Source of the DNA: Jaminaea rosea
Taxonomy: Eukaryota > Basidiomycota > Exobasidiomycetes > Microstromatales
Assembly (NCBI RefSeq): GCF_003144245.1
Contig: NW_020289975.1
Coordinates: 1,383,496-1,447,495 of the forward strand
Reading direction: 5' to 3'
DNA length: 64,000 nucleotides
Part shown: positions 1 through 64,000 of the stretch, piece after piece
Layout of the letters: every line of letters begins with the position of its first letter
Numbering within the stretch: the first letter of the stretch is position 1
Position numbers and translations under genes: made by a program
The notes under the pieces: model-generated
What the model was told of the DNA's origin: nothing
Seen by the model: only the letters and a program-made list of their open reading frames with translations
The model's database searches: none

Positions 1-3000
1 ACGTCTGGTGTTGCGATGGGCCCTTGGCAAAGCGTCGCCATGGCGTCGCTGGCGTGGAAGGACAGCGACTGCGTGTCTTCTCGCAACGATGCAAGAACTG
101 ACTCCCTCTGCTTGTCGTCTCGCAGCTGCTCGGCAACGTTGGCCAGCAGTGCTGCCAGCTTGCCTGGTCCATCCTTGGCTGACTGACTGTACGAGTACCA
201 CTCTGCGAAGAGGGCGAACATCTTGTGCCTGGTTTCAAACGGAAAGTAGCGATCGCATCCTCCTCTTGGCCACATCCTGCTGTACAGCGATTCGACGACG
301 CCGCAGAAGAAGCGCCTGAGGCGCTGGAGGTCCCAAAAGGACTGCACGTCTCGATGCTCGCTGAGGAGATTGAAGGTATCCTTGATCCAGTTCAGGAGCA
401 GGCTGACGACCGCTTCTTCCGAAAGCGCTTGCTCCGTCATGTGCGAGGACGTCAACTGAACAACGTGACCAAGCGCAGTTCGCAGTCGACCGTGACGGCG
501 AGGGGGCTGAGCGCCGCCCCTGCCCGTTGCGACACGAGACTCAACGAGTTGGGAGCTGACAGCCTGCAGTGTCTCGAGCAGGGTACGGTACAAGTTGACA
601 TTGATGTTGCCCAGCGCAACGACTACGGCATCTCTGAACTTGACCTGATCCGAAGCGAGGAAGGGTACTAGCTTCTGAAAGAGGTCGCGAGCCGCGATGA
701 CTCGCTCGCCAGAACTGGGGTCACTGCCTTGGCGACGGTGTGAGACAGCGCCTCTTGAGCCTTCCGTGGAGGTCGTGGAGGTGCACAGAGCCAAAATGTA
801 GAACTTCCAGTGCTCAGCCATCAACGTCTGATCAGCTGCTGAGCCACCTCCCTGCGGGGCAGACGCCAAGCCGCCCGACAATGATGATGATGTCGGCATC
901 GTCTTCGTAGTTGATCCTCCGCCTGCGCCCATCGTTGTGGCAGCGCGAGGAACGAGACCCGCAGCAGTTGCGACGGCTGCGTCCATGCTAAGAACTCTGT
1001 TCGTGACATGCGAGCGGAAGACGGCGACCGTCGTTGGAAAGTGGTCAAGACACATCCGCAATAGGCCGGGAAGGACGTGCTGCCAGAGCGAATGTTCAAT
1101 GACGAAATCGCTCTCTGCTAAGTCGCTCAAAGGGTGATTGCTGTTCGACCTTGTCCACTCCTGCACTCGTTGCCTCTGCTCAGCGGAGAGCTGTGGATCG
1201 TCCACATTGCAAAATTCACGGCAGGGCAGGTCGAGGAGGTGGATAATGCGAGCCGGCTCCGCTGCCGAGGGCGGGCGACCGCCACTTCCTGGCGTCTGAA
1301 AGGCTTCGTCGAGGACGGCAACAAGGCGCAGAATGCTTATGGCTTGCCGCCTGAGATGACGGTAGCCCGAACAGAGCAGCAGCAGTCCGTAGGCTTCCAC
1401 CTCGTCAGTGATGGCCCACGCGCTCGTCCTCTCCATCTTGGCGTCCACGCCGCTCTGTTCGTCTGTCTTGCTCGCCCTGAGTTGGCCAAGCCAGATGTTC
1501 AAGAACTCCGTCCAGAGTCGTAGCGCCGCCTCGACCTTGGGGAGGAGAGCGATCTGGTGAGGATGTGTCTCCCAGAATAGCGATTCTGCACGGAAGATGT
1601 GGCGACCAAAGCCAGAGACGACGGCTCCTGCACCTCCTTTACGCTGTCGTGCGATACGCCTCAGTGCTTGCGAGGCTGCCTCGCCGAGTTGAGGATCGCC
1701 GCTCCAGTGTGCCTTGAAGAGACAGGATAGGACGCTTGCAAATGGGATGCTTGAGCTGAGACAGCGAGGCCATGAGTCAAAGCAGGCCCTGAGGAGATCC
1801 ATGTACGGCTGCTGATCGCGAGCGTAGGCAACGGATAGCTTGCTGCGAGGATGGCTGCGGATCAAGTTGCGCTCGTGGTCGATGAGGCTGCCGTTCTGAG
1901 CCACATTATGGGTACGCATGACGATGACGCTCTCGTCAAAGACGGTCGATGTACCAACTTGGTGGTCGCAGATGAGAGCAATCTTGCCGATGAGATCATT
2001 GAACTTTGCTTGTGCGTCCGCCGTGTCCGGGCGGGGAAATGTAAAATCGGGAGGCAGCTCATCTCCCACAGCGTCCAGTGCCGTCGTCATGGTATCGGCG
2101 ATGGGAAATGGCGGAGACTCGGTCTTGACATAGGCCTCGAGGGTTAAGAGGATGGCTCGAATAGCGATGATCATCCTCTGACTCGTGATGATCTCTGGCT
2201 GCAGAGAGAGTGTGCTGCCGCTGAGGACGCTGTGACGAAGGAAGTCGAGTACAAGGTCGCGACCGTAGTCAAAGTGGCGATACAGGACCAGATGGACCAT
2301 ATGGATGTGTGGCGCGAGGACTGATTCAGAAGGGAGCACAGTGGATCGCCCAGCAGGAAACCACTGTCGGTAGAAGGAGTCAAGTCTCTTCGTCGTCGTG
2401 TTGCTGCTCTCGTGACAGCGGAACATGTAAACCCAAATAAGTCGGAGCGCGGTATTCATGACGATGGGCCTCGAGGGGCGATCTTTGGACCTGCTAACTG
2501 CGACGTCTACGCAAGCGATCCAGCCCCAATTCCCAGCTATACCTTGGAGGAACTGCTCTTCCGGCGACGCACACAACGCGGCGACGTAGAGGGAGAAGGC
2601 GACGGACCAATATCGAGGCTTGGCTGCCATTGTGGCCGCTCTCGGAGCAATCGTCTCCATAACCTTTGCCCAAGTCGGATGATTGACCTCAGCGGACGCT
2701 GCTTTGGCCACCGGCAGGATGAGGTGCGTCAACGTCTCAGCATAGGCTGTTTTGACCCGTTGCCCATGGGCGCCGACAAAGAAGCGTGAGATGGTCTCTA
2801 GGAATTCCGCCCCCTCCTCAAAGTGCTCCATAGGGAAGACGGTGATGGTGAGGTGGCGCATACCCTGCACCGCAGTCTCTTGTGCGAGCTCGACATTCTT
2901 CGACGGCGGCACCTTGGCGCAATGCTCCAGCATCGAGACGAAGCGGTCGCCGATGCCCATGAAGTACTTGCGAGAAAGCTCACCCAGCAGCTCTGACACT

Positions 3001-4535
3001 GACTCAAAAGCCTGGCTCTGCATGCTTGAACGAGGTACTCGGCTACGGCTGCAGTTCTGCAGTAGCTCAAAGATGGTCGAAAAGAGCGTATTAACCTCAG
3101 CATCTGCAGCAGCGCCCGCTTCGCCTAGCTGCATCTGCTTCGCCACCTCTGACAGACTCCTCGAGAGAAGGTAGGTGGTGGCGAGCGCTTTCCTCCGCAT
3201 CAACGTAGCGGCGACTTCTCTCACTCCTGGTGGTCCATTGCTGCCTGCGGCCGTCGCCGCTGTATTTCCATAAAGGTGTGCAGCTTCTGACATCGCTCGC
3301 CGCACCGTCTCTGCGCCTACGTTTGCATCGAGATGCATCGTGTGCCAGTTGATGAGGCTCTCAAGGACCATCTTGAGGCTGTTGCGGGACACGTGAGCCA
3401 AAGAGCCGAGAAGAGTGTCAAATTCGTCGTCGACTCCTGGTCCAAATGATGGCTCCAGCAAAGGTTCCGCTTCTAGCCCATGATCAAGCACCGCCTGGAT
3501 CTTGACTTGCGTCCGCGAGAGGAAGCGTGACATGAGCACATTGAGTGCATAGTCTGACGGGCTCTGCGGATCGACGCAGCCGATGCCAGTCGGTAGATCC
3601 GCAGCCTGCGCTACTCCTGATGGCCCTGCGTCTAACGCTGCTCCCGGCCAATTCGACGATCGGCCGCCGTATAGCATGGCGTCTGTCCCCTGCCAAGCCA
3701 TTGCCTGAGAAGGTCCGCCAGTATCAAAGCCATCAAAGTAGCCGGCCGCAGTCTCATCCGGCGCTGTCGGGTAAGACGAAGGGAACGCACTCTCCTCGTT
3801 GGAGAGAATAGGCGGCATCGGGTTGTTATAGTGCTCCGGAGGGAAGGGAGGTAGCGGCGGCATGTTGTGTAGCTGTTGGCTCCCTGACGAGCTCGCATGG
3901 CCCGCTGAGTATTCTGAGAAGAAGGAAGACTGCTGGGCATGATGGCTACGAGCAGAGGGGAGAGGGGCGGCTGGTGTACGGGACGGTCCGGACGAGAGCT
4001 CGCTATCATTGCGTTGATGGCCTCCTTTGCGTCGAGTCGGAGTGGCGCTGATCGCATTGTTGCTGCTCGTCGTGCGAGCGAAGGGTCGATGAGATGTAGT
4101 AGGGTGCCCGCTGTCAGGAGGGCCCGACAGAGAAGTCGCATGAGTACCGGGCCCGCCGGCTGCAGCCCCACCACCACCTCCTCCTTGTCCCTTGAATGCA
4201 GCCTTGAGACTGGCAAATGAGCCCTTGCGGGGGAACGACCAGCCACCTGGACCTCCCTCTTTACGCTGCTGCTGGTTGATCGATGAAGACTCTCCGGAGT
4301 CGGCGCTGGTCCCAGACCCGGAGCGGCCATGAGTGAGCCAAGGTCTTGATGGACCTCGAAGATCATCAAAGGAGCCTGTCCGAACAGATTCGCTTCCTGA
4401 TCCAGCCCCACCACCACCGCCGCCGCCGCCGCCGCCGCCATTACTTCCTGCTCCGCCTCCTGAGGCAAATGGCGGGTTGGGAAGATCGAAGTACTCGTCA
4501 TCGAGATCTGGGATCGCAATCTGGCCCCCGTCCAT
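1..4535 (-). CDS. Furry/Mor2/Tao3-type cell morphogenesis protein, N-terminal part (3' end beyond window)
   Basis: Large scaffold that in fungi works with NDR kinase and Mob in the MOR/RAM pathway for polarised growth and cell separation. On the minus strand one frame stays open from an in-frame TAG at 4593-4595 to the window edge, giving 1,511 residues from the ATG at 4533-4535; the rest lies outside. The protein starts with an acidic segment (IPDLDDEYFDLP), a 13-Gly tract and a Ser-rich disordered region of about 300 residues. The conserved Furry N-terminal domain follows: YALNVLMSRF, LLGSLAHVSRN, then FPMEHFEEG and FLETISRFF, and the visible part ends in a GPIATPD-type motif typical of the family. 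No intron is needed inside this stretch. The start is uncertain: a good acceptor (TTTCCCGCAG) lies one base before the ATG and another at the TAG, so a short 5' exon is possible. Family members usually exceed 2,000 residues, so roughly a third is missing. Mob1, a pathway partner, is encoded 16 kb away. Confidence 0.9.
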   Translation of the reverse strand, partial: MDGGQIAIPDLDDEYFDLPNPPFASGGGAGSNGGGGGGGGGGGAGSGSESVRTGSFDDLRGPSRPWLTHGRSGSGTSADSGESSSINQQQRKEGGPGGWSFPRKGSFASLKAAFKGQGGGGGGAAAGGPGTHATSLSGPPDSGHPTTSHRPFARTTSSNNAISATPTRRKGGHQRNDSELSSGPSRTPAAPLPSARSHHAQQSSFFSEYSAGHASSSGSQQLHNMPPLPPFPPEHYNNPMPPILSNEESAFPSSYPTAPDETAAGYFDGFDTGGPSQAMAWQGTDAMLYGGRSSNWPGAALDAGPSGVAQAADLPTGIGCVDPQSPSDYALNVLMSRFLSRTQVKIQAVLDHGLEAEPLLEPSFGPGVDDEFDTLLGSLAHVSRNSLKMVLESLINWHTMHLDANVGAETVRRAMSEAAHLYGNTAATAAGSNGPPGVREVAATLMRRKALATTYLLSRSLSEVAKQMQLGEAGAAADAEVNTLFSTIFELLQNCSRSRVPRSSMQSQAFESVSELLGELSRKYFMGIGDRFVSMLEHCAKVPPSKNVELAQETAVQGMRHLTITVFPMEHFEEGAEFLETISRFFVGAHGQRVKTAYAETLTHLILPVAKAASAEVNHPTWAKVMETIAPRAATMAAKPRYWSVAFSLYVAALCASPEEQFLQGIAGNWGWIACVDVAVSRSKDRPSRPIVMNTALRLIWVYMFRCHESSNTTTKRLDSFYRQWFPAGRSTVLPSESVLAPHIHMVHLVLYRHFDYGRDLVLDFLRHSVLSGSTLSLQPEIITSQRMIIAIRAILLTLEAYVKTESPPFPIADTMTTALDAVGDELPPDFTFPRPDTADAQAKFNDLIGKIALICDHQVGTSTVFDESVIVMRTHNVAQNGSLIDHERNLIRSHPRSKLSVAYARDQQPYMDLLRACFDSWPRCLSSSIPFASVLSCLFKAHWSGDPQLGEAASQALRRIARQRKGGAGAVVSGFGRHIFRAESLFWETHPHQIALLPKVEAALRLWTEFLNIWLGQLRASKTDEQSGVDAKMERTSAWAITDEVEAYGLLLLCSGYRHLRRQAISILRLVAVLDEAFQTPGSGGRPPSAAEPARIIHLLDLPCREFCNVDDPQLSAEQRQRVQEWTRSNSNHPLSDLAESDFVIEHSLWQHVLPGLLRMCLDHFPTTVAVFRSHVTNRVLSMDAAVATAAGLVPRAATTMGAGGGSTTKTMPTSSSLSGGLASAPQGGGSAADQTLMAEHWKFYILALCTSTTSTEGSRGAVSHRRQGSDPSSGERVIAARDLFQKLVPFLASDQVKFRDAVVVALGNINVNLYRTLLETLQAVSSQLVESRVATGRGGAQPPRRHGRLRTALGHVVQLTSSHMTEQALSEEAVVSLLLNWIKDTFNLLSEHRDVQSFWDLQRLRRFFCGVVESLYSRMWPRGGCDRYFPFETRHKMFALFAEWYSYSQSAKDGPGKLAALLANVAEQLRDDKQRESVLASLREDTQSLSFHASDAMATLCQGPIATPD

Positions 4536-4957
4536 ACTGCGGGAAAGTGGCGTGACCTCGCCGAGGTACGCAAGCGAGAAGATGGTTTCACGCTACTGAG
4601 GACGATGGAGCCTGCGTGGTAGAAGATGATAATGCGAGAGGCATGAGGAGCAATAGCGACAAGGCCGCAAAGCCCGTCTCGCTGTGCAAGGTGGTAAGGA
4701 AAGCCAAAGTTGGAGGCCGCGAAGGCACAAATGAGCGGAGACGCGGCAGCGCGGGCTCACAAAGGGTGCGACGCCGCTCATGCACGAGCCGCCCGCGTCG
4801 AGGAGGGACAAAGCCAGGCGATGGAAGATGATCAGCATAGGGGGCGATACGACTCGTATGAGCAAAGGATCATTTGGCAATCCGCGAGCGGTGCAGCGCA
4901 ATGATGCGCTTCTAGAGTAGTATTAACAAATCCGGAGACAATCCTCGCTAGCGACAA
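4536..4957. other. Intergenic region, promoter of the Furry gene and 3' end of the GPI-protein gene
   Basis: This stretch holds the upstream side of the Furry gene and may contain a short first exon of it. Several short frames are open on both strands but none has recognisable protein features. I see no RNA gene or repeat here. Confidence 0.4.
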
Positions 4958-5573
4958 TCACAGCAGCACGGCGCCGGCAAGGACGAGAAGGAGCGACGCT
5001 GCTGTCACGCCTGCCAGACCTTCGAAGCTGCTGGTACGGAGGAACCGGGCGGCAGCGATGGCTGCATTTGAGGATCCACCGCCCATCCTCGTCGCAGAGG
5101 GATCTGCGTCTGAAGCTCTGGTGGTGACTAGGCCGAGGCTAACGGTTGACAGGTTCAGGGAAGTCGATGACGAGCTGATGGTGCTTGAGTTGACGGACGA
5201 CGACGTGTTGATTGCGACTGTCGTCGAAGTGCCATTGATGACTGTTGCAACACTACCAGGACCGACGGGGCCGATGCTACAAGAGTAGAGGAGGAGGAAT
5301 GGGGAGAGCAGGGATGACTTGTGTCAGTGCATGTTTGACCAGCGCGACGCAGTCGACCGAAGCGTACCTTTGAAAGCTGAATGTTTGAGGGGCGAGTGTC
5401 GTGTCTGGGAGTGAGGATGAAGAGGAAGATGCAGAAGAGGAAGACGATCCAGCAGAGGACGACAAGGGGCTGGATGTGGAAGAGACGCTCGATTGTCCAT
5501 TAGCAACTGAGACGCAGACAGCTGCGACGAGGGCCGCAAGCAAGATGCTGATGAGCCGTGATGACGAGGCCAT
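4958..5573 (-). CDS. Small Ser/Thr-rich GPI-anchored cell-surface protein
   Basis: Two exons (5368-5573 and 4958-5276) joined across an intron at 5277-5367 with donor GTACGC, branch ACTGAC and a pyrimidine-rich acceptor; the join restores SFQ-SIGPVG in frame. The 174-residue product has a clear signal peptide (hydrophobic core ISILLAALVAAV, cleavage near ANG-Q), a low-complexity Ser-rich segment, four N-glycosylation sequons (NGT, NTS, NSS, NLS) and a C-terminal GPI signal: small residues GGGSSNAA as candidate omega site, a spacer, then a hydrophobic end (LAGVTAASLLLVLAGAVLL) with no charged tail. It has no cysteine after the signal peptide. This architecture fits a plasma-membrane or cell-wall mannoprotein. 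I do not recognise a specific family. It is divergent from the serine dehydratase gene, about 730 bp apart. The structure is well supported; the function is not known. Confidence 0.8.
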
Positions 5574-6304
5574 GATACGATGCTAGCGAGCAAGATGCTG
5601 GGAACGAGATGAAGGAGCGAAAGCAAATATGCTCGAGCTGAGAGGATGTGGGAACTAATTGAGCGGTCTAGGAGGGGTGAAGTGTGTGGATCGGTGACAA
5701 AATCGAGGCACGTCGCCGCCTGCCGCGCCTCGGACGCTTGTTGCCGTGCAGGTCGAGGAGCTCACGTCGAAGCAATTTCAAGACGCCGCGCTCGTGGCTG
5801 ACCATGACGTCGACTCTTGCTCTGGAGCTGCCGCCACACCTAGCTAGCGTCACGGGAGGTCCCGAGGAGGGCGAAGAACAACCTCAAATGGAAGGTCCTC
5901 ACGGCCAAGCCTTGGACCGCGAGTGATCTTCAATCAAGAGGTGGTAGGGACCCAGGGGAACGGCGCCAACGCCGAGTCAAATCGCAACGAAGCCTTGCAG
6001 CTCCACAGACCGTGGACCTCTTGGAGCCCATCGTGTCCCGTGACGGATGCGCCTCTGCAGGGTCATTGGCAAGATGGAGCCCCACAAGCGCATTACACAC
6101 GATGATCGCCAAGAGGGGCCGATGATTCTTCGGTGGGGATGGGGATAAGATCGGGGTTCGTCAACAAGATCCGCTCGGACGTTCGCAGGAGACCCAGAGA
6201 TAATGAGTCGAACTCTGGTGTGACGATATAAAATGTCCGAGGGCTGCTGTAGTTTGTTGCCGTGCCGTCCCTCTTATCATCCTATCTTCATCTTGACTTC
6301 AATC
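5574..6304. other. Divergent promoter region (GPI protein / serine dehydratase)
   Basis: It contains upstream sequences of two divergent genes. A TATA box for the right-hand gene is listed separately. Short open frames are present but look like chance. Nothing else is seen. Confidence 0.5.
6227..6233 (+). promoter_or_regulatory. TATA box of the serine dehydratase gene
   Basis: The sequence TATAAAA lies 78 bases before the ATG at 6305. The ATG that overlaps it (6233) is too close to be transcribed as a start, which helps to choose the downstream start codon. Confidence 0.55.
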
Positions 6305-7396
6305 ATGACCATCTCAGCAATAACGAGCGCCAATACGATGGGCGACCAGAGGCAGAGCCATATCAAGACCCCTCTGCTGTACAGCGCACCGCTTTCGACC
6401 ATCTGCGGCCACAATGTGTACCTCAAGATGGAGCCCCTCCAGCCCAGCGGCAGCTTCAAGATCCGCGGCGTGGGCCACTCGGTACAAGTCGCACGAGCAC
6501 AGCGTGGTGACCAGCTCCACGTCATCTCCTCTTCAGGGGGCAATGCAGGTTTGGCTGCCTGCACCGCCGCACACATTGCTGGAGTCAAGGCTACACTGTA
6601 CTGCCCGAGCTCGACGGAGGATCACGTCGTTAAGCTATGCGAGGCTGAGGGCGCTACCGTAGTCCGTGGCGGAGCGAGCTTCGATGAAGCCAATGCGGCG
6701 GCGCTCGCTGCTGTCCGTGCTGACCCCAATGCCGTGCTCATACATCCCTTTGAGGGCCAGAATGTTGTTGCGGGCAACTCGACGATCGTAGACGAAACTT
6801 ACGACCAGATGCGCGAAGAGCACGACCTCCCTGCTGGACCCGACCTCATCTCGACGGCAGTTGGCGGTGGTGGTCTGCTCAACGGTATCCTCATGGGTCT
6901 GCAGAGACAGATCGAGCGCGGCGCGTCGCCACCTACCATTTGCTCAGTGCAGTGCTTCGGTGCCGACTCCTTTTCGCGCTCCATGGCTGAGAACAAGACG
7001 GTGACTCTCGATGCTATCACGTCGAAGTGCACATCGCTCGGCGCGCGCACCTGCTCCCAATCCACGCTTGACCGTGCTCGCGCCTACCCTGGCGAGAAGC
7101 ACTTCGTGGTAGCTGAGGACGCAGTGGCAGCCTCTGCATCCTGGCAGTTTGCGCGAGACCACCGTGTTCTCGCTGAGATCTCGTGCGGGGCTGCGCTGCT
7201 CCCCATTTACTTTGCGTCCAGGGTCCTCAAGCAGGGCGGTGTAGCATCTCCATCGGAGGGGAAGAAGAACATCGTCGTCGTCGTATGCGGCGGATCTAAG
7301 AACACGCTCGAGGCTGTGTACAACTTCCAGAAGGCGGAGGAGGCGAGGGGTGGGACGAGCATGTGCAGGCTGATCGTGGATGGGCAAGAGGTGTAG
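6305..7396 (+). CDS. L-serine (threonine) dehydratase, PLP-dependent
   Basis: Pyridoxal-phosphate enzyme of fold type II that deaminates L-serine to pyruvate and ammonia, probably also threonine to 2-oxobutyrate; cytosolic by analogy to yeast Cha1. Single exon, 363 residues from the chosen start (MTISAITSANT). The PLP lysine lies in PSGSFKIRG near residue 50, the phosphate-binding glycine loop is VGGGGLL around residue 180, SSGGNAGLA contacts the substrate carboxylate, and the C-terminal CGGSKNTLE is the cofactor-pyridine region. The frame is open 24 codons further upstream, but that ATG sits on the TATA box. There is no C-terminal ACT regulatory domain, so this is the catabolic rather than the biosynthetic (Ilv1) type. 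Length matches the serine dehydratase family (320-370). Specificity for serine over threonine is inferred. Confidence 0.88.
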   Translation: MTISAITSANTMGDQRQSHIKTPLLYSAPLSTICGHNVYLKMEPLQPSGSFKIRGVGHSVQVARAQRGDQLHVISSSGGNAGLAACTAAHIAGVKATLYCPSSTEDHVVKLCEAEGATVVRGGASFDEANAAALAAVRADPNAVLIHPFEGQNVVAGNSTIVDETYDQMREEHDLPAGPDLISTAVGGGGLLNGILMGLQRQIERGASPPTICSVQCFGADSFSRSMAENKTVTLDAITSKCTSLGARTCSQSTLDRARAYPGEKHFVVAEDAVAASASWQFARDHRVLAEISCGAALLPIYFASRVLKQGGVASPSEGKKNIVVVVCGGSKNTLEAVYNFQKAEEARGGTSMCRLIVDGQEV

Positions 7397-7528
7397 GTGC
7401 AAGGTCACACACGCTCTGTAGAGAGAGCAGGCATCTCAAAGTAGTTGAATACGGACAATCATATTGAGTAGCTGAATCGACACTCGAACTTTATGAACAT
7501 TGTGTACTCCGGGTGATCGCGCGAAGAG

Positions 7529-8623
7529 CTAGTGGCTAGTCTGAGAAGAGGTTTCGAGCTGGACGAAGCCTTCGTCTTCGTCCTCTGCGTCGGCAGGTGA
7601 AGGGATCTCGTTGCCCTCCTCATCGACATCGCTGACTCGAGCGCGGCGGGGTGAACGAGAGCGACCGCGCTTAGTGGAGGAAGTGCTCGAGGAGGCGACC
7701 GAGGCGGCATCGTCGTGAGCGTCGGGCTCGGCGGCCGTGGTAGGAAGCTGAGGCGCAGATGCTTGCTCGGCGGTGGGCTCGTGCTCGAGGGTCGCTTTGT
7801 ATGTCGCAGTCGAGGTGGCTGCTGGAGGCGAAGAAGTCCTGGGGCGCTTCTCCTCAGTGGATGCCTCGCAGGCTGTGGGCGTCTCCTTCTCCTTGCCCTT
7901 AGGCGAGCCTTGAGGGCCAGCTGTTTGGTGCTGAGTCTCCTTTTCCTGCTCGGCCTCTTCCTCGCCGCCTAGGAAAGCCTGGAAAAGGGGCGAGAGGAAG
8001 TTTTTAAACATGCGCTCGACTTGCTCTTGCTGGTGCTGGTGCTGGCGCTGGCGGTGCTCCTGCTCAGCGGCGCGTCGGGCTTGAAGGCGCTTCTGAGCTT
8101 CGATTTGGGCAGTGCGCTGTGCCTCCGCTCGAGCACGAGCGGCTGCCACTTGACGTTGATGAAGAGCGGCTGCCTCTTTGCGGCGCTGAAGCTCTTGCTG
8201 TTGTTGCTGCTGGTGGCGATGATAGGCAGCCTCGGCAGCCTCAACCATGTGCTGTTGTATGGCCTGGAAGAAGGCAGCAGCCTCCTGCTCCTCCTGCTGG
8301 TGGCGCTGCTGCTGACGCTCGAGCTGGAGACGTCGCTGCTGTTCAGCATGTCGACGACGTCTTCGCATCTCTTCCTGAGCCCGAGCTTCCTCCCATTCTT
8401 GCTGTGCGATGGCGCGAGCTCGGGCAACGGCTACGGCGCGGCGTCGTCGAGCTTCAGCCTCTTCGCGGGCGTGGGAGTGGGCGGCCGCGAGTCGTATTGC
8501 ATCGTAAGGGTCTTGGTATTGAAGGGCCTGACCGAAGCAAGTAGAGTATGGCTCCGACTCGAAGGAGCGCGGCTGGCGGTGCCCGAAGGACGTCGAGGGG
8601 GTCGAGAAGTAGTAGACGGACAT
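7529..8623 (-). CDS. Coiled-coil, Gln/Ala/Arg-rich protein with acidic tail, unknown function
   Basis: Single exon, 364 residues. Residues 1-45 are aromatic and Ser-rich (FSTPSTSFGH, YQDPYDAIRLA). Residues 50-215 form one long charged helix or coiled coil rich in Arg, Glu, Gln and Ala. A short amphipathic block follows (VERMFKNFLSPLFQAFLGG, about 217-235) which could be a membrane- or partner-binding helix. The rest is disordered, with an SR-type patch (KRGRSRSPRRAR) and an acidic end (EDEDEGFVQLE). I do not recognise a domain with certainty. The N-terminal layout and the acidic end recall fungal BAG-domain or Hsp70-cochaperone proteins, which is a weak impression only. Its 5' region carries a TG-rich microsatellite. 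The long open frame and start context make a real gene likely. Confidence 0.7.
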   Translation of the reverse strand: MSVYYFSTPSTSFGHRQPRSFESEPYSTCFGQALQYQDPYDAIRLAAAHSHAREEAEARRRRAVAVARARAIAQQEWEEARAQEEMRRRRRHAEQQRRLQLERQQQRHQQEEQEAAAFFQAIQQHMVEAAEAAYHRHQQQQQQELQRRKEAAALHQRQVAAARARAEAQRTAQIEAQKRLQARRAAEQEHRQRQHQHQQEQVERMFKNFLSPLFQAFLGGEEEAEQEKETQHQTAGPQGSPKGKEKETPTACEASTEEKRPRTSSPPAATSTATYKATLEHEPTAEQASAPQLPTTAAEPDAHDDAASVASSSTSSTKRGRSRSPRRARVSDVDEEGNEIPSPADAEDEDEGFVQLETSSQTSH

Positions 8624-8626
8624 GCT

Positions 8627-8707
8627 TGTGTGTGTGTGCGTTCGAGGTGTGGTGTCGTGTGAGTGTGCCGCGTGCGCGTGTGTGTGTGAGAGTGTGTGAG
8701 TGTGTGT
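8627..8707. repeat. TG-rich microsatellite in the 5' leader of the coiled-coil gene
   Basis: An imperfect TG/CA dinucleotide tract of about 80 bases begins four bases upstream of the start codon of the minus-strand gene, so the leader transcript would be CA-rich. Interruptions (CG, AG) suggest an old tract. Confidence 0.8.
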
Positions 8708-8812
8708 TCTGATAGGCGAGGCAAGGCAATTGGATGTGACACCTCAACAAATCTTCTTTTAAGCTGTTTCCCGCCCCTCGTACACTCCTTCCACCCACAC
8801 TCAACCACACCC

Positions 8813-8840
8813 AGTGCTCAGTGCTCAGCGCTCAGCGCCA
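8813..8840. repeat. Four-copy 7-bp tandem repeat
   Basis: Two copies of AGTGCTC are followed by two copies of AGCGCTC/AGCGCCA. It is a short minisatellite with no obvious role. Confidence 0.7.
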
Positions 8841-9299
8841 TCGCTGCATCGACAGCATCGCTGCCCCGCACATGCCTCGTCGACGGTGAGGCTCGTCAAT
8901 CAATGAAGTTGCCTGGCGCGACTCGAACCGGGTCGAAACCGCGCGAAGACGCATGACGGCTGGACCGCGATTGCCGGCACACGACAGCCTAGCCTAGCCC
9001 CCCGACCCCGCTGCCTGACGCCTGGGCCCGAGGCGCTGCTGCTCCGCTGAGAGCACAATGAATGAAGTGGTCGAAGCTGCGAGATCTCGAGAGGGTTAGA
9101 GACGGATCGAGGTGACGATCGAAGGCAGTCGCAGCGAGTTTGGGATCGTGTAGCTCGGTGGCCTAGCACAGCCGCTTGGCGAGCTGACGATGAATCTGGC
9201 ATCGTTGACGAGATCGAGATCGACTATGGTACAATGACAGAGGTGCAGCGGCAAGATCAGGCCGCCAGACCTGGCCGCTCCACGGGCCGTCCCGCCTGC

Positions 9300-11678
9300 C
9301 TACGCGGGCGCCGCCCTCTTGTTCTCCTGCGTACCGCGCTCGCTATGAGCCCCGCCTTTGCGCAGCTCAGTTTGCGCCGCCAGCTCTGCCTCCTTGAGCA
9401 TCCCCACAACCCACTGCGCGTGCTCCACGTGCCCCTGCTCGTATAGCGTCTTGATGATGGCTCTGAGCACACTCTTGCCATGCGCCATGAACTCGCGAGC
9501 CTCCTGTAACCGCTCTGCTCCTCCCTTCTTGCCGCCCCCCTTCTTACCTCCAAAGACGCCACACCGCTTCAGCAACTGGCGTATCGTAGAGATGTCGTCC
9601 CCGAGCGGGGCAAGACGCCAGCGGAAGAGGAAGCCGAGCAGAATATTGCGAGTCACTGCGTCTGGGACAACATTGAGCTCTTCGACGAGGGAGTCGTGGC
9701 AGCGTAGCACTTGCACGAGGGTTCCGATAGGGAGTGAAACCTCGCTGAGGACTTGATCGAGGAGGCCGCGTCCTGCTGGGACGTTTGCGCCCTCGTCATC
9801 GTCCTGCTCGCTGCGGTGCTCGGCTGGCAGCCCTGCTGCTTCGATGTCTTGGGACACGACGCCAGCGATTAGGGTATTGAGCATCGCAGCGCCTTGCCTG
9901 GCCACAGCCAGCTCATGGTTCGCATCTTGCCTGCGCTGCGCCAGCATCTGGATGGCGCGCTCTTTGGCCTCATCCCATCTCCCGGCTCGAATAAACGCCC
10001 GCACAATTGCAACCTGCGCCTTGCTGCTCAACTCAGAGCCATTGCCCGGCAAGCCCACCATTTGCATGTGGCCCAGATCCTGCTCAACCATATTGGCGCT
10101 GCCGTGTCGAGCATGACTGACCATGCGAGCGCCAAAGAGGCGCTTGAGCCAGGCGATGTGTTCCTTCCCATCGCTCTGCCGGACGTGCGCCAATGCATCC
10201 TCCCAAAGGACTCGCTGGAACGTGATGGAGGGAGGTCTCGGAGGCATTGCCCGCTTGTAGCGTGAATCGAGCGGTATCGAGGCATCCGACTCGCCAAGGT
10301 GCTCCAGTAGGGCGACGTACCCATCAAAGCTGCGAAGCGTGTGTGGTAACATCATGAAGATACTCCCAGCATGCTGCGCCGCACCTCGCGAGATGAGCCC
10401 GTGCACTAGCTGCTCCGTGACAGGAAGAGAGGACAGATTATCGACGTCTACGCGGGATGAGGAAGCCGTCGCGCCTTTGATGACTTGTTCCAGGCTATTC
10501 ACCGAGTGAAGAGACTCTGCGAGCCTGACGGCTGAGAATGAGGGGCCCCAACGAACGGCCATCATGAGCATTTGAGCGCAGAGCGCAGCAGCTTGCGAGG
10601 ATGATCCGGCCCCATGTCCGCTCGCCGGAGAGAGGACTCCTTCTAATAGTAGGCTTTCGATCGCCTCCCTCCAGACTTCGTAGAGGTGATTGCGCCTAAT
10701 CTCCCTCGTGTGTCGTCCATGCCCAGTCTGGCTTAGGGTACGCAGTAGATGGCAGAGCCCTGGCATTGCTCTTGTGACAAGCGAGCGACGCTCCGCTGGC
10801 TTGAGCCTGCGATCTTGAACGATCTCAGCTGCCAGGGCAGCGTAAGCCACACTGGAGCCCACTTTGTCGAAGGATGGACGAACGACGCGAGCGAGGTGTC
10901 TGATAGGCGCTGATGCTGTCTGCCTGGCTCGCGCTTCATCTCGCTGGAGCATGTAGAGCGCTCTAGCAAATGCCAGATTTTCGCTCGTTGCCCTGTCGCC
11001 CGTCGTGAGACTACTGATCAGCAGGAGCGCCGCCTGCTCCTGTCCAACATCCTCCGGCAGCAGCTCCGTCACCTCTGCAAGTGCTCTACTCGGCGAGAGA
11101 CGCTCTTCCTTGAGTCGACCGATGACAAAGGCATCGATGACGTCTTTCGACTCTTCGACAAGAACGATGGCTCTGTGAGCTCCCTTATGGATTTTGAGTC
11201 CACGAGAGTGTCGCAACTGGTCGACCGGCAGGGATGCGAATTTGAGATAGACGGCGCTTTTGCAATTGGGCGTGCCCGTCTTGCCACGATTAAGATGAGC
11301 GTTCGAAGTCTCTGAGGTTGTCGAGGTCGACGTCGACGTCGATGATGAAGGTTGGGGTTGACGAGGCGGAGGCGGTGGTGCTGGTGATGGGTATGAGGAT
11401 GATGGGTCGGCATTGTATGCTGGAATGTCGCGCCAGACAGGGCGGCGTCGTGTGTAAGATGAAGAGGATGAGGGTGTATTGCTGCTGATGCTAGTGGGCT
11501 GTTGACTGCCACGCTCGCTGGTGTCAGCTTGCGAGTCATGATGAAGTGCACGTTTGGTCGAGGTCGTAGGGGGACGACCTGCCCATGCTGGACGAGGCGT
11601 CCAAGATGCTGAGGCGCAGGCAGCTCTGCGCCTGGCTGGGGCAGCGAGCACACTAGCTCCTGGAGACAGCATGGACAT
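9300..11678 (-). CDS. Mitochondrial alpha-helical-repeat (PPR-like) protein
   Basis: Single exon, 792 residues. The N-terminal 45 residues are rich in Arg, Ala and Ser with almost no acid (RRRAACASASW, STKRALHH), a good mitochondrial presequence. Residues 55-125 are Ser/Pro-rich and disordered. From about 150 on the protein is a series of helices with paired-helix spacing; segments such as VVPDAVTRNILLGFLFRW and AIVRAFIRAGRWDEAKERA look like pentatricopeptide or TPR repeats. A GGKKGGGKKGG linker lies near residue 725. Such proteins in fungi usually help expression, splicing or translation of mitochondrial RNAs, which is inference here. I cannot name an ortholog. It is divergent from the P0 gene. 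Confidence 0.7.
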   Translation of the reverse strand: MSMLSPGASVLAAPARRRAACASASWTPRPAWAGRPPTTSTKRALHHDSQADTSERGSQQPTSISSNTPSSSSSYTRRRPVWRDIPAYNADPSSSYPSPAPPPPPRQPQPSSSTSTSTSTTSETSNAHLNRGKTGTPNCKSAVYLKFASLPVDQLRHSRGLKIHKGAHRAIVLVEESKDVIDAFVIGRLKEERLSPSRALAEVTELLPEDVGQEQAALLLISSLTTGDRATSENLAFARALYMLQRDEARARQTASAPIRHLARVVRPSFDKVGSSVAYAALAAEIVQDRRLKPAERRSLVTRAMPGLCHLLRTLSQTGHGRHTREIRRNHLYEVWREAIESLLLEGVLSPASGHGAGSSSQAAALCAQMLMMAVRWGPSFSAVRLAESLHSVNSLEQVIKGATASSSRVDVDNLSSLPVTEQLVHGLISRGAAQHAGSIFMMLPHTLRSFDGYVALLEHLGESDASIPLDSRYKRAMPPRPPSITFQRVLWEDALAHVRQSDGKEHIAWLKRLFGARMVSHARHGSANMVEQDLGHMQMVGLPGNGSELSSKAQVAIVRAFIRAGRWDEAKERAIQMLAQRRQDANHELAVARQGAAMLNTLIAGVVSQDIEAAGLPAEHRSEQDDDEGANVPAGRGLLDQVLSEVSLPIGTLVQVLRCHDSLVEELNVVPDAVTRNILLGFLFRWRLAPLGDDISTIRQLLKRCGVFGGKKGGGKKGGAERLQEAREFMAHGKSVLRAIIKTLYEQGHVEHAQWVVGMLKEAELAAQTELRKGGAHSERGTQENKRAAPA

Positions 11679-12115
11679 ATTGATGGCGTCGTCCTTGCCC
11701 CATTACGCTCGAGTGGGCAACATAATGAGCGAGGTTGGCGTCTGTGCGTAGTAATGCAGCCATCGAGCGGCTCTTGGTCTTGGTGATGTTCTCGAGCGTC
11801 GCTGTTCCGTCTTTCGGATCGGAAGTTTAGACAGCCTTGGCCTCTGTCGCGCGCTACGGCGAACGGGAGTGACAGGGCGGGCGGACGCATGGCGCTCATG
11901 GACGGGCGGACGGGTGGGCTGGGCGTGGGCGAGGGGAAAAGGATGCTGCAACGGACGGCTTGCTCCTTCTTGCCTTCTTGTCCTCACCGATTCGCCTTAA
12001 ACTCTTCAGCCCTCTTACCCGTCAATAGCAACGAGGTCGTCGGCGGCGTATCAAATACCAGACACTACCACTACACCAACACCAAACCCCATCTTCACGT
12101 TCTTCTTCATCCAAA
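11679..12115. other. Divergent promoter region (mitochondrial PPR-like protein / RPP0)
   Basis: Upstream region of the P0 gene. The last 100 bases are C/T- and CA-rich, as is usual for the leader of a highly expressed fungal gene, and end in CCAAAATGG around the start codon. No other gene is seen. Confidence 0.5.
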
Positions 12116-13329
12116 ATGGGAGGCACTCGCGCTGCTAAGGAGGCTTGGTTCGTTCGTCTCAACGAGGCCCTCGACACCTTCCCCTCCATCTTCATCGTCA
12201 ATGTCGACAATGTCGGATCTCAGCAGATGCACCAGATTCGTCACACCCTTCGTGGCAAGGGTACCGTCCTCATGGGCAAGAACACCATGGTTCGCCGTGC
12301 CCTTCGTCTGATCATCTCGGAGAAGCCCCAATTCGAGAAGCTCATGCCCTTCGTCAAGGGAAACATCGGCTTCGTCTTCACCTCCGGTGACCTCAAGGAC
12401 ATCCGTAACCAGATCCTGGCCAACCGTGTCGCTGCCCCCGCTCGTGCCGGTGCTTTCGCTCCTGCCGACGTCATCGTCAAGGCCGGCAACACCGGTATGG
12501 AGCCCGGCAAGACGTCCTTCTTCCAGGCTCTCGGTGTCCCCACCAAGATCGCCCGTGGTACCATTGAGATTGTCTCCGATGTCAAGGTCGTCTCTGGTGG
12601 CACGCGCGTCGGTTCGTCCGAGGCCACGCTGCTCAACATGCTCAACATCTCGCCGTTCACCTACGGAATGAGCGTGACGCAGATCTACGACAACGGACAG
12701 ACCTTCGAGTCGGACGTCCTCGACGTTTCCGAGGAGACCCTCGTCGAGCGCTTTGCTCTGGGTATCAAGCAGATGGCTTGCCTCTCGCTCGCTCTCAACT
12801 ACCCTACCATCGCCTCGGTCAACCACGTCCTTGTCAACTCGTACAAGAACCTCATTGCCATCTCGCTGGCCACCGACTACGAGTTCGAGGGCTCTGCCAA
12901 GGTGAGTTCGCGTGCGCGAGAGTATTACAGACAACGGATTCGAAGAGAGAGAGGAGGGCTTGCCGCGGAGAGGCCGCTCAGGGAATGCTCGTCCACAGGA
13001 TTCCCAAATTATTGTATCACACTGAAAATTCCGAGTCAGGCCGACAGGCCTCTGACGACCATTGGCAGCATTGCCTTGGCTGATGGATGCGGATGCAGGA
13101 GGAGGGACATGTGCTGCGACTTCACTATCTCACTCGACCAGTCTGCTGACCTGCCTACATCACCTTACGCGCTCAGGCCAAGGAGTACCTTGCCAACCCC
13201 GAGGCTTTCGCCGCCGCCGCTCCCGTCGCTGCCGCTGCCGCTGCCGACGCCCCGGCTGCTGCTGCCGAGGAGAAGGAGGAGGAGAAGGAGGAGTCCGACG
13301 ACGACATGGGCTTCGGTCTCTTCGACTAA
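12116..13329 (+). CDS. RPP0: 60S acidic ribosomal protein P0 (uL10)
   Basis: Core of the ribosomal stalk: it binds 28S rRNA and anchors the P1/P2 dimers that recruit elongation factors. Two exons, 12116-12901 and 13177-13329, with a 275-base intron (donor GTGAGT, acceptor GCGCTCAG) between codons; together they encode 312 residues, exactly the usual length. Exon 1 carries the uL10 rRNA-binding domain ([20 protein letters not shown]). Exon 2 encodes the Ala-rich hinge and the stalk tail [13 protein letters not shown], the conserved P-protein end. Unspliced reading runs into unrelated sequence and loses this tail, which proves the intron. Codon use is strongly biased to C-ending codons compared with neighbouring genes, as expected for an abundant protein. 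Confidence 0.98.
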
Positions 13330-13593
13330 GCGTTGCGCCGACACAAGGGGTCACGTCGTTCAATCGCGTGCCCTCGTTCAGCCGCGACCATATATTTGCA
13401 ATGCAGATCTCAGCTTTGCAGCCCTCAAAGTACCGTGTGATTGGTGTGAAGGCAGTGGCGTGCAAAAGATGAAGGGGAAGATACCTCTGATGCGTTTGGC
13501 ACGGCTCTCGCCGTTGTGTATGTCGTGTCCGTGACTCAGATCTATTTCCACATGACTGATCGTGACCAGGGTCCACGTCTATCGTCCCATCGT

Positions 13594-15216
13594 TCATCCG
13601 CCGCCAGCGCCAGTACCGTCCCTCTGTTGATGCTTCCCCTTCCCTCCTCGCTGAGGGTGCTGCTGACCGCGAAGCTGCTCAGGCCTCCTTCCTCCCGCAA
13701 CTGTTGCCGCCGCCCCCTGCTGCGGGCCCTGCTGTCCACGCACCGGCGAGGCCTCCATGATTCCCCTCGATCTACTCTGCACCGCCACCTGCAGAGCCGC
13801 TTCTGCCTTGTTTGCTCTTCCCTCTGCTTCTTTGAGCGCGATCGACAGGCTAGAGAGCAGGGAATGGGCGTCGGATAGGTCAGAGAGGAGCTGCTTCTTC
13901 TCGTCGCCGCCTGCGCGTACGCCGTTGACAGCGTCGCCGGCTTGGGAGGCGTGGTCTTCGGTCAGGTTGAGCTTACGACTGAGTAAGACGCCTAGCTCTT
14001 CGTTCTCCTTCTGAAGCTGAACAACTTTGCGAAGCAGGCGGACGCCAAGAATCGAGGCTGGTGGGCGTAGACTCTCCTCCTTCGTGATCGATTTCTCTTC
14101 CCCTTCACCTGCTGGCTGCGCAGTCTCTGACTCTTTCTCGTGCCGTACCGCAGCTTCATCACCCTTCTCAATCCGTAGCGCAGTCCAACTCTCGTTTGGC
14201 CGAAAAGCCATAGCTTCCACCCGGAGCTGCATTGCTTCTTCGCGACTTTGGTACGCCTGGACTGCAGCGTGGAGAGATGCGATGTAGGCCTTAGCATCTG
14301 CGTCGAGCTGGGCGGGGGTGGAAGTTGAGAGCTCTTCTGCCTCCTTGCTGCCTCCAGTGGACGGCCCTTCGTCCACGCTTCCAAGCCAGGCGAGTGATGG
14401 TGGCACCTCATGTTGGACGACAGGCCGTGGAGGTAGGGCAGGAAGCTTCTCGAGCAGCTGATTGCCATGAGAGGCCGACGGTCTCCTCCCGCTGCTGCCA
14501 ACATCTTGCTGCCGCGACTGTGACGGCTGCCCACCAAGCCGTGGAATCGGTGAAGGACGGAGCAGAGCCCCACTAGACGGATGACCTGGAAGAGGTCCTT
14601 GACTGCTGCTGCCGCTCTGAGGTGCTGCTGGGTCGAATGTAGGCCTAGGTGGGAGGCTGCCTACTCCCCCGAGACTACCGAAGGAGCTGCTGCCGGCATG
14701 CGGTTGTGACTGAGGGCTTCCAGACGATGCCGGTGTCGCAGGCAAGTGCTGAGCGCTCGCCACCGATGTGCCAGGAGTTGAAGTACCGGAAAGATGATGT
14801 TGATGCTGCTGTTGGTAGGGATTGCTGCGACTCGCTGCACCACTGCTCGCCATACTCAGGCGAGCGCTGGAGCCTGAAGGCGTTGAGGAGGGCGGTCTTG
14901 GAGGGATAGCATTGGGAGCTCTGTATTGCTGGAGAAGCTGCTGCTCGGAGGCGTGCTGCTGCATGCCGATCTGGAAGTGAGCAGGATAGTGCCCGCCGGC
15001 GGCCGGCATCAAGGCTGGATCGTAGGCATAGCCGTTGGCATCGTAGGTCGGACCATAGGTAGCTGCGTAATACTCCTGATGTGGGTAGCCGTACGGCACA
15101 CCAGACTGTGGCATGGAAGTTGACGGGTATCCAGGTGCTTGTCCAGCATAAGCTCCCGTTGGTTCGAAGTACTGCTGTTGCTCGTCATAGTAGCCTGCTT
15201 GATAACCGGCGTACAT
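13594..15216 (-). CDS. Tyr/Gln/Ser-rich protein with C-terminal coiled coil, possibly WTAP/Mum2-like
   Basis: Single exon, 540 residues. The first 100 residues are a Tyr/Gln/Gly/Pro-rich prion-like region (MYAGYQAGYYDEQQQ, YGYPHQEYY). Residues 100-290 are disordered Ser/Pro. From about 300 the protein is helical: a helix starting DADAKAYIASLHAAV, then the block LRKVVQLQKENEELGVLL near 390-410, and a second helix LLSDLSDAHSLLSSLSIAL near 440-460. The ENEELG motif followed by a second heptad helix is reminiscent of the WTAP/Mum2 subunit of the mRNA N6-methyladenosine writer complex, but the match is short and I hold it as a hypothesis. The tail is Gly/Gln/Arg-rich (GQQGPQQG, RGGKGKHQQR) and may bind RNA. 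It is divergent from the splicing factor gene SNU66. Confidence 0.72.
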   Translation of the reverse strand: MYAGYQAGYYDEQQQYFEPTGAYAGQAPGYPSTSMPQSGVPYGYPHQEYYAATYGPTYDANGYAYDPALMPAAGGHYPAHFQIGMQQHASEQQLLQQYRAPNAIPPRPPSSTPSGSSARLSMASSGAASRSNPYQQQHQHHLSGTSTPGTSVASAQHLPATPASSGSPQSQPHAGSSSFGSLGGVGSLPPRPTFDPAAPQSGSSSQGPLPGHPSSGALLRPSPIPRLGGQPSQSRQQDVGSSGRRPSASHGNQLLEKLPALPPRPVVQHEVPPSLAWLGSVDEGPSTGGSKEAEELSTSTPAQLDADAKAYIASLHAAVQAYQSREEAMQLRVEAMAFRPNESWTALRIEKGDEAAVRHEKESETAQPAGEGEEKSITKEESLRPPASILGVRLLRKVVQLQKENEELGVLLSRKLNLTEDHASQAGDAVNGVRAGGDEKKQLLSDLSDAHSLLSSLSIALKEAEGRANKAEAALQVAVQSRSRGIMEASPVRGQQGPQQGAAATVAGGRRPEQLRGQQHPQRGGKGKHQQRDGTGAGGG

Positions 15217-15533
15217 GGTGGAGTGTGCGTAAGGCTGCTGCCGAGATGTCGGGTGTCAGAGCAGCTAGCAGCGCTGTGAGTCCAGCGAAAGAACTTTGTC
15301 AAGGAGTTGAGAGTGTACGAGACGACCTCATGAGGCCGTACGAAGGAGTGTCATCGCAGAGGCAGAGGCAAAGGAAAGATTCAGAGGAAGGATGGATGGT
15401 GAGTCGGTCGACTTGGACTTGCCGAGTGGAGAAGAGGGCGTCGCCTGGTCCGCGTCGACACCCGTCCGCCCATCCATCCGCCCGCCCAAATTCAAGCCTC
15501 TTCTTGGCTTCGCATCCTCCTCATCTCGCCACC
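15217..15533. other. Divergent promoter region (WTAP-like / SNU66)
   Basis: It separates two divergent start codons and is therefore a shared promoter. I see no clear core element or further gene. Confidence 0.5.
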
Positions 15534-18517
15534 ATGTCAGAGTTCCAAAAGGAGAGTCTGTCGCTCGAGGAGACAAAGTGAGTGCCAGATCAGGCAGCAT
15601 GTAAATCTCATATTCAGCTACTGACCACTCCATCCCGCCCACTCCTGCCGCTCGCAGCAAGGTCCGTATCTCCCTCGGTCTCAAGCCCCTCGTTGACGAC
15701 TCAGCATCCGCCAAAAAGGACAAAGATGGCGGCGCTGAAGAGGCTCCCAAGGATAAAGACCAGATAGCAGAGGAAAACTATAAGAAGCGAAGAGAGCAAG
15801 AGGCAAAGGCAAAGGAAGATGAAGAAATCCGTCAACGAATAGCAAAGGCGCAGAACAAGCGTCAATTGAGGCGGCAGCTACGTGGCCCCACACTGGGAGA
15901 TGAAGATCCTTCCACTTCATCGGCGCCAGGGCCTAGCGACTCGAAGAGTACCGTCAAATGGCTCAGACAGGCTCAAAAGAAGGCAAAGGAGCATGCAGAG
16001 AGGAGGGCAAAGGAGCTCGAGGAGCAAGAGGCGGCAGCTACGTACGGCGAGGCCGACTTAGCGGGGCTGCGCGTCGCCCACGATATGGATGACTTCGATC
16101 TGCAGGAGGGCGACGAAGGTCGGATCCTCACTTTGAGAGATAGCCGCATTCTCGACGGCGACGAGGATGAGCTCATGGATTCCGCCCTCGAGCAAAAGGA
16201 GCTCGACCGGCGAAACGAGCTGCGTAAGAAGGGCCCAAAGCAGTACACCGGCATAGACGATGAGGACGAGATGACGTCGGCTGCACTGGGAAAGAAGCAG
16301 GGCGTGCTCAGCAAGTACGACGCAGATATTCCCGAGGGGCAGAGGAGAGATCGAGCGATCATCGGAGACTCGGATGGAGGCTTCAGGCTGGGGGGTTCGA
16401 CTGAGACGAATGCTGAGCGGAAGGCGAAGAAACAGAGGGAGCTTGAGGAAGAGGCGAGAAAGGCAAATCGCTCTCTACTGAGCCTCGACTACAGCAGTGA
16501 GTCTCGAGCGTACGCGACTGAGAAAGGATTGCATTACCAAGCTGACCTGGCCACCTCCCCCTCTCTCCGCCCTGCAGAGAACCAGGAAGTATCAGACTAC
16601 CTAGCCCCGGGCGATGTAGGCTTCAAAAAGAGCAAGGTGAGTGATGAGCACGCGTGCTCTCCTGTCCCAGCAGAGCTAAACGCTAGAGTTCTTCCCCTTT
16701 GTCTGACCGCAGCCCTGCCTCCCCTCCGTCATCCGCATCCGCAGGGGAAGAAGAAGAAGCGTCCCGCCGCATCCAAGATCAAGCTTGATGACGACGAGGA
16801 AGACGCTCAGCAGCAGAGCGCTTCGGCCGATGTGGAGATGGAGCCCATTGTTCACGCCCGCCGCCAAGCAGAGAAGCGCGACAACCTCGTAGACGACGAC
16901 GAGCTGGCCGCTTCCCTCGCGAAAGCCAGGCGGGCGAAAGCCAAGAAAGCCATCAGCAAGATGACGCCTGAAGAGATTGCCAAGAACCTTGCTGCACAGA
17001 AGGCTGCTGAGGAGGCTGCAGAAAGAAAAGGTGGGGTAGATGCAACCGGGGACTTCAATATGGCGGTAACGGGCAGTCATGGCGAGGCAGCGCCCGCAGA
17101 TGCGCCTGGCATGACCTTTGATGAGACGTCGGAGTTCATCCGCAATATCGGCAACAGACCGGCAAGCCCCGAGCAGCGACGATCAAGATCGAGAGGAGTC
17201 AGCGTGAAACGTGAGCCTAGTGAGCCTGCGCCGGCTCAAGGTGTCGATGCCGACAGCCTGCTGTCAACGACCGCAGTGCCTGCTATTAAGAGAGAGCCAG
17301 GAGAAGACGATGACGAACTCATGGAAGGCGCCGAAGACCTCGATGGGGAAGGCCACTCTGCGACCTCCCCCACCCCTCGCGACGCAACCTCTGGCTCCCC
17401 CGACCCTGGGCTCGGCACAGCCGCCGAGCGACTCGTCTCGAACGGTCTGGCCGGCACGCTCGGCATGCTTCGCTCACAAGGTATCCTCGAATCGATGACT
17501 CCAGAACAGCGTCGCCGTGAAGCAGAACAGCGCTCCTACGATGCCTGGAAGGCGAAGCGCCAAGCCGAGGAAGCCTTGAGGGAGCACGAGCGCCACATGT
17601 CGAAATTGCAGGGCAGTGCGAAGGATCAAGCTACGCGAGAGTACGAGAACAAGATGCGCGAGCTTGAAGAGGCCAAGCGGGCTGAGGAGCGATTCAAGGA
17701 TTACAAGCCGGACATCGACATCAAGTACCACGATGAGCATGGTCGCGTTCTCAACAACCACGAGGCGTGGAAGTTGCTCTCGCACACCTTCCACGGTAAG
17801 ATGCCAGGTCGCGCCAAGCAAGAAAAGGCGAAGCAGCGCATCGAGGAGGAGAGGAAGAAGGAACGTATGGCAGCAGGGGAGGCTCAGGATATGAGTAAGG
17901 CGTTCAGGGACCGACAGGCGAGGGAGGGTCAAGCGCACATGGTACTCAGTGTGGGAGCGAGGGGCAACGCGCCGCAGGAGTTTGCCGACTCTATTGGGCC
18001 GAATCTGGTGCAACAGAGGGCGAATAAGCGGGCCCAGCAGAGTGGCGGCGCATCGGGGTCTGCGGCTGGGCCCAGTGGGTTCAGGCCAGGAGAGTCATCA
18101 AAGGGAATGGCGAGTGTCGTGCCTAGACAAGTGGGCGGCGCGACCAGCAGTCTTCGCGCTACCCCATCCGAAGCTGGTATGCGCTCCTTGCGGCCGCCAG
18201 GTTTCAACGTCATCGAGGGCGATGGCGCTGGAGCGAGTGGCAGTCAGTCGCCTTCTGGCTCTGCCGCTCCCCCAGGCTTCAGATCAGCAGCCGGCCTTAC
18301 CTCTGGCTCTTCTTCCTTCTCACCCGTACCACCGCCTGTGCAGACGACCTCCTCTTCCGCAACGAAAAGCGGCTTCCAGCCAGTTGACGCAGCTCCCGCT
18401 GCCCCTTCCAGCAGCGCCAACGGCGGCGGTGCTTCTACTACCAACGGGATCGGAGGCGGCTTCAAGCTCTCTTTGGGGACGAAGCGTAAGGCGGACGAGC
18501 AGGGTGGGAGGCAGTAG
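15534..18517 (+). CDS. SNU66: U4/U6.U5 tri-snRNP component Snu66 (SART1 family)
   Basis: Nuclear spliceosome protein that bridges U4/U6 and U5 in the tri-snRNP. Four exons: 15534-15577, 15658-16496, 16578-16636, 16745-18517, total 904 residues; all introns have GTGAGT donors and CAG acceptors, and the two inner introns are multiples of three without stops, so an unspliced frame is deceptively open. The first splice creates the conserved SART1 start LEETNKVRISLGLKPL. Highly charged helices follow (QAQKKAKEHAERRAKELEE). The C-terminal core has the family signature DIDIKYHDEHGRVLNNHEAW and FHGKMPGRAKQEK. Two SUMO-consensus sites lie in the middle (VKRE, IKRE). The last 200 residues are a Gly/Ser-rich tail with FRPGE, FRSAAG and FQPVD modules. 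Human SART1 is 800 residues, so length fits. Confidence 0.95.
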
Positions 18518-18593
18518 GCGTGAAATGCTACGGAAGACTACCTTCATGATTGAATGCTAATTGTCATGCTTTCTGTGCACTTGCAAGGCCCTT

Positions 18594-20381
18594 TCACTTG
18601 CCCTCATTCGCTTGACTTACCGCGACTGCGGCCAATCGGTCTGCCGCCTTCCTCGCATCCCACCTCTCCTCCGCGGAAAGCCTCAAGCAACCCAGCAGCA
18701 CATCACTGATTGCCTTTGCCGCTTCATCCTCCGCCTCTTGACCATACAAATCCACCAGTCTCTCCCTCAACTTTGCTTCCAATTCTGCCTTGCTTGCCAC
18801 AGGTTTCCTCACAAACGGCATCCGATCCAGTGGCGGCCTGAATCTCACTGCCTCAGGCCAAAGATGTGCTTGGTCCGGCTCAGGCAGACCGAGCAAGGTG
18901 AACATGTCCGCTGCCAGGCCAAGGTCGCCTTGCGCCGCGCCGAAGAGGGGCAGGCGGATGAAGCTGCGCTGTACGGTGGCGGACGAAGGGTCGGCTGGGA
19001 GGGCTCCGAAGGAGTCGTCCTCATCGTCGTCGGCGAGAGACAGTGGTCGACGAAGACCTGGCGCAGCGCTGGTACCGTTGGAGCCGACTGCTGGCTTTGG
19101 CAGATAGCCAGCGAAGAGGCCACCTCCTGCTGTCCTCTTTGGGCCGTCGCAACCGTCCTGCTTAAACAGATCCGCCTCCTGCTTCTTCCAGAAGTCATTC
19201 TCGTCCTCATCTTCTCCCTCACCATCGTCAAATGCCGAGCCGAGCATCATCCTGCCGCCACTTGCTCCTGCAGATGCAGACGTACCAGGTGCCGCTCGCA
19301 GCGGCGGGCCCAAGAGTCCATCATCCGGGCTGGCTCTTTTTGAACCAGAACCAGAACCATTCGATCCTGACGGAGCTGAGAAGTCCAGCGCAGCAGATGG
19401 CCACATGCTCCCTCCTCCCCCTCTTCCTCTCTCCCCAATCCTCTCCGTCCGCGGCCGATCAACAACAGGATCTGATGTCTCCTTCAAGCGTCCAAAACAT
19501 TCTGCCACCACACAGCCAGCCTCCCACACGTCCACCTTGGTTCCGTCGTACCCATCCTGCGGGCTGAAGAGAAGCTCCGGTGGGGTGTAAGGGTGTGTGG
19601 AGGTAGAGCAGGTTTTTGGTCTGCTGCTCGTTCCTTGCTCATCGACACCGGAGTGAGCGGTGCCAAAGTCGCAGAGCCTGACTTCGACCTTCTCCGATTG
19701 CTGCAGGCAGGAGGAAGCCGGGTGGGTGAGTAGAAGATTGGAAGGCTTGACATCTCGATGAGCGATGCCCTGTGAGTGGAGGAAGCAGAGGGCGGAGAAG
19801 AGCTGATATGCCACTCGAGCTACGAATGAGCAGCGATTGCGAGCATCGACACTACTCTCACTGTTGCCCTGCTGCTGCGCATCGTGCACCAACCACTCGG
19901 TGAGGGTCGAAGGGTAGTAGGGGAGAAAGACGCGTTGGATCGTCGTGAAGTCGTCGGGAATGTCTTCGCTCGTGTCAAGGAAGGGCACAATCTGTGCGTC
20001 GACGAGTTTGCATATTGAAATTCATGTCAGCTTCTGACATTTGTCAGGCTTGTCTCGCTTTGAACTCACGAAGCGGCGTCCCTCCCCGCCCTTAGTATCA
20101 CTTGACCAAAGTGACTGCAGAAGGCGAATCTCCTTGAGGACACTGTGAGGCCTGGCTTCGTCTTCCAGATCGACACATTTTACGACGATGCAGCTTGAAG
20201 ATGCGCCATACCTGGCCAGCTTGACCTTTAGACCCTTGTTCCCTTCTGATGGCAGGTCTAGTGCATAGATCGAGGACGTGAGACCTCGAGTCAGGTAGCG
20301 AAACGCGCCTGGCTTGTCGGCGAGGGCTAAGACGCCACGCTCCAGTCCATGTCCTGATTGTGTTGATGTGGCCTCTGACAT
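18594..20381 (-). CDS. CMGC-type protein kinase, probably Cak1/Csk1-like CDK-activating kinase
   Basis: Two exons (20070-20381, 18594-19991), intron 19992-20069 with GTGAG donor, CTGAC branch and CACAG acceptor; product 569 residues. Kinase landmarks: beta-3 VVK (K68), helix-C Glu (E84), HRDVKPSN (182-189), DFG (212-214), then YTPPELLF and KVDVWEAGCVVAE. The glycine loop is degenerate (TRGLTSSIYAL), a feature of the Cak1 kinases, which lack the usual GxGxxG. A disordered acidic insertion of about 190 residues follows helix F, after which the kinase C-lobe resumes (LPLFGAAQGDLGLAADMFTLLGLPEP). The combination of degenerate P-loop, PPELLF and short tail suggests a single-subunit CDK-activating kinase; a divergent CDK-like kinase is the alternative. 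Its stop lies only 76 bases from that of SNU66 on the other strand, and it is divergent from MOB1. Confidence 0.8.
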
Positions 20382-20695
20382 CCTGATCGCAGGCTTCTCT
20401 TGCTTGCTTGCTTGCTACAATGGCTTTGATCGACTGACTGCGAAGAAGCAAGTCTCGAAGCTCACTTGGCGGCACGGGCCAAGGCCGGCGGCGGTGTTGG
20501 ACTCGGGTCGACCCGCGGCAAGTGGAAGCGTCAACGCGAGTGCGACTGGCAGCCTCGAGCGCGAGCCTCGGAAATAGGAGTCGAAGGCCAATCAACACGG
20601 CCGCCTCGAACCAACACACACACGACGACTGGCTCCTACTCCTCCTCCTCCTCCCCCTCTACACATCCACATCAACAGTCCCTCACCCGCGCAAG
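20382..20695. other. Divergent promoter region (Cak1-like kinase / MOB1)
   Basis: Shared upstream region of two divergent genes. It contains a short TGCT tandem repeat (20399-20416) and, near MOB1, a pyrimidine-rich leader (CTCCTCCTCC). Confidence 0.5.
20399..20416. repeat. Tetranucleotide (CTTG)n tandem repeat
   Basis: About four and a half units of CTTG lie 18 bases upstream of the kinase start codon, in its leader or core promoter. Confidence 0.7.
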
Positions 20696-21415
20696 ATGTC
20701 TTCCTTCTTCGGACTACAAAAGACGCGCACCTTCAAACCCAAGCGCAACATCCCAGAAGGCACCAAACAGTACCAGCTCAAACGCTATGCCGAGGCTACT
20801 TTGGGCTCAGGCAATCTCCGTGCAGCCGTCCTCCTCCCTCAGGGCGAAGACCTCAATGAATGGCTCGCAGTCAATACCGTCGACTTCTTCAACCACCTAA
20901 ACATGCTGTACGGCACCATCACCGAGTTCTGCACCCCTTCCGCCTGCCCGACAATGTGCGCCGGCCCGCGATATGAGTACCATTGGCAGGATGCTGGCAA
21001 TCCGATGTACAAGCGCCCTACGAAGCTCTGTGCGCCCGAATACGTCGACTGCTTGATGGCATGGACACAGCAATTGCTGGACGACGATCAAGTCTTCCCT
21101 AGCAAGGTTGGCGTCCCGTTCACGGCCAACTTTGGCGCAACGGTCAAATCGATCCTGCGCAGGCTCTTCAGGGTCTATGCGCACATCTACAATCATCACT
21201 TCGCCCACGTCTGCGCATTGGGGGTAGAAGCGCACCTCAACACGTCGTACAGGCATTTCCTCCTGTTCATCACTGAATTTGACGTGGTAGATCCCAAGGA
21301 GTTGGCGCCGCTCGTGGAACTGAACGAGGCCATCTTGGAGGAGAGAAGTCAGAGCATGGCACAGCAGGCAGGGGCACCGCAGCCGATTATCGCGACGATG
21401 CCCATTGCGGCCTAG
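20696..21415 (+). CDS. Mob1 family kinase activator
   Basis: Co-activator of NDR/LATS kinases in the mitotic exit (SIN/MEN) or morphogenesis (MOR/RAM) pathways. Single exon, 239 residues, colinear over its whole length with human MOB1. It has TRTFKPKRNIPEGTKQYQL at the N terminus, the zinc site formed by the Cys pair in TPSACPTMCAGP and by the two His in AHIYNHHF, the YEYHW block, LCAPEYVDCLM, FPSKVGVPF and ELAPLVEL. The start MSSFFGLQ is the usual one; the frame is open 58 codons upstream but that part is low-complexity leader. MOB1-type rather than Mob2-type is judged from TPSACP and the C-terminal EFDVVDPKELAPL. The Furry/Mor2 scaffold of the same kinase network starts 16 kb to the left. 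Confidence 0.96.
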   Translation: MSSFFGLQKTRTFKPKRNIPEGTKQYQLKRYAEATLGSGNLRAAVLLPQGEDLNEWLAVNTVDFFNHLNMLYGTITEFCTPSACPTMCAGPRYEYHWQDAGNPMYKRPTKLCAPEYVDCLMAWTQQLLDDDQVFPSKVGVPFTANFGATVKSILRRLFRVYAHIYNHHFAHVCALGVEAHLNTSYRHFLLFITEFDVVDPKELAPLVELNEAILEERSQSMAQQAGAPQPIIATMPIAA

Positions 21416-21645
21416 AGGGCGTAGCCTACGGCTTTGATGTGGCGGCCACTTTCGTATACCAGGTCGCAGGCTAGCGTCAAGCACAATACGGCTCTCAAGC
21501 GAGCGTACGGACGCTTCGCTCTTCGCTCTCGCTGTTCGACTCCATTGTACATTAGTTCCTTCTATATTGCGCTCTCTCCACTGATCCAACATGCATGTCT
21601 CGTCTATCTTCTCGTCAACCGCGGTCCCAAAGAATCTCCCTTGCC

Positions 21646-24420
21646 TCACGCGCCCTTCAACACCCCCTCGATCCTCATCGCAAGCGTCCTTCTCCTCTTC
21701 GCAACCTCCTCCTTGACATCCTTCACGACCTTTTCCTTCACCCCTTGCCCGCCCTTTTGCGCTTGCAATACTGCGTGGATGATAGCATTCATGCTCTTGT
21801 CCCCACTTTCGGAAGATGATGGAGCTGCAGCGGCTTGTGCAAGGAACGGCAGGTTGGCCCCCTTCTGCTGCGCCAAGCTGGTGGAGAGGGAGCGTAGAGT
21901 TGGCGTGAGGAGGGAGGTGACCTCGTTGCCCACGTCGGGTTGCGCAGACGAGCGAGCTCTCGCGAGGAGGTAGAGGTCGATGAGCCGTGTAATGAAGTGT
22001 GTCTGACGCCAAGGCAGTGTGTCCGCAGCGGAGTCGCCGATGACGTGCTTCTCGACATGCGAGGCGAAGGTGCGCACTTTCGCCTCGAGGTCGTCTTTGA
22101 CGCCTGACTGTATCGCTGTGATACAGGTTGCGAAGAGCCTCTCGCCTTCGTCGAGCCTTGCATTGAGCTGCGGAGTGAGGCGAAGAGGATCCGGTACCTC
22201 AACCTGGTCCTGGCCGTACCATGCAGAGAGGTAAGAAGCCTGCAGAGCGAACGCTGGCGGACATCGCTTTGCAGATCCCTGTTCCTCGTCAGCACCTTGC
22301 TGACTGCCGCTCCCCTGCTTGCTGCTCAGCGTTGCCAAGCTGGGAATGCTGCTCGCTGCAAAGCTAGGCAGCACACTTCGGTCAGCCTGATCGTAGAGAT
22401 CCTCCTTTACCCTTCCCGCCACTTCATGCAATGCAGCGTTCGCCTTCTCCCACCCACTTCCACTATCTCTTCCCACCGCTCGTTGCGCCTCCTCCCTCGC
22501 CTCCGCCAGCCTCAGCGCAGCCTGATGTCCCGACCCCTCGACCCTCTTCGCAAAGTCCAGGAACTCTCGCACACTCGAATAGTTGCCGCGCTGCATTGCC
22601 GTACTGATGAGTTTGGGCAACTCCCCCTTGACCTCGTTGTATAGCCCTTGTGCCTCGCGACGCCACTCATCACCTGCTCCCTTACCGGTATCAACATCGA
22701 TCGAGTTGATTAGCCCGCCATCTTCAGCCCAGAGCCATGCAAGACTCTCGTTCTGCACCGAGCGGATCTTCAAGTCCTTCCATACTCCCCTGGCGAGCGC
22801 TGGGCAGTCCAAGAGGAGGTACAGCCTGAGAAGGAGGAGCTTCAGCGGGTAGGAGGCAGGAGATGCTTGTTGGGTTGCGTGACTGAGCAGGGCGGATAGG
22901 TTGAGGAGAACGAGGGGTGGCGCTGAGGCTGTAGGTTGCAAGCAGGCGAGCGCAATTTGAGCTGCAAGGAGCACCCAGTCTGAACCTGGACGTGGAACCG
23001 TCTTCGGTACCTTGGAGGAGCAGGGCATGGAGGCGTAGAAGGACTGAAGCAGGGCCTGGACCTCCGAGCTCGGCGACTCTGGTCTCCCGTCTTGACTGCC
23101 TGTGATACCTCGCAGACGGTGTCGTAGCTTGGTATGATTTACTGCTCTAACGACTTCATCCTCGGTACTGAACGTCTCCGGCACTGCCTCGGGCAGTGCT
23201 TTGAGTAGGTCCTTCGCCTCGTGCGAGCTGAGCGCGTCAACGAAGGGCAGCAAGTCCTCGAAGCAGCACGCCTTACGCCCAAATGCTGCCACATAGTCCG
23301 CTAAAGGCCCGCTCAGGTCAAGCTGACTGGCTTTGTCCGCCTTCCTCTGCTCGTGAAGCAACGCAATAGCCGCCAGAGGATACTCTCTTCTTGTCTTTCC
23401 CTCCTTTTGCAAAAAGGGCGCCAGGAAGTTGATGGCGGCTTGATCGTGCACCGATGGGGCAAGAGCCACCTCTGCTTCTATCCACTTCTCTATGGTCATC
23501 CAATTGCCATCACCTCCCTCCATCAACGCGCGAGTCTCATCGCGGAGCGCTGTCCACTCGCCGCAGTGCTTCAGCAAGTCGCGCCGCAGCTGGCCCAGCC
23601 CCAGGCTACGAGCGCAGATCGATCGTCCAGGCTCTTGACTGAGGATATCAAGGGCCTGCCTTTTCTTCTCCTCTTTCTTACTTTGCTCCGCCTGCTCCAG
23701 TAGAACGGCGACGAAGAGCTGCACATCTTGGTCACTCTTCTCATCGAACTTGCCCTCTTCGCTCGCGAGATGCTTCTCTATCATTCGCTCGGCCAGAGTC
23801 AAGGCTAGATTTGCACCTTGAGCTTGAGGCGTCTCGGTCGCGAGGAGGAGATAGGACTGGATGGACCACCAGAAGTAGCGATTACGCACTGAGCTGTAGG
23901 TAGGTGGTGAGGATGAAGCGGCGGGAGGGGTGGGTATCGCTTTGGCGAGCCGAGCAGCGATCTGTTGTGCGCGCAAGTAGTCCTGCTGCTTCATTGCAGC
24001 CTGGAACGCCTTCTGTCCCAACACCTCATTAGCGGGCACAGCCTTATTGGCCTCGTCGAGTAGATCGGCAGCCCTGGCTCCCTGGCCCATGCGGTCCAGC
24101 GCCGAGCAGAGGACGCCGAGTATTTGAGCAGCGTAAAGAGTCTGCTTGGGGCTATGAGATACGACGTGCTCTACGTCAGCTAACGCATCTGACTGACGGT
24201 GCAGCGAGACGAGGGCGTGAGCTCGAAGCGCTCGTGCGTAAGGATGGGATGACTGGGCCGAGTGATTGGAGAGGAGGACATCGGCCGACTTGACGGCAGC
24301 TTGAGGATTGCCGGCATCGATGTGCCTGGCAATGGGTGCACATTGCTGCTGAGCGAGCATGTCCAGGAGGTGCGCATTGTTCGAAGGAGACCCATTGCTG
24401 CTACTGGCCTTGGGAGGCAT
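21646..24420 (-). CDS. NatB N-terminal acetyltransferase auxiliary subunit (Naa25/Mdm20)
   Basis: Non-catalytic TPR subunit that anchors Naa20 to ribosomes for acetylation of Met-Asp/Glu/Asn/Gln N termini. Single exon, 924 residues from MPPKASSS. N-terminal TPR-like helices (IARHIDAGNPQAAVKSADVL, YARALRAHALVSL, DALADVEHVV) match the Naa25 start. The middle carries the family's signature region: YPLKLLLLRLYLLLDCPALA, DLKIRSVQNESLAWL. The frame extends 51 codons upstream, but that ATG overlaps the transcript of the divergent gene and lacks family similarity, so the internal start is preferred. C-terminal helices end in KEEVAKRRRTLAMRIEGVLKG. Length agrees with human NAA25 (972). The similarity is pattern-level, so a different TPR protein is possible but less likely. 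Confidence 0.8.
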   Translation of the reverse strand: MPPKASSSNGSPSNNAHLLDMLAQQQCAPIARHIDAGNPQAAVKSADVLLSNHSAQSSHPYARALRAHALVSLHRQSDALADVEHVVSHSPKQTLYAAQILGVLCSALDRMGQGARAADLLDEANKAVPANEVLGQKAFQAAMKQQDYLRAQQIAARLAKAIPTPPAASSSPPTYSSVRNRYFWWSIQSYLLLATETPQAQGANLALTLAERMIEKHLASEEGKFDEKSDQDVQLFVAVLLEQAEQSKKEEKKRQALDILSQEPGRSICARSLGLGQLRRDLLKHCGEWTALRDETRALMEGGDGNWMTIEKWIEAEVALAPSVHDQAAINFLAPFLQKEGKTRREYPLAAIALLHEQRKADKASQLDLSGPLADYVAAFGRKACCFEDLLPFVDALSSHEAKDLLKALPEAVPETFSTEDEVVRAVNHTKLRHRLRGITGSQDGRPESPSSEVQALLQSFYASMPCSSKVPKTVPRPGSDWVLLAAQIALACLQPTASAPPLVLLNLSALLSHATQQASPASYPLKLLLLRLYLLLDCPALARGVWKDLKIRSVQNESLAWLWAEDGGLINSIDVDTGKGAGDEWRREAQGLYNEVKGELPKLISTAMQRGNYSSVREFLDFAKRVEGSGHQAALRLAEAREEAQRAVGRDSGSGWEKANAALHEVAGRVKEDLYDQADRSVLPSFAASSIPSLATLSSKQGSGSQQGADEEQGSAKRCPPAFALQASYLSAWYGQDQVEVPDPLRLTPQLNARLDEGERLFATCITAIQSGVKDDLEAKVRTFASHVEKHVIGDSAADTLPWRQTHFITRLIDLYLLARARSSAQPDVGNEVTSLLTPTLRSLSTSLAQQKGANLPFLAQAAAAPSSSESGDKSMNAIIHAVLQAQKGGQGVKEKVVKDVKEEVAKRRRTLAMRIEGVLKGA

Positions 24421-24621
24421 GCTGAGGGTGTTGATGAGGAAGGAAGCATTGAAACTTGTCCGCCTGCCTGCTGCATTCTCTCCGTCCGGTGTCGTCTTCA
24501 AACCCGATCGACTCGCGACCTGATGTCGCCAAATCAAATCGATGGCTCGTGCGCTTCCGTCTTTCGCTTTCACCCCTTTCGATTCAATCCAAACAACATC
24601 CAGCCCCGCCCCTCGTTCGCA

Positions 24622-26184
24622 ATGTCCTCGATGCCCTGCACCATATCGCCCATCACCACCTCAATATCAGATCCAGATCGGTCACATCACCTGCCAAATG
24701 GACGAGGCTTCGCAAACCCCTGGCCATCATGGACTAAACCTTCACTCCTTGATTGGTGGTCTGGGCTGCATTGGCAGCCGAAAGGACTGCTGGCGCCAGC
24801 GGCTGCTCAGGCTGGTCTACTGAACGACGAGGACGAGGACAGAGATGTGATCATACCTTCAGTCACACGGCCAGATTTTGCCTGTCCACCAAGTACGGAG
24901 AAGTGCGTCCGCGCTTGGTGGCTAGGCCATGCAGGCGTCCTCCTCGAGGTTCCTCGCTCTTCTCCCTCCTCGAATCGCGAACCCCTGCGCATCCTCTTCG
25001 ACCCTATCTTCTCCAATCGCTGCTCTCCCTCCCAGTACTGGGGACCCATCCGCTTCGTCCCACCGCCTTGTCGCGTCACCGATCTCCCGCGAATCGACAT
25101 GGTGATCATCTCGCACAATCACTACGATCACCTCGATGCAGAGACGATCACAGAACTATGGAAGGGGAACAGAGAGCATCTGAGGTTTGTGGTACCGATG
25201 GGAAATAGGGAGTGGTTCAGAGGGATCGTGGGCAATGAGATGGCGCTTGAGAGGGTGACGGAACTGGACTGGTGGGAGGAGGTCAGCATTCGCTCTCGGG
25301 GTGTGACGAAGGATGACGAGGAAGACGAGGACCTCTCAATCTCCTCGGCGCTGGAAGAGGGCGACATAGAAGCCCGTATAGTCTGCACGCCAGCCCAGCA
25401 CGGCTCTGGGCGGTATGGGCTTGACGCGGGCTCGTCACTGTGGGCTTCCTACACGCTCTTCTTCTCACGGCGAGGCAACGCTTCGGCCAGCCAGCCGGAA
25501 GAAAAGCCATTCCGAGTCTTCTTTGGTGGCGACACTGGATACAAGTTGAGGCCTCCCGCTACGCAGAGTGGTCAGGGAGTGAGACTGCACGGAGGGGAAG
25601 GAGAGGGAGATTCTTCAGGCGAGAGCGCCTCTTCGGCTTCCTCGGCCGCAACTTCGACCGTCCACCCAGCATGTCCCGCCTTTCGAGAGATACAAGAGAA
25701 CCTCCTCGGCAGCGACGGCGGCGTCAGCTCTTCAAGCGCAGACCTACTCCTTCTCCCAATCTCAGTCGGCTCGACGTACTCGTACGTGCGTTCCTGGGAT
25801 CCCGTCGGTTTCCTCCCTACAGTCGACGGAGGCTTGACTGCTGCGAATCACCTGGACACATGGGAAGCTTGCGAGGTTGCGCACGTACTACTAGGTCCCG
25901 ACGTGCGGGGGAAAGAGGCAAGAGGAGAGTCAAAGCGCCCGACCGTGCTGGGCATGCACTTTGCCACTTTCTCACCGGAGGATGAGACGAGGGATACGGT
26001 CAAGAGGCTGGGGAGGGCGTGTAGGGCTTGGGACTGGAGGTACAAGCCAAGACTGCAGGCGATGACGACCAAGGGTGACGAAATCGATGATGAGGAGCAC
26101 GGCGAGCCGAAGGATGGCGAGGCCAACACGAGAGGGGACTTTGTCATTCTCGATCATGGAGGGAGTCTAGAGGTGTCGTGGTAG
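24622..26184 (+). CDS. NAPE-PLD-type metallo-beta-lactamase-fold phospholipase (Fmp30-like)
   Basis: Zinc hydrolase of the N-acyl-phosphatidylethanolamine phospholipase D group, which releases N-acylethanolamines; the yeast relative Fmp30 is mitochondrial. Single exon, 520 residues. Family blocks: FANPWPSW, WWLGHAGVLLE (residues 99-109), ILFDPIFSNRCSPSQYWGP, the metal motif SHNHYDHLD with H165, H167, D169 and H170, CTPAQHGSGR for the next His ligand, FFGGDTGY for the bridging Asp, and GMHFATF near the C terminus for the last His. A disordered Gly/Ser insertion of about 60 residues follows FFGGDTGY. The frame opens 120 codons earlier, inside the divergent Naa25 gene, so the ATG after AATG context at 24622 is chosen. 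No clear mitochondrial presequence is seen. Confidence 0.88.
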   Translation: MSSMPCTISPITTSISDPDRSHHLPNGRGFANPWPSWTKPSLLDWWSGLHWQPKGLLAPAAAQAGLLNDEDEDRDVIIPSVTRPDFACPPSTEKCVRAWWLGHAGVLLEVPRSSPSSNREPLRILFDPIFSNRCSPSQYWGPIRFVPPPCRVTDLPRIDMVIISHNHYDHLDAETITELWKGNREHLRFVVPMGNREWFRGIVGNEMALERVTELDWWEEVSIRSRGVTKDDEEDEDLSISSALEEGDIEARIVCTPAQHGSGRYGLDAGSSLWASYTLFFSRRGNASASQPEEKPFRVFFGGDTGYKLRPPATQSGQGVRLHGGEGEGDSSGESASSASSAATSTVHPACPAFREIQENLLGSDGGVSSSSADLLLLPISVGSTYSYVRSWDPVGFLPTVDGGLTAANHLDTWEACEVAHVLLGPDVRGKEARGESKRPTVLGMHFATFSPEDETRDTVKRLGRACRAWDWRYKPRLQAMTTKGDEIDDEEHGEPKDGEANTRGDFVILDHGGSLEVSW

Positions 26185-26367
26185 GCTCTTTGACGATGGA
26201 GACGCAATTCGGATACCCTTCTTTGCTCAGAACCGGTGTGTGTAGCATTGGATGTCTATATGTGCGTATTGCACTTACAGGGTCCCTTGTGCGGCCGTCG
26301 CTGCCTACTGAGTATAATGAATGCATAAGGCGGCCCAGCACGACGACTTTGGTGCTCTCGTCTCTGC

Positions 26368-27930
26368 TTATTTCACCCTCTCCAGAACCCCCTGCACCAA
26401 TCTCACAAGCGCCGCCTTAGCCTCTCCCTCCTCCACGACTTCCAAACACTTGAGCGCCATTTCCCCATGATGTCTCGCCAGCTCGGCCGTCCTCTCCAAT
26501 CCACGGCTCTCATGCACCAGCTCCAATGCCCGCTCAACATCGCCCGGCCCTTCAAATTTGCGCTCCACCATCTCTCCCAATCCATGCTCCTTGCCCGAGA
26601 ATTCTTGCCAGGCGTAAAGTACGGGTGCGGTCGCCAGGCCGAGCCGTAGATCTGCGCCGAGGGAAGGCTTGCCGAATGCTGCGCTTGTTGAGCGGAAGTC
26701 GAGAAGGTCGTCCACTAGCTGGAAGGCGATGCCAAGGTTCCGGCCATAGCCATACGCCGCGTCCCGTACTGCGCCACATCGGGCAGCTAGGGCCTCATCT
26801 TCCTCGCGAGAAGGTGACGCTGACTGGGAACGCAGGGCCAACCATTGCTGCAATGCCCCTTCCCCGCATCCGCCTAGGATGGTGGCGGCTCTCGCCGATT
26901 TTGCCATAAGACTTGCAGTCTTGAGGTATGTCTTCTGCAGATAGCTTGTGAAATGCGCCGGTGTAGGTCCTGCGCCATCAATGCCACCAGCAATCTGCTC
27001 CTTCTCCCCACTCCAAAAGCTCGCCAATCCGCTTCCCTCCAGCACGCTAGCGTCTACTCCTTTCATCTGCATGACCTCACCCTCGACCAAGTTTGCGATG
27101 ACCGTCGCCAGCAGCTCTACCACCTCATTATCCCTTAATCGAGCGAGAGAGACGGACGCGCGACCAAGGAGGAAGTCGCCGCCTAGAATGGAGAGCTTGT
27201 TGCCGAAGGTTGAAGGGGAGGAGGGTGCGCCTCGACGGAGCGAGGATTCGTCGATGACGTCGTCGTGGAGGAGGGAGGCAACATGGATCATCTCGGCAAT
27301 TTCTGCTAGGCGTCGTTGTGTTGGGAGGATGGCTGATGATGTTGATGTAGAAGAAGAAGCGGCGGCATTACCATCGGCCCCGCTGAGCATGCTCGGATTG
27401 TAGTCGTTCAATACACTCTTCGGGCTCAATGGATCGTCAACGCCCGTCAGATCCCTCTCCTCTCGCCCAGCGTGAGGTCCCTGAGCAAAGATGGGCGAGA
27501 CGCCGTTCGTTGCCGCGCTCATGAGCAGTACGATCAAAGGACGGATATGCTTGCCCTCTGCTTGGAAGTAGTACTTCGCTACCGAGTCAAGAGAAGGGTG
27601 GCCCGACCCGAGGAGGGACATGATGTTGCCACGCAGGTGGTCCAAGTCCGAGGATACGAGGGGGATAGCGTCAAAGGGCGATGAACCAGCAGGCGATTTG
27701 CCTTTGGATGATGACGAGGGGGAAGAAGAAGGACCTGAGCTTGGTGATGATGGAGGCGCAGGAGGTGGTGATACAATGGACTGGGCTGCACTGACTGCTG
27801 CTGCCCATGCTGACTGCGATCGAGCGGAGCCTAATGCCGTTGCTGTCGGTATTGATGCTGGCGCTCTTGATCTAGCCCATGGTCGTACGACCATGGACGA
27901 GACTGCTCTTCTCGCAGCCGGAGACGCCAT
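26368..27930 (-). CDS. COQ1: Trans-polyprenyl diphosphate synthase (Coq1), mitochondrial
   Basis: Makes the long isoprenoid side chain of ubiquinone from farnesyl or geranyl diphosphate and isopentenyl diphosphate. Single exon, 520 residues. The N-terminal 50 residues are Arg/Ala/Ser-rich without acids (a mitochondrial presequence), followed by a Pro/Ser linker. The synthase domain begins with FDAIPLVSSDLDHLR and AEGKHIRPLIVLL; the first Asp-rich motif is LLHDDVIDESSLRRG (D223, D224, D227) and the second is FQLVDDLLDF (D407, D408, D411), with GGDFLLGRA and KTASLMAKSA between. Two disordered insertions (about 150-205 and 365-380) are longer than in yeast Coq1. Chain length cannot be read with certainty; fungal relatives make 9 or 10 units. 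It is divergent from the SF3b p14 gene. Confidence 0.93.
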   Translation of the reverse strand: MASPAARRAVSSMVVRPWARSRAPASIPTATALGSARSQSAWAAAVSAAQSIVSPPPAPPSSPSSGPSSSPSSSSKGKSPAGSSPFDAIPLVSSDLDHLRGNIMSLLGSGHPSLDSVAKYYFQAEGKHIRPLIVLLMSAATNGVSPIFAQGPHAGREERDLTGVDDPLSPKSVLNDYNPSMLSGADGNAAASSSTSTSSAILPTQRRLAEIAEMIHVASLLHDDVIDESSLRRGAPSSPSTFGNKLSILGGDFLLGRASVSLARLRDNEVVELLATVIANLVEGEVMQMKGVDASVLEGSGLASFWSGEKEQIAGGIDGAGPTPAHFTSYLQKTYLKTASLMAKSARAATILGGCGEGALQQWLALRSQSASPSREEDEALAARCGAVRDAAYGYGRNLGIAFQLVDDLLDFRSTSAAFGKPSLGADLRLGLATAPVLYAWQEFSGKEHGLGEMVERKFEGPGDVERALELVHESRGLERTAELARHHGEMALKCLEVVEEGEAKAALVRLVQGVLERVK

Positions 27931-28322
27931 TGCCGCGATGAAGGGAAAGCGACACGAAGATCGAAGGGCAGCCGGGCTGGTAGCCAGCTATATGTGACCG
28001 TCTCTGCTGATGGGAGGTAAGGCGACAAGGATGCTTGCCTGCTGCTGGTGAGCAACTCGGTCGAGTGAATAGAATGAGATGAACCCTCAATCGCAATCGC
28101 AATCGCAATCTCGACGCCGCCTCTGTCGCTCGTCGTCGCCGACGACCGGAAGAAGTCGTCCTCCTCGCTCGACCCTTCGCTTACTCATTCCAATCCCGAG
28201 AGCGGACTGGAGCTCAGGCGGAACGGAAGGCAGCGCCTCACTCGAGCCCAACATCTTCCAACCACTTGCCATCCGTCTACTTACCTCCTCACCATCACAT
28301 CCCTGTCGCCCTCTCAATTGCG
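27931..28322. other. Divergent promoter region (COQ1 / SF3b p14)
   Basis: Shared promoter of two housekeeping genes. It contains a four-copy hexanucleotide repeat (28088-28111). No further gene is seen. Confidence 0.5.
28088..28111. repeat. CAATCG hexanucleotide tandem repeat (four copies)
   Basis: Three exact CAATCG units and a fourth CAATCT lie in the shared COQ1/p14 promoter. It could be a cluster of binding sites or simply a microsatellite. Confidence 0.7.
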
Positions 28323-28766
28323 ATGAGCATTACCGAATCCTCATCGCGCAACCAGTCTCGGCTCTTGTTTGTAAAGAACGTCTCCTATCAAACGACGGGC
28401 GAGGACCTCTATGAGCTCTTTGGCAAGTACGGCGCCATCCGCCAGATCCGACTGGGGGATGATCAGGCAAAGAAGACCAAAGGAACCGCCTTTGTCGTCT
28501 ACGAGTGAGTGTCAATGCGGCTACCACATACAGTCTCTACTGCGTTGAGAGGAGAGCTAACCTTCCCTTGTCCCCTTGCTTCGCTCCACAGAGAATTCGT
28601 AGACGCCAAAAATGCGCTCGACCACCTGAATGGATATCACCTTCACGACCGCTATTTGGTCGTGCTGTACCATATTCCCGCGAGGCAGGCTGCTAGGGAC
28701 TTGGCTAGGAGAGAGGCAGACCTTCAGGCGCTCAAGGAGAGGCACAACATCCAGGATGACGACTAG
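28323..28766 (+). CDS. SF3b 14-kDa subunit p14 (branch-point RRM protein)
   Basis: Small RRM protein of the SF3b complex in U2 snRNP that contacts the branch-point adenosine. Two exons, 28323-28504 and 28592-28766, joined over an 87-base GTGAGT intron; the join gives VVYEEFVDAKNALDHL in frame. The product has 118 residues, close to human SF3B6 (125). RNP2 is LLFVKNVSY, RNP1 is KGTAFVVYE, and the family-specific end YLVVLYHIPARQAARD and LKERHNI is present. It is placed divergent to COQ1. With SNU66 it is the second spliceosome component in the window. Confidence 0.95.
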
Positions 28767-29454
28767 GCTGTGAGGTACAGGATTGCTATACAGCTGCCAA
28801 GCTGCGGCTTAGCCACGCATAACCTGCTGCTGAGCGTCGACTCATAGGGCAGGACGAAGCTGTCGAGTATTCAGACATGCTGCCTAAGGTTCATCGGCCT
28901 ACTTCCTCTGCACTTCTTCGTCAGTCTGACGTGTCGGCCTCATTACCTCAAAGATCAACACAAGATACTCTACGGTGGAAGCATCTCTGCTCAGGGCGAC
29001 GCAAGAGTCGGAAAGCGAAGAGACAACACAGCGGCTCTCGACCAGCGCGAAGGTAACATCAGTCTGCCATATGCTAGGCCACCTCTACATACCAAGGCTG
29101 CCATCAACACGAAAGAGGACTATCGACTTCTCTGCATCGCGCCTGCCAGCTCCTTTGCTCCTAGGAAAGCGTGCGCTATGCCGATGTACTAGGTCGATTG
29201 GACGATCACCTGCCAATCTCACAAGCTCAGGGGATCAGATCCTTCATTACTACCAATGACACAAAGCTTCCGTGGCGCAATACCGGCTAGGAGCGGCGTC
29301 GTGCATGCAAAGGGGGGAATGAGAAAAACAGAATGCCCTCGCACTACATTACCCTACTTCTTCCATTGGTGATCTTTGTAATCTACTACTCATCTTATCG
29401 CGTGACTGCGCTTCCCATGTGAGTCACGCCCTCCAATTGCGATGCGATGCCTCT
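28767..29454. other. Convergent intergenic region (p14 / epimerase 3' ends)
   Basis: The 688 bases between two convergent stop codons are long for this genome, where most such gaps are under 400. They have mixed composition and no frame with family features. I see no tRNA boxes or strong hairpin. Confidence 0.4.
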
Positions 29455-30958
29455 TCAGGGGTTGTAGCCCTTGGGATTCTTGCTTTGCCCTGCAGAGTGG
29501 GAGGCAGGGCAAAAAGCAGTCAGTCTCGTGGCCCTCTGCATCTGCTGCATTGTCTTCGCGGCACTCACAATTCCACAGATCCCTCGCCATCTCGTCCAGT
29601 CCATGCTTAGCCTTGAACCCGAGCTCCTTCTCCGCCAGCGTCGGGTCGGCCGTCAAGTCAGGCACGTCACCCGGCCTACGCCCGATGATCTCGTAGGGGT
29701 AGGCCCACCCAGTGACCTTGCGCATCGCCTCGATCATGTTGAGGACGGACATGCCCTGTCCACGTCCGAGGTTGAAGGCACGGTACTTGCCACGAGAGGG
29801 GAGATTCTGGAAGCGGGCGTCCGAGTCGATTGCATCGAGTGCGTTGACGTGGCCGCCGGCGAGGTCCATTACGTGGATGTAATCGCGAACGCAGGCTACG
29901 TGGGTGATAAGAGCGGAGAGTTGGGTTCAGTCGCTGGCCATCAAATGAATGGCGTGCGTCGCGTGCCCTACTCACTGCCGTCAGGCGTAGGGTAGTCGTT
30001 GCCGTTGACGCGAAGTCCAGGGTCGCGGTACTTGCCCACAGCCATCTGCGAAAGGAGAGGCAAGAGGTTGCCAGGCTTGCCAACGGGGTCCTCGCCGATG
30101 AGACCAGAGGGGTGAGCTCCAGCGGGGCTGTTGGCGAGAAAGAGAAGGGGATAGGGTTACTTCCACCGGCCTCGCTGTATGCTACGCTGCGTCGAACTCA
30201 CTTGAAGTAACGCAGCGAAATGGCCCTGAAGTCGGTGTGGGCATCACAGACGTCCTTGATCATGATTTCGCTCATCTGCTTGGTGCGACCGTAAACGCTC
30301 TCGGCCTGCAGCGGGCTCGTCTCGGGGATAGGAATCGTCTTGGGTGTACCGTAGACGGTTGCCGAGGACGAGTAGATGAGGCGCCAGACTTGAGCCTCCT
30401 TCATTGCTCGGAGCAAGTTGACGAGGCCGCAGATGTTAACGTCGTAGTAGCTGCGCGCGCAAAGGAATTTGGTATGAGCTTGTGACGACATGAGACGCCA
30501 CGATCAGACGCCTGTGCTCACTCGATGGGAATCTCTCCCGACTCTCCAACAGCCTTGAGCGCAGCAACGAGGATGACGGCGTAGATTTCGTCCTTCTGAC
30601 CCTTGTACTGTGAAAAGGCCTTGGAGAAGGTGTCGCGATCACGCAGATCACCCTTGATGACGTCGATCTTGCATGCGTCCTTCTGCTCTTGAGTGGCATC
30701 GGCAGGAAGCTCGTCACGCGCGATCTTCTCAACACGCTCGATGGCCGTGGGGAAGGAGTTGTGGTAGTTGTCGATGACTGTATGTGTGAGAAGGAGGGAT
30801 AGACTGATGAGCGACAGGATGGGATGTCTGCTTCAGGCATACTCTTACGCACCCGTGACCTTGTACCTGCGAGTGAGGAGAACCGAGAGGACGACGTGAC
30901 TTCCGATGTAGCCTGCTCCTCCGGGGATGAGGATGCGCTTCATATCCGAGGCAGCCAT
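29455..30958 (-). CDS. UDP-glucose 4-epimerase (GALE, single-domain)
   Basis: Interconverts UDP-glucose and UDP-galactose in the Leloir pathway and supplies UDP-Gal for glycans. Six exons: 30853-30958, 30522-30777, 30202-30450, 29976-30127, 29569-29895, 29455-29489; introns are 71-80 bases with GTGAGT/GTGCGT donors and sum to an exact frame of 374 residues. Landmarks: NAD loop GGAGYIGSH (13-21), catalytic SSATVYG, the Tyr-Lys pair in YGRTK (Y174, K178), [27 protein letters not shown], and the end [11 protein letters not shown]. The usual His in [13 protein letters not shown] is Leu here ([13 protein letters not shown]). There is no mutarotase domain, unlike yeast Gal10. The frame continues 80 codons upstream with Ser/Asn runs; this is judged leader. 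No other GAL gene is nearby. Confidence 0.95.
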
Positions 30959-31478
30959 GATGAATCGATGTGCAGAGGGAAGATTAGACGAGGCTGATGA
31001 GGAAGACGAGTAAACGTAGCCGCTGAGAGGAGACGGCGATGGAGGAGATTGACGAGTAGTACTGCTGTTGTTGTTGTTGTTGCTGGAGGAGGAGGAGCAA
31101 GAGGAGAAGAAGGCACGAGGCGTCGGAACAGCGGGTCGCAGCCCATCTCGCTCAGATGTTGGACCGGGAGCGCGTGGCTTCGACGTCGAGACGACCATGC
31201 GTGTGTCTTGGAGTACAAGGTCAACAACTACTGCCTCGTTGGCGTTGATTTGTGATTGACAGCTTGTCGTGTGAGGAGCACACAGTCAAGGGCAGACGAA
31301 GACGGCGCTCGCCGCCTGACGGTTGCTCATCATCCTCATATCGGCGAACAGGCCGCCCGCGGCGACGTCGTCAAGACCCTCCTCTATCGCATGAACCGTG
31401 CGCCCGAGGCACAAGCCGCGATTAGAAGGATCTTGAAACCTTACCTCTTGCTACCACGCCGGCCATCATCTCCTCCCC
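30959..31478. other. Divergent promoter region (epimerase / cyclin H)
   Basis: It contains a TTG/AAC trinucleotide tract near 31063-31083 and GGA-rich stretches; translated on the minus strand it would give the Ser/Asn runs upstream of the epimerase start. No gene is seen. Confidence 0.45.
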
Positions 31479-32798
31479 ATGGCCACAGTCGCCAGCAGCA
31501 CCACCGCTGCCGTGCCCTCGACCTCCAAGCATACACTCGACGATGACCAAGGACCCGTACCCCTCTTCACCCACACTTCGCAGTACCAACATTACCTATT
31601 CCCAACCTCGTCGTCCTCATCCTCGCTGCGCATCGCCCTGACAGCAGCAGACGAGGATGCAGGCATCAACTCAGCATCAGCCCTTCTCCTCCAGCAGTAC
31701 TACCTACTCCGGCTCCCCCTCCTCTCCAAAGCATTCGGCCTCTCAGAAAAAGTCCTGGCGACAAGCATGACCTACTTCAAGCGCTTTTGGTTACAAAGAG
31801 GCGTAGCTGAACCGCTCGATGGGAGCGGCTCAGGCGGTGGCAACAAGCTCCGAGCTGCCAAGGGCGTCAAAGTGGTGATGCTCATCTGCCTCTACCTGGC
31901 TACAAAGACACATTCCACGCCCATCTCCCTCGCCGCCTTCGCGATGCGGATCTCTGGCGCAGTAGGAGGGAGTGGTAGCGAGGAGGCGGCAGCTGCGATC
32001 AAGGAGACGGAGCAGAGCATTCGAGACTACGAGTTCGAGGTGGCAACTGTGCTTAGCTGGCGATTCAGGGTCACGCATGCATTCGAGGCAGCAAGGGGGA
32101 TGGCGCTGGATTTGCAATGTCCCGACGAGGGGAGAGATGGTGCCCCGCCCTTGCAGGCGGAGATGCTCAAGAAGCTGCTGGGGCCACTCAATGCTGCTTC
32201 ACATTCGTTGAGGCTGACGGATGGTGAGTTCCGATATACGCCCTCACAGCTGGCATTCGGTACCTGGTGGTCGCTGACCAAGAGAGAGGGCAACGAGGCC
32301 CTTGATGAGGGAGAGAGGGCCTTACTGCGTGCCCTGCTGCAGGGATGGGTCAAGGCAAAGGAGGAGGCAGCGGCGGCTGCTGAGGCGAAGAGGGCCAACG
32401 CACCTATCCCTGATGTTGGCAAGATGAAAAAGGCCCGAGGGACAGCGAATGGCGATAACAGCAACGGCGGTGGTACTCCTTCCACACGTCGGCCCCTCTC
32501 CTCCACTACCCTCCTCCAAGAAGCCGACGAAATCGCCTCCCTCGTCTCACAAGGCTCAGAACTCGAAGCCAGGCTGAAAGGCAAGGAGACTTTAGACGAA
32601 GTGAAAGCCATTGATGCACGGCTTAAGGAGTGGGCGGCGGGCAAGGAGAAGCAGGAGGTCGAAGAGGGCGCCATAGCTACGGCGTCGACTGCAAAGCGCA
32701 AGGCTGGGGAAGGGGCAAGCGCTGAGGGCGAGGCAGGGGCGACAAAGAGGGCGAAGGTTAGGGGAGAGGGCGCAGTGGACTCGGATGATGACGAATGA
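31479..32798 (+). CDS. Cyclin H (Ccl1/Mcs2-like), TFIIH kinase cyclin
   Basis: Cyclin partner of Cdk7/Kin28 in TFIIH, needed for RNA polymerase II CTD phosphorylation. Single exon, 439 residues. The cyclin H hallmark is at the start: THTSQYQHYLF, followed by LTAADEDA, an extended helix (LQQYYLLRLPLLSKAFGL) and the first cyclin fold (VLATSMTYFKRFWL, VVMLICLYLATKTH, then IRDYEFEVATVLSWRF, typical of cyclin H 'E..VL..L.F'). The second fold carries YTPSQLAFGTWW. The tail of about 170 residues is charged and disordered (KKARGTANG, KRKAGEG, KRAKVRG, DSDDDE) with a likely NLS. Together with the Cak1-like kinase 11 kb to the left, two CDK-activating components are in the window. Cyclin C or L are less likely because of the SQYQHYLF start. 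Confidence 0.85.
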   Translation: MATVASSTTAAVPSTSKHTLDDDQGPVPLFTHTSQYQHYLFPTSSSSSSLRIALTAADEDAGINSASALLLQQYYLLRLPLLSKAFGLSEKVLATSMTYFKRFWLQRGVAEPLDGSGSGGGNKLRAAKGVKVVMLICLYLATKTHSTPISLAAFAMRISGAVGGSGSEEAAAAIKETEQSIRDYEFEVATVLSWRFRVTHAFEAARGMALDLQCPDEGRDGAPPLQAEMLKKLLGPLNAASHSLRLTDGEFRYTPSQLAFGTWWSLTKREGNEALDEGERALLRALLQGWVKAKEEAAAAAEAKRANAPIPDVGKMKKARGTANGDNSNGGGTPSTRRPLSSTTLLQEADEIASLVSQGSELEARLKGKETLDEVKAIDARLKEWAAGKEKQEVEEGAIATASTAKRKAGEGASAEGEAGATKRAKVRGEGAVDSDDDE

Positions 32799-33176
32799 GG
32801 CGCCCGCCCAACCAAGACTGTCTGATGCGTCTCACCCAACCAAGACTGTCTTCACACGCATCAGACTAGCGGACGTGTAACGAAATTATCCGATGTGAAG
32901 TGAACAGTGAACGATGAACAAATACAGAAGGAGTGGGGTGAAGAGGGGGACTGCCTTACGTGAGCGGCATGTGTAGATTCTGCTTGATGGTGGAGGCGAG
33001 TGAGAGGGGAGCTCGACGCGCTGGGTAGTGAGGGGGAATGTACAATGATTTGATGGTGATGATGGCGGTAGTAATGATGTTGTTGCTGCGTTGATGTATC
33101 TTTGCCTGTGCGAGTGTGCTGGCGTGTAGCGCTCTGGCTATCGCTTCTTCTCCTTTCCTGCTCCTCGTCGCCGCAC
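32799..33176. other. Convergent intergenic region (cyclin H / kinase 3' ends)
   Basis: It holds the 3' flanks of both genes, including a hairpin and an overlapping direct repeat listed separately, and a short CAT/ATG-rich tract near 33050-33085. No gene is seen. Confidence 0.5.
32807..32866 (+). repeat. 3' hairpin with overlapping 17-bp direct repeat after cyclin H
   Basis: An 11-bp perfect inverted repeat (32820-32830 with 32856-32866) can fold with a 25-base loop. A 17-bp direct repeat (32807-32823 and 32835-32851, period 28) overlaps it. It begins about 10 bases after the cyclin H stop, so the hairpin would lie in the 3' UTR. Confidence 0.75.
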
Positions 33177-36100
33177 TCAAATGCCCGCCTCCAACTTCTT
33201 CGTCTCAATCAAGTGCTCCAAATCCGCACAGACCATATCCATCGTAGGCCTCTTCCTTGGATCAGTGTCCCACATCCTGTTCAATAGCCTAACGATCTCG
33301 TCGCCAAACAGCTCGGCGATCCTGTCCGTCTTCGGCCTCAGCCCCTTCTTCCCAACCTCCTCGTAGATCATGAACTCGTTCATCCCCTCAAAGGGATACG
33401 ACTTGTACTCCTCATGCCACTGCAGCGTCTCCCAAAAGGTCATGGCTGCACTCCACACGTCGACCTTCTCATTGTACTGAGGGGCAGCGCACCAGAGCTC
33501 GACGGCTTGCCAGTTGACAGTGCCCACGACGGAATGCATCTTGGAACGTTGTGACTTTTTGACACGGGCGAGGCCGAAGTCGTTGATCTTGCAGGAGCGT
33601 GAGCGGGTTACGAGTACGTTGGACGACTTGACGTCGCGGTGCACAATGGAGTGCATGTGCAGATACTCGAGCCCACGCGCCGTCTCGAGGAGCATGCGGA
33701 AAATGTCCAGATTGGACGGAGCCTTGACGTTGCGGATGTAGTCCCAGAGATCGCCGTTGGAACACAACTCAGAGACGATCATGCACGGTATGCCAGTGCG
33801 GGCCGTGTCGTCTGGAATGCTCACGCCGATGAAGCGGACGATGTTCTCGTGCTTGAGGTCGCGCAGCAGGCCAAGCTCCTTGATGTCCATCTCGGTCAGC
33901 TTCTCGCGGATGTCCGCGATGGCAACTTTGTTGCGACGCTTTCCCACGCGCCAGATACCAACGTAGACGTCCTTGAAGCCGCCAGAGCCGATCTTGCTTG
34001 TCTTGGAGAGCTGTTTCGAGGCGATCTCCTTGTCGGTGAGATTGAGGCTTTCGAGGTCGAGGCCGTTGAGCTCGTCGATGTGTTCAGGGTCGGCTGACTT
34101 GGCTTCTTCGTTCTCTGACTCGAGCTGAGGGGTAGCAAGCTTGGCCTTGGCTTTGGGATCAGCCTCAGGATGCGAGCCGCGCGAGGTGCGATCGCTATCA
34201 GCCCCGCTACCAGCGGTGTTGCTGCCTCTTCGCGCCTTGCCATTGGCCTTTGTCCTGTTCTTTGGCTTCGGAGTGGCTGGCGCGAGGCTGAGCTGGGATT
34301 CCACTTCGACGTCGGTGTCTTGGACATCGGGCACTGCCTGCTTAACAATGCGCAGCTTACCATTGCGTAAGCGTCTCATCTTCGCGGGGCTGGATGGCGA
34401 GGCGAGGCGAACGGCATGGCCGTCGGGGGTGTCTGTCGAGTCGGAGTCGATGTACGTATCATCGCCGTCTTCGTGTTCACCAGCAGGGACGCCGATCTGA
34501 GTGGCGGTGTCATCGTCATCATCAGACTCTCCTTCCTCGCCGTCGCCCTCTTCGCCCTGAGTGTCGGCGACGTCTGTCTCGGTCTCATCGTCGTCGAATG
34601 TCGAGGCCACGGGTGATGAGGTCCTTTCACCAAGGTTTGCGCGACGATATGAGGAGTCGCAAGCATCGTCCATTTCCTCGTCGGACATCTCAGTCAGATG
34701 CTGCTTAGCCTCGGCTTTTGCCTTGCGCTGCGGGCGGCGTGTCGGACGGCGAGCGACTTTGGCGGGCGGCATGTCGTCGATCCAGTCTTCGTCCATGTGA
34801 TCGTCATCGCCACCAGCCTCCGCTTCAACGGCCGTGAGATGACGATGAAGTTTGCGTCTCGGGAGAGGCTTGAGGGGCGAGTGATGCTCGGCAGCCTTCT
34901 TGGCTCGGCCTCGAGGGCGCACTGGTGAGGAAGCAAAGTGGATCGACTTTTGCTTGCGAAGACGATTGACCATAGGCGATGCAGCGGTAATATTGGGGTC
35001 ATCGGAGCCATTGTGCCTTGGTAGTAGGCGGCTGTTGGCTGCGGCTGCCGCCGCTGCCGAGGCCGTAGCATTGACGACGCCGAGAGCCTTCTTGGTCCTC
35101 AGCGGTCGGCGAGTACGGCCATTCAATCCCTTGACTGGACCCACTTCAGCCTCGGTCTCTTCGCCACCGGCCTCATGCCCTTGCTCCTCATCGCTGTTCT
35201 CATCTGTGTAATCTGCTGAGTCTGAGCGAGCGACAGAGACTGGCTTTCTACGCAGTGACGGGGCTGACGAGGATGCTGCTGCGCTCCTGTGCTCAACGAT
35301 GGCCTCGATGATGAGCGATTTGGTCATTGCAGGTGCGACGATGATACCGGCCTCCAGAGCCAGACGAGCGAGGACAGCCTTACGATGGCGTTCCAGCTGT
35401 GACACGGGAGCGTCGAAAAGAAGCTGTTCGCGTCTTTCGACTTCAGCTGGCTCCTCGTCGTCGAACATGTCCTCGCCATCTGATTCGTGCTGGACTTTGC
35501 TTGAGCGGCGACGCAGGTTGCTCGCGGAGGTTGATGTCGCTTGACCACGTCCGACGCGAGCTCGTCGACTAGTGGGCGAGCTTTCGGGCGATTGACTTTG
35601 GATGAACATGTTGTCGAGGTCGCGCCTGAGGCTGAGGCTTGACTGCGAGGTATTGCGAGAGGCTACTGAGCCCACGCTCGATTCCGAGTCTGACCTGGAG
35701 AGAGGAGCTGAGTCGATGGAAGCTTGGGAGACGGGCGCGCCTCCTCGGTATCGCATGGAGGAGCGAGTCGATGCTCCACTACTGGAGCGCGTATTTGTGT
35801 TGGCCAGCTGCTGAATCGGAGCAGGAGCTGGACGCCTCTTGCGCTTCTTGCCTCCTGTTGGAGAGTCGGTAGTCGGCTCTGATGACGACTTGGCGGTGCC
35901 AGAAGACGAGGCCCCCCTCGCGCTGCCATTCGTGGCTGCCCTCGACGTCTTGAGGAAGCGTGGGAGCGAAGGCATTGTCGTGGAAGTCGTAGCCTTGTTC
36001 GATGCTGATGCTGATGCTGATGATTCTGCGTTGCTATTCTCCTTGAGCGATACGTTCCGGTTGCCGCTGCGAGTACGACGGGTTCGCAGAGGTAGCGTTG

Positions 36101-36242
36101 GTGCTCTGGTGCGAGTGGGGATGCTGCTAGTGCTAGTGCTGCTGCCGGTGCCGTTGTTGTTGCGGTTGCCGAAGATGGAGCGACCAGCCGTCAAGCCAGA
36201 GTTGAGGAGGTCGAAGTTGGACGAGAGGACTTCGGCACGCAT
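33177..36242 (-). CDS. Nuclear TKL-like protein kinase with SAP-like segment and WNK-like lysine placement
   Basis: Single exon, 1,021 residues. Residues 1-275 are disordered and basic, with an NLS-like KKRKRRP (132-138). A helical segment (280-319, QLERHRKAVLARLALEAG then MTKSLIIEAIVEHR) resembles a SAP/HeH DNA-binding fold. Residues 320-725 are acidic and disordered with AT-hook-like RPRGRAKK and RRPTRRPQRK patches. The kinase domain spans about 748-1010: glycine loop GSGGFKDVYVG with K757, KVAIADI with Ala at 776 where the catalytic Lys normally sits, helix-C E789 in MDIKELGLL, HRDVKSSN (868-875), NDFGLA, and GTVNWQAVELW (AVE in place of APE). I recall similar VAIA-type kinases in basidiomycetes, but no assigned function. 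The N-terminal layout suggests a chromatin-bound kinase. It is divergent from IMP4. Confidence 0.9.
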   Translation of the reverse strand: MRAEVLSSNFDLLNSGLTAGRSIFGNRNNNGTGSSTSTSSIPTRTRAPTLPLRTRRTRSGNRNVSLKENSNAESSASASASNKATTSTTMPSLPRFLKTSRAATNGSARGASSSGTAKSSSEPTTDSPTGGKKRKRRPAPAPIQQLANTNTRSSSGASTRSSMRYRGGAPVSQASIDSAPLSRSDSESSVGSVASRNTSQSSLSLRRDLDNMFIQSQSPESSPTSRRARVGRGQATSTSASNLRRRSSKVQHESDGEDMFDDEEPAEVERREQLLFDAPVSQLERHRKAVLARLALEAGIIVAPAMTKSLIIEAIVEHRSAAASSSAPSLRRKPVSVARSDSADYTDENSDEEQGHEAGGEETEAEVGPVKGLNGRTRRPLRTKKALGVVNATASAAAAAAANSRLLPRHNGSDDPNITAASPMVNRLRKQKSIHFASSPVRPRGRAKKAAEHHSPLKPLPRRKLHRHLTAVEAEAGGDDDHMDEDWIDDMPPAKVARRPTRRPQRKAKAEAKQHLTEMSDEEMDDACDSSYRRANLGERTSSPVASTFDDDETETDVADTQGEEGDGEEGESDDDDDTATQIGVPAGEHEDGDDTYIDSDSTDTPDGHAVRLASPSSPAKMRRLRNGKLRIVKQAVPDVQDTDVEVESQLSLAPATPKPKNRTKANGKARRGSNTAGSGADSDRTSRGSHPEADPKAKAKLATPQLESENEEAKSADPEHIDELNGLDLESLNLTDKEIASKQLSKTSKIGSGGFKDVYVGIWRVGKRRNKVAIADIREKLTEMDIKELGLLRDLKHENIVRFIGVSIPDDTARTGIPCMIVSELCSNGDLWDYIRNVKAPSNLDIFRMLLETARGLEYLHMHSIVHRDVKSSNVLVTRSRSCKINDFGLARVKKSQRSKMHSVVGTVNWQAVELWCAAPQYNEKVDVWSAAMTFWETLQWHEEYKSYPFEGMNEFMIYEEVGKKGLRPKTDRIAELFGDEIVRLLNRMWDTDPRKRPTMDMVCADLEHLIETKKLEAGI

Positions 36243-36842
36243 CGTTCGATGGGGGCCTTGGGCAGGCCCTCCAGATCACAGAAGATCGCGATGGACGCGC
36301 GGCGAGTCGAGATGATTGGGCGAAGGAAGAAAGGAAGAGGGAATTGGGCTCGCCAATGCGGCGGGATTGGCTGGCGATGACGATAGTAGCCAGGCACGCG
36401 CGGAGGCGGGTCGGCTTTGGAGTCAGAGCAAAGGCAAGGGCGATGATGAGACGCGGCCCGGTATGACGATGATGAGGCCCAACGGCAGGATAACGGAGGC
36501 GTGATGAAGCGGCTGTTGTGGAAGAAGGGAAGATGAAGAGCAGGCTACGTTGTGGCTCGTCGTCGTCTCTTGCTCCCGCACGACGTTGTTTCGCTCGCTC
36601 GTTCTCTTTCCCCGTATTGTTGACTCCAAGGGCGTCGTACCCCGAGACCCTCGATTACAGTGGAGACTCGCTCAACGGGAAGCTCGCGTGGCGCGAAAGT
36701 GAGGCGCGTGCTGACGATCACGACCGGACCGGAAGCGCGACAGAATTTTGGACTCGAGGGTGAGTGAATACTGGCCTTTCCGCTCAAGCCATTCTCGAAT
36801 TCAACCCCATCTCCACGATCACCGCCACTCCTGCTCGCCAGC
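36243..36842. other. Divergent promoter region (kinase / IMP4)
   Basis: Shared upstream region. Short open frames on both strands look like chance. A CCATCTCCACGATCACCGCC-type pyrimidine/adenine leader precedes the IMP4 start. Nothing else is seen. Confidence 0.45.
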
Positions 36843-37715
36843 ATGCTCCGCCGCCAATCGCGCGAGCGTCGCGAGTACCTGTATCGCAAAAGTCTTGAGG
36901 CCCAAGAGGCTCAGCTATACGCCAAGAAGCAGAAGGTCCGACAACTCCTCGCAGAAGGCAAGGCCATTCCGAAAGAGCTACGAGATGGCGTAGAATCGTC
37001 AGAGAAGCTGGCAAGAGGCATCGACCTCGATGCTAGCCAGGCAGATCCCCTTACCAGCTTCGACTCAGAATACGCCATGGCCGGTGCGAGAGATCCGCGC
37101 ATACTTGTCACCACCTCTCGCTCCCCTTCATCACGCCTCACCGCCTTTGCCAAGGAGATGAGGCTCGTCTTCCCCAACTCGACCCGCATCAATCGTGGTG
37201 GCTACAAGGTCCACGATCTAGCAGCAGCAGCGCGCGCAAATAACATCACCGACCTTGTCGTCGTCCACGAGCACCGCGGTGTACCGGACGCAATGGTTGT
37301 CAGTCACTTCCCTCACGGCCCTACCGCCCTCTTCACGTTGCACAATGTCGTCCTCCGCCACGAGGTCGCTGCCCACTCAAGCTCAACAGTCAGCGAGCAG
37401 TATCCTCACCTCATCTTTGAGGGCTTTGAGTCAAAGCTGGGCGGACGTATCCGCGACATCTTGAAGTACCTCTTCCCCGCCCCCAAGGAGGAAAGCAAGC
37501 GAGTTATGACCTTCCGCAACGAGCGAGACTTCCTCAGTTTCCGCCACCACGTCTTCCTCAAGACTTCGCATCGAGAAGTCTCGCTCGCTGAGGTCGGGCC
37601 GAGATTTGAGATGAGGCCGTACGAGATTCGTCAGGGGACGTTAGAGATGGGAGACAGCGCCGATGTTGAGTGGATCCTCCGGCCTTACATGAATACCAAG
37701 AGGGACCAGCTGTAA
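36843..37715 (+). CDS. IMP4: U3 snoRNP protein Imp4 (Brix domain)
   Basis: Nucleolar component of the small-subunit processome; binds U3 snoRNA and helps pairing with the 18S precursor. Single exon, 290 residues, the same length as human and yeast Imp4 (290-291). The N terminus is the canonical MLRRQSRERREYLYRKS. The Brix domain has RILVTTSRSPSSRL, FAKEMRLVFPNS, RINRGGYKV, LVVVHEHRGVPDAMVVSH, GPTALFTLHNVV, FRHHVF and EVGPRFEMRPYEIRQGTLE. No intron. Confidence 0.97.
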   Translation: MLRRQSRERREYLYRKSLEAQEAQLYAKKQKVRQLLAEGKAIPKELRDGVESSEKLARGIDLDASQADPLTSFDSEYAMAGARDPRILVTTSRSPSSRLTAFAKEMRLVFPNSTRINRGGYKVHDLAAAARANNITDLVVVHEHRGVPDAMVVSHFPHGPTALFTLHNVVLRHEVAAHSSSTVSEQYPHLIFEGFESKLGGRIRDILKYLFPAPKEESKRVMTFRNERDFLSFRHHVFLKTSHREVSLAEVGPRFEMRPYEIRQGTLEMGDSADVEWILRPYMNTKRDQL

Positions 37716-38500
37716 AGGCACGCTACGAGATCAGCATCACTCGCTCGGCGGCTTCGTACACTGTGATACCTGGCGTCAGTTGCAATGTAATTTTAGACAT
37801 ACTGATCATAGCATGCGAGGTCGAACGTGGGCCAGATAGTCAGACGGGGCGATGAGGAGGTACAGCCCCCGAGGCTTTTGGCGAACGATTACCCTATGCC
37901 CGGCCATGGCGGCGACATTGCTTTCGATGAGACTTGTGTATGGTTCCCAAAGAGCAGGAATAGGGACAAGTTGTCGCCGCAAGGCATCACGGCCTGTAGA
38001 AACAGGTCGCTGCTGCACGGGCGGACCGGACATTGAGGATCGGCGCCATCAAGCGAGCCGCCGGCGCGCGTGCGTCTGGCGCCACGACCTTCAAAGCTCC
38101 CGCGCTCGCCCCTCCCCCGGACTCTGACGCCTTCTCATTGATACTAAGCGCGATTTCGGGATGCGCAGTTGTCTCGCAGTACAGTGAGATGGCTTTGCAT
38201 CCAGGCTTGACGGAAGGCTAGCCGACTGGGAGGGGCGTGATGTATGTTCCAATTTGCCGCCATCGCGGTGAGGCTGGTGCTAGACCGAGAGCAGCGGCCG
38301 CTCGTTTCGAGAAGCCTACTAAAAAGCTACAAAAAGATGTCCCTTCCCCGACTCAACAAGTCTCCTCTCTTCCCATCACGCTTCGTCTCCAGCTCTCGGA
38401 CCCTCTACTACTTCATTACTCACCCCTTGTACTGCTTCATCACCCACCTCTTAGAACCCTGCTTTAATCCTTTGTACTCGTCCATTTTCATCAAGCGACC
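37716..38500. other. Intergenic region, promoter of the His-Pro secreted protein
   Basis: It contains the IMP4 3' flank and the upstream region of the secreted-protein gene. An A-rich TATA-like stretch (CTACTAAAAAGCTAC) lies near 38315-38330. The leader from 38340 is C/T-rich. Frames here are short and featureless. Confidence 0.45.
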
Positions 38501-39721
38501 ATGGCCCGCTCACTCAACGTCCTACTCCTGTGCGCCCTAGTGGCCGCAGTGCTCGCCGTCACCTCGGCCAACGCCGCCCAATCTGGCAGCCTACGTGCGG
38601 TAGCCCGCGAACACCCTCCTTACCGAAGGCAGCACCCTCATCCTCATCCCCACCCTCAGCCTTCTCAGATGTCCGCCTCGTCGGTGACGGCCTCCTCCTC
38701 CTCGAGCACTCCCAAGAGCGACACCGGCAGCAACGAATCTGACTCCTCGACCGCAGCCGCAGCTTCTACGCCAGATGGCTCAAGGCACCCTAACCCTCAC
38801 CCTCATCCCACGGTTACGGGCGCTGGTGAATCGCAGATTGCAGCGTCTGCTACCCCGTCTTTAGTCATTCCCACGGCAACGGTCGGCACGCCCGTGGAGC
38901 ACACTGCCGTCTCGCAGAGCATCGGTTGCGATCAGTCCAGCTCCCTGACTGACTCAATCGCTTCCGCCGTGGAAACGCATGTCTCCGGCTCTTCTGGAAA
39001 GCATCCCCACCCTCACCCTCAGCCTTCTCGCCAGTCTGCCCCGAAATCGCCTTCCGGCCCTGCCCAAGAGACGACTGCCCCTTCTCCGCCCTCTGGCGGC
39101 TCTCAGATCGACAAAAGCGGCGCCTCTTCGGGCAACGTTGGCGAGACCATCCAGCAGTCAGAGTCCTCCACCGCGACCTCTGGCACAACAGGTGACACTG
39201 CCTCTTCTGCCAAACATCCTCACCCTGCCCCTCCCAAGCAAGGCGAGCAGCAGCAGCAGCAACAAGAAGACGATTGCGGTGAAGAGAAGACGCAGCAGCA
39301 GCAGCAAGACAGTGAAGAGCAGCTCCCCTCTCCTTTCCATGCCAAGGAGCAAGAAGGAGGCGGACGGGGCCACCCCCACCCCCATCCAATTCGCCCGAGT
39401 CATGGACCTCACGGCTACGAGCCAATGACCGCCAGTAATTCATCGCAGTCGCAGGACAACTCGATCAAGGAGATTGGCTCTACGGCGGAGTCGACCACCA
39501 AGGTGACGAAGGCTACTTCTCAGGGCAACGCCTCGAGTGGAGCATCTTCCGCCGTTATTGCCAAGGAAGCATCGTCATCTTCGGGCGACTGTAGCTGCAG
39601 CTCGTCCGGCTCGTCCACTGCCAAGAGCATCGCCGCCGACCCGTCGTCGACGAGCGACTCTGGGGCTAGCAAGGCTCGAAGAAGCTGGCAGGGGAAGCCC
39701 GGACCGCTGCGTCTACGTTAA
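38501..39721 (+). CDS. Secreted low-complexity protein with five His-Pro repeat blocks
   Basis: Single exon, 406 residues. It has a signal peptide (core LNVLLLCALVAAVLAV, likely cleavage after SANA, residue 25). Five His-Pro blocks start at residues 45, 96, 168, 239 and 291 (HPHPHPHPQP, HPNPHPHP, HPHPHPQP, HPHPAPP, HPHPHPIRP), each one or two residues after a basic residue (RRQ, SR, GK, AK, GRG). Spacings are 51, 72, 71 and 52. Between them are Ser/Thr/Ala/Gly-rich segments, probably O-mannosylated, and a Gln-rich acidic patch (QQQQQQEDDCGEEK). Only four Cys occur after the signal peptide, two as CSC (364-366). The end is basic (KARRSWQGKPGPLRLR), so there is no GPI signal. I do not recognise a family. 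Metal binding by the His-Pro runs or Kex2-like processing are possible; neither is shown. Confidence 0.82.
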   Translation: MARSLNVLLLCALVAAVLAVTSANAAQSGSLRAVAREHPPYRRQHPHPHPHPQPSQMSASSVTASSSSSTPKSDTGSNESDSSTAAAASTPDGSRHPNPHPHPTVTGAGESQIAASATPSLVIPTATVGTPVEHTAVSQSIGCDQSSSLTDSIASAVETHVSGSSGKHPHPHPQPSRQSAPKSPSGPAQETTAPSPPSGGSQIDKSGASSGNVGETIQQSESSTATSGTTGDTASSAKHPHPAPPKQGEQQQQQQEDDCGEEKTQQQQQDSEEQLPSPFHAKEQEGGGRGHPHPHPIRPSHGPHGYEPMTASNSSQSQDNSIKEIGSTAESTTKVTKATSQGNASSGASSAVIAKEASSSSGDCSCSSSGSSTAKSIAADPSSTSDSGASKARRSWQGKPGPLRLR

Positions 39722-39818
39722 GTGAATGTCACTGGTAGCGCCTCTCGCATGCGCCTTCCCGCTGGGCGGAGATGATGTGTGTCGTCGACGGCTCGCACTG
39801 GTATATTACTTGAAGCTC

Positions 39819-41234
39819 TCAAGCCTTCTTTGCGATGGCCATTATCCCCAATGGCCACGCTACTCGGACCTTGTCGTCGCTCAACCCTTGATGCAGCTTC
39901 CCCTCTCTCTTCTCCGCCGCGCTTTTGTCAATGTCACGTTCTCTAGCCTCCCTCTTCTCCCTTCTCAATGCTAGCACTTTCCCCCTGATCTCCGTCACAA
40001 AACGACTCACAATATCCCCATCACCCTCCTTCTCTTCCGGATGAGCCTTCAGATACGCATGAAGGGCTGAGCTCGACCTTATGTAGCCTTCGTACTGCTC
40101 CCACGTCCATATTTGTTCAAGGCGCGGCGGAGAGGAGAGATCATTGCGGTTCGCTGAAGGGGTGCTAGTGCCGCTTTGCAGGCGCTCGAGCTGCTCTTGC
40201 CAAGACGAGTGATGGTCTTGCAAGGGTTCCGCGTTCGCTTGCGCCTGCGATTTGAGCCAGGAGAGATCGGCTCGACCTCCGTCTACGAGCGGATGAAAAT
40301 GTCTCGTTGAACTTTCGAGGTTCCACTGGGCTATGTCCTCCCCGCTGAGCGCTGCGCCTTTACCTGCCTCAAAGGAGGCAACCTCGTGAGGGAAGGGAAC
40401 AGGCTGGAGCAGCTTGGTGAGATACGTCCGGCCTGGCTGAGGGAAGTAAGGGCCAATAGAGCCCTGTTGGTTCTGATCTTGGCCCTCTCCTCCTTGCATG
40501 AAGGCGTAGATATCCTCTTGAAGCTCCGGATGAGCCGGTAAGTAGTGCTCCCCGTACGTCCACCAGATGACTGCTCCTCCGGGTTTGACAACGCGGGTGA
40601 GTTCGCTCCACGTTTCCTTGTACGAGAACCAATGCGCCGCCGTAGCTGCAATCACCACATCCACCTCTTGATCTTTGACCAGCCCGCTTAAGTCATTTGA
40701 AGACCCGACAAGAAAGCGCGGCGCCCTTATGCTGTTGATGCCTTCCATCTGACCGCGATTCTGTGCGACCCAAGCAGTCAGCGCCTTGGGCGCAGTCTCT
40801 ACCATCCCTTTGCCTGTATCAATGCCGATCAGCTCCTTTCTTGCGTAGTCTCGCAAGAGCGGAAAAGCTGCGAATCCTGGTCCGCATCCCAGATCTAAGA
40901 GAGTGCGCTCCGCTGGTGGTGACAGGGCCGCATTGCGGGCCACGTACCGGCGGATCCACTCGTAGAGGTGCTCCGGGTATCGCGGCCTATTGGAGAGGTA
41001 GCGTTCCACGTTAAAAGACGCATCACCGAAGGCTTGCTCAGCTGACATTCTTTGGCGAGAGAGCGAGGTCGTGACGAACGAGCTCCCTCGGATGTCGCGA
41101 GATGGGATTGAAGAGCGTTGGAGTTGCCAATTGTAGCCCGATCTGGGCGTGAGGGTCGTCGTGGATGGGATGCGGCATGCGTGCAGGCGGCTGCAGCTGG
41201 GCAATCTTGAGGAGGCGACGAGGAGCTTGGTCAT
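39819..41234 (-). CDS. SAM-dependent methyltransferase (trans-aconitate/Crg1-like class), possible mitochondrial form
   Basis: Class I methyltransferase. Single exon, 471 residues. Motif I is TLLDLGCGPGFAAFPLL, the acidic residue of motif II is in LIGIDTGKGM, motif III/IV is VDVVIAATAAHWF and motif V is VVKPGGAVIWWTYG. The lead-in FNVERYLSNRPRYPEHLYEWI is typical of the yeast Tmt1/Crg1 group, whose members methylate small acids or lipids such as cantharidin-like anhydrides. Residues 1-62 are Arg/Ser-rich with one acid only and look like a mitochondrial presequence; an in-frame Met at 63 (MSAEQAFGD, at 41048) starts the conserved domain and could give a cytosolic form. The C-terminal third has Gly/Gln insertions and a charged helix. 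The substrate is unknown. The 3' end lies 97 bases from the stop of the His-Pro gene. Confidence 0.85.
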   Translation of the reverse strand: MTKLLVASSRLPSCSRLHACRIPSTTTLTPRSGYNWQLQRSSIPSRDIRGSSFVTTSLSRQRMSAEQAFGDASFNVERYLSNRPRYPEHLYEWIRRYVARNAALSPPAERTLLDLGCGPGFAAFPLLRDYARKELIGIDTGKGMVETAPKALTAWVAQNRGQMEGINSIRAPRFLVGSSNDLSGLVKDQEVDVVIAATAAHWFSYKETWSELTRVVKPGGAVIWWTYGEHYLPAHPELQEDIYAFMQGGEGQDQNQQGSIGPYFPQPGRTYLTKLLQPVPFPHEVASFEAGKGAALSGEDIAQWNLESSTRHFHPLVDGGRADLSWLKSQAQANAEPLQDHHSSWQEQLERLQSGTSTPSANRNDLSSPPRLEQIWTWEQYEGYIRSSSALHAYLKAHPEEKEGDGDIVSRFVTEIRGKVLALRREKREARERDIDKSAAEKREGKLHQGLSDDKVRVAWPLGIMAIAKKA

Positions 41235-41620
41235 GACGAGTAGCTGTCCTCACTCAGCGGTATCTTGCTTCTCGATTTCACTCGCGTTGCGACCTTGCCG
41301 GCTTGAGGCAGTCGTAGCTCGATTGTCTCGAAGGCAATTGCGGCGTTGAAGGATGAACGCAACCCATTTGATGCGGGGAAGCGACGCCCCGGGCGAGGTT
41401 GCTGGCGTTGGACCCCGTCAAGCGAGCCGCGCCCGTGCACTCTTGTCCGCGGCCTTCGATATCGCCGCTCAAGTCCGCGCACAACTCAAGCTGCTTCACG
41501 ATGAAATAAGAAAGCCAGTCCATTATCTGAAGACAGGACAGGACGACGAGCATAGATGCAAGGTATAAACAAGACGATATAGAACGAAAGCATTCCCGGC
41601 CCGCGGCGCCGGGCGACACA
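41235..41620. other. Intergenic region upstream of the methyltransferase gene
   Basis: It holds the promoter of the methyltransferase gene and the 3' flank of the CUE-domain gene, both on the minus strand. No gene or repeat is seen. Confidence 0.45.
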
Positions 41621-44600
41621 TCATCGTCGCTTCAAGCTTCCCGTGGCCTGATCCCCCAAATAATCCCCAATGGCCCTCAGATCGTTGCCCGCCGCCCTTC
41701 TCAGATAGCCGGAGAGAACATCCTCGTCCGCGTCAGGAAGAACGTCAACCAGCTTGCGTAGAGCCTCTTTGAATTCGGGACGATCCTCCATTGCGCCGCT
41801 GCGACCGCTGCTGCTGTTGCCGTTGCCCGCTGCATAGTCCGAGGGCTGCGGTGAGGTCTTGCCCACCCTCGGCCCAGCATCTGCAGGTTGGGGAGAAGTG
41901 CGCTGTGACCCTGCTCCGTGTCCTGTAGTAGGCGTGTGGAGCGGAGAGAGTTTCTTAGGCGGAGAAGCTCCGCCTCCCGGGTACGAAGGAATGAAAGTCG
42001 GCGCTGTACCAGCGCCCGCGCCTCCGCCTTCTACAGGGCTCGCACTGGCATTGAGCCTTTGAACGCTTGGCGAGTTGCGCAGCGTGCCTGGGGCGCGAGG
42101 TCCGCGAGGACCAGAGAGGGTACCACTCGGGCTTGCCGACACTCCCTCCGGTATTACTGCTGCTGGTCGAGGAGCGGGAGCCGAAGAGCTAGCGTCGGAT
42201 GGTCCTCGAGCCGCGTCTGTTGATGCACTACCCCTCGTCATAGCCAAGCCGAGGTTGGCCGTCTCCGGGTTGCGGGCCATCACGCCAAGGTCAATCGAGC
42301 CTGCAGCATTCACTCCCGTGCTGCTCTGCGCGGCAGTGTTGCTCTGCGCACCGTGATGCCTAGACACGTTGCCTATCGCTCGACCTAGCGCTCCTGCCGC
42401 TCCTGGTATTCGCGGCCCTCGTGGGCCAGATAGAGAGGTCGAAGAGGTGTTGCCCACATCGGCTACGGAGCGTTGGCTCGAGCTACTCGTCATAGTCATG
42501 CCCGTCGGGGCGCCGGGTGATTGGACGCTTCGCTTCGAGTTGCGTCGACCGAGTGAGCCGAGGAAGCCGCCTCCGCCTTGGCGAGTATTGGAGGAGGATG
42601 AGGAGCTTGAAGACGTCGGAAGAGCTGGCCGACTGAAGGTACCAGAAGGACGATCCGCCTTGGCCGCCGGAGATGCCGCTGATGATAAGGAATTGAGCAC
42701 GTCCAGCGCGCCAGAGGAGATTTTGCGCGCCCTCAGTCCCACAGACTGGGATTGAGATTGGCTGCCAGTAGAGCTGGCACTGGGCGTCATGCTCATCGAA
42801 GGCGCAGCAGAGCCCGCGCCAGAGAGGGACCGACTTGGCTGATGTACCAAGCTAGGGTAGGGAATGCTCGACGGGACCGCACCAGGGTATGCGTCAGGTT
42901 GCGACGTGTCGAGGGGTATCTGTGTAATGTCTCTAGCCTTGCCCCCGTCCCCGCGGATAGGGAAGGTCTGGTCCGATCGTACGCTGGCGTTGGAGACGTC
43001 CCGAGGATGCACGGCGAAGCCACCGTCTGCGGTGGTGGTGGCAGAGCGTGCGCCTGCTGCAGACACGCTAGCTGGGTAGCGAGGCCCGCCTCCAAGGCCG
43101 CTACCAGGCATGAGCGAGGCCTTGCCGCCCGAGTGGGAGTTGGGGATAGGTCGACGAGTGGCCGCTTCGATCCAGAGGGAGATGCCGCTCGGCGTGCTGC
43201 AGAGCTCGTTGGTGAACTGTGCATACGCTTTCGCTCGCTCCCACGGCGGTGCTCGCCTCTTGTCGACGGAGATGGCAGAGACGTGGAATGAGGGAGGGAA
43301 GGGAACTGTCTTGCCTGGCACAGTGATACGGGTTGGAGGAGCAAGTACAGCTGCGGGTGGCGGCGCTGCGGTTGGTGTGGATGCTCCGGCGGGCTCGTTG
43401 AACTGCGCAACCGAGGCCATTCGCTTTGGTATCGACCGCGGCGTCTTCCAGTCGTCTTGTGACACGACGGGAGTCGGTGGCCCATCGAGCGCCAGCGCCT
43501 GGGAGAGAGAAAGAGCGCCAGGCCGCTCGGCCACATCTCGGGGGCCGCCCTTGACATATTTTTGCTCTTCTGTGGGAGATGCGGGAGCGATACTCCGAGA
43601 ACTCTTCTGACGAAGCATCGCGATGGACGTGCTAGAGGTGGAGCGATCCGCAGCAGGCGGCCGTTCACCAGCTGCGGACGGCGTGACGTCGCCGCCGAGG
43701 CCCAGCCCACTCGCGGACGTTTCTCTGTCCTGCTGTCGTCGAGGAGTTTGAGCCACCTGGTCGCGCGCATCCTCCTCGTCAAATTCTCGCGCCGAATCGT
43801 ACGCCATCTCCAGGCTTGCCCGCTCAACTCCTTCATCCGCTCTAGACTCTGACCGATTGACGACTGGGGTGGCCGGCACGTAGTCTCCTGGTACCGAGGC
43901 TGTACTGGTGGTATCGAAGGACTCTTCTCCTGCTGTCGGACTGAAGTCGAGATTGCTCAAGGCACTTCCAACGGCAGCCTGGAGCTCATCCATGGTTGAC
44001 TCGGCGCTGTTCGGCATCGTTGCAGGATCTTCCGACGACTTAGGCGAGACCTGACCGAAGCGCTTGCTGCTCGAAGGCGTCATCACTGCAGCGAGCTGTG
44101 CAGGCGCAGGCGCTGGAGCTGTTGGCTGTGGGTCTTGACGCGCCTGAGCCCTGGCTTTGGCCAATTCACGCGCCTCCTTGAGCGTGCGAGGTCGATTGGG
44201 ATCCTCACGGTCAGCGTCGCGGAGAGCGGCTGCCTCCAATGCCGCCTCATCTGACTCGGCTGATTCTACGGGCGTCATCGGTATGCTGCTGTGCGAGAGC
44301 GTGCTCCTCTGTCTCTCCATTCCAGGCTCGACTCGCGGCTTGCGAGGGCTGAGCGAGCGAGTCATTGCCGCCGGCGCGCCAGAGGCGTTGCTCGAATGGA
44401 GAGAGTGAGAGGTCGAGCCAGACGCCGAGGCTGACGAGGGAGATGCTGCCAGATCTCTGCGGGAGATTGCCGATTCTGGGGACAGCGGACCTCTTTGCGG
44501 TCTTTGCAGCTTTGGTGGACCTCCAGCTAGCTGCAGGACGTTACTGTAGTCTCCTGTGCTGCTCGATCCCATATCGACGGTATTGATTCGGCGCGTCCCC

Positions 44601-45754
44601 TCGTCCTCGTCCTCGTCTGCCTGCGAACCGTAGTCTGACAGATCAGAGCTCTGAGAGTGGCGCATGTCAGCCGGCTGAGCCTGGTCGGATGGGATGGGCG
44701 GCGATGGCGGTAACTGTGCAGGGAGCAGCTCTTCGGCGACGACGTCTTCCGGTGACGAGCCATTGCGAGCGCTGCTGCGCCTCTTCGGGACGAGCGGCAG
44801 GCCTCCTACCTCTGGCGATAGGGCCGACGAGGCGCTGCGTGTTGATGTTGACCTGCTACGACGGCCACCCTTCTTGCTCATGCGCGGCTTGTGATGTGCT
44901 CTCGCAGCTTGCATTTGCCCATCCCCTGCCACTTCACCTCCTATCCCTTCGTCGGCCACACCGGAGATCCCTTCGCCAAGGTGTGGAAAGACGGCACTCC
45001 TCGGACTGCTACTCCCTGAGCTAGTGCCGTTGCCTCCTGCCATGCTCATCATCCCCAAAGCGGCTGCGCTGACTCCCGAGAGTGGGATCGAGCCCGTTGT
45101 AGAGGCCTGCCGGCTGCTGAGTGGGTAGCCACCTACATAAGGCATGGCACTTCCTCGCCGACTGCCGCCTATGGACGAGCTTGTCGGTGTCGATACGCCG
45201 AGCATATTGGCATTATTGGCCGCTCCCCACGAGTTGAAAAAGGATGAATCAAAGATATAGCCAGCGCTGGAAGGCGAGGTATTTGATTCGTCGATTAATG
45301 GCGTGGTACGAGACGAAGAAGGATGCTCTGCTAGGCCTGCTAGACTTGCTTTGCGAGAATGGCTAGGTGACGACAGTGGAGCAGCGCTGCTCCTCCTTGA
45401 CTGACGGGGCGACGCAGATGAAGTAGATGCGGTGCGAGAGTGAGAACGAGGGAGAGGAGGCGTTGCGTAGTCAACTCCAGGTGAAGATGCAGCATGATGC
45501 TGGTTGGCGCCGGCGGCGGGAGCTGCATACATTGATGATGGGTCTTTCTCGTCCGTCGTCTCTAGATGAGAGTATGAGGCAGCGGGCGACGAGGGTGATG
45601 GTCTACGATTGGCTAGAGCTGCCAAGTTGGTGGCGCCCGCACTAGCGTGAAGGCCTGCTGCCGTCGGGCCACCACCAACATCTTGCTCTCTCCTGCCCGC
45701 CATGTCGGCCGGCATCGAGCAACCTGATCCTTGCGTCCCGAGAATCGAGATCAC
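41621..45754 (-). CDS. Very large disordered protein with C-terminal CUE (ubiquitin-binding) domain
   Basis: Single exon, 1,377 residues, almost all Ser/Pro/Ala/Gly-rich and disordered. Two ordered parts stand out. A middle block around 820-860 (ITVPGKTVPFPPSFHVSAI, RRAPPWERAKAYAQF, then NELCSTPSGISLWIEAA) has the composition of a folded segment and is probably the conserved core. The last 55 residues (RPEFKEALRKLVDVLPDADE, then LSGYLRRAAGNDLRAIGDYL) fit a CUE or UBA-like three-helix domain with the L-x-x-A-x-x-D-x-x-x-A-x-x-x-L pattern. A LSGPRGPR tandem motif occurs twice (about 1110 and 1240). Many RxxS sites (RRNS, RRSS, RKAS, RRGS) suggest phosphorylation by basophilic kinases or 14-3-3 binding. 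It may act in endocytosis or ubiquitin signalling; that is inference. The next Met (codon 14) is an alternative start. Confidence 0.82.
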   Translation of the reverse strand: MISILGTQGSGCSMPADMAGRREQDVGGGPTAAGLHASAGATNLAALANRRPSPSSPAASYSHLETTDEKDPSSMYAAPAAGANQHHAASSPGVDYATPPLPRSHSRTASTSSASPRQSRRSSAAPLSSPSHSRKASLAGLAEHPSSSRTTPLIDESNTSPSSAGYIFDSSFFNSWGAANNANMLGVSTPTSSSIGGSRRGSAMPYVGGYPLSSRQASTTGSIPLSGVSAAALGMMSMAGGNGTSSGSSSPRSAVFPHLGEGISGVADEGIGGEVAGDGQMQAARAHHKPRMSKKGGRRSRSTSTRSASSALSPEVGGLPLVPKRRSSARNGSSPEDVVAEELLPAQLPPSPPIPSDQAQPADMRHSQSSDLSDYGSQADEDEDEGTRRINTVDMGSSSTGDYSNVLQLAGGPPKLQRPQRGPLSPESAISRRDLAASPSSASASGSTSHSLHSSNASGAPAAMTRSLSPRKPRVEPGMERQRSTLSHSSIPMTPVESAESDEAALEAAALRDADREDPNRPRTLKEARELAKARAQARQDPQPTAPAPAPAQLAAVMTPSSSKRFGQVSPKSSEDPATMPNSAESTMDELQAAVGSALSNLDFSPTAGEESFDTTSTASVPGDYVPATPVVNRSESRADEGVERASLEMAYDSAREFDEEDARDQVAQTPRRQQDRETSASGLGLGGDVTPSAAGERPPAADRSTSSTSIAMLRQKSSRSIAPASPTEEQKYVKGGPRDVAERPGALSLSQALALDGPPTPVVSQDDWKTPRSIPKRMASVAQFNEPAGASTPTAAPPPAAVLAPPTRITVPGKTVPFPPSFHVSAISVDKRRAPPWERAKAYAQFTNELCSTPSGISLWIEAATRRPIPNSHSGGKASLMPGSGLGGGPRYPASVSAAGARSATTTADGGFAVHPRDVSNASVRSDQTFPIRGDGGKARDITQIPLDTSQPDAYPGAVPSSIPYPSLVHQPSRSLSGAGSAAPSMSMTPSASSTGSQSQSQSVGLRARKISSGALDVLNSLSSAASPAAKADRPSGTFSRPALPTSSSSSSSSNTRQGGGGFLGSLGRRNSKRSVQSPGAPTGMTMTSSSSQRSVADVGNTSSTSLSGPRGPRIPGAAGALGRAIGNVSRHHGAQSNTAAQSSTGVNAAGSIDLGVMARNPETANLGLAMTRGSASTDAARGPSDASSSAPAPRPAAVIPEGVSASPSGTLSGPRGPRAPGTLRNSPSVQRLNASASPVEGGGAGAGTAPTFIPSYPGGGASPPKKLSPLHTPTTGHGAGSQRTSPQPADAGPRVGKTSPQPSDYAAGNGNSSSGRSGAMEDRPEFKEALRKLVDVLPDADEDVLSGYLRRAAGNDLRAIGDYLGDQATGSLKRR

Positions 45755-46386
45755 AAGCTGTATGCTCTGCTGCTACGCGCCTCGATCTGGCTGAGTAGAT
45801 GGTTGCAGCGAGGGTGAAGGAGCGTGTGAAGACGAGCGAAAGAGCGCCGTAGCCTGATCGTGTGGCCTGTCGATCGAGGGCGGCGGTGTTGAATGAGAGG
45901 TGGAGAGTGAATCAGGGCACGGCGTCTCGAGACAATCAAGGCGCGAGCCAGTCGAGGCGGCTCGCAGCGCAGTCGGGCTTGTTGCGCCTGCGTGCAGCGA
46001 GGCAGTGGGGCGTGCGTCGACAACGAGACGTCTCACAAAAGGGGCAGTTACCGACTCGCACGATATCACGACGACCGACCAAGCCGTCCTTTGCGGTCAG
46101 GCCAGGGCAGCATCAGCTCTAAGAAGACAGCAGGTTGCTGATCGAAGCCTCCAGGTCAAAGCAAAGGCCTGGCTCCGCGTCACTATGCTGCGTAGCAACT
46201 GCGCCGACAACAATCTCGCGCGGGTCACACTTGGCCATGCTCCAAATAGTCAACTCATTGTGCGAATGCTAATGGTCTCTCCGACCTACACTGCCGATGT
46301 GTTCCTCGCCTCCTTCGCTCCCTCATGCTTCCCATGCTTCGATGATCTACACATTTGAGCCTTCTGCGTTACATCCTCGCCCGCGC
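45755..46386. other. Intergenic region, promoter of the CUE-domain gene
   Basis: Upstream region of the CUE-domain gene and 3' flank of the membrane-protein gene. A 152-codon plus-strand frame crosses it but lacks any family feature and is judged chance. No RNA gene is seen. Confidence 0.45.
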
Positions 46387-47309
46387 TCAGCCGAGAAGAG
46401 GAGCCCTCTCCTCGGCAGCGGCCGAGCGTCGACCCTGAATAGCAGCAACACCGCTCCTCAGAACAGCGAGAAGCGAGAGTAGGAAAGCGATCAGAGCACC
46501 GTAGTGAATGATCCTGTCAGCCGTGCCGATAGTCTGGTGCTGGAAGATGGCAAGGAGCGCCAAAGCAACGACAAGTCCGCTGGCAACGTCACCCTCGCCG
46601 TACAGGGCGTAACCCGCAGCGGTGCCCTCCAGGAAGACAAGGCCGATGATGACGGCAATGTCGCTGAGGACGCCAGGCTTGTGCGAATGGGCGTCAGGGC
46701 CAAAGGCGGCGAAGCCTGCAACGACAGCGAGGACGACCGAGAGGCCGTGCCAGATGCTGAAGGGGAGGTGCACGACGACGGTGTCGAGAGCTGCGAGTGC
46801 GGTGGAAGCGTGGATTCGGTCGAGTCAGTCTCCGTCGCATGGCGACCTACAGGGCCCAAGCAGATGAACTCACCATTCTTGGCCTTGTGGCTCGTCTTGA
46901 GCTGATGGAATACAGTGCTGACCGTAGCGGCGATCACAAGCATGACAACGAACGCCAAGATGGCAGAGATACGAGCGTCTTTGTCCTTGCCGCTACCGTT
47001 TGAGCTCAACTGAGCGTAAAGGGCGTTGAGGACGGCCAGCAGGGAGAAGCGCCAGCCCACCCCCTCCACAGCAGGATGGTACCCGGAGGGGTGAAATTGA
47101 TAGACGATGAAGCCGAGAAGGAGCAAGTGAACGAGGCCCCACGCTCCGAAAAACCAGCTCTCAGGGGTTATAAACGTCTCGCGGGCTCCACCCGCTGACC
47201 ACTTGCCCGATTGAGGGCCAAGGGCCCCGTACCCGTTCGAGCCGAGGAAGAGGATGTAGCTCAGGACATTGGCTACCTTGAGGAGAAGTGAGTCGCGCCA
47301 GTGGGCCAT
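46387..47309 (-). CDS. Multi-pass membrane protein, distantly TspO/Trp-rich-sensory-like
   Basis: Two exons (46874-47309, 46791-46873 intron, 46387-46790) encoding 279 residues; the join reads KAKN-ALDTVVVHLPFSIWHG. About seven hydrophobic segments are visible: LKVANVLSYILFLGSNGYG, WFFGAWGLVHLLLLGFIVYQF, FSLLAVLNALYAQL, ISAILAFVVMLVIAATVSTVF, FSIWHGLSVVLAVVAGFAAF, VLSDIAVIIGLVFLEGTAAGY, LVVALALLAIFQH and ALIAFLLSLLAVLRSG. The FITPESWFFGAWGLVHLLLL block resembles bacterial tryptophan-rich sensory/TspO-like proteins (FTPAGYVFSIWGLIYLLLL), so a porphyrin- or sterol-related membrane role is conceivable but unproven. The tail EERAPLLG contains a possible dileucine sorting signal (ERAPLL) typical of vacuolar or endosomal proteins. 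The chosen start MAHWRDS removes a 59-codon hydrophilic upstream frame. Confidence 0.8.
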
Positions 47310-47606
47310 TTCTGCGGATGGTTGCGAGAGGGCAGGAGTGTAGTGTTGGTGAAGATAGAAGTGATGGTAAAGAGAGACAAAAGGTGCAGCTGTTTCTTTG
47401 GCAGGCCTGGACCCTACTGAATTGAGCTCGAGCCAACTCCCCGAACTGGGCGGGCGCGGTCGGCTGCAGAGGCACAGCGACGTCATCTGCTCAATTGTGG
47501 CTGCCGCACGTCACGCGACCCTCCGACACCGCTTCTAATCTCGCACGCACTCGCACGCCCCGTGTTCTCAATGGTATCATTCCTGGAAAGTGAAGTGCGT
47601 GCGATA

Positions 47607-49800
47607 TCACGACGATGACTGCTCTTCAGGGCTCGTCTCGCTCTCTTCCTCGCCATGCTGACCCCGCGTCGCAGCTGTGGTCTCGGTCCTACGTGAAGCC
47701 TCCGTCGTAGCACCGAAGCTCCTCCTCGACGACGAGCCAGCGACGGATGGGTCAGTCGCAGACCCACCAAGCAGACTAGGAGCTGACCCGCCTCGACCAC
47801 CGTCGTCACCGCCTTCATCTTCGTACCCCTTGCGCCGCCTGAAGCCCTCTGGCTGAGCCCCTGCCGCCTCCTCGCGCCGTCCCGCTGTACCGATGACCGC
47901 CGTCTCATCTCCCTCATCATCCGCTTGTCTCGACCCCTCTGAGCCCGAGAGCGTCTCCTGACTGCTCGCCGTGGACTGAGAGGCAGTAGCAACCGTAGCC
48001 TGGCGCATTCTGCGTTGCTCCGCAGCATCCTCGCGAGATAAGGTCGTAGCTGTACTCGCGCCATCCGTCTCTTCTTCTGTTTCCTCGTCTAGCCTGCCCA
48101 GCACACGTCGACCGTACGTGGGTGTCAAGAGATCGTCCGGGCTCCCACCTGCCGCATCGTCGCCCGTCATCAATCGCCCGGAGCGACGAGCTTGTTCTTC
48201 TGCGGCTAGGCGAGCCTCCCGTTGCTCCGCTTCGTCCCGGGCCAGGAGTGAGGCCATGGACCGTGCTCGGGCTCTTGCATCGCCTGAATCGTCTCCATTG
48301 CGCCCTTCTGTCTCCGTCTCCGTGTCTTCTTCGTCGCCTACACTGTCGTCGCCTGTAGCTGTTGTAGTGCTCGGAGGATAGCTAGGTCTGCGCAGTCTCC
48401 TTGAGCCGCCGCCTCCTCCTCCTCCTCCTCCTCCTCCGCCTGGCCTGGGGACAAACTGAGTGTCTGCGCCCAAGTCGACCTCGAGACCCGGTAGTGTCGA
48501 CGTGTAGACGGCAGCGATTGTCCAAAGTGTGAGTGCCGACACGAGCTCGAAGACGAGGAAGAGCGACGTGAAGACGACGAAGCTGAGCACCGGATGTGTA
48601 TAGAGGATGTACCTCAGCCCAGTGAGCTTGGCATCAAAGCGCAGGCCAGCGCTGACTGTCTGTAGTTCCCCACGGCTCCTGAAGGCGCCGCCATTCTGCG
48701 TCGCAAGTACCATGCCGCCCACCTCTGGTGCACCTGCTCCTTGAGAGGTGTGAGGCGCCAGAACTACCCCGCCGACTCCATGCCCGCCCCCGTAGGTCCA
48801 GTATCGATCTGCGTCGTGTCTCCCAACTCGCACAATCGCTTTCGTAATGCGACGTGGCCTTCCTCCAGCCTGCAGCGGGCTACCCTGTGGGTCGGAAAAG
48901 GGGACACTCCCCGGACTAGGGTGAAGGACGACACGGTCAAAGAGAGTGATGGTCATTAGCTCCAAGGACGGTGAGGTGAATGGGATAGGCAGCATTTGTG
49001 TGCCAGCGACGGAGGGGCGATTGGACAATTGCTGTGCAAATTGCGACAGGAAACGCGATGTGGGCGTCGTTGGGCGAAGAATGGCTGGGCGCGAGGATCG
49101 GAAGACTGTAATGTTGTCCGCGGTGACAAGGTCCATGGACACCATGAAGTTCCCTAACGGCGTGAAGGCGCAGGTCAACGCAAGTTATCCCTGTCTCCCG
49201 GACGTCGCACTCACCAAGGTCCAGATTCGACGTGCTGATAGGGACCAGTAGCTCAACAGCCGCCTCGTACTCCTGCTCTTCGGCGAACCAGTCCTCTCCA
49301 ACAGCCATAGCCTTGCCCAGACCTCTCCACCTGGAGAGGTCAACCTCAGCATAGGGTACCTGGCCCTGATTGCCATATTGCAGGAAGAGCTCTTCGATGC
49401 GCCCCACTTCCGGCACCCAAGCGCGATAGAAGCCAATGTAAGCAACGACAGCCAAAATCACAGCAGTCCAGAAGAGGCCTGTAAGGATCGAGAGGCGGAG
49501 AATGACGCGATGTGTTCGTGGCGAGGTGATGAGGGCAATCACGTTGGCGGCTAGGGCGCGTATTGGGTCTAGGAGGAAATAGGTAGCTAGCAAGCCTGGC
49601 CAGTGACGAGGATGTGGTAGGCCCAGAATGAAGTCGGCGACCGTCTGGAAGGTTTCGCCTGCATTGTCTATGAGTTGTGGTGGGACACTTAAAGGAGGAG
49701 GAGGAGGCGGTCCACCTGGTTGTGATGATCTGCGTTGTCCAGCTCCAGGAGTTCCAGGTGATGAAGCATATCGAAATGACTCTATGCCCGGGCGGGACAT
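47607..49800 (-). CDS. Seipin (lipid-droplet assembly protein)
   Basis: ER membrane protein that organises lipid-droplet budding. Two exons (49215-49800, 47607-49153) with a 61-base intron; the join gives PISTSNLDLGNFMVSMDL, the seipin core. The product has 710 residues: cytosolic N terminus, an amphipathic segment (FQTVADFILGL), TM1 (ILTGLFWTAVILAVVAYIGF), the lumenal beta-sandwich (VPYAEVDLSR, YEAAVELLVPIS, VFRSSRPAIL, LELMTITLFDRVVL), TM2 (HPVLSFVVFTSLFLVFELVSAL, about 385-410) and a disordered tail of about 300 residues. A lumenal Gly-rich insertion (GGGHGVGGVVL to GGMVLATQNGG) interrupts the domain. The tail begins with a 12-Gly run and is full of Glu, Arg and Thr. Family members are 280-400 residues without such tails. 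Start MSRPGIESF agrees with the family; longer frames upstream overlap the divergent coronin gene. Confidence 0.93.
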
Positions 49801-49923
49801 CGCTGAGTCTGAGGCAATGGCAGCTTTGGCCGTGGTATCGAATGGGTATTGAGGAAGAAGCGAGGAGACCAGAAGGGAAGGAGCAGCGAATGAACGTGAG
49901 AATCGGGGCGTCCTGCTTGACGT

Positions 49924-49945
49924 CGCCTCGCCTCGCCTCGCCTCG
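49924..49945. repeat. CGCCT pentanucleotide tandem repeat (four copies)
   Basis: Four CGCCT units and a partial fifth lie in the short divergent promoter between seipin and coronin. Confidence 0.75.
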
Positions 49946-50051
49946 GCGAGTCGTCTCCAAGTCGAGTGTTGGATGCGGACGGGCCACCGACTGTCCGACG
50001 TTGGCTTGACGGGCCCGTCTTGCGCACATCCTTCCTGCCTCCCTCCCAAAG

Positions 50052-53000
50052 ATGCCTCCTTCACGCTTCGCAGCTTTGTCGCCATGGCGCAATCTAGCTG
50101 CCAAGCCTACTCAAAGCTATTCAGAAGTGTCCATCGCCCCGACGAGTGACGCAGTGGGTGGGGATACCATCGCAGCATCCTCTCGCTGTATCTACGTCAA
50201 GGCCTCCACACCTTCGACTCTCATCGTCCTCGACCAAGGCGAGGAGCATACAGGAAAACTCGCTGGTAAAAGCAGAACCATCACCCTACCTTGCAATGTA
50301 TGTGACATCGCAGTCTCACCGTTCAGGGACGACTGCATCGCAATAGGTGGCGAGGATGGGTCCATCATCATCCTCAAGGACGATGAGATCGTGGCACAGC
50401 GCAAGCATCAAGATACTCAGCAATGTCTCGTCCGATGGCATCCACACGCTTCAGATCTAGTCCTCTCAGCCTCAGCTTTCAGCTCGCAGGTCCATCTTTG
50501 GGACCTTGAAAAGGATAGCAATGGACCTGCGACCTCCCTGCATGTGGACGTGGGCTCAAAGGCTGGCGGCAAGTTCGTTTGGGACGTACAGTGGAGCAAC
50601 GATGGATCCAAGATTGTCGCAGCTTTGGCTGACGGCACAGTCAAGATACTCAATGCTCGCGATGGATTAGCTGTAGCTTCGTCCAATCCGCCATCCTTTG
50701 GTCTGCCAAAGCCCATGCGAGTCGCTCACGTTGGCAGCTACGTTCTTGCATCGACTCTCACGTCTTCACGGCAGAGGGAGCTGCGCATCTTCGCCATCGA
50801 CTCTCTGTCATCTCCTCTTCAGACCATCACGTTGGACACTGCATCGAGCCCGCTAGCACTCGCCGTAGATCAGGATCGCCGCCTCGTCTACATGGGCGCA
50901 AAGGGTGATGTGACAATGCGATGGATTGAGCTCGACGACAGCCGCAAGTTCCCGCAAGGAGCTTTCCCTCTCCCCCCGCGAACGTCTTTTGCAGCTCTCT
51001 CAACAACCAAACCGATCAGCCTCGATGTCATGTCAGCAGAGATCGACCGTCTCTATGTCGCGAGCGCTAGTGGCAGCGAGGTGGTCCCAATCTCAATTGA
51101 AATTCCCCAGCGACAGCTCATCGACTACCACTCTCACCTCTTCCCTGACACGTACGACGGCTCGCCCGCATTGACAGCGTCAGACTGGTTGCAGGGCAAA
51201 GATGGTGAGATGACCCGCGTTAGTATGGACCCGTCAAAGAGAGGCGAATGGGCCAAGCCTAAGGAGATTCATATTCCGCAGCAGGCCAAGCCAGCGCCGC
51301 TACAGGAGATGGGAAGACAGCCCTCGGGCTCGCCATTTGAGCCTACCAAGGCGAGCTCCGTGCCCCCTCCAGCCGTAGTAGACCCTTCTGTGCAGGTCCG
51401 CGAGCCGGCTTCGCCTCTTGCGCCTACTTCGTTGACGCCGACGTTGGAGGCCACCTCTCTTGCAACGACTTCTAAGACGAGGGACGCGGACACTGCGGCG
51501 CAAATCTCTGGAAAGGATGGATCATCTTCAGCGCCTCCGCCCCAGCGCTACGCTACCGCTCAAAAACCTCGCCCACACACCACAGCCTGGTCTCGCGCCA
51601 CCCTAGCCGGCTCGACTCCTCTGCTCTCAGCCTTCACCTCGGTCCCCGCAGTCGACGCCTCCATCTCGCCCGCTGCTCGCTCCTTCCTCTCGACACCTTC
51701 GCACCTCCTCTACCCCCTCGCTGGGCCGGGAGGTCGCCTAGCCTTCCACGAGCTGGCCCGCGCCGGTAGGATGCCCGAGGCGAAAGACATCAGCTGGATC
51801 GAGACGGGCGGAAAGGTATTCGATTTCACGAGCGATCCGTTCGACTCAAGGAGAGTGGTCACCATGGCTGACGATGGAGTGAAGGTTTGGAGGTTACCTG
51901 CTGAGCCAGGCCCAGACAGCGAGTACGAGCAAAGGGTCGTCACAACGGCAGAAGCTACGGTCGCCCTACCGAACGAGCTCGGGCGCGGCAGTAATGTCGC
52001 CTTTCACCCTACAGCCTCGGACGTCTTGCTCGTGGCCGGCAGTGAGGGGCTGTGCATCATCGACCTCTCGTCCTCGTCGATCATCCAAAAGCTAGGGGAC
52101 ACTTCCGTGGCAGGCGAAGCTGAGTGGTCTCCCAACGGCTCGCTCGTCGCCTTCGCCCGATCTACAGACCGCAAGCTCGTCATCTGGAATCCCCACACCG
52201 CAGCCGTCGCCGAAGTTGCGGCGCACGACTCTCCCAGGCCATTTAAGATTGCCTGGGTCGACGAGAGCCACGTAGCCACGGTAGGGCACACTTTCGGCTC
52301 CATGCGGCAGGTCAAGCTCTTTAGCCTCAGCGACGACTTCCAGCTGCAGGAGTCAAGCAAGTTGGGACTGGACACTAGCCCTGCCATTCTCTTCCCTCAC
52401 TATGACCCAGACGCTGCTCTTCTCTACCTCTGGTCAAAGGGGGAGAGGTCAATCTCCGTACTGCACGTCATGCCGCCCTCCTCTAGCGCTACTCAAAGTC
52501 AAGGCGGGCCAGTCTTCAAGCTTCTGTCTGGCGCCTTTCAGCACTCGCATCCGCAAATCGGCGTTTCCTTCCTCCCGAAGCGCTACGCTGATGTGCGCGA
52601 GGTAGAGGTAGCCGTCAGCTACAGGCTGAGCAAGAACAATGAAGTTCAACGCGTTGGCTGGCGTGTAGAGAGGAAGCGAAAAGAGTTCTTCCAGGACGAC
52701 GTCTTTCCTCCCACCGTTGACGTCGAGCAGCCGCTGCTCTCTGCGGCAGAGTGGGCAGAAGGCCGTGAGCCACCCGCGTCAAGGCCAGTGATTGACCTCT
52801 GCCCGGCAGGGATGAAGCCGCTCTCTGCCGCTCCCCCGCCTGAGCCTACAGGCAAGTCCACGCTGCCTAAACAGCCAACGCAGAGGATATTGGATGAGAA
52901 GGAGAGGGAGGAACAGCTCATGAGTGGAGTCTTTGCGCGGGCGAAGGTGGGCGCGAGCGAGGCGGGTGGTAACAATGGTGACCCAGAGGATGAGCTGGAG

Positions 53001-53057
53001 CAGACGGCTGCGAGGAAACGTGCACCCGTCAGTGATGATTGGGGGGATGATGATTGA
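50052..53057 (+). CDS. Coronin-7/POD1-like protein with two WD40 propellers
   Basis: Actin- or membrane-trafficking-linked long coronin. Single exon, 1,001 residues. The first propeller begins with MPPSRFAALSPWRNLAAKP and contains WD units such as VWDVQWSNDGSKIVAALADG, then the coronin extension motif FPDTYDGSPALTASDWLQGKD. A Pro/Ala/Ser linker of about 180 residues follows. The second propeller includes FDFTSDPFDSRRVVTMADDG, VAFHPTASDVLLVAGSEG and AEWSPNGSLVAFA, ending with its own extension (FPPTVDVEQPLLSAAEWAEG). The end ASVSDDWGDDD-like is an acidic Trp tail as in CORO7. Lack of a C-terminal coiled coil argues against conventional Crn1. Animal and amoebal relatives have 930-1,070 residues. 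It is divergent from the seipin gene at only 251 bases. Confidence 0.9.
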   Translation: MPPSRFAALSPWRNLAAKPTQSYSEVSIAPTSDAVGGDTIAASSRCIYVKASTPSTLIVLDQGEEHTGKLAGKSRTITLPCNVCDIAVSPFRDDCIAIGGEDGSIIILKDDEIVAQRKHQDTQQCLVRWHPHASDLVLSASAFSSQVHLWDLEKDSNGPATSLHVDVGSKAGGKFVWDVQWSNDGSKIVAALADGTVKILNARDGLAVASSNPPSFGLPKPMRVAHVGSYVLASTLTSSRQRELRIFAIDSLSSPLQTITLDTASSPLALAVDQDRRLVYMGAKGDVTMRWIELDDSRKFPQGAFPLPPRTSFAALSTTKPISLDVMSAEIDRLYVASASGSEVVPISIEIPQRQLIDYHSHLFPDTYDGSPALTASDWLQGKDGEMTRVSMDPSKRGEWAKPKEIHIPQQAKPAPLQEMGRQPSGSPFEPTKASSVPPPAVVDPSVQVREPASPLAPTSLTPTLEATSLATTSKTRDADTAAQISGKDGSSSAPPPQRYATAQKPRPHTTAWSRATLAGSTPLLSAFTSVPAVDASISPAARSFLSTPSHLLYPLAGPGGRLAFHELARAGRMPEAKDISWIETGGKVFDFTSDPFDSRRVVTMADDGVKVWRLPAEPGPDSEYEQRVVTTAEATVALPNELGRGSNVAFHPTASDVLLVAGSEGLCIIDLSSSSIIQKLGDTSVAGEAEWSPNGSLVAFARSTDRKLVIWNPHTAAVAEVAAHDSPRPFKIAWVDESHVATVGHTFGSMRQVKLFSLSDDFQLQESSKLGLDTSPAILFPHYDPDAALLYLWSKGERSISVLHVMPPSSSATQSQGGPVFKLLSGAFQHSHPQIGVSFLPKRYADVREVEVAVSYRLSKNNEVQRVGWRVERKRKEFFQDDVFPPTVDVEQPLLSAAEWAEGREPPASRPVIDLCPAGMKPLSAAPPPEPTGKSTLPKQPTQRILDEKEREEQLMSGVFARAKVGASEAGGNNGDPEDELEQTAARKRAPVSDDWGDDD

Positions 53058-54342
53058 TTGTCGCGTCACGGGACGGGGTAAGACTGCTGGATGTCACGAC
53101 GCGGAAATCTCATCTCACGCAGGTACTATCGTGAAGCTCCAAAAATGGAATCGCAGATCTGTAGCTCTTGGCCCGTGGAGCGTCGGGCCGTAGGCCTGAT
53201 CATGATCCTCAAAGACGGTGCCCGCGGCTCTCGCGGCTCATAACTGCCCGATCGATCTGCCTCTGCTTCCACGAGGCTCACGAGCCACCTTCTCCCGCTT
53301 GATCCTCGATCATTCACTCAATCTCCGCGGCTCGCAATCGACGTGCCACGGGAAGCCACCGAAGCAAGTTAGCGCAGCCACACCGACGACGACCCGCAAA
53401 TGACCCGCGACCACGACGACGAAGTCACAGAAGATGCATCGTGCTTTTCCATGTTGAGCCGCAAGCTTTGTGCGAGATGAGCATGACTTCCTTCCCGCCT
53501 CGCCGCCTCGCCCGCCGGGCCTGAGAGATGTGACACATGCATACGAGGCTAGCGGTTGCTTGTTCGTTCGCCAAGGCTGGGCCAACAACGCGATGCATCG
53601 CTCATTGTCATGCGTGCAGCAGCGCAGGCAGCCCAGCTAGGAGCGTCGTACGTCGAGCTGCGTGGTCGTCGTTGAATATTCGCGCGCCTAACTGCTTTCT
53701 GCCGCGGACCTCCGTCGAGTGCGAACCTGACCCTGAGCGCTAGACATTGACAGAAACGACGGAATGAACAGAGAGGGGGCCGGTCGGGAGTGACTCGGGG
53801 CGCAGGCAGGCAGAGGAGCTCGCGGCCACTTACAACAACAACAGACTCCGTGCTTGGCGCGCGGGCTTGCAGGCTCGCGGGCTCTGAGGGACGAGAGACG
53901 ATTTCCACCGCTCTCCCTCGGTTCGCAGCTTGCAACCAGCCACCCCGCTAGCCCGTCTGCTCAAGTGCCCGAGGGTTTGATTGTGCCTCGTGTATGCCCC
54001 GGCATCAAGCGGGAGGCAGCCGCCGCGCCCGTAACATTTCTCAAGAAGCCTGGCTGGCTTTGCAGGAGCAGGGGCAGCAGGTAGGAGCAGGAGGCCGACG
54101 GCGACGAGCTGCCATCATCACCACAGCGAGCTGCGAGCAAGCGGCGAGAGCGGGACCCAACTAACCTAGGACCGCCGACCACCACAAGCACACACGCATC
54201 ACTCACTCTCGCCTCGCATCTCATTTCGCCACCACTCTCATCTCATCTTACCCCCTTTTTCCCACCTTTTTCCTCTTTCTTAACCTCCTCATCTTCCCTT
54301 GGGTCCTCCCTCTCCTCTCCCCTCCTCGTCGTATTCGCCAAA
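53058..54342. other. Large upstream region of the exo-glucanase gene
   Basis: At 1,285 bases this is the longest gene-free stretch. The distal part is mixed and has only featureless short frames. From about 54230 to the start codon it is almost pure C/T with T-rich blocks, which suggests a strong promoter and a pyrimidine leader of an abundant transcript. No tRNA or repeat family is seen. Confidence 0.5.
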
Positions 54343-56125
54343 ATGCCTGGCTACGACAATCCGCAAACACCGGGCACTCCCGCCTCGGGCCACTACGGCA
54401 GCTACGACCAGCCTGGATCTCAGCAGGCTCTCAACGACCAGGACGGACAGTACTACCACTTCTCGGACAAGGAGGCGGGCGCTGGCGCTGGTGTGAGTGT
54501 GCTCGAGGCCGCTGCTCTTGTCTCTTCTCTCATGCTGACTCGCTTTCATGCCGCAGGGTGCTGGTGCGGGCGCAGCAAAGGGCAACTGGTTCTCTAGGCA
54601 CAAGCTCCTCACCGGTATCATCGCCGCCGTTGTTCTCCTCGCCATTGCTCTCGGTGCCGGGCTCGGTGCTGGACTTGGCTCCAAGTCGAACAGCGACTCC
54701 TCATCATCTTCGTCGGCCAACGACAGCGGTTCAAGCAGCGGTAGCTCGAGCGGCAGCGGCAAGAACTCGGGTTCGGGCTCGTCTTCGGGCGGTTCGTCAT
54801 CTTCCGACAAGACGATCACACCGCTGCCGAAGTGGAATCTCACTGACACCGACACCAAGATGTACGGCGCCTCGCTCGGCAGCTGGCTGCTGCTCGAGCG
54901 ATGGATGAACGAGGACTGGATGGTCAACACCGCAGGCGCAGATGCCTGGGATGAATGGACCTTCATCGAGAACCTGGGAAGGGACAAGGCTCTCGCTGCT
55001 CTCAAGGACCACTGGGACACTTGGGTCACCGAGGCTGACCTCGACCTCATGCAGAGCGCCGGCTTCAACACGATCCGTATCCCCGTAGGCTACTGGGCCT
55101 TTGTTCCCGCCGCCGAGGGTGAGCCCTACCTCGCTCAGTCTGGCCAGACTGAGCAGCTCCAGAAGATGTTCGGCTGGCTCCATGACCGCAAGATGTACGC
55201 CTCCATTGACATGCACGGCATGCCCGGCTCGCAGAACGGCGACCAGTCTTCTGGTCACAACACCTCGTCATCGTCGCAGAAGATTGGCTGGTTCAGCGAC
55301 ACCAACCAGCAGATTTCGATGCAGGCAATCAACGCCGCCATCTCCTTCATTCAGGGCAGCAACTATAGCTCCGTCGTCAACTCCATCGGCATTGTCAACG
55401 AGCCTCGCCCTTGGGACGGCTCCTTCTCTCAGAGCCAGAAGAACAGCAACGCGCAGATCACTCGCGACTTCTACGAAAACGCCTACCAGGCCTGCAAGAA
55501 GGCCGGTATCCCTGCCATCTTCCACCACGGCTTCTACTCTGGCAGCGGTACGCCCGCGCAGTACTGGGCCGACTTTGCTACGGGCAAGGACCCCAACTAC
55601 TTGGCCTACGAGGACCACCCTTACCCGGGCTGGTTCACGCCCCAGAACACCTCGAGGTCGTACATGCAGAACAACGTTTGCCAGATCGTCCAGGGCGGTG
55701 TAGGCTACCCGGTCCCCATGATCATCACCGAGTGGTCCTCGATCAACGGTGTCTACGACGATGACTGGACTCGCACTTACACGAACCTCCAGGCTGCAGG
55801 CTACGCCTGGTCGGGTGGCTCCGTCTTCTGGTCTTTCAAGACGACGCACTCGAAGACTCAAGTCCTCGCTCTGCCCGACAACCTGCAGGACATGTACTCT
55901 GCCGTCACGCTCATCAACAGCGGCGTCATCCCCAAGCCGTCGGCCAATCAAACGAACAAGCAGTTCCTCGAGGCTCAGTCTGGTGCGGACACTTGTGGAC
56001 AATGGCCCGTAGAGTCGTGGACCAACCCGTCAACTCAGGGTGCTGGCTACTCAGGGAGGAGGAGGAGCCTTGAGGAGAGCGTTTCATCCGACGAGATGTT
56101 GATGGGCAAGCGCAGGCTCGACTAG
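54343..56125 (+). CDS. Type II membrane exo-beta-1,3-glucanase, GH5
   Basis: Cell-wall glucan hydrolase or transglycosylase anchored by one N-terminal transmembrane helix, like fungal ExgD. Two exons (54343-54492, 54557-56125), 64-base GTGAGT intron in a Gly/Ala stretch; product 572 residues. A 66-residue cytosolic head (YDNPQTPGTPASGHYG) precedes a TM helix (67-91, LLTGIIAAVVLLAIALGAG), a Ser/Gly stalk (92-136) and the GH5 domain: YGASLGSWLLLERWM, FNTIRIPVGYWAF, DMHGMPGSQNG, catalytic acid E332 in VNEPRPWDG, HHGFYSG, HPYPGWFTP, and nucleophile E442 in IITEWSS. The C terminus has basic patches (GRRRSLEE, GKRRLD). Codon use is strongly C-biased, like RPP0, so high expression is likely. Convergent with the PMI gene. 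Confidence 0.95.
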
Positions 56126-56517
56126 GGGTCAGGCCAATGACCAGCAACGCGCCAGCCTTCTCACGCTTCCCCATCCTTTTTGTAGTAGTACGCTTTTTCC
56201 ATCCACACACGACCCCCTGCTCCTTACAAACGCACGCTCTCTTCGCTCTTGCGGCCCTGGCTCACGGTCCTGTTCTCTCAGTACACAGCGAAGAGGAAGC
56301 GTCTCGTCGATGCAGTCTCTCCCACCACCACACCAGTCTATCGTATATAGCAGACGCTCTCTCCCTCTGGCTTTTCATCATTCATTCAGCCAGCAACATC
56401 GGCATGCATGTACGGGATGATGCGAGCGCAGATACAAAAACACATGACCTTCTCTTGGAATGGACACTTGCTTTGACTGATTGAGGTTACATCGTTTGCG
56501 AGTGAGAAATGTTGGGC
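56126..56517. other. Convergent intergenic region (GH5 / PMI 3' ends)
   Basis: Only 3' flanks of two convergent genes are expected here. It is pyrimidine-rich on the plus strand (56150-56240). No gene is seen. Confidence 0.5.
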
Positions 56518-58240
56518 CTACTCTGCCACCTCGACGAAAGCACGGAACACGCTCAAGCTGCCAGCTGCTGCACCTTCGTCGCCGCTCTCGTCCGCCGAGA
56601 TCTCCACCTCCTGCCCTGCGCCAACGAAGAAGACCTTGCCCGGCTTGTCCATGTCGAACTCACGCTGATCCTCACCCTCTGCAGAAACCGTCCTCAGCTT
56701 GCCCTTCCCAGCCGTGAGGATCAAGAGCGAGGGACCCTGTACGGCGCGTTGCTTCTCAGCTTGACCAGGACGAAGCCTTGTGACCGCAACGGAGAATTCG
56801 TCAATGGGCGGGTCGTAGAGCAGCGAAGGTAGCGATGCCAGAGGCTCGTCGCGCTTAGCAGCTGACGGGCTCGCCACATCCAGGGGTAGCTCAACCGCCG
56901 CAATAGCCTCGTCGTCGTCCTCCTTGCCTTCGGCCGCCACACCATACGCTTCTCTCGTCTTGCTTCCCTTGGCGGGCAACCATGGCCTAGGCTTCATAAG
57001 CTGCTTGTCCGGACCTCCGCTGGAGTAGGTCAACATGTCCACGAGCACATCCACATCCCTCTCCTTGGGCGTGAGGCCTGCACGCACAACATTGTCACTA
57101 GCGGCCATGCATTCGACGATGTTCCCCTCGATGTAGGCGTGCGGCTCGTTCGCTTTGAGGAACATGGCTTGACCCGGCTGCATGCGCACGACGTTGAGGA
57201 CGAAGGAGCAGAAGACACCAACATCGCCCGGAAACTGCTCATTGAGGGTGCAGACGAGCTTGGCGAGAGACTCGTCTACTTCGAGGTCCTTTGCTGACCC
57301 TGAGGCGAGAGCGGACGCGTAGCGTTGTGCAATTCCCATCGTACGTTTCTTGACGTCGGTCATTTTTGCTTTCATGAGCGGCTCGAAGATTTTTCGCAGC
57401 CATTGTTTCGTCTCTTGCTCTGTGGTACCACTGGTAGGTTTGGAAGCGTACTCGACCTCAGAGAGAAAGGCGTCAGACGGGTCGACGAGGGCGTGAAACT
57501 CGGGGACGACGCTGAGGAAATGGACGATCTCGCCCAGAGGCCTGAAGCCGCAGAAACCGCGGAAGGGAGTGAGGGCGATTGCCATTTCGGGCTTGTGATT
57601 ATCGTCCTTGTACGACTTGGGCTTTTCGGCGTGGAGGCGCTTCGCGAGATCCTTGTCCGGATGGGCTTGGATGCTGAGCGCTTTGCCTGCCGAGAGGATC
57701 TTGAAGAGGAATGGAAGGGCGCCTTGATCCTTCTTTTTGCCGTCAGGCCCGTCCACGCCACCATTGCGAGTGAGACCGTCGCCGTACTTTTTGACGACCT
57801 TGTCGCCGAGGAGGGATGAATGGCGATTGAGATAGGACGAAAGGCTGATGAAGGTGCCGGATGGAGGCGGTCTTGGGCAGTTTGGAGGAGGGACGATGGT
57901 GGAAGGGAGCGTGGGGTGAGTACCCATCCAGAGCTGTATGCGCAGGACAAGATCAAAGTCAGTAGAGAACAGAAAGTTCAGAAGCCTCCTACTGGGCTCT
58001 CACCTCTGCATACGGCTTGTCATCCTCGATCTTCATGCCAAGCTGCTCCGTTGCTTCACCGTAGACCGCAACGAGACTTCCCTTTTTGCCCTCGATACCC
58101 CAGTCGTAGTTCTGCACTCCAGGGATGATCTGAAAGACGGCTCCAAAGGGCCCAGCGGGGCCATACTGTTCGATTTTGCCATTGGCACCGCCATCGCCAT
58201 TGCTCGTACCGCTTCCGCTGGCTGCGCTTGGACTGGACAT
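56518..58240 (-). CDS. Mannose-6-phosphate isomerase, type I (PMI)
   Basis: Zinc enzyme interconverting fructose-6-phosphate and mannose-6-phosphate, the entry to GDP-mannose for wall mannan and N-/O-glycans. Two exons (58004-58240, 56518-57933) with a 70-base intron; the join gives KPYAELWMGTHPTLPS, the PMI signature. Total 550 residues. Landmarks: GVQNYDWGIEGKKG, LFKILSAGKALSIQAHPDK (zinc Gln and His), NHKPEMAIALTPF (zinc Glu), FRGFCGFRP, and LKANEPHAYIEGNIVECMAASDNVVRAGLTPK (zinc His and catalytic Arg; quoted in parts: EPHAY, ECMAASDN, RAGLTPK). It starts with a Ser/Gly-rich 25-residue head. About 110 residues longer than yeast Pmi40, from insertions near 375-400 (EGKEDDDEAIAAV). The frame is open 83 codons upstream of MSSPSAASG and could be a leader or an extension. 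Confidence 0.95.
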
Positions 58241-58833
58241 CGAAGGCTGGAGGTGGTGTTGTAAGCTGTCGAGACGCGCCTCAGCCGCCAATGATGTTGA
58301 AGAGGATGAAGACGCCACCGTAGAAGAAGTGTTGAGAAATATGTCGGCAGCGAGTGGAGGAAGGAAAGATGGGCTTAAGTCTGCTGACGTCGATGGAAAG
58401 CCAAGATGAGGGTGCTGACAGCCGCTGAAAGTAGCGAGAGGGTCCGAGCGCGATTGATCGTGGCTGCCGGTGTCGATGAATGAGTGCAACTAACCAAATC
58501 GACGTGAGTGAGAGGCAGACAGTCTGGAGTTAGAATAAGAGACGCAGAGGCGATAGCAAAGGAGATTGAAGTGTAGGTAGGGAAGGAAGCAATCTGTTCT
58601 GGTCTCGCTGTGTTGTTCTCGGAGTCGAAAAAGCAAACAAAGCTCGCGAGGAATGCGGGACCCCGCTCGCAGGCAGGCACACGGACAGAGGGACATAAAC
58701 CACGTGGTGTAATTTCATTAAGAGGCAGGTACGCCTCGCATCGGCATCTTCGCCGGCGCGCATCTATCTATCGATCACATTCGCGCCCTCCTCTTCCGGA
58801 TCTGAGTCCGGATCAAGCCTATCGAGCGTCTCT
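58241..58833. other. Promoter region of the PMI gene
   Basis: The PMI upstream region is followed by the 3' flank of the alpha-glucosidase gene. The first 250 bases form an open frame in phase with PMI, Ser-rich and without family features. No RNA gene is seen. Confidence 0.45.
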
Positions 58834-61800
58834 CTACATCCACGTCAACTTCCAGTCGCCATTGAGGTCGCCCTGCAAGCCCGTGACATTGAGCATCTGC
58901 TTGCTGTCGTCGAACTTGAACTCCGCCTGCGCGTCGCCAAATGACACGTTTTGCGGCTTCTTCTCGACGCCGAGGACGAGGACGCTCGAGAGCTTCTGCG
59001 GGATCGTGTAGTTGCCGGAAGGAGTTGAGCCGCTCAGCGAGCCGTTGTTGGCAGTGAAGAGGAGCTCGCGCGAGGGAAGGGGAGCAGGAGTAACACCGTC
59101 GTCAACGTAGGCGTCGCCGTTTGCCTTGCCCTCGTCGTTGAGGTTGACCAAGAGTCCGTAGGGACCAGCAGCGGTCTCCGTGGTGGTGTACTTGGGCTCA
59201 GCGTACGTCAGCATGACGGCACCAGGGCGCATGTGGGCATTGATCGTCGAGATAGGCGCGGGGATCGAGACGTTCTTGTTCTCGGGAACGTCCAGAGCCT
59301 CGTAGGTGAAGATACTGCGCCACTTGCCACCAGCAGCCGGGAAGTAGCCCTTGACGCTCCGAACGTTGGGCTCCAGAACGGGAGTGACAAGGAGCGAGGG
59401 ACCAAAGAGCGCCTGCACGAAGGTGTCGCCCGTGTCGACAAAGGTCTCGGTGAACTCTTGCCAGAGGGCGCGAATGGCCGGTACACCCTGCTGCGAGGCG
59501 CGAGCCATCGTGGAGTACATGTAAGGTAGGATCTGCAGGCGCTTGTAGTTGGCAATGCGCGTGGCGTTGGCTACGGAGTCCCACTCGTAAGGCTCCTGGG
59601 CAATGCTCTCCTCGATGTTGTGGTTGCGGTAGAAGGGCGCGAGCATCGCAGACATCATCTGCCACCTATTGCACAGCTCCTCACCGCTATTACGTGCGAA
59701 GCCGCAGGTGTCAGGGCCGATCAATGGGATGCCGAACAGCTGGAACTGAAGCAGTCCTTGCATAGCAGAACTCATCGAGGCCCACAAGCTGAAGTTGTCA
59801 CCCAACCAGTGGTGGCTGAACTTCCCTGCGCCGGGGTACGTCGATCTGGAGATGAGGAACGGGCGCTCGTTGGGGCGCAGAGTCTTCAGAGCGTTGTAAG
59901 TTGCCTTCTCGAAGAGGACGCCGTGCAGATTGTGGACGTCGTAGAAGGCATGATCGCCGTCAATAGCCTCCATAGCGACTGTCTTGCTGTTGAGAAGGTC
60001 GACATTGTTGTCATAATTGTAGATGCCATCCTTGCCATTGTGGATCGCGTAGGGAGGCACACTCAGGTAGCGCTGCGTGTCGTTCTGGTAATTCCACTTG
60101 GGGACTGAATAATGGTAGTCGCTGGTGTTGACCTTTGCCGACTTGCCACTGTCCTGGCCATCGCCGTCGGCTCGTCGCTGCATCAGCAGATCCGAGCTGT
60201 AGGTGCTCTTGCCCTTGACGGTGATGTTTCCCGAGTCGCCGTATGTGTAGTTGTCGTATCCTTCGGGCCAGCCAACGACGGGCGTCACGGGCTCGTGGCC
60301 GAACCAGGTAGACAGGTTCTGGCCGGTACCGCACGAGCCCACGCAGAAGCTCGAGGGCTCGTTCATGTCCAGCCAGATACCGCTGAAGTTGACCAGCTTA
60401 GAGAAGTTGGCAATGCCCTCGCTCCACCAGTCCTGGGTGTTGTTCGAGAACCACGAAGGGAAGTAGGTATAGCCGGGCCAGACCTGACCGATGTACGTCG
60501 AGCCATTGGCGTTCTTGATGAAGACGTCCTGGTCGATACCAGCGGTGCCAAGAGGGTACGAGTCGGACTCGTTGGTGGGCGCGGCAGGGATAGCGGCGTC
60601 GGTGATCGGGATGTAGTGCTGGTTGTTCTCGTCCAGGTAGTTCAGGAGCCTGTCAACGTCCTTCTGCGAGAAGCGGTCAGGTGCGATGGTGAGGTCACGG
60701 AAGGAGTCCAGAACGTCGATGTCGTTCCAAATCGTCTCGAGGGGGATGTTGTGCTCCCTCATCTTCTTGGCCACGCCGAGAGTCTGGTTGGCGGTGCGGT
60801 ACCCCCAACGGCAGAGGTGGAATCCGTAGGACCAGAGAGGAGCCAGGAGAGGCTTACCAATGAAGGAGACGTACTGGGAGCTGGCGACCATGGGTGAGCT
60901 GGTCAAGGAGCTCGAGGACTCCTCGGTGGAGTTGTCCTGGCGCGCGTCCAAGACCATACGTCGGTCCGCCTGCATCTCGGCGTCCTCGTCACCTGAGGCC
61001 TCGGTGGAGTTGCCGGCGTCGCTGCCACTGCTCTCACTGCCGGAGAAGAAGCGGAAGTCGAGGGTACCACCGATGGCGCGGTACTGGATGACTTTGGGTC
61101 GGAGGATCACGTCGAGGCCTGAGGTACTCTGGAAGTAGACCATGTGTGACTCCACCTTCTTGTCCTCTTGCGGTCGCACCTCGAGGTAGACCGGATGGTA
61201 TCCGTACATGTTAGAATCGGTCGGGTCTCCAGCATCCAGGGTAAAGAAGGGCTGAACGGTGTTGTTGGGGTTGCGGCGGAATCCTCCAGAGATGTACTCG
61301 CCCAAACCGTAGATATTGGCGTCAGCAGGCAGTGCACTGGACAGCTGGAGGTATTGGTTCTCGAAGACGAGCGGGTGGGCAGGCATAGCCGTCGAGTTAT
61401 GCTTGTCCTCGGTGCCATTGAGCGGCTGGTCGTACGTGGGAATCCTGGCCGCACGCGTGTCGAAGATGATCTGCGCGGTCGAATGAGGGGTGGTGGTGAG
61501 CTTCGATTGATCCAATGACGATCTGCCTTCTTCTTCGCAGCACTCACGTCATTGTTTGACTTGCGAGTCACCCAAAAGGCCCAAGGCTCGCTATCATTGG
61601 CGCCGGTGTGATGGAACTCAAAGTGGCTCGCCTCGGCGTTTGACAGGCCATCCTGAGCAGGGTCGTCGGTGGGGTAGTCGTAGAGAAGGCCGCTTGGGAG
61701 CTGGAATTGCTGCTTGGCCGTGTCGTAGATGTGGACGTGGAGCTGCTCTGGCTTCTCGTAGACGACCGCGAGTGTGAGGTTCTTGATGTCGACGCCGAAG

Positions 61801-62036
61801 GCATTGCAAGCGTCTCCGGCGAGTGCGAGCGGGACCGTGAAGCCGGACGTGGCGTTCTGGACATCACCGGCGACCTTGTATCCAGGGCACGACTTGACAT
61901 TGAAGCTAGGTCGGATGCCATCGTTGTCATTATCATTCTGTCGCAGGCTGAGTGCTTGAGTGGCGGGAGCCGCGAGCGCCGTAGTAGCTGCTCCAAGCAG
62001 GCAAGCCGCTGAGCCCAACAGGGAGTGCGACCTCAT
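58834..62036 (-). CDS. Secreted alpha-glucosidase (maltase), GH31
   Basis: Extracellular hydrolase releasing glucose from maltose, starch dextrins or related alpha-glucosides. Two exons (61548-62036, 58834-61470), intron 61471-61547 (77 bases, GTGAGT ... GCGCAG); the join reads TRKSNND-IIFDTRAARIP, as the family requires. Total 1,041 residues. A signal peptide (LLGSAACLLGAATTALA) is followed by the GH31 N-terminal domain (VENQYLQL-like FENQYLQLSS), GFHLCRWGY, ETIWNDIDVLDSF, the nucleophile D531 in GIWLDMNEPSSF and the acid/base D721 in HHWLGDNFSLW, then C-terminal beta domains. More than ten N-glycosylation sequons are present. An acidic Ser/Glu-rich insertion of about 50 residues interrupts the N-terminal domain after FRFFSG. 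It lies upstream of, and in the same direction as, PMI. Confidence 0.96.
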
Positions 62037-63148
62037 CTTGAGTACCGAGAAACAGGAGGAGATTGGTGGAATGGATCAGGAGATGAGGGGACAACGTCCC
62101 CACTGGACTTCTATATACCTTTCGTCTCAATGTCTTGGTGAGACCTTGCTTCATCGCGCGAAGCGCCCACCGGCCACTTGGTCAGGAGCCAGCCCGTACC
62201 CTGCGTCAGAGGAGCAAAAAAGTCTCCCCGCAAGCGACCATGCCCTGACGACGTTCCTGGGTCTCTCGGCGCTCGCTCTACCTCGGCGCTCGGGCCGCTC
62301 CAACTCTTGTGGGGCCTCCATGGGGCCTCCACGATCCGCCCACCCGAGTTGCGCGCTTCAGTGAAGGGCGAAAGCATTGCATCTGTGACGCTCTGGCAGC
62401 AGACTACGAGCAAAGGCTGACCTAGCACCTCTTCGTGGAAGGTTGCAGGCTCAATGACGAAAATGCGCGAATGCCTTTGGCGATGCTGCGCAGATATCCA
62501 AGACAAAGATGGGCTCAGGCGCAGCGTCGCTCGCCCGCTCTCCAAAACCCGCCGGCGCGATTGAAGTCAAAGAAGAGGCCGAAAGGGAAGCGGCATCAGG
62601 CGGCAGCGGCAGCAGCGTAGCCGTCATTCGGCGTTCATCGCTCATGTGTGCCCTTGAATGCTGCGAGCGGCTGCCGCTGAACGCACCATTCGGAGAGTCT
62701 CCACTCATCGACAGGAACAAAGATTGAACTGATGGAGGAATTGGATGAAGGTCGAGGACGAGTAAGGAGAGAGGAGCGACCGGGGCTCCTCGTTTGGAAG
62801 GTCTATCTCACCGTTCGAGCTCGAGCATGAGAAGCGGCAAGGAGGTCGGCAGAAGCGGCAGCTATGTACGACGACGTTGCCAAGGCTACACAAGCGCTTG
62901 GGCTCAGGACAATGAGAGCGAGGCACGCGTCGACCTCGTCGTGCTCACGGACTGCTCTTCTCGCTCCAATGCGGCGGCCAAGGCAACGCTTTCTCAATGA
63001 GAGCAGGAGAGGTACGCCGGGTACACTGCTAGATTGCAAGCCTTGGCCAAAGACATCAAAACAGCCTCAACTTGAGCCTTCGTCTTGGCCCCTTCGCCAA
63101 TCGAAATCGCGTCGATGATGGCACATGCCATGCCTGCCCAACCGATGA
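62037..63148. other. Upstream region of the alpha-glucosidase gene and 3' flank of the SH3 gene
   Basis: A core promoter for the glucosidase is listed separately. Farther out there are GC-rich stretches and short frames of random composition on both strands. No transposon, tRNA or other gene is recognised. Confidence 0.45.
62112..62117 (-). promoter_or_regulatory. TATA box of the alpha-glucosidase gene
   Basis: TATATA lies about 76 bases upstream of the start codon. A TATA box fits an inducible secreted enzyme. Confidence 0.5.
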
Positions 63149-64000
63149 TCAGCCGCTCGTGCCCACCCACTCAAGATATCCCTCGGGGACCAGCCCTTCC
63201 CTTCCGGTTCCGCTGATGCTCTCTTCTCTCTTTCTGCCCACCGCCCAGCCACCCTCAATGGACCCCACGACCTCGACTTGGTCTCCTACAGCGCAGGAAA
63301 GCTCATGCTCTTCCTCGGCCTCAAAGTCGTAGAGAACTCGATACGTCCCCGGGGTCAGGCTGTCCACGGACATGGGCACGCCCCCTGATGCTGTGCTCGA
63401 GCTGGCCACAAAGCCGCCGCTGCCTTGTCGTTCTTGCTCGAGAGAAGCCCCTCTCTGCCCCTGATCTCCCTCAAATTCGACATCGTCATCATCCTCGTCG
63501 TAGCCGGCTGATGGACCCCAGTCATCCCCGCTGGCCCCGCCCGCAGCGGGACGGCGCCATCTGCCTAGCCCAACCCCCACATCAGCTTCATCATCCTCAT
63601 ACTCCTCTTCCACCTCGCCACTTTCCTCCTGCAGATGGTATCGCCCGTCCTGCCCACCTCCAGGCTGGCTCACATCCCTCGCGCCTACGTGACGCGGGTC
63701 TGTCTCCGGGAAGGCAAAGTCGCGGACCTTGACAGGTATGAGGGCGAGACTAGCTGGTCGTGATGCACTGTCCCATGCTTCTGCTGTTTTGGACTTGCGT
63801 ACAGATAGGCGGCTAGCATCCCAGCTGCTCGTCATGCTCGCGGCGCTGCTGCTGCCCATTTGGCTTTGGCCCAGAGGTGTGAAGGAGCCGGACGGGCCTG
63901 CATCAGCGGTTGCAAGAGAAGCGACGGTGGCGATCGCCGGTCCAGCGGCAGCGGAGGAAGAGGATGAAGAGCCAGAGGAAACGCGATTGCGCGCTGAGCG
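63149..64000 (-). CDS. SH3-domain protein, C-terminal part (5' end beyond window), Nbp2/Skb5-like
   Basis: Minus-strand frame open from the right edge to the stop at 63149, about 283 visible residues; the N terminus lies outside. The visible part starts Ser/Ala/Gly-rich and disordered (SSGSSSS, ATVASLATADAGPS), continues with LALIPVKVRDFAFPE, a Glu/Asp-rich patch (EESGEVEEEYEDDEADV) and ends with one SH3 domain of about 62 residues: YRVLYDFEAEEEHELSC, the acidic RT loop, GDQVEVVGSIEGGWAVGR with the binding Trp, and GREGLVPEGYLEWV. The 'YDFE...ELS...GLVPEGY' pattern and its place at the far C terminus resemble Nbp2/Skb5, which recruit phosphatase or kinase to stress pathways; other small SH3 adaptors are possible. 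A possible internal Met at 63859 is not thought to be the start because the frame continues upstream. Confidence 0.8.
   Translation of the reverse strand, partial: RSARNRVSSGSSSSSSAAAGPAIATVASLATADAGPSGSFTPLGQSQMGSSSAASMTSSWDASRLSVRKSKTAEAWDSASRPASLALIPVKVRDFAFPETDPRHVGARDVSQPGGGQDGRYHLQEESGEVEEEYEDDEADVGVGLGRWRRPAAGGASGDDWGPSAGYDEDDDDVEFEGDQGQRGASLEQERQGSGGFVASSSTASGGVPMSVDSLTPGTYRVLYDFEAEEEHELSCAVGDQVEVVGSIEGGWAVGRKREESISGTGREGLVPEGYLEWVGTSG

Follow-up and report, generated by a model that had tools for sequence, protein, structure and literature searches.

A putative TKL-like kinase of Jaminaea rosea carries an alanine at the beta-3 lysine place and a lysine at the WNK place of its glycine loop

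Can a protein kinase whose ATP-binding lysine in strand beta-3 has become an alanine remain an enzyme by means of a lysine in its glycine loop, as in the WNK kinases, or did it lose catalysis along with that residue? The question is raised by a gene of the basidiomycete Jaminaea rosea that lies in the window analysed here (the whole stretch of 64,000 nucleotides, taken from contig NW_020289975.1). The features that bear on the question are collected in Table 1 together with the two adjoining genes. Further along the window, an ORF at 38501-39721 (+) encodes a 406-aa protein whose start resembles a signal peptide and whose Ser/Thr-rich sequence contains many His-Pro repeats (HPHPHP), and judged by eye it is a secreted or wall-linked repeat protein.

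Table 1. Features of the kinase gene and its two adjoining genes, in positions of the window
Feature	Position	Strand	Evidence or remark
Kinase-encoding ORF	33177..36242	-	1021 aa, single open frame
Low-complexity, charged, Ser-rich N-terminal part (about 730 aa) plus C-terminal kinase domain	ORF 33177..36242	-	
Protein kinase domain, residues 747-1007	33222..34004	-	PF07714, E 5e-46
Glycine loop GSGGFKDV, residues 752-759 (GSGGFKDVY with the next residue)	33966..33989	-	
Lys757 (AAG), third-glycine place; proposed ATP-phosphate lysine	33972..33974	-	DNA, script, alignment, model
Ala776 (GCG), place of the beta-3 VAIK lysine	33915..33917	-	DNA, script, alignment
Glu789, helix-C glutamate, retained	33876..33878	-	Alignment
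HRD catalytic loop, residues 868-870, then Asn875	33633..33641	-	
DFG, residues 888-890; Phe889 at the WNK1 Leu369 place	33573..33581	-	
AVE instead of APE, residues 913-915	33498..33506	-	
Helix pair, residues 280-297 and 308-324	35271..35405	-	Weak model; unsupported as a domain
Cyclin-like gene, tail to tail with the kinase gene	31479-32798	+	Cyclin_N E 0.0036, Cyclin_C_2 E 0.0094, both below cut-offs
Brix-domain gene, divergent from the kinase gene	36843-37715		PF04427, 3.9e-29

The lysine swap, with Ala776 in strand beta-3 and Lys757 in the glycine loop, is real. The beta-3 strand reads KVAIADI, and a first-pass annotation made from the sequence had placed Ala776 there in lieu of the ATP-binding lysine, a claim borne out by the codon in the DNA, by a scripted residue check and by the alignment. 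The codons of Ala776 and Lys757 each lie at least two base changes from those of the usual residue (AAR for Lys and GGN for Gly), so that a single base-call error explains neither. The script-checked residues comprise G752, G754, F756, K757, V759, A774, A776, E789, H868, D870, N875, D888-F889-G890, V914, and E915. Together with the alignment they uphold the statement that HRD, DFG, and the helix-C Glu are intact, and they confirm that the APE motif has become AVE. Besides the profile listed in Table 1, PF00069 also matches the kinase domain (Pfam, 7.6e-42). The profile of FunK1-type fungal kinases, PF17667, scores 16.9 bits against a curated cut-off of 24.1 and thus stays below it.

Residue K757 had been proposed to stand where WNK kinases carry their lysine, and we found it in the identical alignment column: the Cys of WNK1 pairs with A776 and its Lys with K757. 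In the 28-row alignment (the query, eight solved kinases, and 19 rows from the query's own genome, of which L018, L027, and L032 are fragments with an unreadable glycine loop), a Lys at 757 with no Lys at 776 occurs in the query and WNK1 only, WNK1 being the one member of the eight solved kinases to have the swap in common with it. The same genome offers a wider control. A search of it listed 108 kinase matches; of 68 loci taken, eight repeats were left out and 60 were read, including the window's own gene. Among the other 59, 49 are readable, the remainder being intron-split, cut or unmatched at the glycine loop. At the Lys757 place these 49 have G in 37, A in 7, S in 5, and K in none, and inspection of the segments by eye shows the beta-3 Lys in all 49; a loose pattern found it in 48/49, and in six rows the pattern matched a neighbouring stretch while the true motif was visible by eye. 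The window holds another, partial kinase match at 19485-19829 (-) (contig 1402980-1403324; PF07714 6.6e-9, profile positions 102-201), which lies directly upstream of an ORF at 18594-19406 (-), perhaps as exons of one gene.

Bacterial kinases give the same picture. A scan of genome contigs returned at least 79 loci with 23-34% identity in the best segment; two Legionella-kin loci were left out as a precaution, a full domain was present in 70 of the remaining 77, and 63 of these were aligned, the other seven being near-copies or of deviating length. The Lys757 place is G in 41, A in 18, S in 4, and K in none of the 63, and the beta-3 Lys is present in 63/63. Bacterial loci such as L072, L074, and L076 carry Ala or Ser in place of the third glycine of the loop. 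By the rule of three on 0/112 control kinases, whose rows are not independent of one another, we estimate the chance that a kinase merely lacking the beta-3 Lys would have a Lys at 757 at a few per cent at most. Furthermore, among the 31 columns that are at least 90% conserved in the 63 bacterial kinases, the query departs in only five (776 K to A, 829 G to N, 914 P to V, 933 G to A, and 947 G to K), and none of these falls in HRD, Asn875, DFG or the helix-C Glu. The short spacing from beta-3 to helix C (13 residues, A776 to E789) had looked odd beside BRAF and was dropped as a peculiarity, TAK1 having 14.

An AlphaFold2 model of residues 731-1021 (mean pLDDT 86.3, pTM 0.87) was built on an alignment of bacterial kinases of 22-28% identity, all with the normal lysine. 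Strand beta-2 of this model begins at Lys757, and Ala776 and Glu789 fall within beta-3 and helix C, respectively. We propose that Lys757 reaches into the nucleotide pocket and takes over the job of the lost beta-3 lysine. It would meet the ATP phosphates and pair with the helix-C Glu789, contacts that we infer by analogy with those thought to be made by the glycine-loop lysine of WNK1 (Lys233 in the numbering given in passages of PMC1821047), and the remaining catalytic apparatus would be ordinary. WNK1 carries its lysine in beta-2 instead of beta-3 and is inactive when that residue is mutated, and POMK made the same move, as stated in passages of PMC10211241 and PMC5142810; for WNK1 the need for the moved beta-2 lysine is repeated in parts of PMC4718504 and PMC1821047. 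We hold it to be moderately probable that the gene encodes an active TKL-like kinase, possibly nuclear, in which Lys757 stands in for the beta-3 lysine, and the evidence for this reading comes from one genome. Enzyme activity is what we infer from the domain, its substrates would presumably be of the Ser/Thr class, and its cellular location is likewise presumed.

The strongest alternative is a pseudokinase in which the lysine was lost along with catalysis, the domain now serving as a scaffold or switch and Lys757 being coincidental or aiding nucleotide binding only. A missing VAIK lysine is the classic mark of such proteins, and two further motifs are changed as well, with V914 in place of the APE proline and A933 in place of the DxWSxG glycine, both of which speak against an active enzyme. 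Nucleotide binding persists in several pseudokinases according to passages of PMC4718504. In addition, WNK is described as the only functional ePK family without K72 in the relevant passages of Kannan 2007 (PMC1821047), which makes the prior for another active exception low, POMK notwithstanding. On the other side, Asp870, Asn875, Asp888, and Glu789 are all retained, and a Lys at the exact WNK/POMK-type place is absent from all 112 control kinases. We regard the pseudokinase as rather unlikely and keep the active kinase that uses Lys757 as the preferred reading.

If the kinase is active, is its lysine an inheritance from WNK or a separate acquisition? The rest of the domain had been called TKL-like rather than WNK-like, and this description is supported by the sequence matches to solved structures, the W(x)6RP core, and the Foldseek search. 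In direct comparison the query scores 106 bits with MAP3K12, 99 with the Src-Abl ancestor, 96 with CTR1, 79 with EGFR, and 77 with WNK1, and even an STE-type kinase of its own genome (L010, 88 bits) stands above WNK1; by these scores the TKL lead is clear, though not large. The STE-type label was given to six own-genome kinases because a profile made of the query and these six finds STK24/25 and PAK first. A phmmer search of solved structures listed at its top an EGFR chain in which the kinase occurs twice (77 bits per copy), followed, among the 60 matches listed, by MAP3K12, the Src-Abl ancestor, CTR1, ABL, and BRAF. Foldseek with the model returned tyrosine kinases in all of the best 50 of at least 2000 matches. 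The query also carries the W(x)6RP core (WDTDPRKRP at 991-999), which is missing in WNK1. It is the core of a longer motif, CW(x)6RPxF, found in TK and TKL by Zhao 2014 (passages of PMC3937382), and in the query the flanking Cys and Phe are both replaced by Met.

In the 36-row tree, which includes the 30 own-genome rows that passed the length and stop filters, a clade of the query with the TKL/TK kinases leaves WNK1 outside at 91/81, under the tool's mark for firm support. In the 28-row tree, which omits 11 own rows that had long branches or belonged to far groups and includes three more reference kinases, the region of the query, TKL, TK, and WNK1 stays without a resolved order. The query and WNK1 are unpaired in the best trees of both sets. 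The first-pass annotation had suggested convergence with WNK, but enforcing a clade of the query with WNK1 is not rejected (p-AU 0.261 with 36 rows and 0.286 with 28 rows).

The rival at issue here is descent from WNK with inheritance of the swap, the sequence having since diverged and drifted TKL-ward and activity still being possible. It would explain the identical swap at both columns, it draws on the same p-AU values, and WNK1 adjoins the TKL/TK references in both trees. Against it stand the unpaired positions in the best trees, the higher scores with MAP3K12, the Src-Abl ancestor, CTR1, and L010, and the combination of DFG with W(x)6RP in the query where WNK1 has DLG and no such core. In addition, searching the genome with WNK1 produced 68 matches, the best of which (104 bits) is an ordinary kinase with the normal lysine, and no clear WNK was seen among them. 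We therefore consider WNK descent improbable; on the sequence comparisons, a TKL-like kinase seems the better reading and convergence with WNK appears likely. A search of the same genome (16.6 Mb, 21 contigs) found no close paralog of the query, the best other match having 32% identity (1.5e-24), and two scans of viral contigs found no relatives. The genome also contains 33 Zn2Cys6 matches and one match to a STE3 pheromone receptor, families that are fungal and that were positive in 0/14 control genomes. That another basic residue after beta-3 (Arg779, Lys781 or Lys788) substitutes and Lys757 is neutral is very improbable, for ADIREK and DIKE do place basic residues close behind the strand, but WNK1 uses the Lys757 place and we know of no kinase that uses the 779, 781 or 788 places.

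In the N-terminal part, residues 1-735 are by composition rich in Ser, Ala, Arg, Asp, and Glu, and the sole Pfam match there, PF10430, reaches 17.1 bits against a cut-off of 25 and was taken as chance. The SAP/HeH-like segment that had been read into this region found no support: with HMMER filters on, Pfam yielded no SAP/HeH match up to an E of 10, whether the whole protein, its N-terminal 730 aa or just the 76-aa segment was searched, and a single-sequence model of the helix pair has a mean pLDDT of 71.1 and a pTM of 0.34. A nuclear localization signal and several AT-hook-like patches had also been claimed. Pattern searches retain one NLS-like run, KKRKRRP from residue 132, which by its sequence could be a nuclear signal, and reduce the AT-hooks to one AT-hook-like core, VRPRGRAKK, with RGR at 444. 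A chromatin role for the kinase is speculation.

How new would such an enzyme be? Convergence with WNK in the lysine swap had been put forward as a new point. That a glycine-loop lysine can replace the beta-3 lysine is already known from WNK and POMK, and a related charge shift has been proposed for CAK-chloro, so the principle is not new; a fungal TKL-like case, on the other hand, was not met in the literature covered. Among the openly licensed PMC titles and abstract openings listed, none reports the swap for a TKL-like kinase of a fungus in which HRD and DFG are canonical. Searching the literature by the motif letters gave unrelated titles only among the matches listed, and the word lysine is absent from the available portion of a fungal kinome comparison (PMC2838846).

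The DFG motif bears on regulation. Passages of PMC5346417 state that the chloride pocket of WNK1 is formed by Leu369 and Leu371 of DLG, and that mutating the first pocket leucine in WNK4 leads to constitutive activity. With Phe889 at the place of WNK1 Leu369, WNK-type chloride regulation is not expected in the query, and by this analogy the kinase would not sense chloride. We tentatively suggest, as a possibility slightly less likely than not, that in a fungal TKL-type lineage the ATP site may have been refashioned around a glycine-loop/beta-2 lysine, independently of WNK and POMK, with HRD and DFG still canonical and with no WNK chloride pocket. If this is true, the gene would show the lysine move occurring in nature apart from halide regulation, motif-based annotation would call a live enzyme dead, and the kinase fold would have arrived at this workaround one further time or more. 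An enzyme that combines a moved lysine with an ordinary DFG would let one ask whether the lysine move can come without chloride sensing.

Among the closest known systems, WNK1 has a Lys in the same glycine-loop column, lacks the beta-3 Lys, and retains the helix-C Glu and HRD. The query differs from it in having DFG rather than DLG, the W(x)6RP core, and a Phe at the Leu369 place of the chloride pocket, and it scores higher with TKL/TK kinases than with WNK1. POMK (SGK196), compared here by description, likewise has its moved lysine in the glycine loop/beta-2, where it replaces the beta-3 lysine and is required for activity (passages of PMC10211241 and PMC5142810); a double swap that returns the lysine to beta-3 is reported to leave POMK active (PMC10211241). 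According to the same passages POMK phosphorylates a sugar and is without the canonical HRD/DFG aspartates, whereas HRD and DFG are canonical in the query. The TKL kinases (MAP3K12, CTR1, BRAF, TAK1, and IRAK4) and the animal tyrosine kinases give the best sequence matches, the query has the W(x)6RP core of the motif reported for TK and TKL with Met at its flanking Cys and Phe, and tyrosine kinases make up all of the best 50 fold matches. The 7/7 aligned members of these groups have Gly at 757 and Lys at 776, in contrast to Lys757, Ala776, and AVE for APE in the query. The FslK kinases of Zhao 2014 (PMC3937382), again compared by description, resemble it as fungal kinases near TK/TKL; in the passages concerned, their ATP-binding residues are mostly conserved, and among the fungi examined they are limited to Agaricomycetes and chytrids. 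Finally, passages of Kannan 2007 (PMC1821047) propose for CAK-chloro a shift of positive charge from place 72 to 55, which parallels the swap described here. CAK-chloro differs in having Arg at 55 and Met at 72, it has lost the helix-C Glu, and it is not a eukaryotic protein kinase.
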